Source: OCS155 cluster bacterium AG-426-D23 (GTDB lineage: Bacteria > Actinomycetota > Acidimicrobiia > Actinomarinales > Actinomarinaceae). From it: a stretch of 52,445 bases of DNA. The notes below the pieces were generated by a model. That model had not been told where the DNA came from. It saw only the letters and a list, made by a program, of their open reading frames with translations, and ran no database searches. This document shows positions 1 through 52,445 of the stretch, one piece after another; positions within the stretch are counted from its first letter, which is position 1, and every line of letters begins with the position of its first letter. The position numbers and the translations under genes were made by a program. The stretch is taken from contig QCNO01000002.1 of the NCBI GenBank assembly GCA_003213165.1, positions 138,868 to 191,312 on the forward strand, given 5' to 3'.

Positions 1-357
1 CCTTATAAATGCATCTACAGACGAAAAATGTATTAATTTTTTAACACCATGTCTTAAAGATAATTCACATACATTCTTTGTTCCCAAAACATTCACAGAA
101 CGAATTATGTCCCTATCTTTGCGTACCAAGCTAATTAGCGCAGCTGTATGAAACACTACATCTACATTTTTAAATGCTACGTCCATAGATTCGATGTCTG
201 TAATGTTTCCCCTGATAAGTTCTACAGCGTGTCCTTCAAATGCTCGATGGTCTCCGTCAAAATCTATACATCTAACCTTAAAATCTTGCTTTGTTAGCTC
301 TCTTACTAAATTTGCCCCAACATGCCCAGAGCCTCCCGTTATAAGAGCAGTCTTCAT
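1..357 (-). CDS. Extended SDR NAD-dependent epimerase/dehydratase, N-terminal part (cut by window edge)
   Basis: The frame opens with ATG (complement of 355-357) and stays open for 119 codons to the left edge, so only the N-terminus is present. It begins MKTALITGGSGHVGANL, the glycine-rich nucleotide-binding loop of extended SDRs, followed by an acidic residue after beta-2 (CIDFDGD), an NVDVVFHTAA strand and a conserved FSSVDAF segment where the catalytic Ser lies. This matches the dihydroflavonol-4-reductase/3-beta-HSD-like branch of NAD(P)-dependent sugar or steroid epimerases and dehydrogenases. The catalytic YxxxK would lie outside the window. It follows the esterase gene on the same strand with a 6-bp gap, so the two are probably co-transcribed. 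Substrate is unknown. Confidence 0.85.
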   Translation of the reverse strand, partial: MKTALITGGSGHVGANLVRELTKQDFKVRCIDFDGDHRAFEGHAVELIRGNITDIESMDVAFKNVDVVFHTAALISLVRKDRDIIRSVNVLGTKNVCELSLRHGVKKLIHFSSVDAFIR

Positions 358-363
358 AAAACT

Positions 364-1323
364 TTATAATTTAATACCAATATGTTTTCTTAAAAAATTA
401 CCAATTTGGTTAAATGCCTCAATTGTTTCAGGCATTCTCACATCTACGTGAAACACATGATACATGTCTTTCCATTCATAATACTCATGCTCACAATTGT
501 CTTTTTTCAACACATCTCTTAGTCTCTGAGAATCAGATAATAAAAGCTCTTCAGTCCCCACCTGAATCATTATTGGAGGACAGTTTTCATAATTTCCAAT
601 AAGTGGGACAACATACTTATCGTTTTCATCGTAATCTTCTTGATTTAGGTAATAGTCATAAGGTTGATCACCGTTTTTCCAAATTTTTTTAAATAAAGGC
701 CCAAGCATTATATCTCTATCTGCCATTTCATATGTGTAGGTATCACCAGAAGCACCTGGGTCAGTCCAAGGTGATAATAGTGCTAATGCAGAGGGAAGCT
801 GGACACCATCTTCCTTTAGTTTTAACAATGTAATTAGAGCTAGATGACCCCCAGCGGAATCTCCTGAAATCGCCACTTGCTCAGGAGCGTAACCTAAGTT
901 ATCAATTAAAAACTTATAACTTTTAATACCATCTTCTAATTGCGCTGGGAATTTATATTCTGGACCAAGTCTATAGTCTGGAACATAAACAACTGTCTTG
1001 GTAATATCAGCTAGATAACTGGCTAGAGAATAGTGAGACTCAGGACTTCCTAGTGAATAACCACCGCCATGAAAGTAAAGAAGAATTCTCTCAGGATCTG
1101 AATTTGGGGTAGAAATTTTAAAAGACCTTATATCATCAAGGTAAATCACTTCTTTTGTTGTACCCTTTACTTTTGGAAAAACAGTTCCCTGTAAGTTATT
1201 GAATAATCTGCCGATCCGCAATCTACGAGGAGTCATTTCTTTTGGAGATTTGACAAGAAAACCGATAAATGTAGCTGCTCTTTTGAATCTTTTGATGCTT
1301 TTTTGAGCTTCTTTGCTGATCAT
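364..1323 (-). CDS. Alpha/beta-hydrolase esterase of the hormone-sensitive-lipase family
   Basis: 319 aa. Two family signatures are visible: the oxyanion-hole motif HGGG in YFHGGGYSLGSP and the nucleophile elbow GDSAGGHLAL. The C-terminal acid is probably in LLLSDSQRL and the catalytic His is in DMYHVFHV, completing the Ser-Asp-His triad. This is HSL/family IV carboxylesterase architecture, acting on short acyl or aryl esters; the true substrate cannot be told. There is no signal peptide, so it should be cytoplasmic. It sits 6 bp upstream of the SDR and probably forms an operon with it. The ATG at 1323 is used because a T/A-rich promoter-like stretch lies just upstream and the next gene is divergent. 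Confidence 0.9.
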   Translation of the reverse strand: MISKEAQKSIKRFKRAATFIGFLVKSPKEMTPRRLRIGRLFNNLQGTVFPKVKGTTKEVIYLDDIRSFKISTPNSDPERILLYFHGGGYSLGSPESHYSLASYLADITKTVVYVPDYRLGPEYKFPAQLEDGIKSYKFLIDNLGYAPEQVAISGDSAGGHLALITLLKLKEDGVQLPSALALLSPWTDPGASGDTYTYEMADRDIMLGPLFKKIWKNGDQPYDYYLNQEDYDENDKYVVPLIGNYENCPPIMIQVGTEELLLSDSQRLRDVLKKDNCEHEYYEWKDMYHVFHVDVRMPETIEAFNQIGNFLRKHIGIKL

Positions 1324-1405
1324 TTTTTTAAATTAACCCTTCTATCTTAAAGCTTAATTTTAAAAAACAACATATTCAAAAATATAATCTTTTATTATTT
1401 ATTAC

Positions 1406-1768
1406 ATGGGTAAATTATTAGTGCATATCATTACTGGAGTCGAAAATCCTAGTCGTTCAGTATTGGGCTTCTTGGTCGCTAAATCAGCAATAGAAAATGG
1501 CAATGAAGTTACCATATTCTGTGCAGGGGACGGAGTAACTTCTCTTCATGACATCACAACAAAAGAAATGCAAGGTGTTGGACTTGGGACTCTATCAGAT
1601 CATTTAGAAGAATTAAAACTAAAAGGGGCGGTTCTTTATGCCTCTGGTAAATCTGCGCAAGCAAGGGGAATAACTAAAGACCAATTAGAATCTTTAGGCT
1701 TTACTCCTGCTACTCCAAATAAACTTGTTGAACTTACTTTTGAAGCAGATAGAGTGTTAATTTACTAA
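1406..1768 (+). CDS. DsrE/YchN-like small sulfur-relay family protein
   Basis: 120 aa. The start MGKLLVHIITGVENPSRSVLGFLVAK, the FCAGDGV turn and an alternating beta/alpha pattern fit the DsrE/DsrF-like (YchN) fold, whose members carry sulfur on a Cys or act as small oligomeric partners. A single Cys lies in the central strand (TIFCAGDGV); no obvious C-terminal sulfur-relay Cys is present, so a transferase role is uncertain. Possible -10 hexamers lie at 1383-1388 (TATAAT) and 1393-1398 (TATTAT); the second would give a leaderless mRNA. The gene is divergent from the esterase and 69 bp upstream of the MFS gene. Confidence 0.7.
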   Translation: MGKLLVHIITGVENPSRSVLGFLVAKSAIENGNEVTIFCAGDGVTSLHDITTKEMQGVGLGTLSDHLEELKLKGAVLYASGKSAQARGITKDQLESLGFTPATPNKLVELTFEADRVLIY

Positions 1769-1837
1769 TTCAACCTTAAAAATAAGACAACTTACGTAGC
1801 ATTCAAATACAACTACTATCTCTATTTGAAAGTCATT

Positions 1838-3115
1838 ATGAGCAAAAAAGTATATCTTCTGTGGTTTGGACAAACTGTTTCCTGGACAGGTTCTGCGATG
1901 TCTTTTTTTGCAATTGGTGTTTGGATATATGAAACAACTGGCAAAGCAAGCGCACTTTCATCAATATTATTTATTGTTGCAATAGTTGGCGTAATTACTG
2001 GGCCGTTTGGAGGAGTATTAGCAGACAGGTTTCCAAGGAAAAAATTGATAATTAGTTTTGATTTGATTATTGCTGCACTGATGTGCCTTATTGGTTATTT
2101 AGCATTAAATGATATGTTGACATTAACTCTTTTGATTCCATTTGCATTAGCATTTGGTGTTTTTGAAATAGCTCACTGGACAACTTGGAGTGCTTTTTTG
2201 GGTGACGTCGTCAAAAAAAATGAAGTAACAAAAGTCTCAGCATTATTTGAAAGTGCCGAAGCGATATCAGTTCTTATTGGCCCTATTGGCGGAGCTTTTA
2301 TTTATTCATTTTTTGGATTAACAGGTGTAATACTTGTAGATATAGTTACCTGTTTTTTTGGAATTGCAACTATTACCTTTTTCAAAAGCAGCAAAATTGA
2401 GGTAAAAAGTGATTTAAGTATTAAAAATGTTTATTTTGATTTAATTGAAGCATACAACTGGCTGAAGAAACAGAAAGGTCTACTTTCATTAGTACTTATT
2501 CTGGGTATATGTAACTTTCTCTGGGGCTTTACTCAGGTTTTACTCCCTCCGATGATACTTAGTTTCACAGACGCAAGAGGCCTAGGCATTGTTGAATCAA
2601 GCATTGGTTTAGCTTTTTTATTAGGTTCGATAATTTCCCTACGATTGGCAGACAAGCTTCAAGGAAATTTAAAGGTAGCAATTTATATGGGTCTTTTAGG
2701 TGGAATAAGCTTAATTCTAGGTTCTCTTAGACCAAGCATAATTCTTCTATGCATACACGGAATTATTAACGGTGTTAGTGGGACAGTCCAATATACGGTT
2801 TCTTCAGGTGCGTGGCTAGCTATAACTACAGAAGATATCAGAGGTAGAGCTTTAGCATTAAGAGGTACCATTGCCCAGATGCTAAGACCTCTGGGTGTTG
2901 TTATTGCAGGTCCTCTGGGAGATTATTTAGAGTTTGATTTTTATCCAAACAATATTGAATTACTCTCTCCGTTTGTTGGTTTAGGTCACGGAAGAGGCTA
3001 CGCTTTTCTATTTTTTATTGTAGGAATATTGTATGTAGGAATATGGATTTTAAATTTCAATAACAAAAATTTAAGAAATCTCTCAAGGCAGGTAAAAGAG
3101 ATAACAAATAATTAG
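1838..3115 (+). CDS. Major facilitator superfamily exporter (EntS/MFS_3-like)
   Basis: About 425 aa from ATG 1838 (MSKKVYLLWFGQTVSW). A TTG twelve bases upstream is in frame, but GAAAG at 1828-1832 is well placed as ribosome binding site for the ATG. The protein has about 12 hydrophobic helices and the loop 2-3 signature of MFS proteins (GGVLADRFPRKKLI), plus a central cytoplasmic loop rich in Lys/Asp. The N-terminal FGQTVSWTGSAMSFFAIGVW resembles MFS_3/EntS-type exporters of siderophores or drugs. Inner-membrane export of an unknown small molecule driven by protons is the likely role. It is followed after 9 bp by the acyltransferase gene. Confidence 0.88.
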   Translation: MSKKVYLLWFGQTVSWTGSAMSFFAIGVWIYETTGKASALSSILFIVAIVGVITGPFGGVLADRFPRKKLIISFDLIIAALMCLIGYLALNDMLTLTLLIPFALAFGVFEIAHWTTWSAFLGDVVKKNEVTKVSALFESAEAISVLIGPIGGAFIYSFFGLTGVILVDIVTCFFGIATITFFKSSKIEVKSDLSIKNVYFDLIEAYNWLKKQKGLLSLVLILGICNFLWGFTQVLLPPMILSFTDARGLGIVESSIGLAFLLGSIISLRLADKLQGNLKVAIYMGLLGGISLILGSLRPSIILLCIHGIINGVSGTVQYTVSSGAWLAITTEDIRGRALALRGTIAQMLRPLGVVIAGPLGDYLEFDFYPNNIELLSPFVGLGHGRGYAFLFFIVGILYVGIWILNFNNKNLRNLSRQVKEITNN

Positions 3116-3124
3116 CATAAGTAC

Positions 3125-3790
3125 ATGGATCACATTATTAAGACAGAAAATCATCCAATTAGAGTTAGGAAATTTCTAGGGCCATTCGGAAGATTTGTTT
3201 TAAAAGTTATAAATTGGGATGTAGTCGGATATCTTCCTGATAAAAAGAGAATCATAATTGCTTCGGCTCCTCACTCATCTACCTTCGATGCTATATATGC
3301 CTATTTTGTCTGTTTGGCAACAGATTTAAAATTTCATTTTCTTGGTTCCGTCTCAATGTTTACTCGAATTGTCGTACCACTACCATTTAAAAAAAATCCA
3401 GATAAGCTAGGTATTCCACATCCTTTTGGAAAATTTCAAAATAGAGTCCTTCATGAATTCGGTGGAATTCCGGTCTGGCGGGCTAAATCAACCGGAGTCA
3501 CTAAACAAGTAATTGAACAGCTTGAGTCAAAAGAGAAGTTTATTCTCTATCTCACAGTCGAGGGGGAGATGAAAACCAATCAGACAATTAAAAGTGGTTT
3601 TCACTATATTGGAAAAGCCTTGGATGCTACCGTGGTACCTACAAAGATTGATTATGAGAATAGAAGATTTGAATTGATGGAAGCAATGCCTTTAACAAAT
3701 TCTGTAGAGCAAGATAAAGAAGCTTTGATGGAAAGATATCATTTAGTTAAAGGTAAGAATAAAGTATTTTATAAACCAGGAACAACATAA
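3125..3790 (+). CDS. PlsC-like 1-acyl-glycerol-3-phosphate acyltransferase family protein
   Basis: 221 aa. The HX4D catalytic motif of glycerolipid acyltransferases is seen as PHSSTFDAI near residue 51, followed by a conserved hydrophobic block and a second motif (TVEGEMKTNQTIKSGFHYIG) matching the substrate-binding region of the branch whose consensus is P-E-G-T-R-x-x-x-x-x-KSGF-Y-I-A. The classical EGTR is altered to EGEM. Members transfer acyl chains to lysophospholipids or related acceptors at the inner membrane. Start ATG at 3125; it follows the MFS gene by 9 bp and precedes a tiny membrane-protein gene, so an operon 1838-5386 is likely. Confidence 0.82.
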   Translation: MDHIIKTENHPIRVRKFLGPFGRFVLKVINWDVVGYLPDKKRIIIASAPHSSTFDAIYAYFVCLATDLKFHFLGSVSMFTRIVVPLPFKKNPDKLGIPHPFGKFQNRVLHEFGGIPVWRAKSTGVTKQVIEQLESKEKFILYLTVEGEMKTNQTIKSGFHYIGKALDATVVPTKIDYENRRFELMEAMPLTNSVEQDKEALMERYHLVKGKNKVFYKPGTT

Positions 3791-3791
3791 A

Positions 3792-3929
3792 ATGTTGGTA
3801 ATTTTTTTAACGATTATTGGATCTATAACACTTCTGTATTTATTTCCAAACATTACAATGCTATTTTCGATTGTCATTGTAATATTTTGTGTGAGGTGGC
3901 TGTTATACAACAATAGGTATTACGAATGA
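3792..3929 (+). CDS. Small two-helix membrane protein (45 aa)
   Basis: An ATG at 3792 opens a 45-codon frame ending at TGA 3927-3929. The stop overlaps the ATG of the next gene (ATGA), a sign of translational coupling. Almost the whole sequence is hydrophobic in two runs (LVIFLTIIGSITLLYLF and LFSIVIVIFCVRWLLY), with a charged tail NNRYYE. It fills the otherwise unexplained gap between the acyltransferase and peptidase genes. I recognise no family. The evidence is position, coupling and hydrophobicity, so it may also be a chance frame. Confidence 0.5.
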   Translation: MLVIFLTIIGSITLLYLFPNITMLFSIVIVIFCVRWLLYNNRYYE

Positions 3930-5386
3930 AAAGACACCTTTGTTTGTTATTGATATTTTTTATGTGTGGCGGAACATCGACACCAGAAGAATCTTTACAA
4001 CCAACCATAAATGAAAATCAAAATACGACACCTGAAGTTAGTAAAGAGGAATCTATACCACCCATACCTTTGGTTAATTTTGATATTATTGATATCTATA
4101 ATTCAAAACTTGTTTATGAATTATGTAGTGATGCTCAAGATATAGACTCAACATCAGAAGAATGTCTTCGTCAATATAGAGATAATTTAGAATTCGTTTT
4201 TAGCTATGCCAATGAACTTGAACAATATATGAATGATTTAAATAGTTACTTTCAGAATTATCCAGAAGCTTTCACAGAAGAGTACAGAAATCTATTTGCA
4301 TTTATAAACAATGAGTATGCAAATGTACCACAGATATATGGAACCGTTGGAATGAAATACCAAGAGAGATTTGGCAATACTGACCAACCTATTTCTACAC
4401 CAAGAACAACAATCCCATCATCTGAAAACTATCTTGATTATAGAGATGTAAAAGTTTTTGAAGCGTCAACTATCTCAGATCAACACATTGATATTCTCAA
4501 AAAATATATTGAATACACAGAACAGCTTTTGTTTAAAGACAAACGTGTAAAAAGAGAAAACTTATATCCAATACTGGTTGTACAACTAGACTCTGAAAAT
4601 TATCAATCCGCAATCACCTTAGAGGAAGAATATTGCCAATACTTAAATGACGAATATCCCACAACATTTAATAATTCTCGATGTAATCCTCAGAATCATG
4701 ACAGGAAAGCCGACGGAAGTATCGGATTGTTTACAGATGGTGGAAGAGTCTCAGGTTCTTCTATTAGCGGAGCACCTAGCAATAGAGAATGTTGTTATCT
4801 TTTTATAAGTGGTTCATTTGATTTATCCTGGGATAGTAGTTCACAAGCCTATGTAACTATTCATGAAATGTATCATATCTTCCAGATTTCGAATGTTGTA
4901 GATTTTGACTATGAATTACAACAAAAAATTACTGGCAAGAGAATAGGAGATGACAAAAGGGACAAACCGTTCTGGATGGAGGGATATGCCACATATTTTT
5001 CACATCTTTATTACTCCCGAGACATAAATGATTTTTCTCACTTACAAAATGAAATGTATGGAGGATTATTTAGTTGTTATTGTGGAGATAATCAGCCGAC
5101 GATAAAAGAACGATATCTAAACGGGCCAGAACTCTATAACGTTACCTGGGAAAGTGACTGGGCTGTTGGCTATCAAGTTGGTGCATGGTTTATAGCTTAC
5201 TTAACCAGTATTCATGGAGAACAAACAATGTATGACTTTTGGATAAGTTCGCAGACAGGTATATTGTTTCCTGAAAATTTCCAAAACACATTCGGAAAAG
5301 ACTATATTACGTATGAAACGGAATTCAGAAATTTTATTACTAACAGCTCTGAAGATGAGCTTATGTCAATACTTCCTAATAGCTAG
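3926..5386 (+). CDS. Secreted gluzincin-type zinc metallopeptidase, probable lipoprotein
   Basis: 486 aa. The N-terminus MKRHLCLLLIFFMCGG is a signal peptide with a Cys at 14 that could be a poor lipobox, followed by a Thr/Pro/Glu-rich spacer. The zinc site is HEMYH at residues 313-317 (HExxH) and a second Glu at 352 in WMEGYATYF, 35 residues downstream, which is the HExxH...E arrangement of gluzincins such as M1/M61-like peptidases. The N-terminal 180 residues are acidic, low in recognisable motifs and perhaps helical. Seven or more Cys in the mature part suggest disulfides. The role is presumably extracellular protein degradation or envelope processing; the exact peptidase family is not recognised. 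Confidence 0.8.
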   Translation: MKRHLCLLLIFFMCGGTSTPEESLQPTINENQNTTPEVSKEESIPPIPLVNFDIIDIYNSKLVYELCSDAQDIDSTSEECLRQYRDNLEFVFSYANELEQYMNDLNSYFQNYPEAFTEEYRNLFAFINNEYANVPQIYGTVGMKYQERFGNTDQPISTPRTTIPSSENYLDYRDVKVFEASTISDQHIDILKKYIEYTEQLLFKDKRVKRENLYPILVVQLDSENYQSAITLEEEYCQYLNDEYPTTFNNSRCNPQNHDRKADGSIGLFTDGGRVSGSSISGAPSNRECCYLFISGSFDLSWDSSSQAYVTIHEMYHIFQISNVVDFDYELQQKITGKRIGDDKRDKPFWMEGYATYFSHLYYSRDINDFSHLQNEMYGGLFSCYCGDNQPTIKERYLNGPELYNVTWESDWAVGYQVGAWFIAYLTSIHGEQTMYDFWISSQTGILFPENFQNTFGKDYITYETEFRNFITNSSEDELMSILPNS

Positions 5387-5390
5387 CTAC

Positions 5391-5612
5391 CTAACGAAAT
5401 TTATCAAAAAAACCTTTTCTCCAAGCATATACAGCCGCCACTGTTAATAACATACCTGAAAAAAACGGAGGTATTCTTGAAAGTAATAAAACAAACCCAA
5501 TCAGAACGAGGGCATAGTCAACATATTTCCAAAACTTACTCGTCATTTTTGGAATTAAATTAAAGTATCTAAGTATCGAAACCACAACAATCCCAGTTAA
5601 TAAATAATACAT
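5391..5612 (-). CDS. Small hypothetical membrane protein
   Basis: 73 aa with two or three hydrophobic segments (YLLTGIVVVSILRYF, YALVLIGFVLLLSRI, FSGMLLTVAAVYAW) and basic ends. No family recognised. A TACAAT hexamer on the minus strand ends 7 nt before the ATG at 5612, fitting a leaderless promoter. It is convergent with the peptidase gene (4-bp gap) and divergent from the SDR at 5649. Confidence 0.6.
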   Translation of the reverse strand: MYYLLTGIVVVSILRYFNLIPKMTSKFWKYVDYALVLIGFVLLLSRIPPFFSGMLLTVAAVYAWRKGFFDKFR

Positions 5613-5648
5613 TTCTTTAATTGTAGGTATTAATAAACTAAATAAAAA

Positions 5649-6488
5649 ATGTCAAAAGTAGCAGTAATCACCGGTGGGAATAGAGGCATAGGCTTAGCTG
5701 TCGCTAAAGACTTAATTGCAAAAAATTACAATGTAGTGCTTGGGTGCAGGAATGTTTCAAAAGGAAAAATAGCCCAAGATTATCTTGGGAATAATGCAAC
5801 TTTTTTAGAATTAGATTTATCAAGACCCTCAAGTATCTTGCATTTTGTAAATCAGATAAATTCAAATTTTTCCGAGATAGATGTTTTGTACAACAACGCT
5901 GGGCTAATTTATAGACAATTTGAACTCACAGAAGAGGGGTATGAATCGATGATTTCAGTAAATTATTTTGGAGCATATAGATTAGCTTTGATGTTACTGG
6001 AAAACTTACATAGAAGTTCTGGTCGAATTGTTCAGGTATCAAGTCTTTCAATGTATCTTGCGAGAGAATATGAATTAGAATCTCTTCATTCGAACAAGCA
6101 ATTCAGTCCAAGTAGCAGATACAATCTTACTAATTTATTTAGATCGATGTTTGCACTTGAGTTAGAAAACAGACTAAAGAAAACATCGATCTCAGTAGCA
6201 GTAGCTCACCCTGGTGTAACTAAATCAAGGCAATCTAGACCATATGAGGTTAAAAAATTTAAAAAATCTTTTTACACTTACTTTTCTACAAATATTCAAA
6301 CAGGGATAGCCCCTATTATTCAGGCAATTGAAGAAGACAATGTTTCCGCAGAACGCGTTTATGCCCCAAAATTCTTTGGCTTCTATGGTCAACCAGCAAC
6401 CATGCAACATAATAAACCTGTTTATAACGAGGAGCTTAGAAATAAACTCTGGACTTTTACGGCGAATGAACTTAATTTAGATTTATGA
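5649..6488 (+). CDS. Short-chain dehydrogenase (retinol-dehydrogenase/WWOX-like) with atypical active site
   Basis: 279 aa. The NAD(P) loop is GGNRGIGLAV (consensus TGxxxGIG), an Arg at GCRNVSKG suggests NADP preference, NNAG is present, and the catalytic Ser is in VSSLSM. The expected YxxxK reads YNLTN, so the catalytic Lys is replaced by Asn (codon AAT). Loss of the Lys normally cripples SDR catalysis, so the protein may be inactive, use another residue or act as a binding protein. Its stop overlaps the cutA start (ATGA), so the two are translationally coupled. Confidence 0.88.
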   Translation: MSKVAVITGGNRGIGLAVAKDLIAKNYNVVLGCRNVSKGKIAQDYLGNNATFLELDLSRPSSILHFVNQINSNFSEIDVLYNNAGLIYRQFELTEEGYESMISVNYFGAYRLALMLLENLHRSSGRIVQVSSLSMYLAREYELESLHSNKQFSPSSRYNLTNLFRSMFALELENRLKKTSISVAVAHPGVTKSRQSRPYEVKKFKKSFYTYFSTNIQTGIAPIIQAIEEDNVSAERVYAPKFFGFYGQPATMQHNKPVYNEELRNKLWTFTANELNLDL

Positions 6489-6790
6489 TAATAATTCAAA
6501 CTACAGTAGAGGATGATAAAAAAGCCAAAGATTTGATTAAATTGTTAGTTGAAACAAACAAAATTGCATGTGGCACTTTTCATGAAATCCAATCTTCTTA
6601 TAAATGGAAAGAAAAATTAGTAGAAGAGCAGGAATTTGAAATATCTATGTACACAAAAGAATCTCTTATGCGAGAAGTTGTGGATAACATAGCGCAAAGA
6701 CATCCATACGAACTTCCAAAAATTACAGTTTTAGAACCCATCTATACACTTCCTGAATATGATGATTGGGTAAAAAAACAAACCTCTTAG
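6485..6790 (+). CDS. cutA: CutA1-family divalent-cation tolerance/trimeric PII-like protein
   Basis: 101 aa, normal length for CutA1. Family landmarks are TTVEDDKKAKDL near the N-terminus, the IACGTFHEIQSSYKWKEKL block (family consensus SxYxWxGK), an acidic/E-rich strand VEEQEFEISM and the C-terminal RHPYELPKI motif. CutA1 forms ferredoxin-like trimers related to PII proteins; its metal-tolerance role is only weakly supported in most bacteria. It overlaps the upstream SDR stop by 4 bp. Its last 4 bases overlap the 3' end of the convergent dinB-like gene. Confidence 0.93.
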   Translation: MIIIQTTVEDDKKAKDLIKLLVETNKIACGTFHEIQSSYKWKEKLVEEQEFEISMYTKESLMREVVDNIAQRHPYELPKITVLEPIYTLPEYDDWVKKQTS

Positions 6791-7269
6791 CGTTGTTGTT
6801 GAACATAACCATAAATACTATATTCGTCTAAATTTATGCTTCTCTCATTATTTTTGTCTAAAGCTGCAACAATTTGAGCTCTATGTTCTGTTGCGTGAAA
6901 AATCATCATAGACAATATAAATGAGATTTTGTTCGATCTCATACCTTTTGATGTTTCATATTCAATCTCTTTATCATCTTTATAAGCTTGTTCTATTAAA
7001 TCTTTATCAATATTCTCAAGAGCCGCAAGTAAGTCATCAATTAAATCAGGGCTGTCCATATCAAATTCAATCTTAGAAAAGGGTTTTTCTTGTAATCTTT
7101 GACTATATAAGTATGAAGCGCCAACAATATGTACCATTATTGTTTTAACTGTCCATTCTTCATCAACAACATAGTAATCAAGTACCTCTGGACCAAGTTT
7201 TTTCACTTCTTTAAAAATCTCTTGATTTGCCCAGGCCATATGTTTTGCTAAAAGTTCAACAGATATCAT
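6787..7269 (-). CDS. DinB/YfiT-like putative metal-dependent hydrolase or thiol transferase
   Basis: 160 aa four-helix-bundle protein. The DinB-fold metal triad is visible as His47 (TIMVHIVGAS), His125 and His129 (FHATEHRAQI). The family includes mycothiol- and bacillithiol-dependent S-transferases and many proteins of unknown role; in an actinobacterium a mycothiol-dependent activity is plausible but not shown. The start ATG at 7269 overlaps the stop of the upstream gene (4 bp), so both are translated from one mRNA. Confidence 0.85.
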   Translation of the reverse strand: MISVELLAKHMAWANQEIFKEVKKLGPEVLDYYVVDEEWTVKTIMVHIVGASYLYSQRLQEKPFSKIEFDMDSPDLIDDLLAALENIDKDLIEQAYKDDKEIEYETSKGMRSNKISFILSMMIFHATEHRAQIVAALDKNNERSINLDEYSIYGYVQQQR

Positions 7270-7562
7270 TCTTTCTCCAAATCTTCTACTCTTTTCTTTA
7301 ATTCCCTTATTTCTACAGAAAGTACTTCAATAGCATCTACATTTTTTGCAGAGCGGATATACCTATCGTTTTGCCACTTCAATCCCCATTTAGTTAAACC
7401 AATACTAAAAATAGCAATCGGCAATACTACAAATAATCCGGTAGGTTCACCACTAAAAGCCACAGCTAATAACATGACACCAAATAAAAGGTACATAAAA
7501 GACGTAACAACTTTTTCTATGGTTCTTGTGGTTTTTCTTTCGGTACTTTCTGTTGAACTCAT
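7266..7562 (-). CDS. Hypothetical membrane protein with C-terminal coiled coil
   Basis: 98 aa. A charged N-terminus rich in Ser/Thr/Glu precedes two hydrophobic helices (VTSFMYLLFGVMLLAVAF and GLFVVLPIAIFSIGL) and a C-terminal heptad-like stretch (AIEVLSVEIRELKKRVEDLEKE broken across residues 77-98) that should form a coiled coil. No known family. It is first in a two-gene operon with the DinB-like gene and divergent from arsC with a 34-bp gap that must hold both promoters. Confidence 0.65.
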   Translation of the reverse strand: MSSTESTERKTTRTIEKVVTSFMYLLFGVMLLAVAFSGEPTGLFVVLPIAIFSIGLTKWGLKWQNDRYIRSAKNVDAIEVLSVEIRELKKRVEDLEKE

Positions 7563-7584
7563 ACTTAAACAATACAGTATGATT

Positions 7585-7590
7585 TAAAAT
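7585..7590 (+). promoter_or_regulatory. Putative -10 box for leaderless arsC
   Basis: TAAAAT lies 6 nt before the ATG at 7597, the spacing expected if transcription starts at the A of the start codon. No convincing -35 box is seen. Confidence 0.45.
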
Positions 7591-7596
7591 AGTTCT

Positions 7597-8001
7597 ATGA
7601 AGATACTTGTTGTATGTACTGGCAATTCATGTCGTTCTCAAATAGCAGAAGGTTTAATAAAGAATAAATTTCCAGATTTCGAAGTTTTTTCGGCAGGAAC
7701 ACATCCCGAATCAAATGTTAATCCTTACGCTGTAAGAGTTATGCAAGAAAAAGGAATCGATATAAGTAGTCATTATCCGAAATTAGTAGATGACTTCCTT
7801 GATTCTGAATTTGATTATGCTTTAACTGTATGTGATTCAGCAAACGAACTATGTCCAGTTTTTCCTAATGCAAAAAATAGAATACATAAATCTTTTGTTG
7901 ACCCAAAAAGAGATCATTATGATTCAGAAGAACATGCCCTAAAAATTTATACGCAAACAGTTCAGGAAATATCAGACTGGATAGAGACCATTACTTTTTA
8001 G
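7597..8001 (+). CDS. arsC: Thioredoxin-coupled arsenate reductase / low-MW phosphatase fold
   Basis: 134 aa. The phosphate loop CTGNSCRS starts at Cys7 (CX5R). Cys79 (LTVCDSA) and Cys86 (ELCPVFP) follow at +72 and +79 from the loop Cys, exactly the spacing of Cys10/82/89 in the Staphylococcus pI258 enzyme. This supports a triple-Cys relay reducing arsenate to arsenite with thioredoxin rather than a simple tyrosine phosphatase. The protein is cytoplasmic. No arsenite pump or ArsR is adjacent in the window. Its 3' end overlaps the convergent ceramidase-like gene by 11 bp. Confidence 0.88.
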   Translation: MKILVVCTGNSCRSQIAEGLIKNKFPDFEVFSAGTHPESNVNPYAVRVMQEKGIDISSHYPKLVDDFLDSEFDYALTVCDSANELCPVFPNAKNRIHKSFVDPKRDHYDSEEHALKIYTQTVQEISDWIETITF

Positions 8002-8950
8002 TCTCTTGTCTATAAAAGTTGAAAAAGCTTAATGTCGCAAGTGCGCACAAAAGATGCCATATCATATGAGCTTGAAGCCATGAATCAGGGTTACACCATG
8101 GATGATCAGGAACACCAGTTCCCCATATCAATACAGCCCCAAAAAACGAGGCAAATCCAATAAATAACCACGGAGTGTATGTCCTTTTAATGTTTGGTTT
8201 TATATTTGGCAATAACGCTGGAGCAAAATATAGGAGCATCTCCCAATTATTTTGAAAATCTAGTAAAGACTCAACTACAGGGCTACCAAAAAGCTGCTGA
8301 ATTAACAGGACGGTTAATCCTGACACTATCCTTCCAAATAGATTTGGAAACTTAACTAATACCTCAGTTGCTATCCAAAGTCCTATGCTTAATTCAAATA
8401 AATTTACTCCTATTCCAAGTCCAGAATCTAAATACCAATAGCTGTATGCATAGTAAACAAGCAATATTGTATAGGATGAAAAATAAACCCTATTTGAGAA
8501 ATGAGTTAATTTTTTTAGGTTATATATCCAGAGAAGCAGAATGTAAGCAATCATAGAAACATTATCTAACCACGCACCAAATTGTGTGTGAGTTCCATGC
8601 ATTGCCATAGAGCCTGGACCCAAAAATGTAGATGCTGCAGCATATAACAAAGCAATTTTGTAGGAACCGAACATAGGTGACTTGTTGTTTGTCGCATCAT
8701 CTGACAACTTGTAAAACATATAAAGGCCGACTACTACAAAACCAAGATTACCAAGTGTGTTGGATGGTTCTCTAAAAAATCCTCCACTTACTCTTTCACA
8801 CCATCTAGAAATTTCCCCAATAGCTTGTTCATTTTCTGCTGCGGCTCCCCAACCATTTGCACCAAAGACAATAAAGAGTAAAGCAGTTAAAAATACTGAA
8901 TATATCGCGTAAGAAAAATAATTGGAGTCTAAATTATTTTTTTGCTGCAT
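7991..8950 (-). CDS. Alkaline-ceramidase-like (CREST superfamily) integral membrane hydrolase
   Basis: 319 aa with about seven to eight membrane helices. Signature elements of the ceramidase family (PF05875) appear in order: a WCERV...REPSNTLGN stretch at residues 50-68, FLGPGSMAMHGTHTQFGAWLDN at 109-130 giving His118/His121 and Asp129, and a C-terminal WCNP...AHMIWHLL with His295 and His299. These histidines and the acid are the zinc/active-site residues of CREST hydrolases. Known members hydrolyse ceramide amides; in a bacterium with no visible sphingolipid genes the substrate may be another amide-linked lipid. The start overlaps the metB stop by 17 bp, so it is co-transcribed. Confidence 0.82.
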   Translation of the reverse strand: MQQKNNLDSNYFSYAIYSVFLTALLFIVFGANGWGAAAENEQAIGEISRWCERVSGGFFREPSNTLGNLGFVVVGLYMFYKLSDDATNNKSPMFGSYKIALLYAAASTFLGPGSMAMHGTHTQFGAWLDNVSMIAYILLLWIYNLKKLTHFSNRVYFSSYTILLVYYAYSYWYLDSGLGIGVNLFELSIGLWIATEVLVKFPNLFGRIVSGLTVLLIQQLFGSPVVESLLDFQNNWEMLLYFAPALLPNIKPNIKRTYTPWLFIGFASFFGAVLIWGTGVPDHPWCNPDSWLQAHMIWHLLCALATLSFFNFYRQETKK

Positions 8951-10100
8951 TTAAGGCTGTGTCCATATCTTCAATTAAGTCTTCAATGTTTTCAAGCCCT
9001 GTGGAAACTCTAATCAGGTCTATTGGAGCACTAGCCTCTGTTTCTTGAGCGTTATCGTGAGTCATCAGATATGGAAGCTCAATCAATGTTTCAACCCCTC
9101 CAAGACTCACTGCCAACTTGTAAAGCTCAAGAGATTTCCAAAATTTTTCTTGGCTAATATTCTCCTCGAGATAAAAACTAAGCATGCCCCCAAAATAATT
9201 CATTTGTTTTACGGCAATTTCATGATTTTCGAATCCTTTAAGGCCTGGATATCTTATTTCCCTGATGTGTTCTGAGTTTTCTAAATATTCTGCTAATTTA
9301 TGAGCATTTTCAGAATGTAATTTAATTCTAGGACCAAGTGAGTAGAGTCCCCTCTGGACAAGATAAGAATCAAAAGGAGACATTATTGCTCCGCCTTGTC
9401 TTTGATATAGCATTAAAGTCTCATGAAGTTCGGGATCTTTACAAACCACGGCACCACCTAATGTGTCGCTGTGCCCGCCAATATACTTTGTCGTGGAGTG
9501 CATTATGATGTCTACACCATGTTCAAAAGGTCTTGTTATAAATGGCGTTGAGAATGTGCCGTCAGCAACTAGAAGTGTTGGGTAGTTGTGAACAACTTCA
9601 GATATTTTTTGTAAATCATATAAGTTCATAGACGGGTTTGAAGGAGATTCAATCCATGCCAGTTTTGTTTTCTCATTAAGTAGAGTATCCAGCTTTTCTG
9701 TATCTGCAAAATCACAAAAATTAACCTCTACACCGCGTTCTCTAATAATTTTTGAAAAATAATTGGTTGTACCTCCATAGACATCTTTTGTTATTACCAC
9801 ATTGTCACCAGGTTTTGCTAGTTCAGCTATCAAGCTGATGGCAGACATGCCTGAAGCCATTGCAAATGCATGCTGTTCTTCGTAATTTTCAATACCTTCT
9901 AGCGAGGCAAGAGTTCGTTCAAACAACTCTCTAGTGGGATTATTTACTCTCCCATAAAAATATTCTGACTCACCCGGCACGTCATTTATATATGTAGTGG
10001 ATAAATGAAGAGGAGGCATGACATCGCCTGAGATAGGTTCGAATCTTTTATTTGCATGAAGTGCTTTAGTATTCATGCCGTATTTTTTAGATTTCCCCAT
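8934..10100 (-). CDS. metB: Cystathionine gamma-synthase / PLP-dependent Cys-Met metabolism enzyme
   Basis: 388 aa, typical family length. It shows the N-terminal NTKALHANKRFEPISGDVMPP start, the conserved YFYGRVNNPTR region, FAMASGMSAI, DGTFSTP and the PLP lysine Lys205 in HSTTKYIGGHSD. The trans-sulfuration PLP family includes gamma-synthase, gamma-lyase and beta-lyase; assignment to MetB over lyases is based on overall resemblance and is moderate. It would join a homoserine ester and cysteine to cystathionine for methionine synthesis. It precedes and overlaps the ceramidase-like gene by 17 bp. Confidence 0.9.
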   Translation of the reverse strand: MGKSKKYGMNTKALHANKRFEPISGDVMPPLHLSTTYINDVPGESEYFYGRVNNPTRELFERTLASLEGIENYEEQHAFAMASGMSAISLIAELAKPGDNVVITKDVYGGTTNYFSKIIRERGVEVNFCDFADTEKLDTLLNEKTKLAWIESPSNPSMNLYDLQKISEVVHNYPTLLVADGTFSTPFITRPFEHGVDIIMHSTTKYIGGHSDTLGGAVVCKDPELHETLMLYQRQGGAIMSPFDSYLVQRGLYSLGPRIKLHSENAHKLAEYLENSEHIREIRYPGLKGFENHEIAVKQMNYFGGMLSFYLEENISQEKFWKSLELYKLAVSLGGVETLIELPYLMTHDNAQETEASAPIDLIRVSTGLENIEDLIEDMDTALNAAKK

Positions 10101-10106
10101 ATGTGA

Positions 10107-10112
10107 ATATTA
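10107..10112 (-). promoter_or_regulatory. Putative -10 box for leaderless metB
   Basis: On the minus strand TAATAT lies 6 nt before the ATG of metB (10100). Spacing is the same as at other leaderless starts in the window. Confidence 0.4.
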
Positions 10113-10144
10113 GGACGAACATACTCATTAAACACTAAAAAAGT

Positions 10145-11344
10145 TTAGATTTTTACTTCTATTTCCTTATAGCCACGTATTCCAAATGCACCAGTTCTTT
10201 CGGGTTGGCTTTTTAACAAAATAGAATTTGAAAATAGGTTGTTAAAAGAAACCTCCAATTCCAATCTCGCTAGATGGGCTCCTAAACAAAAATGAACCCC
10301 TCCGCCAAAACTAGTATGACTGAGATTTGACCTCTTAAAATTTATTTGGTCTGGCTCCGCAAAACTATCCGCATCTCTATTTGCAGACCCTAACAATATG
10401 GCCACCTTAGAGTGTTTTTTTAACTCTACACCTCCGACATAATCATCGTCTAAAACCCATCTCTGGAAGAACTGAAGGGGACTATCAAATCTTATAAGCT
10501 CTTCGATAATGTTTTTGATATTATATTTTTTATCAAGATTCAAGGTATCAATATTATTATTTGCAAGCGTCACAATAGAGTTACCAATAGTATTTACTGT
10601 TGCCTCATGACCAGCATTGAGCAACAAAATAACTGTACAGATTATCTGATCCTTAGTTAACTTCTGATCATTTTCAGTTACATTAGCAAGTCTTGTAATC
10701 ATATCATCTCCAGGAGTGTTCACTTTCTGGTCTATAAGCGATAATGTATATTCATAGAATTCTTTAGCTGCATTTTCTGCATCAGTAGAGTCTTCGTCAC
10801 TTACTTTTAAGTCATACATTTTTACAATTTTATTAGACCAATCTAAAAATCTTTCATACATGTCTTCTGGAACACCTAGTAATTTTCCAATTACAGAAAT
10901 TGAATACGGCTGTGCATAATCTTTAAGTAGGTCAAATTCTTCACCTTTTAAACCCTCCAATAAACTTGAAGACTTATTTTCCATGAAAGGCCTCAGTTCC
11001 TGTACTTGTCTATTCGAAAAAGCTTTTGCAACGAGATTTCTTAAATCACCATGCAACTGACCCTCTAGGTTAAGTAGGGAGAATTCCTCAGTTTTCCAAA
11101 AGTATTCATATTCCTTAGGATCGATAATTGAAGATTCCGAACCTTCTAAATCATTGGGTGGACTAGATGAAAAGTTCTTACTTGTTTGAATATTTTTAAC
11201 ACCATCAAATCTTGTCACAAGTTGTAAGTCAGTTGTTTTATCTAGCACTATTGGTGACATTTCTCTCAAATCTTTCATTAAGGGGTATGGGTCTTTAATA
11301 AAATCTGAATCACTGCTTGGAAAATCTATTTCTGGAATCGTCAT
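10145..11344 (-). CDS. Cytochrome P450 monooxygenase
   Basis: 399 aa, a usual bacterial P450 length. The I-helix oxygen-activation motif is AGHEAT, the K-helix ExxR is EELIR, and the heme ligand is Cys353 in FGGGVHFCLGAHLARLE. The soluble class I type implies electrons from a ferredoxin and its reductase, which are not encoded nearby. The substrate cannot be predicted from sequence; terpenoids, fatty acids and sterols are all possible for this family. It is 44 bp from metB on the same strand and divergent from udp. Confidence 0.95.
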   Translation of the reverse strand: MTIPEIDFPSSDSDFIKDPYPLMKDLREMSPIVLDKTTDLQLVTRFDGVKNIQTSKNFSSSPPNDLEGSESSIIDPKEYEYFWKTEEFSLLNLEGQLHGDLRNLVAKAFSNRQVQELRPFMENKSSSLLEGLKGEEFDLLKDYAQPYSISVIGKLLGVPEDMYERFLDWSNKIVKMYDLKVSDEDSTDAENAAKEFYEYTLSLIDQKVNTPGDDMITRLANVTENDQKLTKDQIICTVILLLNAGHEATVNTIGNSIVTLANNNIDTLNLDKKYNIKNIIEELIRFDSPLQFFQRWVLDDDYVGGVELKKHSKVAILLGSANRDADSFAEPDQINFKRSNLSHTSFGGGVHFCLGAHLARLELEVSFNNLFSNSILLKSQPERTGAFGIRGYKEIEVKI

Positions 11345-11431
11345 AGTTCTAAAGTATCAGTTTACAAAGAAATTTCTATAGATTTTATAAAAAATTAGTG
11401 ACAATTTGTTACTTGTTGATAACATTTTTTT

Positions 11432-12202
11432 ATGTCAGAAAAAAAGTCTATGTTAGATGGTGAAAAGCAGTATCACATTCAATTAAAAGAGGGTGATATT
11501 GCTGATTTTGTTATTCTTCCTGGTGACCCGGGAAGAGTTGATTTCATTGCACAGCATTTTGATAGCCCCAAAGAAATTGCATTTAACAGAGAGTACAAAA
11601 CTGTTACTGGCACATATAAAGGACGGCCAGTGAGCGTTACTTCCACAGGTATTGGTTGCCCTTCTGCAGCAATTGCAATTGAAGAATTAGCTAATATTGG
11701 CGCAAAGACTTTAGTCAGGATTGGTACTTCAGGTGCAATGCAAGAACATACAAGAGTTGGCGATTTTGTAATTGCAAATGGAGCTGTCAGACAAGAAGGA
11801 ACTTCTCCACAGTATATGCCAATGGAGTTTCCTGCTGTACCCTCTGCAGACATGGTTTTTGCCCTAGAAGAGGCAGCAAAAGAAAAGGATGTAAATTATC
11901 ACATCGGTGTAGTTCAGTCCAAAGATTCTTTTTATGGACAACACGACCCTAACTCCATGCCAGTTTCTCATGAGCTTAATCAAAAATGGGATGCTTGGGT
12001 AAAGGGTGGTGTCTTATGTTCAGAAATGGAAGCATCAACTCTTTTTGTTGTTGGTAGTTATAGGAAACTTAGAACGGGTGCTTTGCTTGTAGTTTATGGT
12101 GATCAAAATAGACAAGAAGCTCTTGGCAAAGACGAGTATTTAGAGTCTGTAAATATTGCTACAAATATAATTCTTGAAGCAAGCTTAAAAATTCCTTATT
12201 AG
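11432..12202 (+). CDS. udp: Uridine phosphorylase (nucleoside phosphorylase family)
   Basis: 256 aa. The NP-1 family pattern is clear: the LPGDPGRVDFIA phosphate-binding loop, FNREYKTVTGTYKG, the TGIGCPSAAIAIEEL loop, RIGTSGAMQ, and the C-terminal EMEASTLF where Glu/Met/Glu contact ribose. It phosphorolyses uridine to uracil and ribose 1-phosphate. TAACAT at 11420-11425 is 6 nt before the ATG and could be its -10 box. It is convergent with the ribokinase gene (4-bp overlap), placing pyrimidine-nucleoside and ribose salvage side by side. Confidence 0.9.
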   Translation: MSEKKSMLDGEKQYHIQLKEGDIADFVILPGDPGRVDFIAQHFDSPKEIAFNREYKTVTGTYKGRPVSVTSTGIGCPSAAIAIEELANIGAKTLVRIGTSGAMQEHTRVGDFVIANGAVRQEGTSPQYMPMEFPAVPSADMVFALEEAAKEKDVNYHIGVVQSKDSFYGQHDPNSMPVSHELNQKWDAWVKGGVLCSEMEASTLFVVGSYRKLRTGALLVVYGDQNRQEALGKDEYLESVNIATNIILEASLKIPY

Positions 12203-13068
12203 TTTTTATAAGAACTCTGAGTACCTTTTTTTGTAACCGAGTCAGTTGCTTTTTTCAATGCTAACTTGAGACATTCTTCAATGTCTAATTTACTTGCTAA
12301 TGCAAATGAGAAAGCACCTACAAAAGCGTCACCTGCACCGGTTGTATCTATTGCTTTGACTGAATCAGCTTTTATTATTTTTACGGAATTATTTTTTATG
12401 TAAGCGCAACCTTTTTCACCTAAAGTTACCACAACATTAGTATCAACATTTTTTGCAAATAAAAGTAAATTATTTTCATTAAATATATCACCATAAATTT
12501 CCTCAAATTCAATTTCGTTAGGTATAAACCAAGACGTGTTTTGGAGCAGAATGTCAGAGGGCTTATTTGCTGGAGCTGGGTTAAGTACAGTCTCGACACC
12601 ATTTTTGTATGCATAAGAAAAAACTTGTTCATTTACATTCATTGGTATTTCAAACTGTCCAACCAGGACATCGGGTTTACCAATTTTTTCTAATGCTTCT
12701 ATGGCTAAAGAACCATCTATTAGATCATTTGCTCCAGGTATTACAATAATTCTGTTTTGTCCAGATTCATCGACCCAAATAGGAGCAACACCACTAGATC
12801 CATCAACTGTCTGAATATAATCAGTTATCACATCATTGTTTTTAAAATTCTCAATCGTCATATCTCTATAGACGTCACTACCAAGACATGTAATAACATA
12901 AACTTCTGCACCTAAAATTCCAGCCATCACCGCTTGGTTCGCTCCTTTTCCACCAAAACCCATTTGATAAGAGTCGCCAAAAACTGTCTCTCCATCATTA
13001 GGTGTTCTTTTTACATAGGAAACTTGATCAATATTTGCACTTCCAACTACACAGACTTTTGGTTTCAT
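12199..13068 (-). CDS. rbsK: Ribokinase (PfkB family)
   Basis: 289 aa. It begins CVVGSANIDQVSYV, carries the PfkB N-terminal signature GGKGANQAV near residue 40 and the C-terminal signature DTTGAGDAFVGAF with the catalytic Asp. The RbsK-like sequence predicts ATP-dependent phosphorylation of ribose to ribose 5-phosphate in the cytoplasm. No ribose transporter is nearby; ribose could come from nucleoside or base salvage given udp and the Qng1-like gene as neighbours. A deoxyribokinase or other pentose kinase is possible. Confidence 0.9.
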   Translation of the reverse strand: MKPKVCVVGSANIDQVSYVKRTPNDGETVFGDSYQMGFGGKGANQAVMAGILGAEVYVITCLGSDVYRDMTIENFKNNDVITDYIQTVDGSSGVAPIWVDESGQNRIIVIPGANDLIDGSLAIEALEKIGKPDVLVGQFEIPMNVNEQVFSYAYKNGVETVLNPAPANKPSDILLQNTSWFIPNEIEFEEIYGDIFNENNLLLFAKNVDTNVVVTLGEKGCAYIKNNSVKIIKADSVKAIDTTGAGDAFVGAFSFALASKLDIEECLKLALKKATDSVTKKGTQSSYKN

Positions 13069-13076
13069 AATCTAAA

Positions 13077-13082
13077 AGTATA
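13077..13082 (-). promoter_or_regulatory. Putative -10 box for leaderless rbsK
   Basis: TATACT on the minus strand lies 8 nt before the ATG at 13068. The 50-bp gap to the divergent gene at 13119 also holds TATTAG (13104-13109), a weak -10 candidate 9 nt before that ATG. Confidence 0.4.
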
Positions 13083-13118
13083 AAAAATTATTTTCTTAAA
13101 ATCTATTAGGATTTTTAC

Positions 13119-14084
13119 ATGGAAATTAATTGGGAATCTCAGGTTTTATCATCAGTTTCAAAAGTCATTCCAAAGCTTTCTTGTCTAGAAATAGATATAG
13201 ATAAATTACACGAAGTAGCAGCTGAATTAAGTAAAGATAGTTTTTCAATCAATTATGAAGGAAATACAAATACTGTTCCAAAAGAATATATAAGAAAAAC
13301 AATGTTAATAAACACCCTCAATTTTGTCTTTACTGATTTTTTGACTTCTGTGAAATATAAAATTGAAAATTATTCAGATACGGATGCAATGGTTTATCAA
13401 ATAGATAAGGCTTTAGACCAAGGAATTCCTCTTACCCAAGGTCGCTTTATGAGGGATATGAATTTAAAAGAATTCAAGACACTTTTTACTGGGAATATTG
13501 AAATGCCTATGGCTGATGAAAAAGTAAAAATACTAAATAATGTTGGAGATATTTTAGTTACAAAATATGGTGGTGATTGGATAAATTTCATAGACGATGG
13601 ACCCAAAAAACTTTATGACAATGGAAAAGGGTTAGTTGAAAGACTAGTAAGAGATTTTAAAAGGTTTGATGACCATTCGATTTTTGAAAATGAAAAAGTA
13701 TATTTTCTTAAGTTGGCGCAACTAGCATTCTGGGGAATTCACAGAGAGCTTTCAAAAAGATATTTTTATATAGAGGACATGGAGAATATGACAGCATTTG
13801 CTGATTATATTATTCCAGTTGCATTAGAGAGTTTTGGAATTGTTAAATATTCATCTGAACTAAAGGAAAAAATAGATTCCGGAATTCTTATTGATAAAGA
13901 TTCTACCGAGGAAATTGAAATCAGATCTACTTCAATATATGCAACAGCAAAATTGACAGAACTTATAAATAATTATAAAAAAGAGGAAGAAAAAATTATC
14001 ATTCCACAATTAGATTTCAAAATTTGGACCGACTTTCATGCCGATGAGAGACCTCATCACTTAACTAAAACAATTATGTATTAG
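13119..14084 (+). CDS. Queuosine 5'-phosphate N-glycosylase/hydrolase (Qng1, DUF2419/C9orf64 family)
   Basis: 321 aa. Landmarks of the queuosine salvage family are present in order: LINTLNFVFTDF, LTQGRFMRDMNLKEFKTLFTGN, FLKLAQLAFWGI (family: FYKRAQILV), MTAFADYIIP with Asp229 in the catalytic FADY motif, EIEIRSTSIYA and the terminal PHHLTKTIMY. Characterised members release queuine base from queuosine 5'-phosphate for reuse in tRNA. The annotation rests on recognised motifs; no database search was possible. Ribokinase and uridine phosphorylase are the neighbours on one side, fitting a nucleoside salvage cluster. The 3' end overlaps msrA by 4 bp, convergent. Confidence 0.8.
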   Translation: MEINWESQVLSSVSKVIPKLSCLEIDIDKLHEVAAELSKDSFSINYEGNTNTVPKEYIRKTMLINTLNFVFTDFLTSVKYKIENYSDTDAMVYQIDKALDQGIPLTQGRFMRDMNLKEFKTLFTGNIEMPMADEKVKILNNVGDILVTKYGGDWINFIDDGPKKLYDNGKGLVERLVRDFKRFDDHSIFENEKVYFLKLAQLAFWGIHRELSKRYFYIEDMENMTAFADYIIPVALESFGIVKYSSELKEKIDSGILIDKDSTEEIEIRSTSIYATAKLTELINNYKKEEEKIIIPQLDFKIWTDFHADERPHHLTKTIMY

Positions 14085-14686
14085 TCTTCTCCCCAAGTGT
14101 CTTCGAGAAACCCTTTTCTTCCACTTGCTTTTGCGTACATTTGATAGCGCATACTTTGTTTTTTATAAAAATCCTGATGATATTCTTCAGCAATATAAAA
14201 TGCAGGCGCTTCTGAAATTGCAGTAACAATTGGCTTATCAAATTTACCAGAATTTTCTAATTCGACTTTTGACTGTTCAGCTAAATCTTTCTGTTCACTT
14301 CCAACTGTAAAAATCTCTGTTCTATATTGCGACCCAACATCTGCAAATTGGTAATTTAAAGCTGTTGGGTCAATATTTCTCCAAAACACTTCTAGTAATT
14401 CTTCATATGTGACAATTGTTGGGTCAAACAAGATTTCTACAACTTCGGCATGTCCAGTTTCACCTGTAGTGACTTCTTCGTATGTAGGATTTTCTATAGA
14501 ACCACCCATATATCCTGATGTAGCTTCTATCACACCTTCCATTGCCTCAAATGGAGGCTCCATACACCAAAAACAACCACCGGCAAAATAAGCTTTTTCG
14601 TATCCATCGTCATTCATTACAACTCCCGAGCTAGTTACTGAGCATGATATAAATATTAATAAGGTTAAATATTTTAAATAACTCAC
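14081..14686 (-). CDS. msrA: Peptide methionine-S-sulfoxide reductase A, exported lipoprotein form
   Basis: 201 aa. The active-site motif GCFWC is at residues 37-41 with catalytic Cys38. Further MsrA blocks are EVTTGETGHAEVVEI and the C-terminal EEYHQDFYKK. An N-terminal hydrophobic segment ending in Cys15 (TLLIFISC) looks like a lipoprotein signal, so the enzyme should repair oxidised methionines on envelope proteins. The start is GTG at 14686; TAACAT lies 6 nt before it, consistent with a leaderless mRNA. Cysteine, not selenocysteine, is encoded at the active site although the organism has Sec machinery. Confidence 0.93.
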   Translation of the reverse strand: MSYLKYLTLLIFISCSVTSSGVVMNDDGYEKAYFAGGCFWCMEPPFEAMEGVIEATSGYMGGSIENPTYEEVTTGETGHAEVVEILFDPTIVTYEELLEVFWRNIDPTALNYQFADVGSQYRTEIFTVGSEQKDLAEQSKVELENSGKFDKPIVTAISEAPAFYIAEEYHQDFYKKQSMRYQMYAKASGRKGFLEDTWGED

Positions 14687-14806
14687 ATATTGATGTTATT
14701 GGCAATGACTAGAAATAATAAATCATATCAATAAGTATCTTGTTTAATAATAAAATATTAATAGAATAGTTATGAATCCTTCGACTTATAAAGCGGAGAG
14801 AGGAAA

Positions 14807-15670
14807 ATGAAAAAAACAGTACCTTATATTAATAATTTAAAAGGCAATCGAGTTATCTCTATGATGACTGCTTATGATTACCCAACAGCAAAAGCAGTTT
14901 CAGAGGCAGAAATTGATATCGTTTTAGTTGGTGACTCTCTAGCACAGGTTGTTCTTGGTCATGATGATACACTTTCTGTCACTGTCGATGAAATGTTGCA
15001 TCATGTAAAAGCGGTCACGAATGCCAACCCCTCATCATTAGTTGTTGCCGATATGCCTTATTTGTCATATCACATAAATATTTCTGATTCATTGAAAAAT
15101 GCCGGAAGATTCATACAAGAAGGCAAAGCAGATGCTGTAAAAGTAGAAGGTGGAGAAAAAAGAAAAGAAGTTATAAAGGCATTAATAGATGCTGAAATCC
15201 CAGTGATGGGACATTTGGGTTTAACACCACAATCAAAAAACTTAATGGGGGGTTACAAAATTCAAGGCAAAACTCTAGATTTAGCTAAAAAACTTTTCGA
15301 AGAAGCTCTTCTTTTGCAAGAAACAGGATGTTTTGCAATGGTCTTAGAAGGTGTTCCTACTATAGTTGCTCAATCTATCTCAGAAAATTTAACAATACCA
15401 ACAATTGGCATAGGTGCTGGAAAGTATACAGATGGGCAAGTCCTTGTGATTCATGATCTCATAGGCATGAAATCAAAAGAATATATAGATGCTAAGTTCG
15501 TTAAAAGATATGGTGAGCAATATGATGCAACAGTTAAAGCACTACTTGAATATAAAAAAGACATAGAAAGCCTTAACTTTCCAACTGAAGACCATTCCTA
15601 CGATATGGGTTCTGATATTCAAGATTCACTTAAAGAGTGGAAAAAAGAAATTAAAAAAATTCTGTCATAG
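14807..15670 (+). CDS. panB: 3-methyl-2-oxobutanoate hydroxymethyltransferase
   Basis: 287 aa, about the usual length. PanB motifs are MMTAYDYPTAKAVSEA, VGDSLAQVVLGHDDTLSVT with the metal-binding Asp, GGEKRKEV, MGHLGLTPQS and TIGIGAGKYTDGQVLV. It makes ketopantoate from 2-oxoisovalerate and 5,10-methylenetetrahydrofolate, the first pantothenate/CoA step. The start is supported by an AGAGGA ribosome binding site about 5 nt upstream. The 120 bp between msrA and panB contain AT-rich promoter-like sequence, for example TAGAAT at 14762-14767. No other pan gene is in the window. Confidence 0.96.
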   Translation: MKKTVPYINNLKGNRVISMMTAYDYPTAKAVSEAEIDIVLVGDSLAQVVLGHDDTLSVTVDEMLHHVKAVTNANPSSLVVADMPYLSYHINISDSLKNAGRFIQEGKADAVKVEGGEKRKEVIKALIDAEIPVMGHLGLTPQSKNLMGGYKIQGKTLDLAKKLFEEALLLQETGCFAMVLEGVPTIVAQSISENLTIPTIGIGAGKYTDGQVLVIHDLIGMKSKEYIDAKFVKRYGEQYDATVKALLEYKKDIESLNFPTEDHSYDMGSDIQDSLKEWKKEIKKILS

Positions 15671-15695
15671 TACATATTTAGTATTAAATTAATTA

Positions 15696-15722
15696 GTACC
15701 TGCTTCTAAAGAAGCCACGTAC
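15696..15722 (+). promoter_or_regulatory. rpsF leader hairpin, candidate S6:S18 autoregulatory site
   Basis: The transcript can fold as an outer stem GTAC (15696-15699) with GTAC (15719-15722), an asymmetric internal loop, and an inner stem GCTTC (15702-15706) with GAAGC (15711-15715) closed by the loop TAAA. It lies 20 bp before the rpsF start. Many bacteria carry a conserved S6:S18-binding hairpin with a bulge at this place that mimics 16S rRNA and represses the operon. Position and shape fit; I could not verify the consensus nucleotides. Confidence 0.45.
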
Positions 15723-15741
15723 AAGTGTCCATAGGAGAAAA

Positions 15742-16029
15742 ATGAATAAATACGATTTAGTCTCAATCGTGAGACCCACAGCAGACGAATCAATCGTCGA
15801 ATCAGTTCACAAATCCATTTCAGAAGTTATCTCAAATGGTGGTGGAAATGTGTCAGAACAAGGAGTTTGGCAAAGAAGAAAGCTAGCTTACGAAATAGAT
15901 ACATTCAAAGAGGGAATATACACGATAACAAGCTTTGAAAGCCCTTCAAATGTTCCCGCAGAACTCGATAGAGTGCTAAAAATATCTGATGATGTCATTA
16001 GACACAAAGTCTTAAAGATGGAAAGCTAG
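15742..16029 (+). CDS. rpsF: 30S ribosomal protein S6
   Basis: 95 aa. It opens NKYDLVSIVRPTADE and contains GVWQRRKLAYEIDTFKEGIYTI, matching the conserved G-x-RxLAYxI strand of S6, and ends in RHKVLKME. S6 pairs with S18 on the 30S platform. A strong AGGAG site lies about 6 nt before the ATG, in contrast to the leaderless genes elsewhere. First gene of rpsF-ssb-rpsR-rplI-dnaB. Confidence 0.96.
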   Translation: MNKYDLVSIVRPTADESIVESVHKSISEVISNGGGNVSEQGVWQRRKLAYEIDTFKEGIYTITSFESPSNVPAELDRVLKISDDVIRHKVLKMES

Positions 16030-16041
16030 AGGTATATAAAA

Positions 16042-16467
16042 ATGGTAGATAACACAGTAACAATAGTAGGAAATTTAACTGCAGACCCTGAAATTAGGGT
16101 TACTGACGGTGGTGCAACTCTTGCAGAAATTAGAATCGCACAAAATAAAAGAAAAAGAAACTCTGATGGATCCTGGGAAGAGGGAGATCCGATGTTTTTT
16201 CAAGGTACAGTTTGGAACGATATGGCAGAAAACGCGGCTGCCTCATTACAAAAAGGAATGAGAGTAGTTGTAGTCGGAAGATTAAATTACAGGTCTTGGG
16301 AAACACAAGATGGCCAAAACCGTTCAATTGTTGATCTCTCTATTGATGAAATAGCTCCTAGCTTACGATGGGCAAAAGCAAATATTGAGAGGGTATCAGG
16401 CGGTATGGGAACTTCACAGGAACCAGTTGCTAGAGAAAACTACGAAGAAGACGAAGCACCGTTTTAA
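16042..16467 (+). CDS. ssb: Single-stranded DNA-binding protein
   Basis: 141 aa. An N-terminal OB fold begins [15 protein letters not shown] and continues through [27 protein letters not shown]; a short Gly/Glu-rich tail ends in the acidic tip EEDEAPF, the docking site for replication and repair partners. Placed between rpsF and rpsR as in many bacteria, with 12-bp and 11-bp gaps. Confidence 0.96.
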
Positions 16468-16478
16468 GGAGATTTATT

Positions 16479-16760
16479 ATGGCAAACGGAAAAAAGAGTG
16501 GTACAAGAAGATCCTCAAAATACGAGGCTCCTAAACAAAGAAGAATTACAAAGCAGCAAATAGAAAACGCAACTTACAAAGACGTTAAGTTACTTGAAAA
16601 ATTTATTTCTGATAGAGGAAAAATTAGATCCAGTTTGATAACAGGAATTACAAAACAAGAACAAGCAAAAGTTGCCCGTTTAATTAAAGTTGCAAGAGAG
16701 CTAGCTCTACTTCCCTATGTGACTACAAGTTCATACAAGCAAAGCTACAACAGAAGATGA
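16479..16760 (+). CDS. rpsR: 30S ribosomal protein S18
   Basis: 93 aa. The core [48 protein letters not shown] (residues about 32-81) is the S18 signature. The basic N-terminal extension [19 protein letters not shown] is longer than in E. coli. An AAGGAG site precedes the ATG. The stop overlaps rplI by 4 bp (ATGA). S18 lacks a CxxC zinc motif here. Confidence 0.96.
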
Positions 16761-17209
16761 AACTTATTCTCAACTCTGATGTAAAGTCCCTTGGAAGAAA
16801 GGGCGATGTAGTCGATGTAGCTAAAGGATATGCCAGAAATTATCTTTTGCCTAAAAATCTGGCAGTTGTTGCTAATTCAAGTAATCTTAAGTTCGCTGAA
16901 GCATTAAGAGAAAAAAGAGAGATACAAGCAGTAGCCAATAATGAATTAGCTGAATCAATCAAAACAGCGCTTGCTGATGCAAAAATCGTAATATCTCAAA
17001 ATACAACAGATGAGGGAACACTATACGCAGCAGTGAGTAATGAACAAATTGTTGATGCAATAGAAACATTCTCAGGATTTAGGTTAGAGGCTGAACAAAT
17101 CGATGTTGAAAACCAAGTCAAAGAAATAGGTCTTCATTCGATTTCTATTGTCTTGGGCCCAGATGCAAAATTTGAAACAACACTAGAAATCATACCTGAA
17201 ACAAAATAA
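16757..17209 (+). CDS. rplI: 50S ribosomal protein L9
   Basis: 150 aa. The N-domain [36 protein letters not shown] (residues 1-35) is the classic L9 signature, followed by a charged connecting helix and a C-terminal domain. It overlaps rpsR by 4 bp; its stop TAA overlaps the dnaB ATG by one base. It binds 23S rRNA at the L1 stalk base. Confidence 0.97.
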
Positions 17210-18570
17210 TGGTTGGTCCTGAAGCACTTTCATCAAGAGACACTCAGTCATTAGGCAAAGTTCCACCACACAGCCTTGAAGCCGAAGAGGCACTTTTAGG
17301 AAGCGCTTTATTATCCAGAGACGCAGTTTCGCGATTAATGGAAGAAGTCAGACCAGCTGACTTTTATAGCCCTTCAAATCAAACAGTTTATGAAGCTATG
17401 AAGGGTTTATTTGATACAGGAAAACCTATTGATACAGTTACTGTTTCTGAATTAATATTTAAAGATTCAAAAAACTCTAAATCAATCAATGCATCATATA
17501 TTGCACGATTAGTAGACAATGTTCCAAGTTCAGCAAACTTTGAAAGATACATTGAAATAGTTTTAGAGCATTCGCATAGAAGAAAGTTACTTAAAGCCAG
17601 TGGAAGAATCGAACTCTTGGCAATGGCTATGGACAAAGAAATTCACAGTGTACTTGATGAAGCTGAACAAACTATTTTTACTGCTTCCGATGATGCTATT
17701 GGAGACGGATTAGTAGGAGTTAATGATGTTTTAGATGGTGCTATCGAGAGAATCGAAGAGATTGAAAATCGTGGTACTGGCTTGTCGGGTCTTCCTACTT
17801 ATTTCTCCGATCTTGATTATTACCTATCTGGGCTTCAAGAAGGCAATCTAATAGTTCTTGCATCTAGACCCAGCATGGGTAAATCCTCACTCGGATTAAA
17901 TATTGGTACAAATGTCTCAAAAGAAGGTAAGGTTGTTGCATTTTTCTCTCTTGAAATGACAAAAGAGGAACTGGTACAAAGAGTTTTATTTTCTGAAGCA
18001 AAAGTTACTTCAGGAGATGCAAGAAAAGGACAGCTAGGACCAGAAAAATGGTCAAGAGTTGTAGAAGCTGCGTCAAAAGTCAACAGTCTTCCACTTTATT
18101 TTGACGATGCTCCAGTAATCACAGTTACTGACATTAGAGCTAAGTCGAGAAGACTCAAATCATCAAAAGGTTTAGATTTAATTGTTGTTGACTATCTTCA
18201 GCTCATGCAGAGTTCTTCTGGAGATAATAGGCAACAAGAAATTGCTGAAATCAGTAGAAATTTGAAAAACTTAGCACGTGAATTAAGAGTTCCAATACTT
18301 GCTCTTTCACAGTTAAATAGAGCAGCGGAAGCAAGAGAAGATAAAAGACCAAGGTTGGGAGACTTGCGTGAATCAGGCGCAATAGAGCAGGATGCAGATA
18401 TTGTGATGATGCTCTACAGGGATGATTATTACAATCCTGGAACTGAAATACCGGGCGTCGCTGAAGTCAACATTGTTAAGAATAGGTCTGGACAGACGGG
18501 CAAAGTAGAGCTTTTCTTCAGTAAAGAATTTACACAATTTAGTAATTACTCAAAACAAGAACAGCAGTAA
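17209..18570 (+). CDS. dnaB: Replicative DNA helicase
   Basis: 453 aa. The N-terminal domain has PPHSLEAEEALLGSALL; the C-terminal RecA-like domain has Walker A ASRPSMGKSSL, FFSLEMTKEEL, Walker B LIVVDYLQLM, ALSQLNRAAEAR and DLRESGAIEQDADIVMMLYRD. The hexamer unwinds DNA at the fork. No intein insertion is seen, unlike some actinobacterial dnaB genes. Last of the S6 operon, followed after 2 bp by an EamA-type gene. Confidence 0.97.
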   Translation: MVGPEALSSRDTQSLGKVPPHSLEAEEALLGSALLSRDAVSRLMEEVRPADFYSPSNQTVYEAMKGLFDTGKPIDTVTVSELIFKDSKNSKSINASYIARLVDNVPSSANFERYIEIVLEHSHRRKLLKASGRIELLAMAMDKEIHSVLDEAEQTIFTASDDAIGDGLVGVNDVLDGAIERIEEIENRGTGLSGLPTYFSDLDYYLSGLQEGNLIVLASRPSMGKSSLGLNIGTNVSKEGKVVAFFSLEMTKEELVQRVLFSEAKVTSGDARKGQLGPEKWSRVVEAASKVNSLPLYFDDAPVITVTDIRAKSRRLKSSKGLDLIVVDYLQLMQSSSGDNRQQEIAEISRNLKNLARELRVPILALSQLNRAAEAREDKRPRLGDLRESGAIEQDADIVMMLYRDDYYNPGTEIPGVAEVNIVKNRSGQTGKVELFFSKEFTQFSNYSKQEQQ

Positions 18571-18572
18571 GT

Positions 18573-19403
18573 TTGAACCTCAAACTTAGAGCCTATTTTC
18601 TAATAAGTTTTTTAGCCATTTCTTGGGGCACAATTCCATTAATTATTAGAACATCAAACATAAGCCCGTTATCGCTTGTAGGTATAAGAACATTTTTAGG
18701 ATCAATTTTTTTACTAATATTCGTTCTCAAAAAAAAAGGTATAACAAAAAAATTATTTAATTCTGGATTTGTATTGGGGCCTTTACTAGCAATTCACTGG
18801 TCAACTATGTTTAAGTCTATTGAGCTAAATAGTGTTGCCGTCGGTATTGGGCTAGTATTTTCATATCCAATTTTTGTAATATTCATCGAAATGTTAAGTG
18901 GTCAAAAGGTTGCAAAATATCAAATCCTAATCATTTTATCTGGATTTTTGGGTTTGATTTTTCTTCTAGATATAACAAGTATTTCCTCACCAATTGGTGT
19001 TGTTTATGGGATCATAAGCGCAATAACACTTGCGCTTTTAATAATCTACGGTTCTGAAAAGTCAAAAGAATACGGTGGCTTGAATGTTGCATTTATACAG
19101 GTAATTTTTGCTGCTATTTGTTTATCTCCATTTACAGCTTCGGGATTTGATTGGATGCTTGATAATTTATTAGTAAGTTTATTTTTGGGGTTCTTTCTAA
19201 CAGGAGTAGGTTTAGCTACTTATTGGTATGTTGTAAAAATTGTTACACCACTAGCAATTGGAACAATAACATATTTAGAGCCTGTAACCGGTGTGGTAAT
19301 AGGAGCTTTGATTTTAAATGAAACAATAAAGGGTTTTCAATATTTTGGTTTTGGATTGGTTATTGTTGCTGGAATAACCCAAGTCTATTTAGATTCTAAA
19401 TAG
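18573..19403 (+). CDS. EamA/RhaT-type drug/metabolite transporter
   Basis: 276 aa with about ten hydrophobic helices in two repeated halves, the EamA layout. FLAISWGTIPLIIRTSNISPLSLVGIRTFLG opens the first repeat (residues about 12-43) and YLEPVTGVVIGALILNETI marks the end of the second, the most conserved EamA segment. It begins with TTG at 18573, two bases after dnaB; the reading frame has no better start. Substrate unknown; relatives export amino acids or metabolites. Its 3' end overlaps a convergent gene by 19 bp. Confidence 0.85.
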   Translation: MNLKLRAYFLISFLAISWGTIPLIIRTSNISPLSLVGIRTFLGSIFLLIFVLKKKGITKKLFNSGFVLGPLLAIHWSTMFKSIELNSVAVGIGLVFSYPIFVIFIEMLSGQKVAKYQILIILSGFLGLIFLLDITSISSPIGVVYGIISAITLALLIIYGSEKSKEYGGLNVAFIQVIFAAICLSPFTASGFDWMLDNLLVSLFLGFFLTGVGLATYWYVVKIVTPLAIGTITYLEPVTGVVIGALILNETIKGFQYFGFGLVIVAGITQVYLDSK

Positions 19404-19843
19404 ACTTCAGGCTCGAGAGTCTGGTATTGGTCATAGTAAGAACTATGTAAAGCTATAAATTTATTAAAGCTCCATGATGCGTATTTATTAAAGTATGACT
19501 TGACCATTCCAATAGTTGCTTTCGAAGGTGTTGACAACCTTGTGTATTCTTCACGATCAAGGTGCTCAATTATCTGACCATCTGTGTTTATTTTCTTAAT
19601 AGCATTAGTTACATTATTAGTAGTTATCTTGTATTCCGAATTAATAAAATTTGTAAGTAACATTGAAAGCTTTGGCTCTTCAGGTGCTGTTGAATCTATA
19701 ATCAAGCACTTTGTATCGTCACTAAAATTTAATTGATTTGAGTCCTGTATTTCTCCTAAATTCTCGAATTTAAGTGACCCATTTTTGTCACTTAAATTAA
19801 ACAAAGTAATAGAAGTATTAATCTCAAGCACTAAAATTTGCAT
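19385..19843 (-). CDS. Conserved-looking hypothetical protein
   Basis: 152 aa, not recognised. It starts MQILVLEINTSITLFNL, which resembles the first beta strand of ASKHA-fold kinases (for example type III pantothenate kinase), but the later motifs of those enzymes are missing. The C-terminal half is rich in aromatic residues (YFNKYASWSFNKFIALHSSYYDQYQ). No signal peptide or membrane helix. It lies between the EamA gene (19-bp overlapping 3' ends) and ptsI, transcribed away from the PTS operon. Confidence 0.5.
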   Translation of the reverse strand: MQILVLEINTSITLFNLSDKNGSLKFENLGEIQDSNQLNFSDDTKCLIIDSTAPEEPKLSMLLTNFINSEYKITTNNVTNAIKKINTDGQIIEHLDREEYTRLSTPSKATIGMVKSYFNKYASWSFNKFIALHSSYYDQYQTLEPEVYLESK

Positions 19844-19918
19844 ATAAGTTAAAGTAATAATATTTTTGAGTAATAAGAAACTATATAAGTAAATTTTTAA
19901 ATAAGGTTTGATGTAAAT

Positions 19919-21550
19919 ATGACAAGTGTTAAGGGACTAGGTGCTTCATTAGGTGTTGCAATAGGTTCATCATTTGTTTATGAAAATGAGATAGATTTTG
20001 ATAAAGAAGCAATTCTCACTTATGTTGAGGCTAGCAAACAACTGATTGAAAAATTTAGTTCTCAAATCGTTGATTTCCGCTCAAAAGAAAGAAATGATGA
20101 AGCTGATATTTTAGATGCATACATATTGATCCTTCAAGATCCTGAAATAGTAGATCAACTAAATCAAAATTTAGATTCTTCAGTCGAAGAGGTTTATAGT
20201 ATTTTTACATCCACTGCAAGTGTATTTGAATCAATGGAAGATGTTTATTTTAAGCAACGAGCTGAAGACATACTTTCTGTAGGAAAACACCTTGTTTTCA
20301 ATATGCAAAATGTTGAAAGAGAAATTACTTTAAACGAAAACACTATTTTAATCGCTGAGGACTTAACACCAGCAGATACATCATCAATGGATTTGAGTAA
20401 AGTTAATGGAATTATATTAAAAGAAGGAGGGTTTACTTCGCATGCTGTTATCGTTGCAAAGAATTTGGGTATCCCTTGCGTGATCGGCGTAAAAAGTTTG
20501 CTCGACAATATTGCAGATGGCGAGTTAATGACAATTGACGGTGATACGGGGAATATTGTTATTTCTCCAAGTGAGAATCAGATATCTGAATTAAAAGAAA
20601 AACAAGGCAATATAACAAAGTTGATTGATAATTTTACTAAAAAAAAGTACGAAGCATTAGGAGTAGAATTCAGAGTTAATATTGGTTCTTTAGAGGAGAT
20701 TATTTCATTTAATCATCCTTTTTTAAACTCTATTGGCTTATTTAGGTCCGAGTTTATATATTTAGACAACACAACCATTCCAACACTTGAGGAACAAACA
20801 AGGGTTCTAGAACAAATAACTCAAAAATTCACTGGAACAATTGTCTATAGAACTCTTGATATTGGAGGTGACAAACAAGTAGATTATCTGAATTTACCTT
20901 CAGAAGAAAACCCCTTTCTTGGCGTAAGGGGTATTAGATTATTGTTGGATGATATTGAACTATTTGACACACAAGTAAAATCAATCTTAAATTCTAAATC
21001 ATTAGGAAGAGTAAAAATCATGTTTCCAATGATTTCTACTATAGAAGATTTTATAAAAGCAAAAGAGTTTGTTGCTAAAATAGCGAATAACTTAAATGTT
21101 GAAGTTCCTCCACTCGGTATCATGGTAGAGACACCCTCGTCAGCTTTGATTGCTGATAAGTTTTCAGAAATTGTTGATTTCATATCTATTGGCACCAACG
21201 ATTTGACGCAGTACATTATGGCTGCAGACCGTGGCAACAATAATTTAAGCCCTTACCAAGACCCACTTCATCCAGCTGTACTTAGGGCAATTTCTAATGT
21301 AATTGATTGTTGTAATGCAAATAATACCGAGGTGTCAGTATGTGGTGAAATGTCGTCAGATCCCGTCTCAGCATTTGTTTTATACATTTTAGGTTTAAAG
21401 ATATTTAGTATGGCACCTTCTGCAGCTCCTTTTGTATTTGATGCTTTAGATACACACTCAAAAATTAACAAACAAAAAATAAAAGATCAGATTTTACAAA
21501 AGAATAATGCTGACGAGGTTAGAACGATTATTCAAGAAATTTTAAGTTGA
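19919..21550 (+). CDS. ptsI: PTS enzyme I (phosphoenolpyruvate-protein phosphotransferase)
   Basis: 543 aa, slightly short of the usual 570. The phosphorylated His is His175 in EGGFTSHAVIVAKNLGIPCVIG; the PEP-binding domain shows GLFRSEFIYLD, YRTLDIGGDKQ, FLGVRGIRLLL, GIMVETPSSA, SIGTNDLTQYIMAADR and Cys475 in VCGEMSSDP. It moves phosphate from PEP to HPr. It is the first gene of the polyol-PTS cluster and its TGA overlaps the TTG start of the ispD-like gene. Having EI next to the permease suggests a dedicated PTS. Confidence 0.97.
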   Translation: MTSVKGLGASLGVAIGSSFVYENEIDFDKEAILTYVEASKQLIEKFSSQIVDFRSKERNDEADILDAYILILQDPEIVDQLNQNLDSSVEEVYSIFTSTASVFESMEDVYFKQRAEDILSVGKHLVFNMQNVEREITLNENTILIAEDLTPADTSSMDLSKVNGIILKEGGFTSHAVIVAKNLGIPCVIGVKSLLDNIADGELMTIDGDTGNIVISPSENQISELKEKQGNITKLIDNFTKKKYEALGVEFRVNIGSLEEIISFNHPFLNSIGLFRSEFIYLDNTTIPTLEEQTRVLEQITQKFTGTIVYRTLDIGGDKQVDYLNLPSEENPFLGVRGIRLLLDDIELFDTQVKSILNSKSLGRVKIMFPMISTIEDFIKAKEFVAKIANNLNVEVPPLGIMVETPSSALIADKFSEIVDFISIGTNDLTQYIMAADRGNNNLSPYQDPLHPAVLRAISNVIDCCNANNTEVSVCGEMSSDPVSAFVLYILGLKIFSMAPSAAPFVFDALDTHSKINKQKIKDQILQKNNADEVRTIIQEILS

Positions 21551-22227
21551 AAGTACATTCTATTCTTCTAGCTGGTGGCTCTAGTGACAGATTTAATAAT
21601 GAAGAAAACAAAGTTTATTTTCCAATTGGCGGCAAGCCAGCACTTTCCTGGCCACTAGAGACCCTAGATAATTCCGATAAAGTTGACTCAATAATATTGG
21701 TTGTAAGGGATGAAGACTGGGAAAAAACTAATAATGTAATTCAGCTAGTTAATCCCAAAAAATTATCTGGTGTAACAATTGGTGGGAACACTAGACATGA
21801 AAGTGAATATCAAGGACTTCTTTATCTAAAAGAAAGACCAGACATAAATGAAGAAGACCTAATTTTAATTCATGATGGCGCAAGACCATTGTTACCTAGT
21901 TATTTGTTAGATGAGCTTATTGATGTTGCAAAAAAATATGGAGCTTCAGCTCCTGGGTATAACTCAGATAATCTTATGAAAAAACAGGAATTTAACAAAG
22001 AAGAAATCCAAGAAACAATCGTAGAGATACAAACTCCTCAGATATTTCCAGCTTCAGAACTTTGGAAATCCTATGAATTAGCAAAATTAGATAAATGGCA
22101 AGCAGTAGATACAACAGAATGCGTATCAAAATATTCTGAGCTTGAGGCAGTAGTAATTCCTGGTGATCCAAGAAACATGAAGGTAACTTTTATAGAAGAT
22201 ATCTTTAAACTTGAGGAAATGATTTAA
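21547..22227 (+). CDS. ispD: IspD-type cytidylyltransferase (CDP-methylerythritol synthase or pentitol-P relative)
   Basis: 226 aa, typical IspD length. It opens with the nucleotide loop LLAGGSSDRF and a conserved Lys in ENKVYFPIGGKPAL, then LIHDGARPLLP, IQTPQIFP, DTTECVS and GDPRNMKVTFIEDI, the MEP-binding C-terminal block (family: NxKVTxPEDL). IspD joins CTP and 2-C-methylerythritol 4-phosphate (MEP) in isoprenoid synthesis; close relatives (TarI) use ribitol 5-phosphate. Start is TTG overlapping ptsI by 4 bp, so it is translationally coupled to a PTS gene, which is unusual. Confidence 0.8.
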   Translation: MKVHSILLAGGSSDRFNNEENKVYFPIGGKPALSWPLETLDNSDKVDSIILVVRDEDWEKTNNVIQLVNPKKLSGVTIGGNTRHESEYQGLLYLKERPDINEEDLILIHDGARPLLPSYLLDELIDVAKKYGASAPGYNSDNLMKKQEFNKEEIQETIVEIQTPQIFPASELWKSYELAKLDKWQAVDTTECVSKYSELEAVVIPGDPRNMKVTFIEDIFKLEEMI

Positions 22228-22319
22228 AAAAACCATAAAAACAGGCATTTCTAAATCAAAAATGGTTACATTATTTTTAAGATTTCGGGTTTTTACCAAA
22301 ATTCGAAGAATCATTTATG

Positions 22320-22325
22320 TAGAAT
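22320..22325 (+). promoter_or_regulatory. Possible internal promoter before gutM
   Basis: The 129-bp gap between ispD and gutM contains TATG followed by TAGAAT (22320-22325), a possible -10 region about 31 nt before the gutM start, and an AAGGA ribosome binding site at 22346-22350. No matching -35 is evident. It could separate expression of ptsI-ispD from the permease genes. Confidence 0.3.
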
Positions 22326-22356
22326 TAAAGTAACTATTTAAGTTGAAGGATGGAAG

Positions 22357-22770
22357 TTGTTATCTAGTTCACCATATGCACTTGGTGTCATATTTGTAAC
22401 ACTCGCACTTATGTGGGTTTTACAGATGTATCTTGCTAAAAAACAGGCTACTGGTTTCTTAGATGCAGTAAACAGCATTAAAGGACCTGGCTTGGAAGTC
22501 GCTATAGGTGTAAATCAACCTAAATGGGGGAGAAAAAAAATCTATCTAGCAATCTCTGCTGATGTAAATTCAACCATTGTTAACGGTCTTACTCTGGAGG
22601 GGGTAACTACTTTTGCAAAAAGTAAAAAAGTTTCGTTATTTAATGGCAAAACATTAAATGAAATTGCTAACTCAGAAAACAAAGAACCTATCTGGGATGC
22701 TGCCAAAATGGCAGCTGACACTTTGATAAAAAAACTTCAAAGTAAAGCAGATAGTAATTCGACAAATTAA
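22357..22770 (+). CDS. gutM: GutM/SrlM-family glucitol operon activator-like membrane protein
   Basis: 137 aa. One N-terminal membrane helix (LGVIFVTLALMWVLQMYLA) precedes a conserved domain: GPGLEVAIGVNQPKWGRKKIYLAISAD, VNGLTLEGVTTFAKSKKV and a tail. This is the order seen in E. coli GutM (GRFKPRVVVAIALD...LIMKGLTVFAR). GutM is called an activator but is membrane-anchored, so an accessory role in the PTS is possible. The start is TTG at 22357 with AAGGA 6 nt upstream; the upstream ATG is out of frame. It precedes srlA by 18 bp. Confidence 0.85.
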   Translation: MLSSSPYALGVIFVTLALMWVLQMYLAKKQATGFLDAVNSIKGPGLEVAIGVNQPKWGRKKIYLAISADVNSTIVNGLTLEGVTTFAKSKKVSLFNGKTLNEIANSENKEPIWDAAKMAADTLIKKLQSKADSNSTN

Positions 22771-22788
22771 TTATAAGGAGGGGGAGAT

Positions 22789-23331
22789 ATGGATGCTTTG
22801 GTAGCAGGCGCAGAAGCCTTTATCCAAGTATTTAGAACCGCTGCTGATGTATTTGTTGGTTTCACAACTGGAATTATTCCAATTGTGGTTGTGTTCTTGA
22901 CTGCAGTTAACGCTTTAGTCAAGTTCATCGGTGAGGAAAGAGTTGAGGGCTTTGCAAAATGGGCTTCTCAAGAAGGGGCACTTTACATGCCTGTTCGTTA
23001 TACTCTTTTACCGTTTGTAGCTGTATTTATGCTTACTAACCCAGTTTGCTATACATTCGGTACCTTTTTGCCTGAAAAACATAAACCAGCATTTTATGAT
23101 TCAGCAGTAAGCTTTGTTCATCCCATTACAGGAATTTTTCCACATGCGAATGGTGGAGAGTTATTTGTATGGTTAGGGATTGCAGCAGGTGTAGAAATAG
23201 TTGCACCAGATATGGTAACTGCTTTAGCAGTTAGATATCTTCTTGCTGGCCTTGTAGTCATATTAATTAGAGGTATCGTAACTGATATTATCTATAACAT
23301 TATGACGTCAAGAAGGGCAGGTGTTGAATAA
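22789..23331 (+). CDS. srlA: PTS glucitol/sorbitol-family permease EIIC subunit
   Basis: 180 aa, matching SrlA length. GIIPIVVVFLTAVNALVKFIG, MPVRYTLLPFVAVFMLTNPVCYTFGTFLPEKHKPA (residues 64-98) and FVHPITGIFPHANGGELFVWLGIAAG are EIIC-Gut hallmarks. A very strong AAGGAGG ribosome site precedes the ATG. It forms the membrane channel with the next gene product. The family substrate is a polyol, classically glucitol; specificity cannot be read from sequence. The stop and the next ATG overlap (TAATG). Confidence 0.93.
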   Translation: MDALVAGAEAFIQVFRTAADVFVGFTTGIIPIVVVFLTAVNALVKFIGEERVEGFAKWASQEGALYMPVRYTLLPFVAVFMLTNPVCYTFGTFLPEKHKPAFYDSAVSFVHPITGIFPHANGGELFVWLGIAAGVEIVAPDMVTALAVRYLLAGLVVILIRGIVTDIIYNIMTSRRAGVE

Positions 23332-23855
23332 TGCAAGCTTTAATAGAGAGAATTGGTCGATCAGTTGGTGGCGTGGTTGGAACATTGTTCCAAGCAGGTC
23401 GAGATGCTGTTGACCTATGTTTAAAAACAATAATTCCATTTATGGCATTCGTTACTTTTGTCATTGGTTTAATTTTAGAAACCGGTGTTGGTGACGCTAT
23501 TGCAAATGGTATTAAAGGTTTTGCAAGCAGTTTAGGCGGATTAATGATAGTTTGTATCATATGCGCAATACCTGTTTTATCACCACTACTAGGACCTGGT
23601 GCAGTAATTGCTCAGATCGTTGGTGTATTAATTGGTACTGAAATTGGACGTGGAAACATTGATGTTTCAATGGCGCTTCCAGCTTTATTTGCAATTAACC
23701 CACAGGTTGGTTGTGACTTCGTACCGGTTGGTCTGGCTCTTGGTGAAGCAGAACCGGAGACAGTTACGGTTGGTGTTCCAGCAGTTCTAACAAGTAGAAT
23801 GATTACTGGACCAATCTCAGTCGTTGTTGGTTATTTATTTGCACTAGGTTTGTAA
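23331..23855 (+). CDS. srlE: PTS glucitol-family EIIC2 subunit (C-terminal half of SrlE as a separate gene)
   Basis: 174 aa, equivalent to the membrane half of E. coli SrlE. It has hydrophobic helices and the motifs FVTFVIGLILETGVGDAIA, LSPLLGPGAVIAQIVGVLIGTEIGRG, and the strongly conserved QVGCDFVPVGLALGEAEPET. In E. coli EIIB and this domain are one protein; here they are two genes with EIIB downstream, separated by a hairpin. It starts at ATG overlapping the srlA stop. Confidence 0.9.
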   Translation: MQALIERIGRSVGGVVGTLFQAGRDAVDLCLKTIIPFMAFVTFVIGLILETGVGDAIANGIKGFASSLGGLMIVCIICAIPVLSPLLGPGAVIAQIVGVLIGTEIGRGNIDVSMALPALFAINPQVGCDFVPVGLALGEAEPETVTVGVPAVLTSRMITGPISVVVGYLFALGL

Positions 23856-23881
23856 AGACATAACTTAACAATTTTTAAATT

Positions 23882-23913
23882 TGTAACGCTCTGACTAAAA
23901 TCAGAGCGTTACA
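23882..23913 (+). terminator. 13-bp perfect hairpin with T-run inside the PTS operon (attenuator/terminator-like)
   Basis: TGTAACGCTCTGA (23882-23894) pairs perfectly with TCAGAGCGTTACA (23901-23913) around a 6-base loop CTAAAA, followed by TATTTTT (23914-23920). It sits in the 77-bp gap between the EIIC2 and EIIB genes, the largest gap inside the gutM-lipoyl gene run. It could terminate part of the transcripts or stabilise the upstream mRNA, so that membrane subunits and EIIB are made in different amounts. An AGAGGAG ribosome site follows directly. Confidence 0.75.
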
Positions 23914-23932
23914 TATTTTTAGAGGAGAAACT

Positions 23933-24310
23933 ATGGCAGATTATAAAAAAGTAAAAGTAGAAGCAGGGCCAAGTGGTTGGGGAGGCCCTTTAGAAATACA
24001 ACCAACTGATGAAAAAAAATACATTGTTTGTGTTACCGGTGGAGGAATTCATCCAGTTGCTCAAAAAATTGCTGATTTAACTGGGGCGGAAGCCTTTGAT
24101 GGTTTTAAATCATCACCAGAGGGAAGCTTTAAAGCAATGGCTTGTGCAGTAATTGATTGTGGAGGAACTGCGAGAATCGGTGTATATCCTATGAAGGGCG
24201 TACCAACGATTGATATTCATGACACTACACCAGCAGGTCCACTCGCCCAATTTATTAAAGAAGAGAACTTTGTTTCTGGAGTTTCTGAGGATCAAGTTAC
24301 TGAAGCTTAA
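23933..24310 (+). CDS. srlE: PTS glucitol-family EIIB subunit (N-terminal half of SrlE as a separate gene)
   Basis: 125 aa. It matches the N-terminal domain of E. coli SrlE: KVEAGPSGWGGPLEIQP, GGGIHPVAQKIADLTGAEAFDGFK, AVIDCGGTARIGVYPMKGVPTIDIH and GPLAQFI...VSGVSEDQVT. Cys76 in VIDCGG is the expected phosphocysteine; Cys71 is nearby. It passes phosphate from EIIA to the sugar. The stop overlaps the EIIA start (TAATG). Confidence 0.92.
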   Translation: MADYKKVKVEAGPSGWGGPLEIQPTDEKKYIVCVTGGGIHPVAQKIADLTGAEAFDGFKSSPEGSFKAMACAVIDCGGTARIGVYPMKGVPTIDIHDTTPAGPLAQFIKEENFVSGVSEDQVTEA

Positions 24311-24669
24311 TGCAAATTTATTCTTCAGAAATAGTAAGAATAGGCGAACAAGCTAATTTATTTTTAGATGAAGGAATTGTAGTTTTTTTCGGTGACAATG
24401 CACCAGAGGAACTTCAAGATTTTGCAGTCATACATAAACTAGAGCAAATCTCTGGTGAAATTGTAGTTGGAACAAAAATAAGTCTTTCAGACTCTAATTT
24501 AGAAGTTGTTTCTGTAGGGCCTGTAGCTAATGAAAACTTTAAAAATTTGGGTCACTTAGTTTTAAAACTCGATTCTTCAACTGAAGAAGCACAGCTTGGA
24601 GACGTCAGGTGTACATTTGATAACAAACCGAATATAAAAATTGGGGATAATTTAAGGATAAACAATTGA
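24310..24669 (+). CDS. srlB: PTS glucitol-family EIIA subunit
   Basis: 119 aa, same length class as SrlB. IVRIGEQANLFL, an FFGDNAPEELQDFAVIH block with the active His42 (E. coli His43), GTKISLSD, VSVGPVANENFKNLGHLVLKLD are the family landmarks. It receives phosphate from HPr and gives it to EIIB Cys76. Translation is coupled upstream by TAATG and downstream by TTGA overlap with the oxidoreductase gene. Confidence 0.93.
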   Translation: MQIYSSEIVRIGEQANLFLDEGIVVFFGDNAPEELQDFAVIHKLEQISGEIVVGTKISLSDSNLEVVSVGPVANENFKNLGHLVLKLDSSTEEAQLGDVRCTFDNKPNIKIGDNLRINN

Positions 24670-25919
24670 ACTATACAGAACTATTAATTGCTCGTGAAAA
24701 AGACTTAGGTAGACCAGTAAGAGTTGGGTTGGCTGGTGCTGGCCAAATGGGCTCCGGTCTTGCTGCACAAATTGGGAAAATACCAGGAATGAGCCTTGTC
24801 GCTTGCGCTGATATAGATATTGGAAGAGCTGAGAATGCATTACGTCTTGCTGGAGTTGAGTATGTAAAACACAACAAGGAGGCGTCAAAGTCTATCGAAA
24901 GCGGACAAGGTGGTGTAGTAGATAATGCATCTGCTCTTGCAGAACTACCAATAGATATTGTATTTGAAGCAACTGGTGTGCCATGGGTTGGTGCGGAGGT
25001 TGCTGATGCCTGTATTGAAGCACAAAAACATATACTCATGTTAAATGTAGAGACAGATGTCACAATAGGGATGTATTTAGCAAACAAAGCAAATAAAAAT
25101 AATGTAGTTTATAGTGTTGCAAATGGTGATGAACCAGTTGCATGTAAAGAGTTATATGACTTCTCAGTGGATTTAGGTTTTGAGATAGTGTGTGTTGGAA
25201 AAGGAAAAAACAACCCACTAGATCAAACTGCAAACCCTGATACCTGTTTAGAAAAAGCTACTAAGAAGAATATGAATCCAAAAATGCTAGCAAGTTTTGA
25301 AGATGGTTCAAAAACTATGATTGAAATGACTGCTTTGGCAAATGCAATAAATTTACCACCAGATCAAATCGGAATGAATGGACCAGTAAGTTCTGTAGAG
25401 GAATTGAACAAAGTTCTTATCCCTCAAGCTGATGGGGGTGTTCTAAGTGAATCTGGAAGAGTTGACTATGCATTTGGACCAGCACCTGGAGTATTTTCTA
25501 TTGTGAAATCGGATAACCCAACTGTTATTGAAGAAATGGAGTATTTGTCTATGGGAGAAGGTCCTTATTACACTCTTTACAGGCCTTATCATCTAGCTTC
25601 AATTGAAGCACCTAGAAGTATTGGGATGGCTATCATAAATAATGAACCCGGCTTACAACCAAAATCATGGATTGCAGAAGTTATTGGTCATGCAAAAAAA
25701 GACCTAAAAAAAGGTGAAAAGATTGATGGAATTGGAGGATTTGCCACATACGGTGTAACTTACCCTGTTGCAGATACAGATAATTTAATTCCACTTGGCT
25801 TATTAGAAGGTGCAACTGTTATTAAAGAACTAAAAAAAGGAGAACCAATAACAAAAGATTCAGTTGAACTTCCAGAAAATTTAATTAATAGCTTAAGAAA
25901 ACTTCAAGAAGCTAGTTAA
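24666..25919 (+). CDS. COG4091 homoserine-dehydrogenase-like oxidoreductase with C-terminal SAF domain (DXP reductoisomerase-like, DRL family)
   Basis: 417 aa. A Rossmann loop GLAGAGQMGSG (GAGQMG 24-29) follows a short leader; then ATGVPWVGAEVA, LNVETDVTIGMYLA, GKGKNNPLD, GSKTMIEMTALANA, YYTLYRPYHLASIEAP and a C-terminal SAF-like domain (about 343-410, with IPLGLLEGATVI). From memory, these blocks closely parallel Brucella DRL, an alternative enzyme converting 1-deoxyxylulose 5-phosphate to methylerythritol 4-phosphate. The same COG also includes proteins of unknown, possibly polyol-related function. Start is TTG overlapping EIIA. Its place behind a polyol PTS and with an ispD-like gene supports a polyol-phosphate substrate. 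Confidence 0.8.
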   Translation: MNYTELLIAREKDLGRPVRVGLAGAGQMGSGLAAQIGKIPGMSLVACADIDIGRAENALRLAGVEYVKHNKEASKSIESGQGGVVDNASALAELPIDIVFEATGVPWVGAEVADACIEAQKHILMLNVETDVTIGMYLANKANKNNVVYSVANGDEPVACKELYDFSVDLGFEIVCVGKGKNNPLDQTANPDTCLEKATKKNMNPKMLASFEDGSKTMIEMTALANAINLPPDQIGMNGPVSSVEELNKVLIPQADGGVLSESGRVDYAFGPAPGVFSIVKSDNPTVIEEMEYLSMGEGPYYTLYRPYHLASIEAPRSIGMAIINNEPGLQPKSWIAEVIGHAKKDLKKGEKIDGIGGFATYGVTYPVADTDNLIPLGLLEGATVIKELKKGEPITKDSVELPENLINSLRKLQEAS

Positions 25920-25929
25920 ATAGTCTTTA

Positions 25930-26889
25930 ATGACACTTAGTACAACCACTCAATTAGAACTTCATCGAATGATGATGCTGATTAGGTTGTTTGAGGAAGC
26001 ACTAGAAGAAATGTTTTCAAGAGGCTTGCTCCATGGGACCATGCATCTATCTATAGGTCAAGAAGCTACAGCAGCTGGTGCGTGTTTAGCTCTTCAAAAA
26101 GATGACTTAATTACTTCAACACACAGAGGGCATGGACATTGTCTTGCAAAAGGAGCCGAACCTTACAAGATGTTTGCAGAGTTACTTGGAAGAGAAGATG
26201 GATATTGTAGAGGCCGTGGTGGCTCAATGCATATTGCTGATTTGTCAAATGGCAATCTTGGTGCCAATGGAATTGTCGCTGGCAGTTTAACAATTTCTGT
26301 TGGGGCAGCTTTATCATTCCAAATGCAAAAAAAAGACAATATTATCCTTTGTTTCTTTGGAGATGGAGCGGTTAATGAAGGCTCATTTCATGAGGCTTTA
26401 AATTTAGCATCGCTATGGAGTCTTCCAGTGTTATTTTTATGTGAGAATAATCAGTATGGAATGTCAATGGCAACTGACAAAGCGGTTGCTGGCGACTCAA
26501 TTGCATCCAGAGGAAATTCTTATGGAATAGAGAGTATTCAAATTGATGGTAATGATGTCGAGGCTGTTTATGAAAATGTATTAAATTTTAAGAATAAAAT
26601 TTTATCGTCTGGGGGCCCAAAATTTATTGAAGCAGTTACATATCGCTATAGGGGACACTCAAAATCTGATAGAAACTTATACAGAACAAGTGATGAAATT
26701 GAATATTGGAAAGAAGAAAAAGACCCTATAAAAAGATACATTGGAAAATTAATTGAGTCTGGAATTAGTGAAGATCAATTAAAAGATATTGATACAGATA
26801 TTAAGGATTTAATCAGAAAATCGGTTAAGCAGGCATTAGATTCTCCGCTCAGTCCGATAACAAATTTAGAAGAGGATTCGTATGCCTGA
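25930..26889 (+). CDS. Thiamine-diphosphate 2-oxo/acetoin dehydrogenase E1 alpha subunit
   Basis: 319 aa, AcoA/PdhA size. FSRGLLHGTMHLSIGQEATAAG, THRGHGHCLAKG, GREDGYCRGRGGSMHIAD and the ThDP motif GDGAVNEGSFHEALNLASLWSLPVLFLCENNQYGMS (GDG to NN, residues about 140-175) are clear, as is YRYRGHSKSD. The heterotetrameric type is like acetoin or pyruvate dehydrogenase, not the homodimeric AceE common in actinobacteria. It decarboxylates or cleaves a methyl-ketone substrate on ThDP and reductively acylates a lipoyl group. It overlaps the beta gene by 8 bp. Confidence 0.93.
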   Translation: MTLSTTTQLELHRMMMLIRLFEEALEEMFSRGLLHGTMHLSIGQEATAAGACLALQKDDLITSTHRGHGHCLAKGAEPYKMFAELLGREDGYCRGRGGSMHIADLSNGNLGANGIVAGSLTISVGAALSFQMQKKDNIILCFFGDGAVNEGSFHEALNLASLWSLPVLFLCENNQYGMSMATDKAVAGDSIASRGNSYGIESIQIDGNDVEAVYENVLNFKNKILSSGGPKFIEAVTYRYRGHSKSDRNLYRTSDEIEYWKEEKDPIKRYIGKLIESGISEDQLKDIDTDIKDLIRKSVKQALDSPLSPITNLEEDSYA

Positions 26890-27865
26890 GTTAACAACTG
26901 GACAGGCACTAAATAAAGCCCTTAGTTTGATATTAGAACAAAACCCTACAGCGTTTATTGCTGGTGAAGATATTGGAATTTACGGCGGTGCCTTTGGAGT
27001 TACCGATGGACTCCTAGCTCAATATGGTGAGGAGAGAATTAAAGACACTCCAATTGCTGAAGATGTCATCGCAGGTTTAGCTGTTGGAGCATCAATGACA
27101 GGCGGAAAGCCTATTGTTGAAATGCAGTTTAGTGATTTTATTGTTAATGCAATGGATCCAATTGTTAATCAAGCTGCAAAGCTTCATTTTATGTATGGCG
27201 GATCGGTAAATGTACCAATAATCGTCAGAGGCGCTAGTGGAGCTGGGACAGGGGCCGCAGCACAACATAGCCAGTCACTCGAATCATGGTTTTGCCATGT
27301 TCCAGGATTAAAAGTAGTCACACCTTCAAATCCTCAGAATGCTTATGATCTATTGCTACATTCTTTTGTGGATCCTAACCCAGTTATTTTTATGGAACAT
27401 AAGTTAATATATAAAATCAAAGACAATGTAGAACTTAGTGATATTCCCGAGGAATCAAGCATGTTGGGTAAAGCAAATCTTGTTAAAGAAGGAAATGACA
27501 TGACAATAGTTGCCTACTCAAATATGGTAAATGTTGCAAAAGAAGCATTAGCTGCTGAGGAATTACAAAATTGTTCAATTGAACTAATTGACCTTCAGAC
27601 AGTTTCACCAATAGATTACGATACTATTAAAAATTCACTCAAAAAAACAAAAAGACTTTTAGTTTGTCAGGAAGCTCCTTCCAATAGTTCTGTAGGAACA
27701 ACCGTAATTTCAAAAATTGTTGAAAGTGAGTTATTTCATGAACTTGAGGTTGCTCCAAAGCTGGTCTCAGGATTACATTCACCCATGCCCTCTGCAAAAC
27801 ATCTCGAATTAAATGTTATTCCCCAAGCTGAAGACATTACTAATGCAGTCAAAAGTATGTTATAA
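26882..27865 (+). CDS. Thiamine-diphosphate 2-oxo/acetoin dehydrogenase E1 beta subunit
   Basis: 327 aa. The pattern ALNKALSLILEQ, GEDIGIYGGAFGVTDGLLAQYGEERIKDTPIAE, GGKPIVEMQFSDFI, GAGTGAAAQHSQSLESWF and a C-terminal transketolase-C domain (ELIDLQTVSPIDYDTI) is that of E1 beta. It completes the ThDP site with the alpha subunit. The gene overlaps alpha by 8 bp and is followed after 8 bp by a lipoyl-domain gene. Confidence 0.93.
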   Translation: MPELTTGQALNKALSLILEQNPTAFIAGEDIGIYGGAFGVTDGLLAQYGEERIKDTPIAEDVIAGLAVGASMTGGKPIVEMQFSDFIVNAMDPIVNQAAKLHFMYGGSVNVPIIVRGASGAGTGAAAQHSQSLESWFCHVPGLKVVTPSNPQNAYDLLLHSFVDPNPVIFMEHKLIYKIKDNVELSDIPEESSMLGKANLVKEGNDMTIVAYSNMVNVAKEALAAEELQNCSIELIDLQTVSPIDYDTIKNSLKKTKRLLVCQEAPSNSSVGTTVISKIVESELFHELEVAPKLVSGLHSPMPSAKHLELNVIPQAEDITNAVKSML

Positions 27866-27873
27866 ATATATAT

Positions 27874-28146
27874 ATGGCAAAAGAAAAAATTCAATTACCG
27901 GCAATGTCTGATCAAATGACAGAAGCTGAAATTTTAAGTTGGAAAGTTGACGTTGGTTCAAAGATTGAAAAGGGTGCCACGATATGTGAAATTTCTACTG
28001 ACAAAGTTGATATGGATCTAGAATCACCTTACTCCGGAGAAATTACTGACTTAGCATGTGAAGAGGGTGATATAGTAAATGTTGGTGACACAATAGCTGA
28101 AATAGAAACTGAAGAAGACAGTCTTTTAGGTTCAATATTCGATTAA
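27874..28146 (+). CDS. Stand-alone lipoyl-domain protein (E2-like without catalytic domain)
   Basis: 90 aa consisting of one biotinyl/lipoyl domain: IQLPAMSDQMTEAEILSWKVDVG at the start, the lipoylation site Lys44 in STDKVDMDLESPYSG, and VGDTIAEIETEED near the end. Acyl-carrier domains of E2 enzymes normally continue into an E3-binding and a large acyltransferase domain; here a stop follows at once. The TMEA-like DQMTEAEI form is the lipoyl, not biotin (AMKM), type. It should take the acyl group from the adjacent E1; the E2 core and E3 must be elsewhere if needed. Confidence 0.88.
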   Translation: MAKEKIQLPAMSDQMTEAEILSWKVDVGSKIEKGATICEISTDKVDMDLESPYSGEITDLACEEGDIVNVGDTIAEIETEEDSLLGSIFD

Positions 28147-28530
28147 TCAGCAGTTGCTGTAGGTAGTAATCTTAATGTATTCCTGAGTTTCTTCCTTAAC
28201 AAAAACTCCCGATTTATGCACACAAGAAGAATTAAGCGCAACACTTTCTTTTACTATTAAATCGCAATTTACATTTAAATTTTCATAAACTTTCTTGTAA
28301 TAATTTAAACAATCATTAATTTTTTTCTCGGCGTTATTTTTATTTTGTTGAGATAACGTAATCACGATGTTTTCATTTGTGATTTCAATATTTTCTGGAT
28401 CAATATAGAAAGTTTCTTCATATAGGTTATCAAGTGTATTGCTTGTTTCAGTAGTTAAAAAACCTGATGCACTTGAGGAAATAATTGCTAAAAAACCTGC
28501 CCCCAGAAGGATATAAATTAAATTTTTCAT
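28147..28530 (-). CDS. Hypothetical secreted protein with four mature cysteines
   Basis: 127 aa. An N-terminal hydrophobic segment (LIYILLGAGFLAIISSSASGF) is a signal peptide or anchor. The mature part is charged and has Cys in NDCLNYY, NVNCDLI, SSCVHK and at the C-terminus, perhaps two disulfides. No family recognised. It is convergent with the lipoyl gene and divergent from ptsH, so it interrupts the PTS gene run. Confidence 0.6.
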   Translation of the reverse strand: MKNLIYILLGAGFLAIISSSASGFLTTETSNTLDNLYEETFYIDPENIEITNENIVITLSQQNKNNAEKKINDCLNYYKKVYENLNVNCDLIVKESVALNSSCVHKSGVFVKEETQEYIKITTYSNC

Positions 28531-28536
28531 AAGTGA

Positions 28537-28542
28537 ATTATA
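28537..28542 (-). promoter_or_regulatory. -10 box for leaderless secreted-protein gene
   Basis: A perfect TATAAT on the minus strand ends 6 nt before the ATG at 28530. On the other strand TAATAT at 28610-28615 lies 8 nt before the ptsH ATG. Confidence 0.5.
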
Positions 28543-28623
28543 AAATGTCTTAATTCATCATAACTCTATATTCTGACAAATAGTGATTAAGAATTTATCG
28601 AATTATGACTAATATATTAAATC

Positions 28624-28950
28624 ATGGCAGTAGAAAAAAAATTTAGAATACTAATTTATCCTGGTTTGCATACTCGCCCGGGTGCTAAATTTGTAGAGTT
28701 ATGTAACAAGTTTGAAAGCGATATCGAAATTCTTTTTAACGATAAGGTTGCAAATGGCAAAAGTATTATCAACATAATGACCATGGCCGCGCCACAAAAT
28801 GGGGAAATAACGATAAAAGTTAATGGTGTTGATGAAGAAATATTAATTAATGAATTAACAGATTGGCATGTTGAGGCTCACAAGTCTAAGGAAGATTTTG
28901 ATAATTCACCAGACAAGCATGAGTTGCTGAAAGCTTTTGAAATAATTTAA
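28624..28950 (+). CDS. ptsH: PTS phosphocarrier HPr-family protein
   Basis: 108 aa, longer than the 85-90 aa norm. The active His16 is in GLHTRPGAKFVELCNKF and the conserved regulatory serine is Ser47 in ANGKSIINIMTMAA. A C-terminal tail of about 20 residues (HKSKEDFDNSPDKHELLKAFEII) is extra. It carries phosphate from EI to EIIA. It is separated from the main PTS operon by one opposite-strand gene and probably has its own leaderless promoter. Confidence 0.93.
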   Translation: MAVEKKFRILIYPGLHTRPGAKFVELCNKFESDIEILFNDKVANGKSIINIMTMAAPQNGEITIKVNGVDEEILINELTDWHVEAHKSKEDFDNSPDKHELLKAFEII

Positions 28951-30426
28951 CTAGGGGATATCTTTATCTGTTCTGTTAACCACAATAAGGCTTCCTAGAT
29001 CTCCAGCTAAGACCAAACGGCCATCCTTTGCAATTGTGATATCACGAATTCTTTCACCTATGTATATTTCACCTACATGAATGATGCTCGTTCCTCCGGA
29101 GTCAAGCTTCAAAGTATAAATTGTCATATCTTTAAGACTTGTTATAAAGATGAAGTCGTTCCATCTTGGAAATTCACTACCTTTGTAAATTGTAAGTTCA
29201 CTTATTCCAATAGATGGTGTGAAGAAGTATATTGGCTCTTCATATTTTGCATCGTGATCAAGTTCATAGATGTTTTCTAATCCGTAAGTAAAACCATATG
29301 CACTGGAAGGCCAACCATAATTTCTGCCTTGAAGAACAATGTTTAGTTCATCTCCTCCAAAAGGTCCATGTTCAGTGGATAAAATTGTCTCTCCATTAAT
29401 AACTAAACCTTGTGGGTTTCTATGCCCGGAAGAATAAATATCTGAATTCCAACCTCTGTCTAAAAACAAAATTTTTCCCAAATGTGACTCTTCACCAATT
29501 TCTAATTTAAAATCTTCAGGTAATTTGAAATCGCCCACTGTTAAAAGATATCCATCATTAAACTCTTTTATCCTTCCTCCAGCGTGATGAGAATTAAAAT
29601 TTTCATAACAGTCATCTATGTTATACACCCATGAAAAATCTAAATTTGCTGTGTTGAACTCTGCACTAAGAACACCAAGAGTAAAACAATTCTTCGTAAA
29701 ATCTTTTTTAATTGCAGTTATCAAAATTAAATTATTTTTTTCATCAAAAGAACTATCTCTTAAACCCATCCTTGATGAATAATCAGAACCCTTAACAATC
29801 GATGTATATTCTTGATCTTGAATTATCTGGTTTAAATTTGTTTTAACTTCTTGAACTGTACCATCGACCATACTCATTTTCACTATATTCCCCATACCAC
29901 CAAACATAAAAATCTCATCATGAATTGATTCAACAAAAAATGAGGGAAGCAATCCTGAAGTGTATTTTGTGAAGTATTCTGTAAAGTCGATTTTTGTTAC
30001 ATCTGAGTTATGAAAATCACCTTGAACATTGAACTCTATACTAAATTTACTGGGCTCGATATTCTTTTGCAGACTGAGAATATCTACTGGTAAAGGTATA
30101 ATTCCAAGAACAGCCATCTTATCGACAACATTCCTATCAAGTGGATTCATAACTCTGCCACCTTCTTCTATTCCATTTTTTAAGTCTTCTTTAGAAAATA
30201 CAATCAACACTCCATCAGGATCAATTTCTGAATCAACCCTTAGAGCAACAAAATTGCCATCATTGCTTTTGCCAATATATTCTTGCCAATTGGAGTTTGA
30301 AATTTCAATTTTATTAGTGGTAGAGCCAACTATGTCATTTAACGAACTTACACTGATTGGAGTAGACGAATTACTGCAGAAAGAAATTAAAAAAAATACT
30401 GTTAAAACTAGTCTTATAGACTTCAC
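28951..30426 (-). CDS. Secreted sGDH/YliI-like beta-propeller dehydrogenase, lipoprotein
   Basis: 491 aa. A lipoprotein signal MKSIRLVLTVFFLISFC ends at Cys17. The C-terminal two thirds follow the glucose/sorbosone dehydrogenase family: HHAGGRIKEF, IYSSGHRNPQGLVI, STEHGPFGGDELNIV, GRNYGWP and a final blade. Members use PQQ and oxidise aldoses outside the cell; whether the PQQ and Ca ligands are all kept is unclear, and several family members are PQQ-free. The start is GTG at 30426, overlapping the TAG stop of the upstream gene by one base. Confidence 0.85.
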   Translation of the reverse strand: MKSIRLVLTVFFLISFCSNSSTPISVSSLNDIVGSTTNKIEISNSNWQEYIGKSNDGNFVALRVDSEIDPDGVLIVFSKEDLKNGIEEGGRVMNPLDRNVVDKMAVLGIIPLPVDILSLQKNIEPSKFSIEFNVQGDFHNSDVTKIDFTEYFTKYTSGLLPSFFVESIHDEIFMFGGMGNIVKMSMVDGTVQEVKTNLNQIIQDQEYTSIVKGSDYSSRMGLRDSSFDEKNNLILITAIKKDFTKNCFTLGVLSAEFNTANLDFSWVYNIDDCYENFNSHHAGGRIKEFNDGYLLTVGDFKLPEDFKLEIGEESHLGKILFLDRGWNSDIYSSGHRNPQGLVINGETILSTEHGPFGGDELNIVLQGRNYGWPSSAYGFTYGLENIYELDHDAKYEEPIYFFTPSIGISELTIYKGSEFPRWNDFIFITSLKDMTIYTLKLDSGGTSIIHVGEIYIGERIRDITIAKDGRLVLAGDLGSLIVVNRTDKDIP

Positions 30427-31676
30427 TAGTTTATTTTAGATATCTTTTTTACTATTAATGAATCGATTCTTCTGTTATCTACTGCAGACACGGTAAGTTC
30501 TAATCCATGAACTGTAATCTTCTCATTAACAGTTGGAAGCTTTTCAGAATAACTTAAATACAAGCCTCCCACGGTAGCAACATCTGATTCTTGTGATTCC
30601 AAACCAAAAAATTCTTCAAAATCATCTATATCTGTTCTACCTTCAACAACCCATTGCCCGGGCCCCAATCTTTTAATGCCCTTAAATCTTTCGTCATGTT
30701 CGTCAGGCAGATCACCAACAAACTCTGATAGTACATCTTTAATAGTAATTACTCCCTCAATGCCACCATTTTCATCAATTACACAGGCAAAACTTGCTTG
30801 ATTCTCTCTTAATATATTCAATGCTGAAAGAACAGTTGTGTATTCTGGGAGATAGATTGCATCTTTTACTAAATTTTCAACTTCGACTGAAGTTGCTTTG
30901 CTATTTAAATTAAATAAATCTTTTACGTAAACAATTCCAAAAGTGTCATCTAATGATTCTGATCTAGAAATAGGCATCCTAGAAATTCGCTTTTCATCAA
31001 CAATCTTTTTCACATCTTCCATGTCAACAGGAATTGAAAGAAACAATACATCAACTCTTGGTGTCATAATTTCCTTTATGGGTCTGTCTGAAAAATCAAG
31101 AAGAGAATCAATAATTTCTCTTTCTGCTGGTAGAATCTGGCCTTCAATCTCCCCGAGTGCGGTCAAGGCTTGTATATCCGCCTCCGTAACTTCTGCATCA
31201 TCTTCATCGGGAGCCTTAACAAACTTCATGATCAGATTAGTTATACCTTCTGTAAACGGAGCAAATATTTTTGATAAAACTTCAACTAAAAAAGTTGTTC
31301 TCGATAAAAATGATATCGGCAGCTTCGTCGCCAGAGTTTTTGGAGTAATATCTCCAAAAATTAAAACTATAACCGTAGTAAAAACTGTTGCAATCGCACT
31401 ACCTGCGCTTTCCCCAAAACGCCTAACAAAAATAAGTGTTGCCACTGAAGCCATCAATATATTTACAAAGTTATTACCAACTAATATTCCACCAATAGTT
31501 TTTTCAATATTTTCTTTAGCTCTTTTGATTCTTCTGTTCTTTTTGTTTTCATCCAACTGGTGTATTTTCTGGATTGGAATAGAAGTTATTGCTGTCTCAG
31601 AGCCTGATAGCATGCCCGACAGAATTAGGCAAAGAAAAAATACTATGTATAAAACGATGTCAAAGTTAATACTCAA
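30426..31676 (-). CDS. CorC/HlyC-type membrane protein with DUF21 (CNNM), CBS pair and CorC_HlyC domains
   Basis: 416 aa. Residues about 1-190 form the CNNM domain (SGSETAITSIP, VGNNFVNILMAS, FGDITPKTLA), then two CBS domains with PIKEIMTPRVDVLFL and GGIEGVITIKDVLSEFVGD, then a CorC_HlyC domain (VEGRTDIDDFEEFFG). Proteins of this family transport or sense Mg2+/Co2+; older names call them hemolysins. Coupled by a TAGTG overlap to the downstream sGDH-like gene. Confidence 0.92.
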   Translation of the reverse strand: MSINFDIVLYIVFFLCLILSGMLSGSETAITSIPIQKIHQLDENKKNRRIKRAKENIEKTIGGILVGNNFVNILMASVATLIFVRRFGESAGSAIATVFTTVIVLIFGDITPKTLATKLPISFLSRTTFLVEVLSKIFAPFTEGITNLIMKFVKAPDEDDAEVTEADIQALTALGEIEGQILPAEREIIDSLLDFSDRPIKEIMTPRVDVLFLSIPVDMEDVKKIVDEKRISRMPISRSESLDDTFGIVYVKDLFNLNSKATSVEVENLVKDAIYLPEYTTVLSALNILRENQASFACVIDENGGIEGVITIKDVLSEFVGDLPDEHDERFKGIKRLGPGQWVVEGRTDIDDFEEFFGLESQESDVATVGGLYLSYSEKLPTVNEKITVHGLELTVSAVDNRRIDSLIVKKISKIN

Positions 31677-31707
31677 TTTGTATCATTGATTTTAGATAAT
31701 TTTTGTT

Positions 31708-32031
31708 TTAAGTAAATACTTTTTTTAAATTTGTTTTATCAAGCGGTTTTAAAAGATGTCCATCAGCTCCAACTCTTTTAGCCTGAAAAACATCTGCTTC
31801 TCTGTCAATTAATAGAATTTTTTTTGAATTTGCAAATTTATTGTCACGACTAATTTCTCTTATGATTGAAGGACCACCGTTGTTATTTACTTGCATATCA
31901 ACAAAAATATAATCGTATGACAACTTGATATCATCACTACCAATAAGATGAGTAAAATTGTAATCAAAATCAAGATATTTTAGTAAAGAATCCTTTACCC
32001 ATTCGTTATCTGTTATCAAGCAAATTTTCAC
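31708..32031 (-). CDS. Stand-alone response-regulator receiver domain
   Basis: 107 aa CheY-like fold. Asp8 in LITDNE, the phosphoacceptor Asp45 in YIFVDMQ and Lys95 in GHLLKPLD are in the expected places; the usual Thr/Ser position is in KKILLIDRE and appears replaced. No output domain and no histidine kinase nearby, so it should signal by protein contact. 31-bp gap to the CorC-like gene; 41 bp to the divergent nfeD-like gene. Confidence 0.8.
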   Translation of the reverse strand: MKICLITDNEWVKDSLLKYLDFDYNFTHLIGSDDIKLSYDYIFVDMQVNNNGGPSIIREISRDNKFANSKKILLIDREADVFQAKRVGADGHLLKPLDKTNLKKVFT

Positions 32032-32072
32032 AGTTTTAAAAGACTACTATTGTATATATTTAAGTATATAAA

Positions 32073-33209
32073 ATGTTAAAACTATTACCCATATTATTTT
32101 TCGCAGCTGTAAATATATCACAAATTAGCATATTTGAAATAGATGGCATATTTTCAAATGGGCATATCAATGCTATTCAAAGATATGTAGATGAGAATGA
32201 TTTAAGTGAATCAAAATTATTTGTTATTCAATACAACGCCTCTGACACAAGTGAAAATGGTGTCACTAAATTACAAGAATTGCTTAAAGACATCAAAACA
32301 CCAAAAGCCATCTGGGTCGGGCCAAACGAGACAATAGTTGACGCAGGACTTTTGAAGTCATTTGATTACGTTGGTATATCACCTGGTACAACAATTATCA
32401 ATAAACTTTCTAATAATGAGTTCGAATTTTTAGATCAAGAAGGAATCTATGAAGGTTACATGGTTGTAGGCTCGATAGGAGCATTTATTGAAAATTTAGG
32501 AAGTGAAAATATAATATCAAATTTAACCTCATTAGAAGGAAGTACACCTGGCATTGTGAGTTTTGATATTAACTCCGATGATATTAATGAAATTAAATTT
32601 GTAAAACCGTCTTTATATGAAAGATTTTATATTTCAATATCAAATCCCTTCTTTACCTATCTGTTTTTTGCACTAGGTTTTGCACTTTTAGGTTTAGAGC
32701 TTTTTGCAATTGGACCGGGATTGATGGCATTTATCGGAGCATTATTAATTGGTTTTTCCTCTATGACTTTCATTGAGTTTGGTCTAAATTATTATGGTTT
32801 AATTCTATTTCTGATTTCTTTTGTGATTTTTATAAAAATATTAGCACGAGGATATTTTGGTCTTTTAGGAATTGCCGCTTTTTCTATCTTACACATTTCA
32901 TCAATTGTGATGTTTATGAATTACCAGCTGGAAATAAATAATTTCTTGATGATATTTTGTTCAGCTATTATTTCTTTCTTTTATTTCGTTGCAATACCTA
33001 CGGTGATTAGATCAAGACTTACTACAGATACAAGTGCAATGTCATCATTTGAGGGTTCAACAGTAAAAATTTTAAAAATGCTGGGCGATAGTAAAGCTCT
33101 GGTCCAGTTTGAAAGAAATAAATTTGTTGTAGAAATACAAAATAACCAAACTTTTCAACTTGATCAAGAAGTAGAAGTTACTGAAATAGACGGAAAACTG
33201 TCAATCTAG
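32073..33209 (+). CDS. NfeD-like membrane protein with degenerate ClpP-class domain
   Basis: 378 aa. An N-terminal signal-like helix precedes a periplasmic-type domain (residues about 20-185) similar to ClpP-class NfeD1b proteases (KTPKAIWVGPNETIVDAGLLKSF), then four to five membrane helices (about 192-305) with the NfeD motif LLGLELFAIGPGLMAFIGALLIG and a C-terminal OB-like domain (about 320-378). The serine expected in the protease part is not in a GxSA context, so catalysis is doubtful. NfeD proteins work with stomatin-like partners, not seen here. Confidence 0.75.
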   Translation: MLKLLPILFFAAVNISQISIFEIDGIFSNGHINAIQRYVDENDLSESKLFVIQYNASDTSENGVTKLQELLKDIKTPKAIWVGPNETIVDAGLLKSFDYVGISPGTTIINKLSNNEFEFLDQEGIYEGYMVVGSIGAFIENLGSENIISNLTSLEGSTPGIVSFDINSDDINEIKFVKPSLYERFYISISNPFFTYLFFALGFALLGLELFAIGPGLMAFIGALLIGFSSMTFIEFGLNYYGLILFLISFVIFIKILARGYFGLLGIAAFSILHISSIVMFMNYQLEINNFLMIFCSAIISFFYFVAIPTVIRSRLTTDTSAMSSFEGSTVKILKMLGDSKALVQFERNKFVVEIQNNQTFQLDQEVEVTEIDGKLSI

Positions 33210-33268
33210 ACAATTACTTCGCGAAAAAAATCTTTTTACACGTCACAATCTTTAATTACTGTTTAGAT

Positions 33269-33529
33269 ATGCTTCAAATAAAAGTTTCTACATGGCAATA
33301 CGATGCACTTTGCAGACAACACAGTAGTAATCTGTTTTTTCCACCGGCAACATTTGAAAAAAAAGAAGATAGAGAAAAAAGGGAAGCTAAGGCCAAAGCA
33401 GTCTGTAGTGGTTGTCCAGTAAAGATTGAGTGCTTGGAAGAAGCTAATGAAATTTCAGAACCATTTGGTGTATGGGGTGGCTTAAATGAGGTTGAAAGAA
33501 AACGAGAAAATATTTACGCATCAAACTAG
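33269..33529 (+). CDS. WhiB-family iron-sulfur transcription factor
   Basis: 86 aa. Four Fe-S ligands Cys15, Cys46, Cys49 and Cys55 (C-x30-CxxC-x5-C) and the GVWGGL turn followed by ERKR are the full WhiB signature. WhiB proteins bind a 4Fe-4S cluster and sigma factor and are restricted to Actinobacteria and their phages, making this the best lineage marker in the window. No phage genes are near. It overlaps the selB 3' end by 9 bp, convergent. Confidence 0.95.
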   Translation: MLQIKVSTWQYDALCRQHSSNLFFPPATFEKKEDREKREAKAKAVCSGCPVKIECLEEANEISEPFGVWGGLNEVERKRENIYASN

Positions 33530-35194
33530 TTTTTTTCTCTTTCCAGAACTATCAATTTTTGAAGTATAAAGATATTTATCTAAAAACTCCAAATAGGGTA
33601 TTGCAAATTTTCTTGACAAGTTAGATTCTTCTTTAAATTCGGATACATCAAATACATCAGGTAACTTTTTTAGAATATCAACAAGTTTTGAAACATGCTC
33701 TTTTCCAATAATTATATTTTTATCAACCCTGTATAGATACTCGCTCATAAATAGTTTTTTTACCGACTGTCTATCGAACTTGTTTATATCAACATACTTA
33801 ACTGATAAATCATCAGATATTTGATTAATAATATTTTGATAAACATCCAAATCAACATCAATATTTTTATCAATAATTAACTGGTTGTTAATAACATTAA
33901 ACCCATCGATTTTATTTATTAATTCGTCTAAATAATTGTGCTCTAGAAAAAATTCATTATAAAAATAATTATTTACACCCACCGAATTTATAGTTTTTAT
34001 ATTTTCATTAATTTTTTCGACAATAGACTCCAGATGATCTTTGGACAGATATTTGTTGCCTATACTTATATAGTCTCTCGAATTCTCGATTAGATTTTCT
34101 GGCAATAGAGTAAATGCTTTTTCTAGATTAATAGATTCAGTTTTTCGGATTTCTTTAAAAAATTTTTTCACTAGATTATTATTGTTTGTAGCAAATGCAA
34201 TCTTTCCACCCATAAAATCATTGGATACCAAATTTTGAATTAATATTTTTTGGTTTTCTAAAATTGGCAGATTATTTGGTAGCTTCATAAATATTAAATT
34301 TTTTTCTGAAATATTTACAACTTCTAACTTTTCAACAATTTGATTTTTTGTTCCAATAAATAATCTATTACTTCCTTTTTTGTTAAATTTAGAAGCATGT
34401 TTATCAGTAATTGCAAAAATATATTTACCTGAGAAAACAATTTCATTTGTTAACAAATCACCTCTACCAATTTCGTCTTGAATGCTCTTTTTGAGAGAAA
34501 TAGCGATTCTTGAAGTAGTGGTGGTATTTTTAACTATGTTTTCAGTATTTCGTATTTCCTTTACTTCCAATATTTTGTTTGTTCTTGCAAGATAAATCTT
34601 ATTTAAATCAAAAGCCATAGAAGCAGTACCAGTTACAACTTTGCCAATTCCATCTTTGGTGAAGCTACGGTCTATCCATAATGAATTTGGATTTTCTAAT
34701 GTATCGGACTTGAAGAAATCTACTATTTTCTTTTGAAACATTCTGAGATCACTAGTTTTATAGCTAAATTCTTCAATTGTATAATTTATTAATTTATTAG
34801 AATTTAATTTTTTTTCAAGAAACCCCCTATCTATTGAAGTATCTAGCAAATCTGTTTTTGTAAGAACAAAAAAAATATTAGTAATTTTCAGATTGCTAAT
34901 TGCTTGAAAATGCTCCTCTGATTGATTAGACCATCCTTGAACAGAATCAATGCAGAAAATGATACCATCAACATTTGCAAATCCAGCAACAGTATTTTTA
35001 AAGTAGTCAACATGTCCTGGAACATCAACAATAGAAATTATTTTATTTTTAAATTCAAAATAGGTATATCCAAGATTAATAGTTAATCCGCGAGTTTTTT
35101 CTTCTTTTAGTCTGTCTGTTTCTTGACCTGTTATGAAATTTACAAAAGTTGACTTTCCATGATCTACATGGCCAGCAGTTGCCAATACGGTCAT
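33521..35194 (-). CDS. selB: Selenocysteine-specific elongation factor
   Basis: 557 aa, a little shorter than the 600-640 usual. The G domain has AGHVDHGKST, TRGLTINLGY, DVPGH and TKTD; later residues fit beta-barrel domains, and the C-terminus keeps the winged-helix end of SelB (SNLSRKFAIPYLEFLDKY...GKRKK). It carries Sec-tRNA to UGA codons with an SECIS hairpin. The ATG at 35194 overlaps the selA stop by 4 bp. Confidence 0.95.
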   Translation of the reverse strand: MTVLATAGHVDHGKSTFVNFITGQETDRLKEEKTRGLTINLGYTYFEFKNKIISIVDVPGHVDYFKNTVAGFANVDGIIFCIDSVQGWSNQSEEHFQAISNLKITNIFFVLTKTDLLDTSIDRGFLEKKLNSNKLINYTIEEFSYKTSDLRMFQKKIVDFFKSDTLENPNSLWIDRSFTKDGIGKVVTGTASMAFDLNKIYLARTNKILEVKEIRNTENIVKNTTTTSRIAISLKKSIQDEIGRGDLLTNEIVFSGKYIFAITDKHASKFNKKGSNRLFIGTKNQIVEKLEVVNISEKNLIFMKLPNNLPILENQKILIQNLVSNDFMGGKIAFATNNNNLVKKFFKEIRKTESINLEKAFTLLPENLIENSRDYISIGNKYLSKDHLESIVEKINENIKTINSVGVNNYFYNEFFLEHNYLDELINKIDGFNVINNQLIIDKNIDVDLDVYQNIINQISDDLSVKYVDINKFDRQSVKKLFMSEYLYRVDKNIIIGKEHVSKLVDILKKLPDVFDVSEFKEESNLSRKFAIPYLEFLDKYLYTSKIDSSGKRKKLV

Positions 35195-36486
35195 GTATTA
35201 TTTAATGCTTGTACAATTGCTGCATCTTGATCGTTAAATACGCTTCTCAAATCAAGACATACTCGATCTTTAATAATCCTCGGAACTATTGGTATATCAT
35301 TTTTAATTAACCGATTAATGATATTACCTGTTTTTTCATATTCTATAAGCAAGATAGGAGATTCTAAAGTTACACTTGGTAGAGTACCTCCACCAATTAC
35401 ACTTTTACCTTTTTCTATAGTTGTAGAAAAAGAGATAGATTTTGCAATAATTTTACATCTTTCTTCTAAAGAGGAATAGGGTTCAGTAATTAGATTCCAG
35501 AACGGTATTTCTTTTTCTTTTTTATTTAAATATTTAACTGCAGTTTCTTGAAGTTCAAATAACGTAATCGGTGAGCAACGGTAGGTTCTAAACAAACTGA
35601 AGTTTTTAATTTCTTTAACCAACCCCTCATTTCCTGCAATCATTCCAGATTGAACTGACCCAAATAACTTATCTCCTGAAAACATCACCAAATCTGAACC
35701 ATCAGAAAGTGAATCTTGTACAAATGGTTCATCTCTAAAGATATTGACATTGTTAACTTCTAAAAACTTCTTATCAATTACCAAACCGCTGCCTAGGTCA
35801 TGTAAAAGAAAGACATCATATTTATTTTTTAATTCAGCAAGTTCTGAAATTGAAACATCCTCTGTAAAACCACTAATCGAAAAGTTAGACCTATGAACTT
35901 TAAGTATCAGAGAATTTGGATATTTTTCTAATGCTTTTTTATAGTCACTCAATCGAGTTTTGTTTGTTGTACCTATCTCTACAAGACTTAAACCAGTCTC
36001 ATTTATTATCTCGGGAAGCCTGTAAGAACCACCAATTTCTATAATTTCACCTCTAGAAATAATCACACTTTCAATGTTGTGTAATTTCGATATAGCTTTT
36101 AGAGAAACAAAAAGAGAGGAAGCATTGTTATTAACAAATATAATATCTTCAGACCCTATCAAATTATTCATAAGTACAGATAAATATTCATTTCTTTTTC
36201 CTCTGGATAATGTTGTTAGATCATATTCAATATTTGTATATGTGCCGGGGTAACTTATTTTGTTTGGTGAACGACCTAAGTTTGTATGAAGCAAAGTACC
36301 GGTTGCATTGATAACTTCTTTTTGTGTTTTTAAACTTAAATCATTTACAAGTTTGGCGAATATATTTTTAGCAGTTTCAGAATCTTTTTCTTTAGTAAGA
36401 ATATTTTTTGCAATATGAGATTTTACATCTCTAGGTAAATTAGAATTTACGGATTCAGTTAATTCATTAACAGAAACAGGGTTCAT
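35191..36486 (-). CDS. selA: L-seryl-tRNA(Sec) selenium transferase
   Basis: 431 aa. NATGTLLHTNLGRSP, TNIEYDLTTLSRGKR, EDIIFVNNNASSLF, the PLP-binding Lys273 in MFSGDKLFGSVQSGMIAG and the C-terminal VPRIIKDRVCLDLRSV are SelA hallmarks. It converts Ser-tRNA(Sec) to Sec-tRNA(Sec) with selenophosphate. Overlaps of 4 bp on both sides (mrp and selB) make a tight mrp-selA-selB operon. No selD or tRNA-Sec gene is seen in the window. Confidence 0.96.
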   Translation of the reverse strand: MNPVSVNELTESVNSNLPRDVKSHIAKNILTKEKDSETAKNIFAKLVNDLSLKTQKEVINATGTLLHTNLGRSPNKISYPGTYTNIEYDLTTLSRGKRNEYLSVLMNNLIGSEDIIFVNNNASSLFVSLKAISKLHNIESVIISRGEIIEIGGSYRLPEIINETGLSLVEIGTTNKTRLSDYKKALEKYPNSLILKVHRSNFSISGFTEDVSISELAELKNKYDVFLLHDLGSGLVIDKKFLEVNNVNIFRDEPFVQDSLSDGSDLVMFSGDKLFGSVQSGMIAGNEGLVKEIKNFSLFRTYRCSPITLFELQETAVKYLNKKEKEIPFWNLITEPYSSLEERCKIIAKSISFSTTIEKGKSVIGGGTLPSVTLESPILLIEYEKTGNIINRLIKNDIPIVPRIIKDRVCLDLRSVFNDQDAAIVQALNNT

Positions 36487-37613
36487 TGATTTGATAATTC
36501 CTCAAATACTTTTGCAAGTCTACCAGTACATGTTTCATCAATAATTGGAGGAAGTTTGATTGCAATATTATTAATTAATTTTTCTATTTCTACTTTTGTT
36601 ACAGAATTATTTTCTTGATTAATTAATGGAGTACCACTGTCGGCTATATCATTTGTATTTTCTCCAATAGGTATTTTTCCTAAAAGAGGTATCCCAAATT
36701 TATCCGACAAAGCTTCACCTCCACCCTCACCAAAGATATTAAATTTTTCACCTGTGTTTGATTCAAAATATGACATATTTTCAATTACCCCTAAAAGAGG
36801 TATAAAACTTCTTTTTGCCATATCAGCAACTCTGGTGGCAACCTTTTGTGCCATTAGTTGCGGAGTTGTAATAACAATTAGCTCCGCTTGCGGAAGTAGT
36901 CTACTTAGCGCCATTTGTATATCTCCTGTACCAGGTGGCAAATCAATTATCAGGTAATCTAAATCTTCCCACTGTACATCAGTTAAGAATTGTTCTAGGG
37001 CTTTGCTCAACATCAAACCTCTCCACATTAGAGCAGTATCTTCGTTGCTTGTTATAAGACCAGTAGAGATTACTTTTAAATTTCCAATTGTATAAGGAAT
37101 CATTTTTTTATCACTATTTGCTTCAATTCTTCCGGAGATTCCTAAAAGTCTTGGTATTGAAAACCCCCAAATATCAGCATCCAATAACCCAGTTTGAAAT
37201 CCTTTTTTTGCTAAACCCAATGCAATGTTTGCAGATAAAGTTGATTTTCCAACTCCTCCTTTTCCGCTTCCAATAGCAATCACTCTTGTTCTGGGATCTA
37301 CATTCGTAGGTTGAGCATTCTCTCTCGCTTTCTTTCTTGCCTTTTCCATGACAGCAGTTCGATCTTTTTGGTCCATTGCAGTGATTGTAATTTCTACATT
37401 TTCAACATTTTCTAAAAGTTTTAATTTTCTATTAATTTCTGTTTCTATCTGATTTCTCATCGGGCAGTCAGCAATTGTAAGGGCTAGTTTAATTTTTACT
37501 GTTTTGTCGGTATGCTGAATATCTTTTATCATACCCAATTCGACAATATTAGCCCCTAATTCAGGGTCAAATACGGTCGATAGGTGTTTTAATAAGATAT
37601 CATTTTGAATCAT
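36483..37613 (-). CDS. mrp: Mrp/ApbC-type Fe-S cluster carrier ATPase
   Basis: 376 aa. An N-terminal MIP18/DUF59 domain (STVFDPELGANIVELGMIKD) precedes the deviant Walker A loop GSGKGGVGKSTLSANIAL, DADIWGFSIPRLLG, DYLIIDLPPGTGDIQM and IENMSYF. It transfers Fe-S clusters in the cytoplasm. The usual CxxC near the C-terminus is not evident; a single Cys lies in DETCTGR. TAGAAT on the minus strand is 6 nt before the ATG. Confidence 0.94.
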   Translation of the reverse strand: MIQNDILLKHLSTVFDPELGANIVELGMIKDIQHTDKTVKIKLALTIADCPMRNQIETEINRKLKLLENVENVEITITAMDQKDRTAVMEKARKKARENAQPTNVDPRTRVIAIGSGKGGVGKSTLSANIALGLAKKGFQTGLLDADIWGFSIPRLLGISGRIEANSDKKMIPYTIGNLKVISTGLITSNEDTALMWRGLMLSKALEQFLTDVQWEDLDYLIIDLPPGTGDIQMALSRLLPQAELIVITTPQLMAQKVATRVADMAKRSFIPLLGVIENMSYFESNTGEKFNIFGEGGGEALSDKFGIPLLGKIPIGENTNDIADSGTPLINQENNSVTKVEIEKLINNIAIKLPPIIDETCTGRLAKVFEELSNQ

Positions 37614-37619
37614 ACAAGT

Positions 37620-37625
37620 ATTCTA
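37620..37625 (-). promoter_or_regulatory. -10 box of the mrp-selA-selB operon (leaderless)
   Basis: TAGAAT on the minus strand, with 6 nt (37614-37619) to the mrp ATG. Confidence 0.55.
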
Positions 37626-37678
37626 AGTAGTTTTGAAAAAGATGTAATTACAAATTTATTGAATAACTAGATATTTGT

Positions 37679-37684
37679 TATAAT
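37679..37684 (+). promoter_or_regulatory. -10 box of the erpA-like gene (leaderless)
   Basis: A perfect TATAAT followed by GT, with 8 nt to the ATG at 37693. The same TATAATGT string precedes the genes at 40646 and 42914. Confidence 0.55.
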
Positions 37685-37692
37685 GTAAAGAT

Positions 37693-38040
37693 ATGGATAT
37701 ACAAATAAAATCTTCACGCGCAATACTTGCAACTGATAGTGCTGTGAAAAAGTTAAATGAGCTGAAATCAGAAGAATCATCAGCAGACAGTTTTCTAAGA
37801 ATGGGTGTTAAGCCAGGAGGTTGCTCAGGCTTTTCATATGAAATGTTTTTTGACACGGACAAATTTGATGATGATGTAATTGAAGAATATGATGGTGTCA
37901 ACATAGTTGTAGACGGTCAAAGTTTAGAGCATGTTAAAGGTGCAACCTTAGACTATAAAGAGGGTTTAATGGAATCAGGATTTTCCATTGACAATCCAAA
38001 TGTCTCTCGAACTTGTGGTTGCGGCAACAGTTTTAGTTAA
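37693..38040 (+). CDS. erpA: A-type Fe-S carrier protein (ErpA/IscA family)
   Basis: 115 aa. The three cluster-binding cysteines are Cys44 (KPGGCSGFSYEM), Cys108 and Cys110 (RTCGCGNSF), with the family DGVNIVVDGQSL...GATLDYKEGLMESGFSIDNP block between. It passes Fe-S clusters to apo-enzymes. Divergent from mrp, another Fe-S carrier, over a 79-bp gap; this placement suggests a shared Fe-S role. Its 3' end overlaps the convergent regulator gene by 8 bp. Confidence 0.94.
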   Translation: MDIQIKSSRAILATDSAVKKLNELKSEESSADSFLRMGVKPGGCSGFSYEMFFDTDKFDDDVIEEYDGVNIVVDGQSLEHVKGATLDYKEGLMESGFSIDNPNVSRTCGCGNSFS

Positions 38041-38662
38041 ACTTATATCCAACCGAATGAACAGTCTTAATCCAATCTTTTCTCTGGTCTCCTAATTTTG
38101 CTCGAAGTCTTCTAACGTGTACATCGACTGTTCTTGCACCACCAAAATAGTCGTAACCCCACACCTTTTCAAGAAGCTGCTCTCTTGACCAAACATTATC
38201 TTGATTTTCAACAAAAAACTTAAGCAACTCATATTCCATAAAAGTTAGATCCAGCAAAGTAGATCCAGCTTTCGCATCATAAGTCTTGAGGTTAATTAAG
38301 AGATCTTTAAATTCAAGGATTTCTGATTGACTATCTCCCACTAAAGCATGAATCCGTGCACCAACTTCCTCAATATTGCTACTGCTAGACATTAGCTCTA
38401 TTAGAGGATTTTGAATTAAATCTACTGATTGTTCAAAGTCCTTGTCATCAGCAATAATCAAGGTTGGGAAGGACTTGTTCGTGGACTCAAAGTCTGATAA
38501 ATTTTTTTTTGTCTCCCCATATTTAGATAGAGAAGTAACCACCAAATTAATTTGGCTTGAATTAGTTACGTTTTTTAGTACGAGTTTATTTAACCCAAGA
38601 TCTACAAAGGCTTTGTCAAAGCTTTTATGGCTTTTATCAATGTTTATATAGCTATCTATCAT
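38033..38662 (-). CDS. OmpR/PhoB-type orphan response regulator, GlnR-like
   Basis: 209 aa. The C-terminal winged helix (about 125-209) is typical: LTFMEYELLKFFVENQDNVWSREQLLEKVWGYDYFGGARTVDVHVRRLRAKLG (residues about 139-191) and IKTVHSVGYKF. The N-terminal 115 residues look like a degenerate receiver with no clear phosphoacceptor context, as in actinobacterial GlnR, which works without a kinase. It is divergent from the type II glutamine synthetase gene across 64 bp, supporting nitrogen control; this is inference. PhoP-like or other RRs are alternatives. Confidence 0.85.
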   Translation of the reverse strand: MIDSYINIDKSHKSFDKAFVDLGLNKLVLKNVTNSSQINLVVTSLSKYGETKKNLSDFESTNKSFPTLIIADDKDFEQSVDLIQNPLIELMSSSSNIEEVGARIHALVGDSQSEILEFKDLLINLKTYDAKAGSTLLDLTFMEYELLKFFVENQDNVWSREQLLEKVWGYDYFGGARTVDVHVRRLRAKLGDQRKDWIKTVHSVGYKFN

Positions 38663-38726
38663 TTTGGAAACAATTATTTAATATTTCTGTAACAACATTT
38701 CTTTGAATACATATTACATTATTTTC

Positions 38727-39755
38727 ATGAAGATAAAAGCAGAATATATATGGATTGACGGTCTAACTCCAACCGCAAAACTAAGGAGTAAAACAAAAAT
38801 AATAGAACAAGGAACAGAGCCACCTATTTGGGGCTTTGATGGTTCAAGTACGCAACAAGCAACAGGAGACCAGTCTGATTGCGTATTAAAACCAGTTGCT
38901 CAGTTTCCAGACCCAGTAAGAGGCGGAGACAACATATTAGTAATGTGTGAAGTTATGAATGTAGATATGACTCCTCATGCATCAAATACAAGAGCAGCAC
39001 TAGTTGAATCAGCTTCAAATTTTAGCGAGTTTGAACCATGGTTCGGTATGGAACAGGAATATACATTTTATGAGCAATCTTATGATTCTCTAAAATATGG
39101 TCAACCTCTTGGTTTTCCACCTTCAGGTTACCCTGCCCCTCAAGGAGGCTACTACTGTGGGGTTGGTGCAGACGAAGTATATGGACGTGAAATCTCAGAA
39201 GCACACGCTACAGCTTGTATTGAAGCAGGTTTAGGAATTTCTGGTACAAATGCAGAGGTTATGCCAGGCCAGTGGGAATTTCAGATCGGCCCAGTTGGAG
39301 CACCAGATATTGGTGACCACATATGGGTTGCGAGATGGTTGCTTTATAGAATTGCTGAAGACTGGAATATTTCTGCAACTTTAAATCCAAAACCTGTAAA
39401 AGGAGATTGGAACGGTGCGGGTATGCATACAAACTTCTCAACAAAACAAATGAGAGAAGATGGAGGATATGAAGCAATTGTTGCTGGGTGTGAAGCACTA
39501 GGTAAAAATGCAGACTTGCATGTTAAAAATTACGGCGCAGATATTGAAGATAGACTAACTGGAGACCATGAAACTCAAAGTTTCGATACTTTTTCTTATG
39601 GGGTTAGTGACAGAGGTGCTTCAATAAGAATTCCATGGCAAGTAGAGGTAGATAAAAAAGGCTATCTTGAAGACAGAAGGCCTAATGCAAATGGCGATCC
39701 TTATGTGATTGCTATGTTGATGATTGATACTGTATGTTCAGCAGCTTCTAGCTAG
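38727..39755 (+). CDS. glnII: Glutamine synthetase type II (eukaryote-like GSII)
   Basis: 342 aa from the ATG at 38727; an upstream TTG at 38703 is in frame but MKIKAEYIWIDGLTP is the normal GSII start. GSII blocks: RSKTKII, PIWGFDGSSTQQATGDQSDCVLKP (residues about 31-55), EPWFGMEQEYTF, GVGADEVYGRE, GTNAEVMPGQWEFQIGP, GDWNGAGMHTNFSTK and RRPNANGDPY. The enzyme makes glutamine from glutamate and ammonia. The regulator next door is divergent and may control it. The 3' end overlaps the next convergent gene by 8 bp. Confidence 0.96.
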   Translation: MKIKAEYIWIDGLTPTAKLRSKTKIIEQGTEPPIWGFDGSSTQQATGDQSDCVLKPVAQFPDPVRGGDNILVMCEVMNVDMTPHASNTRAALVESASNFSEFEPWFGMEQEYTFYEQSYDSLKYGQPLGFPPSGYPAPQGGYYCGVGADEVYGREISEAHATACIEAGLGISGTNAEVMPGQWEFQIGPVGAPDIGDHIWVARWLLYRIAEDWNISATLNPKPVKGDWNGAGMHTNFSTKQMREDGGYEAIVAGCEALGKNADLHVKNYGADIEDRLTGDHETQSFDTFSYGVSDRGASIRIPWQVEVDKKGYLEDRRPNANGDPYVIAMLMIDTVCSAASS

Positions 39756-40356
39756 AAGCAGAGGCAACAATTTCAGAAATTTTATCTGTTAGCTGATCAA
39801 GATTAGAATTAAATGATTCTAGTGCCGCAGATCTTCTTTCTCCGGTGTCAGAGGATTCTAAACCGGCTTTAAGCTCTATGGTATCTTCATAGACTAAGTT
39901 GACTAAAGTTTTAATTTCCTCATGGCTTGTAACCAAATTTGCAAATTCGCTTGGTGGCCCTGGATTTGATAATATATCAACAAACTCGGCCCATTTACTT
40001 ATAAAATCGTCGAACTCTTGCTTTGCCTCTTGGTATGTTACCGTTTTGTTATCCCAATTATCATTTGCCTGAAGTACCTCTTGAGCTAAGTTAATAGCAA
40101 CAATTCTCTCACCATTAATTTCTTCCAAATAGGAAATGAAACTTTCAGGAAGGGTTGTTGTTGTGGTTGTAGTAGTATCTTCTTGTACCTCTTCTTCTGT
40201 TTGTTCTTCTTGAACTACTTCAGGTTCAGTTTGTAGTTCCAGATCATTATTTTCAGCAACCCTGTTGATGAAAGTATAGGTTGTAGCGATCATTCCAATC
40301 AAGACTAGTGGAAGTATTAGTCTTCCAGGTTTTGGATCTGAATTAAAATTTTCCAT
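39748..40356 (-). CDS. Membrane-anchored hypothetical protein with Thr-rich linker
   Basis: 202 aa. A short cytoplasmic start, one membrane helix (LILPLVLIGMIATTYTFI), an acidic Glu/Gln segment, a run of about eight Thr and a C-terminal helical domain (about 70-202) with alternating acidic residues. The poly-Thr linker resembles wall-spanning linkers of actinobacterial surface proteins. No enzyme motif seen. Confidence 0.65.
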   Translation of the reverse strand: MENFNSDPKPGRLILPLVLIGMIATTYTFINRVAENNDLELQTEPEVVQEEQTEEEVQEDTTTTTTTTLPESFISYLEEINGERIVAINLAQEVLQANDNWDNKTVTYQEAKQEFDDFISKWAEFVDILSNPGPPSEFANLVTSHEEIKTLVNLVYEDTIELKAGLESSDTGERRSAALESFNSNLDQLTDKISEIVASASS

Positions 40357-40362
40357 AACTAT

Positions 40363-40368
40363 ATACTA
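40363..40368 (-). promoter_or_regulatory. Putative -10 box for leaderless membrane-anchored protein gene
   Basis: TAGTAT on the minus strand with 6 nt to the ATG at 40356. Confidence 0.35.
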
Positions 40369-40374
40369 TCAATT

Positions 40375-40602
40375 CTAAGTATCTAAATCTTGTATTATAT
40401 TCTCCCATAAAGAATTTGCTTTTTTTGTTATTGTTAGAAACCCTGGACCACTAAAAATATTTTCTACATCGTGATGATTAAATAAAGTCTTTAAATTTTT
40501 ATCTTCAATTGATTCCGCATCTAAATAAATTGATATTTCAAAATTATGTTCAACCATTATTTTTTTTGCATTTGGATTTGGTGTATCTATAAATTCAAAC
40601 AT
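40375..40602 (-). CDS. Stand-alone Nfu/NifU N-terminal domain protein
   Basis: 75 aa. DTPNPNAKKIMVEH, HHDVENIFSGPGFLTITKK and W-EN-I match the Nfu_N domain (family: TPNPNALKF...GVxxVFFGxDFITVTK). In other organisms this is fused to a C-terminal CxxC Fe-S scaffold domain, which is missing here. It may be an accessory in Fe-S delivery. TAAAAT (minus strand, 40611-40616) lies 8 nt before the ATG. Confidence 0.82.
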   Translation of the reverse strand: MFEFIDTPNPNAKKIMVEHNFEISIYLDAESIEDKNLKTLFNHHDVENIFSGPGFLTITKKANSLWENIIQDLDT

Positions 40603-40631
40603 TACGAAATATTTTAATAGAAAAATGAGTT

Positions 40632-40637
40632 TATAAT
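40632..40637 (+). promoter_or_regulatory. -10 box for leaderless membrane protein gene at 40646
   Basis: Perfect TATAAT followed by GT, 8 nt before the ATG. Confidence 0.5.
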
Positions 40638-40645
40638 GTTTCTGT

Positions 40646-41170
40646 ATGAATAATCAAAATTTAATCAATTTCAACTTTAATCATTTAAAAACTACTTTAA
40701 GTCTATATTTTTTTACTCTAGGATCTTGTTTGCTTGGTTTTTCTGTTTATCTATTCTTTGAATCTGCAAATTTTTCTGAAAGACTAATTACCACATGGTC
40801 TGGCCAAAGTTTATTTTGGAGTCTGTTGATATTTTTTGCAGCCCTGTTTTTATTATTTTTACCTATTGAGTTTTTAAATTCATTTAAATTTATCAACACT
40901 TCATTTAGTGATTTAATAGCAAATATTACATTTGCTATTCTAACTTCTTTGTTTTTCTTAATTTTCTTTCAAGTACTATTACCAAGTGATACTCTAATTT
41001 TACAAGAAGTTGTTTCTTTGACTAGGGCAATATCATTTTCAGGTTTTATTGTTATTCCTATATTAATTTTTATTTTGAATAATTTAGAGCGAAGATTCTC
41101 AAGTCTCGATAAATCAAATTTCAGCATAGTTTTATTGGTATGGATGTTTGCTTCTCAATTTTTTATTTAG
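40646..41170 (+). CDS. Hypothetical integral membrane protein
   Basis: 174 aa with four to five hydrophobic helices (TLSLYFFTLGSCLLGFSVYLFF; SLFWSLLIFFAALFLLFLPIEF; IANITFAILTSLFFLIFFQVL; FSGFIVIPILIFILNNL; FSIVLLVWMFASQFF). It is Phe-rich with no conserved polar motif that I recognise. It lies alone between the Nfu-N gene (divergent) and argS (convergent, 11 bp). Confidence 0.6.
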   Translation: MNNQNLINFNFNHLKTTLSLYFFTLGSCLLGFSVYLFFESANFSERLITTWSGQSLFWSLLIFFAALFLLFLPIEFLNSFKFINTSFSDLIANITFAILTSLFFLIFFQVLLPSDTLILQEVVSLTRAISFSGFIVIPILIFILNNLERRFSSLDKSNFSIVLLVWMFASQFFI

Positions 41171-41181
41171 TTATTTACAAT

Positions 41182-42816
41182 TTACATTTCATTGACAGGG
41201 CTCATCCCAAGCAATTCAAATACTGTATGAATAGTTGTATAAAAAGATTTGACTATAAATAATCTTTGATTCATCACAGTTTCAGATATAGAGGCTGAAA
41301 AAATCTTATTGTTTGAATAGAAAGAATTGAATATTTGGCACAGGCTATATGCATATTCTGCAATGTGATGTGGTTCATTCTTTTCTAAAGATTTAAAAAA
41401 ATAATAAGGGAGTTTTGTAATCTCAAATACAAGTTTTCTTTCGTCCTCATTTAAATTGTCAAGGACTTCTTTGTTGTTTTGGGTTGGATACTGACTTAAG
41501 ATTTTTCCTGCTCTAACTTGAGCATACTGAAGATAAATTCCTGTCTTACCATTCACATCAACGAACTTCTCTATGTCAAATTTATAATTTTGATTTCTAC
41601 TCGGTAACAAATCAGAATAGGTCAATATAGAGTTGGCTAATTCTTCAACTAGAGTTGTATTACTATTTTTTTTCAATAACTCTTTTTTAACATCATTTAA
41701 CAATTCCTCTAACTTATAAACACCACCATCACGTGTTTTTAAAGGCTTGTCATCCTGGCCATTAACTGTTCCATACGAGACATGTAAAAATTCAGAACTT
41801 GACAATTCAAAATACTTTACTGTTTTAAAAAGCTGAATAAAGTGATTACTCTGTCTTTGGTCAACTACATATAGATATTTGTCAAAGTTACCGTTTTGTT
41901 CCCTGAAATATACTGTTCCTAAATCGGTTGTTATATACAAATATGAACCATCTGATTTAGTTAGTAATATAGGTGGGTCTGATGGTTCTTTTGAAAGCAA
42001 AGCACCATTGTCATCAACAATTTTATTTTTTAGTTTTGCATCGTCAATAACTAATTTTGTTTCTTTTACAACATCACTTTCACCATAAAACCAATCAAAT
42101 CCATGACCAAGTTTATGAAGTAGTTCATTAATATTTTTAACTGATACATCGTATATAATTTTCCATTCTTTTTTAAGTACTTCATCGTTCTCATTAAGTT
42201 TTTTTGATATATTCTTAGCTTCTTCATAAAAACTTATATCATCTTCTGCTAGTTCTGTTGCAGCAGGATAAATTGTCTCTAAATCGTTATGTTTTAAATT
42301 CGAAAGTTTTATGTTCATTTTCTTTATGTAACATAAGATTAAAGCTACAGGCATTCCCCAATCACCTAAGTGAATATCCGATGTAACATCATTTCCCGCG
42401 ATTTTATTTATTTTATAAATCGATCTACCTATGTTTAGAGTTCTTAAATGTCCAACATGTAATGATTTTCCAATATTTGGACCACCATAATCTATTAATA
42501 TTGAAGCTTTTTCTCCGTTTAGCTTGCTTAAGTCACTTAACAAATTTTTTTCCAAATATTCTTCACTTAAAATTATGTTTATGAAATTGTTCCCTGCAAA
42601 AGAAATATCTTGGATATATTTATTATTTTTTAATTTTTTTTCAATAGCTGTTTTAATTTCCTCAATTCGATCATCAGAAGATAGTTTGACAAGATTGTTA
42701 CATTGAATATCAACATTTTCAATCTGTGAATAATTTAATTGAACATCTTCTTGGATCGAAAATTTGTAGAGTACATCAAAAATATCATTAATTATTGAAT
42801 TTGTTCCAACTATCAT
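41182..42816 (-). CDS. argS: Arginyl-tRNA synthetase
   Basis: 544 aa. The class I HIGH-like motif is HVGH in GKSLHVGHLRTLNIG; other ArgRS marks are HLGDWGMPVALIL, DQRQSNHFIQLF, VSYGTVNGQDDKPLKTRDGGVYKLEELL and a C-terminal anticodon-binding domain (YAQVRAGKIL...LPYYFFKSLEKNEPHHIAEYAYSLCQIFNSFY, residues about 428-500). The lack of a KMSK motif is usual for ArgRS. It marks the left border of the glycan island. Confidence 0.96.
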   Translation of the reverse strand: MIVGTNSIINDIFDVLYKFSIQEDVQLNYSQIENVDIQCNNLVKLSSDDRIEEIKTAIEKKLKNNKYIQDISFAGNNFINIILSEEYLEKNLLSDLSKLNGEKASILIDYGGPNIGKSLHVGHLRTLNIGRSIYKINKIAGNDVTSDIHLGDWGMPVALILCYIKKMNIKLSNLKHNDLETIYPAATELAEDDISFYEEAKNISKKLNENDEVLKKEWKIIYDVSVKNINELLHKLGHGFDWFYGESDVVKETKLVIDDAKLKNKIVDDNGALLSKEPSDPPILLTKSDGSYLYITTDLGTVYFREQNGNFDKYLYVVDQRQSNHFIQLFKTVKYFELSSSEFLHVSYGTVNGQDDKPLKTRDGGVYKLEELLNDVKKELLKKNSNTTLVEELANSILTYSDLLPSRNQNYKFDIEKFVDVNGKTGIYLQYAQVRAGKILSQYPTQNNKEVLDNLNEDERKLVFEITKLPYYFFKSLEKNEPHHIAEYAYSLCQIFNSFYSNNKIFSASISETVMNQRLFIVKSFYTTIHTVFELLGMSPVNEM

Positions 42817-42822
42817 GTCGTA

Positions 42823-42828
42823 ATTTTA
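42823..42828 (-). promoter_or_regulatory. Putative -10 box for leaderless argS
   Basis: TAAAAT on the minus strand, 6 nt before the argS ATG (42816). Confidence 0.4.
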
Positions 42829-42901
42829 ATAACTATTGATTTGATAAAACATATTAAAGCAATAATTTATTTTATGAAATTATATGTTCATAGTCTTTTA
42901 A

Positions 42902-42907
42902 TATAAT
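42902..42907 (+). promoter_or_regulatory. -10 box of the glycan operon (leaderless GTG start)
   Basis: Perfect TATAAT followed by GT, with 6 nt to the GTG at 42914, so transcription should begin at or next to the start codon. Confidence 0.55.
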
Positions 42908-42913
42908 GTTTAA

Positions 42914-44374
42914 GTGATATCTTTAAAATTTATAAAAAATAAGAGTAATCTAACTTCGATTTCTTTATGCTCAATATTTATTTTTAATTTAAGAAATCAT
43001 TTGTTCCCAACTAATTTCCAACAAGATGATGTTGCAGAATTAGAACCAATATTTTTTGATAGATTAATTTGTGCTTTCGAGTGGGGAGATCAACACCCAC
43101 TATTTTCGTCAATTATATGGTTATCTTCACGAATTTTTGAGTGGCCAGAATATTTTATTTCTGGAATTATAATTTTATTTGCTCTCTTAACAATTACATT
43201 ATTTTTTAATTTTTTAGAAAAATTATTTAATTTCAATCTTGCGCTGTTGGGTAGCGCACTATTAATTTCTTCACCAATTTTTAATACTTATACGGTGGCT
43301 CTAAAACAATATAATTTTGAAATTTTCACGACGGTTCTTTGTCTATGGTTTTTCCAAAATTATAAAGATAAGGAAATTAAAAGAATATATTTTTTTTATT
43401 TTGTAACCGCTTCGTTTATCCTGTTTTTACTATCTTTTGTTTCTGCATTGCCTTTGGCAATTTTGATTTTATTTTTATTGAAATCAAACAAAAAATCTAT
43501 CATTTTGGTTTTGTCGCTAATTGTATTAACTTTTCCATTCATAGATAATTTATTTGGTAAATTATCTAGAGTTTCAAATGGAGGATACTGGGATAACTTT
43601 TTTATAAATACTCAATCTTCAAGTGGTTTTTTTGAATCTTTTTATTTCTTAAACCAGTTACTTATGAAATCTATTTTTCCAATATTTCCACACCCTGTCT
43701 TTGTACTTCTAATTTTTATATCAATTATTACTGTTATGTTTCGAAGAAATGAACTTATCTTATTTTCATTCGTTGGCTTGGTGTTATTATATCTCTTCTC
43801 TTTGATGAAATTTTATCCTTTAGGTGGTGGAAGAACAGACTTACTATTTTTACCCTTCTCAATAATCCTATTTTTAAATTTTATAGATTTAATTTTTTCA
43901 AAATTAAAAATATTTTCTGATTATAAAATATTTTCATATACAGCTATTGCTTATCTACTTGTTGTTATGTTCACTGTCTCAATTTATTACAAAAATGAAC
44001 CCATAAGTGATGTGCTTGCTGATGTAAACCTGAAATTTAATAGTGTAAACGAAGCAATAATAGTTACAGAAGAGCAAAGTAAAGCATTTTTATATTATTC
44101 AAAAAAAGAATATGGTTTTGGTTACAGCTCCGCTGGTGATTGCGGTGTTAAGAATGATATTGATAATTTATATATTTCTAAACAATTTGAAAAAGTTGAG
44201 CCTTTTTCAACCATTGCAAATTACCCAACAGCAATACTGATTGGTATCGAATTGCCAAATACAATTGGACAATTAAGGATAGTAGGTGAACAATTAATTG
44301 ACGAAGGTTATATGTTAATTTCAGAAAATACCTATGAAGGAACACTTAAATTATTATATTTTGAAAAAGGTTAG
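42914..44374 (+). CDS. Polytopic membrane protein, PMT/ArnT-like glycosyltransferase candidate
   Basis: 486 aa with about 10-12 hydrophobic helices. An acidic motif after the first helix (FQQDDVAELEP) and FEWGDQHPLFSSIIW resemble the first luminal loop of lipid-linked-sugar glycosyltransferases (GT-C fold), where an Asp is catalytic. The C-terminal about 110 residues form a soluble domain. It uses a lipid-phosphate sugar donor if the assignment holds; otherwise it may be a Wzy-like polymerase. GTG start. Followed after 2 bp by a GT4 gene. Confidence 0.6.
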   Translation: MISLKFIKNKSNLTSISLCSIFIFNLRNHLFPTNFQQDDVAELEPIFFDRLICAFEWGDQHPLFSSIIWLSSRIFEWPEYFISGIIILFALLTITLFFNFLEKLFNFNLALLGSALLISSPIFNTYTVALKQYNFEIFTTVLCLWFFQNYKDKEIKRIYFFYFVTASFILFLLSFVSALPLAILILFLLKSNKKSIILVLSLIVLTFPFIDNLFGKLSRVSNGGYWDNFFINTQSSSGFFESFYFLNQLLMKSIFPIFPHPVFVLLIFISIITVMFRRNELILFSFVGLVLLYLFSLMKFYPLGGGRTDLLFLPFSIILFLNFIDLIFSKLKIFSDYKIFSYTAIAYLLVVMFTVSIYYKNEPISDVLADVNLKFNSVNEAIIVTEEQSKAFLYYSKKEYGFGYSSAGDCGVKNDIDNLYISKQFEKVEPFSTIANYPTAILIGIELPNTIGQLRIVGEQLIDEGYMLISENTYEGTLKLLYFEKG

Positions 44375-44376
44375 AT

Positions 44377-45519
44377 ATGGGAACTGAAATTTTTTTGATC
44401 TCCACCTCTTTATTTACTGGCGGAGCTGAACGTCAAGCTATTTGGCTAGCTAACGCTTTAAGCAAATCTGGTTATAAAGTCAATCTTCTTATTTTAAAAA
44501 AAGGTGACGAACTTAGTCATTTAGTAAACAAAGATATAAATATTCTAAGATTTCAAATTTATTCGTCTGCATCAAAGATATTTTTTAAATATTTACGCCT
44601 AGCTAGGCTTGCCCTAAAAACTATTCTTAGAATACGTAAAATAATAAATAATAGTAATGCACAAAATAAAGTAATTATATCTTTCATGTTTCACTCTTAT
44701 GTTTTTGGGTATCTATCCAATATATTGCAAAAAAACACAAAACTTATCTACTCGGTAAGAAGTGACAGGCTTGGCAAAAGAAGTAGTAAAAAATCACTGT
44801 TAAGACACACAATTTTTAAATTTATATCTTACAAAGCAGACCATCTTGTTTTTAATTCCAGAAATGGATTAAATCAGTTTAAAAAAGAGCTTAATAAAAA
44901 TCTTAATTTGCTCTTTATTCAAAATGGCCTTTTGAGTATAGAAAAAAAAGAAGATGACATCATTTCACAAAAAATATTAGATTTTCTTGAAGATTCAAAA
45001 TATAAATATGCTGTTTCAGCAAGAATTGATCCATTAAATAATTTTGAAAATTTAATAAGAGCATTTGAAAAGTTAAAAAACGATAATGTGGATTTTAGAT
45101 GTGTAATTTTTGGTAGAGGTGTTGAAAAAGAAACAATTCATGCAAAAATTGATGAACTAAACCTTGGATCAAGTATTTATTTAATAGGAAATGTAAATAA
45201 CGCTGCCTCATACTATCACTTTTTTGATTTGTTAATACATCCTGCTTTTCATGCAGGATTTTCAAATTCTGTTGCAGAGGCGATACAATCAGAAATAAAT
45301 GTAGTTATTGGACGAATTGGTGATACAGCTGATTTATTTGATGAAAGTGGATTAATTCTTAAAAATTTTGATCACAATGCAATTTATGAAAGCATAAAGT
45401 ATTTCAATAGGATGACTCTTCAAGAAAAACAAAATAATGTTTTACTGTCAAAGACCAATTTAATTAATTTACTAGACAATAATGAAGCTATAAAAAAATG
45501 GAAACTACTAATTGAGTAA
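44377..45519 (+). CDS. Glycosyltransferase family 4 (GT-B fold)
   Basis: 380 aa. FTGGAERQAIWLANALSKSGYKV near the N-terminus is the typical GT4 start; the C-terminal nucleotide-sugar domain has AVSARIDPLNNFENLIRAFEKL, IFGRGVEKE, LIGNV and the HPAFHAGFSNSVAEAI stretch equivalent to the EX7E region (HAGFSNSVAEA). It adds a sugar in surface-polysaccharide repeat assembly at the cytoplasmic face. Overlaps the next GT gene by 8 bp. Confidence 0.88.
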   Translation: MGTEIFLISTSLFTGGAERQAIWLANALSKSGYKVNLLILKKGDELSHLVNKDINILRFQIYSSASKIFFKYLRLARLALKTILRIRKIINNSNAQNKVIISFMFHSYVFGYLSNILQKNTKLIYSVRSDRLGKRSSKKSLLRHTIFKFISYKADHLVFNSRNGLNQFKKELNKNLNLLFIQNGLLSIEKKEDDIISQKILDFLEDSKYKYAVSARIDPLNNFENLIRAFEKLKNDNVDFRCVIFGRGVEKETIHAKIDELNLGSSIYLIGNVNNAASYYHFFDLLIHPAFHAGFSNSVAEAIQSEINVVIGRIGDTADLFDESGLILKNFDHNAIYESIKYFNRMTLQEKQNNVLLSKTNLINLLDNNEAIKKWKLLIE

Positions 45520-46588
45520 TTTAAAATCTATTGTCATTTTTCTTCCAAGTGTGGGTTATGGTGGAGCTGAAATATCTTTGATAAGAATAGCTAATTATTT
45601 ATCTTCAAAAAATATAAATGTCAATTTGATTATTGCAAAAAAGATAAAGAATGAATTAAGTATTATTGACGAATCAGTAAACATAATATATTTAAATTCT
45701 TCTAAGACAGTTTTCTCAGTGTTTCGATTGAATAACTCAATTAATAAGATTAATCCACAGGTGGTAATCAGTACACTGCCAACTCCAAACTTTTTATTAG
45801 CTTTACTTAAATTTCTAAAATTAATTGACTCAAAAATAGTTTTAAGAGAAGCAAATTCTAATTTTCTAAATTGGAATGGAAGTCTTAGAAATTATTTGAA
45901 TAAAAAACTGGCAATTTTCTCATTTAATAATTCAGATGGAAATATTTTTATTTCCAATGAGCTCAAGAAGAATATAGAAGGTTCAATAAAAAATCATGAG
46001 AATATTGTTATATATAATCCTGTCTTGTCTGAAACTTTCTATGAAAAAATTAATGAAACAGTAAACGATTTTAAAAAAACTAAAGAGTTATGGGTCACAG
46101 CTTCTAGAATTGAACATCAAAAAGGGCTGGACATATTTTTTGATTCGCTTGAAGAATTATTAGAGGTGAGAAATCTTGAAGTTCTTGTTTTGGGGGGTGG
46201 AAGTAAGCTAAAAGAATATAAATCAAAATATTCTTATCTCCCTATTACTTTTTTAGGGAACGTATCAAATCCATTGAAATATTTAAACATAGCAGATGTA
46301 TTTGTATTTCCTTCTAGAAGAGAAGGCCTTGGGAATTCATTAATTGAGGCTCAAATTTTAGGCTTATCGATTATCTCCTCTGACTGTCCTTCTGGACCAA
46401 AGGAAATTATAGATCTATTTTCAAATGGGAACTTTTTTAAATCTGAAGACACAGCTGATTTTATGAATGTCGCTAAAAAAATAAAAATTAAACGAAAGCA
46501 AAATGTATCAAAACAAATAATTAAACTATTTAGTTCAGACTCAGTTGGTGAACGTTATCTAAGTTTTTTTGAAAAAATAATCTCTTGA
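45512..46588 (+). CDS. Glycosyltransferase family 4 (GT-B fold)
   Basis: 358 aa. VGYGGAEISLIRIANYLSSKNINV opens the acceptor domain; TASRIEHQKGLDIFFDSL, VLGGGSKLKEY, FLGNVSNPLKYLNIADVFVFPSRREGLGNSLIEAQILGLSIISSDCPSGPKEII (residues about 249-304) is a classic GT4 donor site with the EGLGNSLIEA motif. Start is TTG within the end of the preceding gene. It shares 30 bp of 3' sequence with the convergent membrane-protein gene. Confidence 0.92.
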   Translation: MSNLKSIVIFLPSVGYGGAEISLIRIANYLSSKNINVNLIIAKKIKNELSIIDESVNIIYLNSSKTVFSVFRLNNSINKINPQVVISTLPTPNFLLALLKFLKLIDSKIVLREANSNFLNWNGSLRNYLNKKLAIFSFNNSDGNIFISNELKKNIEGSIKNHENIVIYNPVLSETFYEKINETVNDFKKTKELWVTASRIEHQKGLDIFFDSLEELLEVRNLEVLVLGGGSKLKEYKSKYSYLPITFLGNVSNPLKYLNIADVFVFPSRREGLGNSLIEAQILGLSIISSDCPSGPKEIIDLFSNGNFFKSEDTADFMNVAKKIKIKRKQNVSKQIIKLFSSDSVGERYLSFFEKIIS

Positions 46589-47791
46589 TTCAAATATGTT
46601 TCTAAGAGTAGTCACAAAAATAATTATTAAATGTGGCTCTATCAAAACCCTAGTTCTTGCATTGCCAAAGGGCAGTATGGATACTATCAATAGGTAAAAC
46701 AACACAAACAGTATATAAATACTCTCTAATTTACTTTTTTTAAATTTGTAAGATGCAAAAAGAGCAAAGTTAATCATGAGAACATAAATTAATGAATAAA
46801 TTTTAATAAGCTCTAAAAATGGAGTTTTAATAAAAGAATTGTTCCAATTACTTTGTCTTATGCCAAACATATTCCATACCGAGCTTCTTGTGATTGAGAT
46901 AGCTTTACAGTCTAAATTATTGAATAAATTCTCTCTAGAATCTTCTCTTAGGCCGTCAATTAAAGTTTTAGGAATAGTATCTTGATCAAAACCATTTTCA
47001 ACTTTCCACTCCTCAAACCTGTAACCCGGTTCAGATACCCTGATATTATTAAAGTCTAAATCGTCACATAGTGATTTACTTGCATCATTTAGCCACTGAA
47101 TATGAAAGTACGAACTTGTACTGTAGAAACTTGTATTATAATTTTGGAAATTATTGAAGTATATGAACCCAATAAAAATTAACGGAAACAAAGCAAAAAG
47201 TCCTATTTTTTCTAATTTAATTTTGAATATAATTTTTTTACACAAAATAATGAATAAAAGCATGTAAACTCCGAAAGGCTTAATTAATGCGAAGATTGCA
47301 AAACAAAAACCAGAAAAAATGATATTTTTATTTTTCTCGCTATCGATAAAGTAAAAAGCAATCAAAATTAGCATCATTGAAATATTCTCAGTCATTATCT
47401 GTGTAGAACTAATTAATACATTCGGATTAATTATGAAAAGTAGAGAGCCTAAAAAACATAAATAGTAATCTTTCTTTAGCTTATAAATAATTTTAAAAAT
47501 TAAAAAACAACTTACTATGTCAAAAATAAAATTAGTAAAAATAACAAATTTTACATCTGTAAAGTTTACCAAAAAAGACAAGAACATAGGATATCCAGGC
47601 AACCTAAAAGTGTTTATCCAATAATTATCGACCTTTGGCGTAAGGAAAGAATTTCTAATATCTTCAGACAAATAAATATATTGGAATGAATCTTTAGTAA
47701 ATATCATTGAATCAAAATTAGATGAATAATACACAAAAATTAATCTTGCGATAATTAGAAAAATTAAACTAAGCGAGTATGTTTTTTTCAT
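46559..47791 (-). CDS. Polytopic membrane protein, PMT_2-like GT-C candidate
   Basis: About 410 aa from the ATG at 47791 (MKKTYSLSLIFLIIARL); an alternative ATG at 47839 adds 16 mostly hydrophobic residues. It has about 10 helices. The first outer loop FTKDSFQYIYLSEDI...FRLPGYPMFLSF holds an Asp and a GYP motif typical of PMT_2/ArnT-type glycosyltransferases. A soluble loop between helices includes several Cys (SLCDDL, NLDCKA). Acceptor unknown. Convergent with the second GT4 gene. Confidence 0.6.
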   Translation of the reverse strand: MKKTYSLSLIFLIIARLIFVYYSSNFDSMIFTKDSFQYIYLSEDIRNSFLTPKVDNYWINTFRLPGYPMFLSFLVNFTDVKFVIFTNFIFDIVSCFLIFKIIYKLKKDYYLCFLGSLLFIINPNVLISSTQIMTENISMMLILIAFYFIDSEKNKNIIFSGFCFAIFALIKPFGVYMLLFIILCKKIIFKIKLEKIGLFALFPLIFIGFIYFNNFQNYNTSFYSTSSYFHIQWLNDASKSLCDDLDFNNIRVSEPGYRFEEWKVENGFDQDTIPKTLIDGLREDSRENLFNNLDCKAISITRSSVWNMFGIRQSNWNNSFIKTPFLELIKIYSLIYVLMINFALFASYKFKKSKLESIYILFVLFYLLIVSILPFGNARTRVLIEPHLIIIFVTTLRNIFESRDYFFKKT

Positions 47792-47867
47792 AAATAAAAA
47801 ATTTAACCTAATATTAATAAGAATTAATTTATTTAACATTAATTATTCGATTTTGGAATTTACTTTA

Positions 47868-47873
47868 TAGAAT
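47868..47873 (+). promoter_or_regulatory. -10 box of flippase gene (leaderless GTG start)
   Basis: TAGAAT with 6 nt to the GTG at 47880. Confidence 0.45.
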
Positions 47874-47879
47874 GAAATA

Positions 47880-49295
47880 GTGAGCAATTCCAACTTCTCC
47901 AAAGATACAAGAAACTATCTAATTAATAGAATATTTCCAAAATTTATTTCAATTTTATCTGTACCTGTTTTGTTGAGATTAATTAATCCAACTTTTTGGG
48001 GTGAAATTGCTTTATTGGTAGGCATGCAGTCTTTAATAATTGGACTTATTTCACAAGGTAAGTCTGCATCGATGGAAAGATATTTTTCAAAAATGACAAG
48101 GGCTTTTGCTAGAAAATATGCCTTAAGATATTTAAATATATCAATATTAATTTTTGTTGTCATTTTTTTGTTTATTGAGATGGGGTTCAATTTTAATTAT
48201 TTAAAATTCTTTGATTTACCTTATGGTCTTCCATTGAGATTTGCACTAATTGGGAGCTTATTAATTGCACATAATAGATTTTTAATATCGATATTGAGAT
48301 CAAACCAGCAAAGTATCAAGGTTTTAAAATACAACCAACTTTTGTCAATCTCAACTCCAGTAGCTCAAATTCTTTTTGTATACTTTATAATTTTTATTTC
48401 TGACTATCAAGATAGGATGATTGTATCTGCTTATTTCTTTGCACAAGTTTTAGTACTTTTAATAAATAATTTCTCACTTTTATTTTTTGTTAGAAATAAG
48501 ATTAATTTCGAAAATTTAGAGAAAATTCAGAATTTGAAAAAAATATCCTCCTACTCGAATTACACATATCTATTTATTATTTTCTCCTCTCTTATTAATT
48601 GGGCAGACAGATACTTTATAAAAATTTACTCAAGTCAGGCAGATGTTGGTCTGTACGACGCTGTTTACAGGATTACAGATATACTTGGCGTCATAATTGG
48701 AAGTTTCATGGTTGCAATTGCGCCAATCCTTTTTTCAAGAGAAAAAAATGATAACAAATATTTTTTAAATATCAAACAACAAGTTGAGATTGCTTTCTTG
48801 TTGGCTCTAGCAGGTGTTTTCATATCTCCAATTGCAATAGAGCTTTTACTTCCAGAAGCATATTTTTCTCAGATTAAAATTGTTCCGATCCTTTTATTAG
48901 GTTTAGCTTTTGCTAGCTCTGCATCAGTTGTAACAATAATTTTTGATGTAAATGAAAGAAAAGATTTAAACTTGAAAGGAATTATCGTTGGCACTGTCTT
49001 CAATATAATTTTTAATATTGTTTTAATTCCAGATTTTGGCACACTAGGTGCCGCATATTCAATGCTTATTGCTGGATTTATCTGGTTTTTGACAAATTTA
49101 TTCTTTGCTAGGAAATTTAACTTTAACTTAACAAATTCATTTATGACAATTTTAGTGGTATGTTCAATTGTTTTAGCACATTTTGTTTTGTGGAAATTTA
49201 CATTTATATATGATTTAACAGGTATCGTCTTTTTTCTAATAATTTCATATCGCGCATATTTTGTTCTTAAAAATATTATTTCATTTAATTCGTAA
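47880..49295 (+). CDS. Wzx-like polysaccharide flippase (MOP superfamily)
   Basis: 471 aa with about 12-14 hydrophobic helices. FPKFISILSVPVLLRLINPTFWGEIALLVGMQSLI (residues about 14-48) and a later INWADRYFIKIYSSQADVGLYDAVYRITDIL (about 238-268) are typical of the PST/RfbX flippases that move lipid-linked oligosaccharides across the membrane. Start is GTG at 47880. Convergent with neuC, with an 11-bp overlap. Confidence 0.87.
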   Translation: MSNSNFSKDTRNYLINRIFPKFISILSVPVLLRLINPTFWGEIALLVGMQSLIIGLISQGKSASMERYFSKMTRAFARKYALRYLNISILIFVVIFLFIEMGFNFNYLKFFDLPYGLPLRFALIGSLLIAHNRFLISILRSNQQSIKVLKYNQLLSISTPVAQILFVYFIIFISDYQDRMIVSAYFFAQVLVLLINNFSLLFFVRNKINFENLEKIQNLKKISSYSNYTYLFIIFSSLINWADRYFIKIYSSQADVGLYDAVYRITDILGVIIGSFMVAIAPILFSREKNDNKYFLNIKQQVEIAFLLALAGVFISPIAIELLLPEAYFSQIKIVPILLLGLAFASSASVVTIIFDVNERKDLNLKGIIVGTVFNIIFNIVLIPDFGTLGAAYSMLIAGFIWFLTNLFFARKFNFNLTNSFMTILVVCSIVLAHFVLWKFTFIYDLTGIVFFLIISYRAYFVLKNIISFNS

Positions 49296-50484
49296 AGTTT
49301 ATATCATTAAAACTCTTTTTTAATAATTTTTTGTTCAAGTTTATATTTTCAATGATTTCTAAAGACTGTTTACCCATTGTTCCATCTCCATATGGATTTA
49401 TAGCTTCTTTACAAGTATTTATAAATTCATCATCATCAAATACCATACTAATTTTTTTAGAAATATGCTCTTCATTATTGTCAACAAATATAACATTGGT
49501 TGAATGCAGTCTACCTTTTTGACGGTCTCCGATAATTATCGAAGGACACTTTAATGCAGGTGTTTCTTTGACTCCAGCTGATGAATTTCCAACATAGCAA
49601 GCTCGTATCACACTGCTTGAGTTGTTTAAATTTAGTAAACCATGAAAATCTCTTCTTCCTAACGATTCATATACGTCTATAAAGTCGTAAGCTTTTTCCC
49701 ATCTTTTTAAAATGTTAATAATTTCTTTACCACCTATATCACTATTTGGGTATGTGCATATTATTTTTAAATTAGCTATTTTTAAACTTTTAAAGGCACT
49801 TTCAATAGATTCAAACTCATTTGAAATATTATCTTTTTCAATAGGTATAGGGTGCTGAGTAAATACAATAATATTATTAATATTTTGCAATTTGTATCTA
49901 TCGACCAATTCGCTTTCATCACTAAATTCACCAGCTTTGATTAAATCTATAGAGGGCAGGCCGACTGTGAATATATTTTTTTTTGGTTCTCCTAATTGCA
50001 ATATACGTTTTGTAGCATCTTCATTAGTTGTAAAATGTAAATGAGCTAGTTTAGTCATTGCATGTCTGACTGAATCATCAAAAGTACCACCTTCAGTTAT
50101 ATCACCACCTTCAAAATGTGCAGTAACGATTCCCATTTGAGTCGAGGCGATTAAAGCGGCAAAACCTTCGTATCGATCAGCATATACAATGAATAAATCA
50201 GGTTTTATCTTACTTAGAGCATCTGTAACTAATGAAATACCCTTCGATATAGTTATTGAGTTACTATCAAGATTATCTGAGTCATGCTTAAAATCAATTA
50301 AGTAATTTGAGTAAAATCCGTAATCTTCTACCTCTCTGATTGTTAAACCAAAATTTTCATCAATATGACTTGCACCTATCAAAAGAGTTAGGTCAATATT
50401 TACACTCTTATCTAATTCTTTTAGTAAAGGTAGTTGAAGACCAAATTCAGCCCTATTTCCCGTAAAAACTGCAACTTTTTTCAA
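49285..50484 (-). CDS. neuC: Hydrolysing UDP-N-acetylglucosamine 2-epimerase (NeuC/LegG type)
   Basis: 399 aa. MKKVAVFTGNRAEFGLQLPLLKEL is the NeuC start (family GTRAEYG), followed by GASHIDENFGLT, VYADRYEGFAALIAS, HFEGGDITEGGTFDDSVRHAMTKLAHLHFTTN (residues about 125-156), YVGNSSAGVKETPAL and IIGDRQKGRL. It makes ManNAc or a 2,4-diacetamido analogue plus UDP, feeding NeuB. Start is TTG immediately after the upstream TAA, with AGGA 5-6 nt before it, so no better start exists. Confidence 0.93.
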   Translation of the reverse strand: MKKVAVFTGNRAEFGLQLPLLKELDKSVNIDLTLLIGASHIDENFGLTIREVEDYGFYSNYLIDFKHDSDNLDSNSITISKGISLVTDALSKIKPDLFIVYADRYEGFAALIASTQMGIVTAHFEGGDITEGGTFDDSVRHAMTKLAHLHFTTNEDATKRILQLGEPKKNIFTVGLPSIDLIKAGEFSDESELVDRYKLQNINNIIVFTQHPIPIEKDNISNEFESIESAFKSLKIANLKIICTYPNSDIGGKEIINILKRWEKAYDFIDVYESLGRRDFHGLLNLNNSSSVIRACYVGNSSAGVKETPALKCPSIIIGDRQKGRLHSTNVIFVDNNEEHISKKISMVFDDDEFINTCKEAINPYGDGTMGKQSLEIIENINLNKKLLKKSFNDINFTN

Positions 50485-51702
50485 TTACATCCTACTGTCT
50501 AAATTTTCGCCAGTTTCTATATGGTTTAAGTTTTTGACAATGTTTTTTACATTATTAATTAAATCCGTCTTGGATATAGATACATCTCCTTGCAAAAGTA
50601 AATTGAAATTATTAACAAATGTTATCAATTCTTTTTTGTTGAAATCTGAATACTTCACAACATTAAAATTTACAAAATTGGAATCTAATACTTCTTCGCC
50701 TAAACCTACAAACTCTTCAAACTCCTTTTCACCAGACGTGTCAGGCTTCGTTGTCACCACTGGATAATCTTCATTATTTTCATTTATGATTTTGAAGCCA
50801 TCTTCTTTTGATTCAACTAGGACTGGGTTTAAACCCTTACTTTCAATAAAATTTTTTGCGACATCAATTATTGGATATAATTTGAATGAATCGTTAATTT
50901 TCGGAACCAAAATGTTTCCATCCGAGAGATTGCAACTAGCCAGGATACAAATTTGGGCAGCTTCTTTATGAGACACGAAAAATCTTTTTATTTCAAGTGG
51001 CGCTGGAATAGGCTCTCGTTTTTCAAATCTAATTGAAAAAGACTGCAACAAACTCCCATTTGAGAATGCTACATTAGCAAACCTTGTTGTAGAAGTTTTT
51101 ATTTTATTTTCAAATTCAAAATGTTTACATTGAAGTATTAATTCCATAATTTTTTTAGAAGCACCCATTAAACTAACAGGATTTGCAGCTTTGTCTGTTG
51201 ATACCGAAAAGTATGACTTTGTTAAGTTATTTACCTCAAGTAAATTTAAAAGATTCGAGTGTTTTATAACATTAGTATCAAACATTTGCATTAATGAGTA
51301 GATATCCTTTTCTGATCTAACATGTTTAATTGCAGCAAAATTAAATACATCATCGTAAGGTCCATTTTCAATAATAAATTGATCACTAATTTTTGATCCA
51401 AAATCAAGCGGAGAGGTCAAAAGTTTGATTTGAGAAGTTTTGTTATCTTTGCTTCGCAAATTTCTTACTAAATTTGTAAGGCCATTCTCATTAGGGTCAA
51501 TTATATGAATTGAATCCGGAAAAAATTTAACAATTTCATAAATAAATGATGAACCTATTGAACCAGCCCCTCCGATTACTAAAAGTTTTTTTCCTTGGTA
51601 CCTTTCCTTTATTTTTTGAAGGTGATTATTTATATCTGTTTCTGTTAATAGTGACTTTCTTTTTGTAGCCAAATAATCTCTTTCGTCAGATAAATTATTC
51701 AT
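50485..51702 (-). CDS. CapD/PglF-like nucleotide-sugar 4,6-dehydratase (extended SDR)
   Basis: 405 aa. The dinucleotide loop is VIGGAGSIGSSF; FNFAAIKHVRSEKD, SVSTDKAANPVSLMGASKKIMEL and TTRFANVAFSNGSLLQSF follow, with a large C-terminal domain. The expected YxxxK reads MxxxK (Met-Gly-Ala-Ser-Lys), as in FlaA1/PglF/CapD dehydratases where Met replaces Tyr. It should turn UDP-GlcNAc into a 4-keto-6-deoxy sugar, the first step towards bacillosamine, legionaminic or pseudaminic acid. It abuts neuC with no gap and follows neuB after 2 bp. Confidence 0.9.
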   Translation of the reverse strand: MNNLSDERDYLATKRKSLLTETDINNHLQKIKERYQGKKLLVIGGAGSIGSSFIYEIVKFFPDSIHIIDPNENGLTNLVRNLRSKDNKTSQIKLLTSPLDFGSKISDQFIIENGPYDDVFNFAAIKHVRSEKDIYSLMQMFDTNVIKHSNLLNLLEVNNLTKSYFSVSTDKAANPVSLMGASKKIMELILQCKHFEFENKIKTSTTRFANVAFSNGSLLQSFSIRFEKREPIPAPLEIKRFFVSHKEAAQICILASCNLSDGNILVPKINDSFKLYPIIDVAKNFIESKGLNPVLVESKEDGFKIINENNEDYPVVTTKPDTSGEKEFEEFVGLGEEVLDSNFVNFNVVKYSDFNKKELITFVNNFNLLLQGDVSISKTDLINNVKNIVKNLNHIETGENLDSRM

Positions 51703-51704
51703 AT

Positions 51705-52445
51705 TTATTTAAACATAAAATGCGATAGCTGTGTGTTTTCTGATATGTCGACGGTTGCTACCTTGCCTAATACATCTTCGAAATCTTTTGCAAATATCTC
51801 CCCAGTTCCTGGTCTTTTTACCCAAATATTGTCTAAAGATAAAGCTTCACCTTTATTGATATCTTTAATTGCAACAACGCAGGCGTATGCAAAGTCAATT
51901 ACAGGCTTTTCATCATCTAAGATATCTTTTTTCCCACCACGAGCCTTCCATATTTCTTTCGACCAATCAACAAGGTTCTTTAACTCGTTTGGCTCAATGG
52001 AAAATGGATTATCTGGTCCTGGCCACTGTCTTGACTTTGTAAAATGTTTTTCAACAATGTTAGCTCCAACAGCAACAGACCCTAATGCAACTGATATGCC
52101 CAAAGAATGATCAGAAAGACCAATTTCTAAATCCGGAAATTCATCTTTTAAATGGGTTATGGCGCCTAGTCGCATTGTTTCTGGTGGAGCTGGATAAATA
52201 CTTGTACAATGAAGCAATGCTAAAGGAACTCCATGGCTCAAGATTGTTTCAACAGAAGCTTTTATGCTTGACATATCATTCATGCCAGTTGACAAAATCA
52301 TAGGTTTTTTAAAATTAGCTACATGATTTAACAATGGAAGGTTATTGCATTCTCCAGAACCAATTTTATACAACTCAACCCCGAGCTCATTTAGGCGATC
52401 AGCGCCTTCTCTACTAAATGGTGTAGAGAAAAATAAAATCCCTTT
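51705..52445 (-). CDS. neuB: Sialic/legionaminic acid synthase NeuB, C-terminal part (cut by window edge)
   Basis: 247 codons are in frame up to the right edge, extending beyond the first internal ATG (52373); the upstream part reads ILFFSTPFSREGADRLNELG and so belongs to the gene. YKIGSGECNNLPLL, MILSTGMND, LLHCTSIYPAPPE, IGLSDHSLGISVALGSVAVGANIVEKHFT (residues about 121-149) and DNPFSIEPNEL are the NeuB barrel; the tail (DINKGEALSLDNIWVKRPGTGE) is a SAF antifreeze-like domain. It condenses PEP with ManNAc-type sugars to a nine-carbon acid. First of neuB-capD-like-neuC in the window. Confidence 0.94.
   Translation of the reverse strand, partial: KGILFFSTPFSREGADRLNELGVELYKIGSGECNNLPLLNHVANFKKPMILSTGMNDMSSIKASVETILSHGVPLALLHCTSIYPAPPETMRLGAITHLKDEFPDLEIGLSDHSLGISVALGSVAVGANIVEKHFTKSRQWPGPDNPFSIEPNELKNLVDWSKEIWKARGGKKDILDDEKPVIDFAYACVVAIKDINKGEALSLDNIWVKRPGTGEIFAKDFEDVLGKVATVDISENTQLSHFMFK

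Follow-up and report, generated by a model that had tools for sequence, protein, structure and literature searches.

A gene cluster of Ca. Actinomarina as a probable member of a widespread MEP/DXP-handling module

Ca. Actinomarina is a tiny and very abundant marine bacterium, among the commonest actinobacterial genera of the ocean. In one of its genomes, OCS155 cluster bacterium AG-426-D23 (GCA_003213165.1), a run of genes places a Gut-type PTS beside an IspD, a DXR-II-like oxidoreductase and the E1 subunits of a ThDP dehydrogenase, raising the question of what pathway such a combination serves. The window is the whole stretch analysed, 52,445 nucleotides of contig QCNO01000002.1 (positions 138,868-191,312, forward strand). 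At a probability of about 0.6, the cluster at 19919-28950 belongs to a widespread, undescribed module that handles MEP and DXP, reversibly linking 2-C-methylerythritol through MEP and DXP to acetyl and glyceraldehyde 3-phosphate. Its features, in window coordinates, are:

19919..21550, + strand: ptsI, PEP-protein phosphotransferase (EI) dedicated to the cluster; TIGR01417 424 bits, exceeding the cut-off; active-site GGFTSHA
21547..22227, + strand: ispD2, the sole IspD of the genome; PF01128 112 bits; a subtype without T140 and R157 of E. coli IspD
22357..22770, + strand: gutM, glucitol operon activator-like membrane protein; PF06923 58 bits
22789..23331, + strand: Gut-type PTS EIIC (SrlA); PF03608 223 bits; NF049923 exceeding the cut-off
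23331..23855, + strand: Gut-type PTS EIIC2, the C-terminal half of a split SrlE-type EIIBC; PF07663 151 bits
23882..23913, + strand: 13-bp RNA hairpin, in the interval separating EIIC2 from the EIIB ribosome-binding site; kept in 6 loci of the genus, with 96% of cells paired
23933..24310, + strand: Gut-type PTS EIIB, the N-terminal half of SrlE; PF03612 177 bits
24310..24669, + strand: Gut-type PTS EIIA; PF03829 101 bits
24666..25919, + strand: DXR-II (DRL), predicted NAD(P)-dependent DXP/MEP reductoisomerase; PF21135 (DRL_cat) 211 bits plus a SAF domain
25930..26889, + strand: E1alpha, dedicated acyloin-type ThDP dehydrogenase; PF00676 271 bits; in an E1 clade of module members only
26882..27865, + strand: E1beta, partner of the cluster E1alpha; PF02779 and PF02780; NF006667 exceeding the cut-off
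27874..28146, + strand: free lipoyl-domain protein; lipoyl-lysine motif STDKVD in the translation
28624..28950, + strand: ptsH (HPr); GLHTRP and GKS motifs

Every gene named in the original prediction, from ptsI to the lipoyl gene with ptsH nearby, was recovered in place. The predicted one-directional, mostly coupled arrangement is borne out, as all listed genes lie on the + strand and most neighbours overlap or are <15 bp apart. Two longer gaps occur, 129 bp 5' of gutM and 77 bp 5' of EIIB, and an opposite-strand ORF (28147-28530) intervenes between the lipoyl gene and ptsH. The PtsI and HPr histidines, the E1alpha ThDP site and the IspD motifs are intact in the window translations, and gene order and content are kept in related genomes. 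The lipoyl protein consists of a lipoyl domain alone and an E2 catalytic core is absent from the window, which counts against the module reading. In the relatives G069 and G072 (loci L100 and L101), a full-length E2 occupies the position of the lipoyl gene.

The PTS is Gut-type, with EIIC, EIIC2, EIIB and EIIA each matching Gut families in profile searches. The E. coli glucitol/sorbitol (Gut/Srl) operon shares its GutM, EIIC, split EIIBC and EIIA families with the window, and the EIIC, EIIC2 and EIIB parts of the two are 41-53% identical. Unlike the E. coli operon, the window has DXR-II in place of SrlD, its own EI and HPr, and an added E1 and IspD. Pathway annotation would suggest an ordinary sorbitol PTS beside an ordinary pyruvate dehydrogenase E1, and both the Gut-family assignment by Pfam and NCBIfam and the mannitol and sorbitol uptake listed for the order (PMC7771536) agree with this. 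However, no SrlD-type sorbitol-6-phosphate dehydrogenase was found in the cluster, the best SrlD matches in the rest of the genome reach 26-30% identity, and an E1 is also present in 38 of the 41 DXR-II loci that carry a Gut PTS. This explanation is disfavoured and regarded as very improbable. We infer that the PTS phosphorylates a branched polyol during import, most probably 2-C-methyl-D-erythritol, which would enter the cell as MEP.

DXR-II would then interconvert MEP and DXP. The window protein aligns to Brucella DRL (3UPY/3UPL) with 351 bits over 408 query residues and keeps the substrate and activity residues G121, K191, K193, T229, R320 and Y322 (numbering of PMC3847144). It has N in place of H250 and I in place of V351, substitutions that speak against the module reading. 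Neither position is an absolute membership criterion, since the family allows four exceptions at 250 and V351 is conserved in 'most' members (PMC3847144). In the tree the protein groups with DXR-II, with the DLO-type sequences, picked by residues and divergence rather than by published label, on the opposite side (99/99). These sequences (L241, L242, L110, L112) deviate at 193 and/or 229 in the residue alignment, and Gut PTS and E1 are both missing from all five DLO-type loci. By residues and tree, the window oxidoreductase is of the DXR-II type; the placement in a non-DRL COG4091 clade that the original prediction named as evidence against itself did not occur. The Brucella abortus enzyme (3UPL, 3UPY) belongs to the same family, has the same signature residues and is likewise the sole DXR-type enzyme of its cell. 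It differs from the window protein at 250 and 351 and in that the window gene lies in a PTS/E1 cluster, and DXS, absent from the window host, is present in the tested Brucella genome (G131).

In the E1 tree, the module E1s fall into a single clade (100/96) that spans seven named phyla or candidate phyla and is separate from pyruvate dehydrogenase E1s. They also stand apart from acetoin-type E1s, even in both genomes carrying the two types, and the window E1 does not fall inside the acetoin dehydrogenase E1 clade, whose members lie elsewhere in this tree. The genus encodes a separate complex of lpd (E3), a fused E1 (668-675 aa) and an E2 adjoining lipBA and tkt (G031, G037), hence the cluster E1 is not its only E1, in keeping with the Transket_pyr tallies. 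The possibility that it is the cell's only pyruvate dehydrogenase, a further outcome that the original prediction set against itself, was rejected on account of this second E1/E2/E3 set. The same complex, and the clade of its own that the module E1 occupies, argue against an ordinary pyruvate dehydrogenase E1 in the cluster.

Acetoin dehydrogenase (AcoA/AcoB/AcoC/AcoL) combines E1alpha/E1beta with lipoyl or E2 proteins, as does the module. Its E1 forms the neighbouring clade and the same type of bond would be cut (CH3-CO/CHOH), but the module E1 is tied to DXR-II and the window has a free lipoyl domain where an E2 core would stand. The dedicated E1 may cleave DXP between C2 and C3, leaving acetyl on lipoyl (acetyl-CoA via an E2) and glyceraldehyde 3-phosphate, or may run in reverse to form DXP. 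IspD2 would draw MEP into isoprenoid synthesis. The D-apiose pathway, with its apulose-4-phosphate transketolase, similarly combines phosphorylation of a branched sugar with the action of a split ThDP enzyme. It uses an isomerase, a kinase and a transketolase, whereas the module has DXR-II and an acyloin dehydrogenase. Purified E. coli PDH converts pyruvate and glyceraldehyde to deoxyxylulose, and aceE mutants of E. coli can replace DXS, with DXP made in vivo (PMC3424233).

The combination of Gut PTS, DXR-II and E1 recurs in Actinobacteria, Chloroflexi, Firmicutes, Spirochaetes and Alphaproteobacteria. Among 47 DXR-II loci flanked by 5 kb or more on each side, 41 have a Gut PTS, 40 an E1 and 38 both. 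In rhizobial loci an ABC transporter and a sugar kinase replace the PTS, while DXR-II, E1, E2, E3 and a sugar-binding regulator are kept. Listeria and Ligilactobacillus loci have DXR-II and Gut PTS without E1, a further point against the module reading. The co-occurrence on which the original prediction depended holds across phyla, with an E1 clade of its own. The prediction knew of no described pathway of this form, and the open-access literature yielded no account of methylerythritol breakdown or of any connection between DXR-II, a PTS and E1.

DXR-I is present in 21 of 38 module genomes, and DXR-II is therefore redundant there. DXS and DXR-I are both absent from 16, and 11 of these also lack IspG yet keep all or most of the PTS, DXR-II and E1 set. 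Isoprenoid synthesis is therefore not the module's role in these 11, where it is probably catabolic, and it looks catabolic in most bacteria. Among module loci, IspD is confined to those of genomes with a MEP pathway, where 16/25 have it versus 0/11 elsewhere (raw counts, kinship ignored), or 14/25 once two canonical IspDs are removed by residues.

The genus itself presents a different picture. Profile searches whose controls were found detected DXS in 0/42 and DXR-I in 0/42 genus genomes; canonical IspD was likewise found in 0/42, and IspG is present in 35/42. The dxs and dxr searches, proposed in the original prediction, gave the strongest result of the analysis; IspE, IspF, IspG and IspH are encoded elsewhere in the window's own genome. 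The conserved slot between cdsA and rseP-ispG lacks dxr in G000 and G037 and contains it in G069. Weak DXS_N matches in the genus, none above 32 bits, were rejected as DXS, being transketolases or E1 except for two short split pairs. Second IspD-like matches were likewise discarded as weak N-terminal matches in GlmU-like (~453-502 aa) or nucleotidyltransferase-like (~197 aa) frames. A true IspD is found once in each of 32 genus genomes, adjoining DXR-II in the loci examined. This ispD-DXR-II pair is the constant core, accompanied by a Gut-type PTS, a mannitol-type PTS or none. In about half of the genus the pair occurs without E1alpha/beta, and any PTS present there is of the mannitol type. 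What stays constant in this genus is therefore the supply of isoprenoids, with Gut PTS and E1 as accessory or ancestral components. The methylerythritol/DXP route as originally predicted is partly supported, by the DXR-II type, the conserved unit and the separate E1 clade, but its Gut PTS and E1 are not constant in the genus.

These data bear on a purely biosynthetic role, in which the module E1 of DXS-less bacteria would make DXP from pyruvate or acetyl-lipoyl and glyceraldehyde 3-phosphate, for conversion by DXR-II to MEP and onward use by IspD2, with the Gut PTS a passenger for unrelated import. Such a role would suit the genus and the five module genomes outside it that possess IspG while lacking both DXS and DXR-I. 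It would also suit the persistence of ispD-DXR-II without Gut PTS and the DXP formed by E. coli PDH mutants. HMG-CoA synthase (PF08540) had no match in five genus genomes and five other DXS-less genomes with IspG, in a search that likewise failed to detect the enzyme in Chloroflexi presumed to rely on mevalonate. The role is nevertheless unlikely given the 11 genomes that keep the set without DXS, DXR-I and IspG, and the rhizobial exchange of PTS for transporter and kinase. The E1-less half of the genus lacks DXS too, which counts against this explanation and the module reading alike.

IspD2 poses a separate difficulty for the module reading, as it does not keep T140 and R157, which we take to be MEP contacts in E. 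coli IspD. R157 is changed in every module IspD and T140 in almost every one; both residues are present in canonical IspDs from those loci. The loss could instead point to another branched or deoxy polyol, such as a hydroxymethyl-tetritol or 1-deoxypentitol, with DXR-II acting on its phosphate and E1 freeing glycolyl or acetyl from a ketose phosphate. The Ligilactobacillus locus, where transketolase and fructose-6-phosphate aldolase take the place of E1, fits such a substrate. Against it, the window's genome encodes IspE, IspF, IspG and IspH and no IspD other than IspD2. Complementation tests also show MEP formation by DXR-II members, among them the enzymes of Finegoldia, which has no MEP pathway, and Chloroflexus, which has the mevalonate pathway only (PMC3847144). 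This alternative is also unlikely, and ranks just after the purely biosynthetic one.

Under the module reading, the upper steps of the MEP pathway in Ca. Actinomarina would be left to DXR-II and IspD2 alone. Compared with the upper pathway of DXS, DXR-I and IspD, the intermediates expected are the same (DXP, MEP, CDP-ME), but the first two enzymes are missing and the third is a divergent subtype. As the genus lacks all three canonical enzymes, the module or its ispD-DXR-II core would keep isoprenoid synthesis running. It is tentatively proposed, at somewhat less than even odds, that this abundant marine lineage has a DXS-free MEP pathway, as do some thermophilic Firmicutes independently of it. 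DXP or MEP would come from the reversible module, either through salvage of environmental methylerythritol or through an acyloin dehydrogenase that operates in the DXP-forming direction, and MEP would also serve as a carbon source in several phyla.

For the DXR-II family, a catabolic module would directly explain a patchy distribution, still without a defining pattern in a 2026 review (PMC13001223), and activity even where no MEP pathway exists, and it names a testable substrate. If the proposal is correct, a common ocean actinobacterial genus makes isoprenoids without DXS, DXR-I or canonical IspD, and depends on a scavenged precursor or an unrecognised DXP-forming enzyme. This would bear on nutrient exchange in the ocean, on the logic of DXS and DXR as drug targets and on the engineering of terpenoid production.

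Pfam and NCBIfam matches at 19919-28950 confirm the genes named in the original prediction. The PTS is of Gut/Srl type with EIIBC divided over two proteins, the cluster codes its own EI and HPr, and the lipoyl protein is a single domain of 90 residues. The genome (0.96 Mb, 86% complete) belongs to the Ca. Actinomarina/OCS155 lineage, in which ispD and the DRL-type reductoisomerase gene (DXR-II) are the constant core of the locus variants. The clade A and clade B loci occupy one shared chromosomal slot.

Gene order of the locus variants in the genus
Clade A: ptsI-ispD-gutM-EIIC-EIIC2-EIIB-EIIA-DXR-II-E1a-E1b-lipoyl
Clade B: ptsI-ispD-DXR-II, then YjbQ-like, redoxin-like, mannitol-type PTS, MtlD-like dehydrogenase and ptsH
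G037, a further genome of the genus: ispD-DXR-II with YjbQ-like and redoxin-like genes only

Two class relatives, G069 and G072, carry a full-length E2 and regulator-like genes at the locus. Between EIIC2 and the ribosome-binding site of EIIB is a 13-bp hairpin (23882-23913) that may serve in mRNA processing, stability or attenuation. It is kept in six genus genomes, with 96% of cells paired and variation too low to reveal covariation.

The oxidoreductase scores 351 bits against Brucella DRL across 408 aligned residues and retains the diagnostic DXR-II residues at 121, 191, 193, 229, 320 and 322, with N at position 250 and I at position 351 (residues and numbering from PMC3847144). Eleven DXR-IIs were functional in that work and four DRL-like relatives, the DLO proteins, failed (PMC3847144). 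A maximum-likelihood tree groups the window protein with Nitriliruptorales and other actinobacterial DXR-IIs and leaves DLO-type relatives outside. Residues and tree thus bear out the predicted DRL identity.

In chemical terms, DXP is an acyloin built from GAP and a two-carbon unit. The DXR reaction is reported to run both ways (PMC13001223). Deoxyxylulose arises when purified PDH is given pyruvate and glyceraldehyde, and in vivo aceE mutants have taken the place of DXS (PMC3424233). By analogy, these points make action of an acetoin-type E1 on DXP plausible in either direction. No description of such a pathway was found in the open-access literature searched.

In a concatenated E1alpha/E1beta tree, 47 module rows and one Clostridioides row form a clade (support 100/96). 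A separate clade (99/94) holds the acetoin-type E1s, drawn from five reference loci of which one adjoins 2,3-butanediol dehydrogenase. The fused E1 found in the genus branches far away. Both kinds occur together in two Pseudonocardiaceae genomes, with one E1 in each clade. Because it keeps its own clade even there, the module E1 is, on phylogenetic grounds, a dedicated enzyme accompanying DXR-II. Nor is it the only E1 of the genus: most genus genomes encode a separate fused E1, and most have a transketolase. The fused E1 lies within an lpd-fused E1-E2-lipBA cluster in G031 and G037, a cluster interrupted in G000 by the end of contig C1. Between E2 and transketolase, a lipB-lipA fusion forms a single ORF of 548 aa in G000 (C1:846-2492, L034) and 542 aa in G037. 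In the Clostridioides difficile plasmid record L256 (7010-16957), a different PTS (IIA/IIB, sigma-54 type regulator) adjoins genes for E1alpha/E1beta, E2, lpd and a sugar-binding regulator; the E1 of this record groups in the module clade, with no DXR-II in view.

The top of the MEP pathway is missing from the genus. Searching the whole genome with E. coli proteins (tblastn) gave no DXS, DXR, AceE or SucA match, clear IspF, IspG and IspH, a weak IspE, and the window IspD as the sole IspD. Among 42 genus genomes, family models found classical DXR (DXR-I) in none and true DXS in none (hits scored 32 bits at most and were almost all transketolases or E1s), DXR-II in 33, IspG in 35 and one true IspD each in 32, adjoining DXR-II in the loci examined. 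Controls (DXS, DXR-I, IspD, IspG) were positive in at least 9 of 14 reference genomes. In G000 and G037, dxr is cleanly missing from the conserved gene order rpsB-tsf-pyrH-frr-cdsA-(dxr)-rseP-ispG-proS, and the class relative G069 has it there. Absence from a MAG or draft is never final; 0/42 together with a clean conserved locus is strong evidence, and incomplete assemblies do not account for the loss.

Clade B has neither E1alpha/beta nor DXS, and its fused E1 is one candidate DXP source. YjbQ-like and redoxin-like genes lie 3' of its DXR-II (L113 10858-11972; L104 10979-12102), in the position that E1 and lipoyl genes take in clade A, and may be a clue to the missing source. Two genus genomes carry a split transketolase-like pair (G010 C8:17073-18148, 213 + 166 aa; G020 C3:33975-34720, 207 + 157 aa).

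The predicted gene set recurs well beyond the genus. Across 84,980 species genomes scanned, 80 DXR-II loci were found; among the 47 with at least 5 kb on each side, Gut PTS occurs in 41, E1alpha/beta in 40 and both in 38. Carriers include Actinobacteria, Chloroflexi, Firmicutes, Spirochaetes and Alphaproteobacteria, and E1 also adjoins DXR-II in Methylomirabilota and Aerophobetes. The Terrarubrum locus comprises a regulator, ptsP, Gut PTS, DXR-II, E1 and E2. Those of Sinorhizobium and Agrobacterium encode DXR-II, E1a, E1b, E2 and E3 along with a sugar-binding regulator, an ABC transporter and a sugar kinase, which in Agrobacterium belongs to the PfkB family. Here transport plus kinase substitutes for the PTS, suggesting that a free polyol is first phosphorylated, next oxidised by DXR-II and finally cleaved. 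Listeria has DXR-II and Gut PTS with no E1 nearby. On a Ligilactobacillus salivarius plasmid (L238, 9001-16572), DXR-II and Gut PTS are joined to fructose-6-phosphate aldolase and transketolase in place of E1, suggesting a different cleavage of the product or a different substrate.

Across 38 module genomes, DXR-I and DXS each occur in 21, and both are missing in 16. IspG is also missing in 11 of these 16 (Terrimesophilobacter, Sediminivirga, Brachybacterium, Anaerolineales, Spirochaetaceae and others) and kept in five (Thermovorax, Fervidicola, FC7 and two actinobacterial MAGs). In Thermovorax, Fervidicola and Firmicutes FC7 (L249, L250, L251), the DXR-II/E1 module and ispG are present, dxr is gone between cdsA and rseP-ispG, and DXS was not found in the genomes, which shows a second lineage with the Actinomarina pattern.

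The IspDs coded in the module all lack R157 of E. coli IspD, and nearly all lack T140. IspD lies in the locus in 16/25 genomes with the MEP pathway vs. 0/11 without. Two of the 16 are canonical; with these removed, the association stands at 14/25 vs. 0/11 (hypergeometric ~0.001, computed by hand, kinship ignored). On this distribution, the module is probably catabolic where the MEP pathway is missing, and the divergent IspD2 is probably a branch into isoprenoids where the pathway exists.

Follow-up and report, generated by a model that had tools for sequence, protein, structure and literature searches.

The window, i.e., the whole 52,445-bp stretch of DNA analyzed here, belongs to a genome of 0.96 Mb (86% complete) whose nearest named relatives are the Candidatus Actinomarina/OCS155 single-cell genomes (98% DRL identity). 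Bacteria of the Ca. Actinomarina lineage are streamlined and inhabit the surface waters of the sea. The locus of interest comprises the following genes.

19919–21550, plus strand: ptsI, PTS enzyme I, 5′ of ispD with a 4-bp overlap (PF02896, 283 bits)
21547–22227, plus strand: ispD-like cytidylyltransferase, the DRL partner (PF01128, 112 bits; TIGR00453, 138 bits, below the 181-bit cut-off)
22357–22770, plus strand: gutM-like gene (PF06923, 58 bits)
22789–23331, plus strand: srlA, PTS glucitol-type EIIC (NF049923, 206 bits, above cut-off)
23331–23855, plus strand: C-terminal (EIIC) half of srlE as a gene of its own (NF049924, profile positions 158–329, 263 bits)
23933–24310, plus strand: N-terminal (EIIB) half of srlE as a gene of its own, order swapped (NF049924, profile positions 1–118, 160 bits)
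24310–24669, plus strand: srlB, PTS glucitol-type EIIA, glucitol/sorbitol family (PF03829, 101 bits; TIGR00849, 87 bits)
24666–25919, plus strand: DRL/DXR-II oxidoreductase, 417 aa (COG4091, DRL_cat plus SAF; assigned by PF21135, the Brucella DRL match, residues and model)
25930–26889, plus strand: E1 alpha, TPP-dependent acyl-lipoate type (TIGR03182, 350 bits, below the 394-bit cut-off; groups with DRL-linked E1s)
26882–27865, plus strand: E1 beta (NF006667, 322 bits, above cut-off; groups with DRL-linked E1s)
27874–28146, plus strand: stand-alone lipoyl-domain protein, 90 aa (PF00364, 75 bits)
28624–28950, plus strand: HPr phosphocarrier (TIGR01003, 74 bits, above cut-off)

The EIIC, EIIB and EIIA domains of the glucitol PTS family are all present, so that the cluster shares every domain of the glucitol/sorbitol PTS (SrlA-SrlE-SrlB, GutM), and srlA passes the equivalog cut-off. 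Unlike the known system, the window has SrlE split into two genes of swapped order, and no sorbitol-6-phosphate dehydrogenase gene is recognized beside the cluster; DRL stands in its place. The same split and swap (23331–23855 and 23933–24310 in the window) are seen in the Acidimicrobiia genomes G069 and G072 (loci L088 and L089), which suggests a common origin for the cassette. The two-subunit TPP-dependent E1 with a lipoyl partner resembles that of acetoin dehydrogenase and pyruvate dehydrogenase. However, the E1 of Actinomarina is sister to the E1s of other DRL-linked loci (100/100), apart from acetoin-cluster E1s and also from Actinomarina's own fused E1, and the lipoyl protein is too short for an E2 catalytic domain.

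The DRL reading frame begins with TTG, which overlaps the stop codon of the EIIA gene (aacaaTTGA), as the initial annotation had reported. An AAGGA-like ribosome site lies about 8 nt 5′ of this start. The product matches DRL_cat (PF21135) with 211 bits against a cut-off of 27, and SAF (PF08666) with 32 bits. Its alignment with Brucella DRL (PDB 3upl and 3upy) scores 351 bits (E = 6e-104), far above chance. The four sequence blocks singled out in the initial annotation as matching that enzyme, GKGKNNPLD, TDVTIGMYLA, YRPYHLASIE and GLLEGATVI, all lie within this unbroken alignment. The domain layout is that of DXR-II, with DRL_cat and SAF behind a Rossmann NAD(P) domain. Modeling, which had been proposed as a check, agrees: the AlphaFold2 model (mean pLDDT 94) matches 3upl over the full length with TM-scores of 0.96 and 0.91 at 42% identity, and the substrate-binding residues are kept.

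In the scheme of Carretero-Paulet et al. (2013; PMC3847144), the family comprises DXR-II, whose members include those proven by complementation, and two further groups, DLO1 and DLO2, of which the representatives put to the test failed. Actinomarina is absent from their table of family members. Equivalents of K191, K193, T229, R320, Y322, G121, E174 and F178 (Brucella numbering) are all kept in the window DRL, where K179, K181, T217, R306, Y308 and G109 are the counterparts of the first six, the substrate or dimer residues. At H250, which most DXR-II conserve, window-type DRL has N238. In contrast, the sampled DLO1-like proteins carry N191, I229 and mostly T320. In a COG4091 phylogeny, a check that had been proposed, the window protein groups with the DXR-II of Brucella, NGR234 and Listeria rather than with DLO1 or DLO2, with only moderate single-clade support (SH-aLRT 81). 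Under a richer model the long DLO2 branch moves beside Actinomarina, but the data do not reject a tree in which DXR-II is constrained to one clade (p-AU 0.32). The DLO labels in this tree rest on genus names and residues. The assignment is therefore decided by the residues and the fold, to which the tree adds no more than support. By family, fold and residues, the window ORF is a DXR-II (DRL); its catalysis, direction and substrate are inferred.

The absence of canonical dxr, on which the initial annotation had made its interpretation depend, is borne out. No dxr was found in any of 42 genomes of the order, including the window genome and eight genomes at least 90% complete. These are single-cell and metagenome assemblies of one genus. 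In the other Acidimicrobiia sampled, dxr occurs in 121 of 126 genomes, and in two other families of the class it sits between cdsA and rseP. This site is empty in Actinomarina: tsf-pyrH-frr-cdsA-rseP-ispG-proS is contiguous in 13 assemblies, with nothing between cdsA and rseP. DRL is present as a single copy in 33 of the 42 genomes, and in all eight of those at least 90% complete. Brucella abortus likewise has a DRL and no canonical DXR (the class A pattern of PMC3847144).

Canonical dxs is missing too, with no match above cut-off in any of the 42 genomes. A divergent DXS was considered and rejected, as the weak dxs matches of 637–675 aa are, by reading, transketolase and fused E1 proteins; the window E1 genes are also among the weak matches. 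Roughly half of the other sampled Acidimicrobiia have no strong dxs match (threshold 1e-60), mostly while possessing dxr, which suggests a class-wide unknown source of DXP. The lower MEP pathway seems to be in use, since ispF, ispG and ispH are found in 40, 35 and 30 of the 42 genomes of the order. The usual gene order in actinobacteria is carD-ispD-ispF. The carD-ispF junction was examined in nine assemblies that hold it, and in none of them does an ispD stand between the two genes.

MEP pathways without Dxs have been noted earlier, and for most such species the mechanism is unknown (PMC10663253). Actinomarina resembles them in having lower MEP genes without Dxs, and differs in also being without canonical Dxr and in having ispD away from its usual neighbor ispF. 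The one natural DXS bypass named in that paper needs a RuBisCO-like protein. Such a protein (PF00016) was found in none of the 42 genomes, and the MTA-isoprenoid shunt is thereby ruled out as the DXP source. Since DXS is absent from all 42 genomes, DXP, the substrate of DRL, has no known origin in Actinomarina. The initial annotation had proposed a DRL-dependent isoprenoid maker. This is supported by the dxr absence, the residues and the fold, the activity being inferred, but the pathway is less ordinary than had been supposed.

The gene company of DRL was compared at 20 Actinomarina loci, which fall into two types sharing one chromosomal position. In type A, that of the window, the order is ptsI-ispD-gutM-srlA-srlE(C)-srlE(B)-srlB-DRL-E1a-E1b-lipoyl. 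In type B it is ptsI-ispD-DRL-yjbQ, with genes read as a mannitol-type PTS further on; gut PTS and E1 genes are absent beside ispD-DRL at these loci, and two of them (L049 and L052) have lost all PTS genes while retaining ispD-DRL. ispD adjoins DRL or shares its gene run at all 20 loci, including the two without any PTS gene. The overlap with EIIA is found in some type A loci only, and at several type B loci the gene that DRL overlaps is ispD. EIIA as a universal DRL partner is ruled out by the type B loci, which are without gut PTS. The stable partner of DRL in Actinomarina is ispD. Compared with Brucella abortus DRL, the window protein is 42% identical in the structure alignment and has N in place of H250, its lineage has no DXS, it is partnered with ispD, and in the window locus type it is joined by a gut PTS and an E1.

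The ispD and DRL of the two types are only 33–45% identical, whereas the flanking dnaB is 82–94% identical. A tree of ispD plus DRL splits cleanly into A and B; the flanking-gene tree interleaves them, with at least three changes, and type A as one clade in the flanking genes is rejected (p-AU 1e-94). Judged from these sequence comparisons, Actinomarina lineages have swapped the entire ispD-DRL cassette on more than one occasion. The exchanged island spans the region from rplI-dnaB to HlyC/CorC, window positions 16757–31676. Every genome with DRL holds exactly one copy despite the two alleles, as would be expected for an essential function under such swaps.

The window IspD matches the domain family PF01128 and misses the TIGR00453 equivalog cut-off (138 of 181 bits). 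In the residue alignment it keeps the equivalents of R20, K27, D106, R109 and K213 and is without those of T140 and R157, which we take to be MEP-binding residues in E. coli IspD; its substrate may therefore differ. At type B loci L039–L052, yjbQ (TIGR00149) lies directly 3′ of DRL, e.g., at L039:8931–9455. YjbQ was considered as a DXP-related enzyme, and no evidence for this was found. At L059:846–2492, next to transketolase and E2, lies an ORF of 548 aa that resembles, by reading only, a fused lipoate transferase/lipoyl synthase.

Outside Actinomarina, DXR-II loci were found by DRL similarity alone and counted where enough flank was available. A gut PTS is adjacent at 21 of 31 such loci and E1 genes at 17; either is present at 26, e.g., in Paenibacillus, Shimazuella and Thermosediminibacter. 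None of ten DLO or other loci has gut PTS or E1 genes nearby (p = 3e-6), a value that overstates independence because close relatives share synteny by descent. The Listeria locus has the PTS only, whereas Terrarubrum has PTS, E1 and E2. On Agrobacterium and Rhizobium plasmids an ABC sugar transporter and a sugar kinase replace the PTS near DRL-E1a-E1b-E2-E3. In two Acidimicrobiia, the first gene of an ispD-regulator-E1a-E1b-E2 run is an ispD homologue, and gutM-srlABE-DRL lies close by on the opposite strand. A 3.5-kb contig labeled as a Bacteroidetes MAG (L113) carries a DRL with 77% identity and is probably a misbinned Actinomarina contig. The proposal that the EIIA coupling ties DRL to the transported substrate needs amending. 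The overlap itself is limited to one locus type and the conserved partner is ispD, but the gut PTS link recurs in other phyla, so it is still reasonable to connect DRL with what the PTS transports.

Given the single-copy DRL, the lack of dxr in 42 genomes and the pairing with ispD, DRL is very probably the sole MEP-forming enzyme of Ca. Actinomarina, though no activity has been shown. It is proposed that DRL and IspD took over two isoprenoid steps, canonical dxr being gone and ispD missing from its place beside ispF, and that in type A the ispD-DRL pair is combined with a module for transport and cleavage. The gut PTS would import a polyol, most likely 2-C-methyl-D-erythritol, phosphorylating it to MEP; this substrate is inferred from gene company alone. 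MEP could then pass through IspD to isoprenoids, or be oxidized to DXP by DRL running in reverse. DXP is a methyl acyloin like acetoin, and the E1 alpha/beta-lipoyl unit may cleave it to acetyl-CoA and glyceraldehyde 3-phosphate. With 2-C-methyl-D-erythritol as the substrate, a phosphorylating transporter, an oxidoisomerase and an acyl-lipoate E1 would together form a complete route, and because the module is tied to ispD in Actinomarina, MEP can feed isoprenoids. Type B would obtain DXP from an unknown source. Methylerythritol import with DXP cleavage in the window locus type is an inference that we hold only tentatively.

A sorbitol PTS is reported to transport 2-C-methyl-D-erythritol in Salmonella, to judge from the title of Testa et al. 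(2004) as cited in PMC3994034. The latter paper ascribes the phosphorylation to an ATP-dependent kinase; phosphorylation of methylerythritol by the PTS is therefore our inference. No report of DRL-linked methylerythritol catabolism was found in literature searches, which does not exclude that one exists.

Other readings have to be weighed against DRL as the MEP-forming enzyme. The window genome is only 86% complete, and dxr and dxs might have been missed in incomplete single-cell and metagenome assemblies. This is scarcely credible, as each gene is missing from 42 of 42 genomes, eight of them at least 90% complete, 13 assemblies span the dxr site and have no gene there, and the same searches were positive in control genomes. 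Nor is it at all probable that the window ORF encodes an oxidoreductase of the DLO type acting in unrelated sugar metabolism, with isoprenoids made via an unrecognized enzyme. DXR-II, DLO1 and DLO2 do belong to one family, and the clade support is moderate, but the substrate-contact residues are those of DXR-II and differ in DLO-like proteins, Brucella DRL is matched at 42% identity and a TM-score of 0.96, and this reading sits poorly with the ispD pairing and the loss of dxr.

The remaining alternatives concern the source and fate of DXP. The E1 alpha/beta pair could be the missing DXP synthase of type A, making DXP from pyruvate and glyceraldehyde 3-phosphate for DRL and IspD. E1 adjoins DRL in one gene run with ispD, there is neither DXS nor a RuBisCO-like protein for the MTA shunt, and E. 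coli survives without DXS through mutations in aceE, the pyruvate dehydrogenase E1 (PMC3424233). However, the lipoyl carrier beside E1, and E2/E3 in relatives, suit cleavage to acetyl-CoA rather than synthesis, and type B loci have no E1 while their genomes also are without DXS; we regard this role as unlikely. Alternatively, DRL in type A might be only catabolic: the PTS would import methylerythritol as MEP for IspD, DRL and E1 would burn the surplus, and no MEP would be made from DXP. The absence of DXS from all 42 genomes and the conservation of gut PTS, DRL and E1 as a module in other bacteria favor this, as do Finegoldia and Anaerococcus, which have DXR-II and no other MEP or MVA gene (Carretero-Paulet et al., PMC3847144). 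Against it, type B keeps ispD-DRL without adjacent gut PTS or E1, at two loci without any PTS gene, so that DRL appears to be needed when no polyol import is visible. A purely catabolic DRL is, in our estimation, distinctly unlikely.

A wider reading can also be put forward. DXR-II genes would mark an undescribed bacterial 2-C-methyl-D-erythritol pathway, with uptake to MEP by a PTS, or by an ABC transporter and a kinase, oxidation and rearrangement to DXP by DRL, and cleavage of the acetoin dehydrogenase type. In Ca. Actinomarina this pathway would have been rewired with ispD after the loss of dxs and dxr, replacing the first isoprenoid steps. We offer this as possible, on balance short of probable. 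The recurring linkage of DXR-II with gut PTS and E1 would make functional sense of the patchy and puzzling occurrence of DXR-II, which extends to organisms that have no further MEP gene. A lineage whose MEP pathway runs without DXS and without canonical DXR allows the Dxs-less question (PMC10663253) to be tested directly with named genes. The gene cluster suggests that the isoprenoid precursor may come from seawater. If the imported polyol is 2-C-methyl-D-erythritol, Actinomarina would consume a compound made by plants and also formed from isoprene in air. Two genomes of genus g75 (G141 and G167; loci L090–L093) showed neither dxr nor a strong dxs match; both carry a pair of DXR-II genes, one of them immediately ahead of ptsI.
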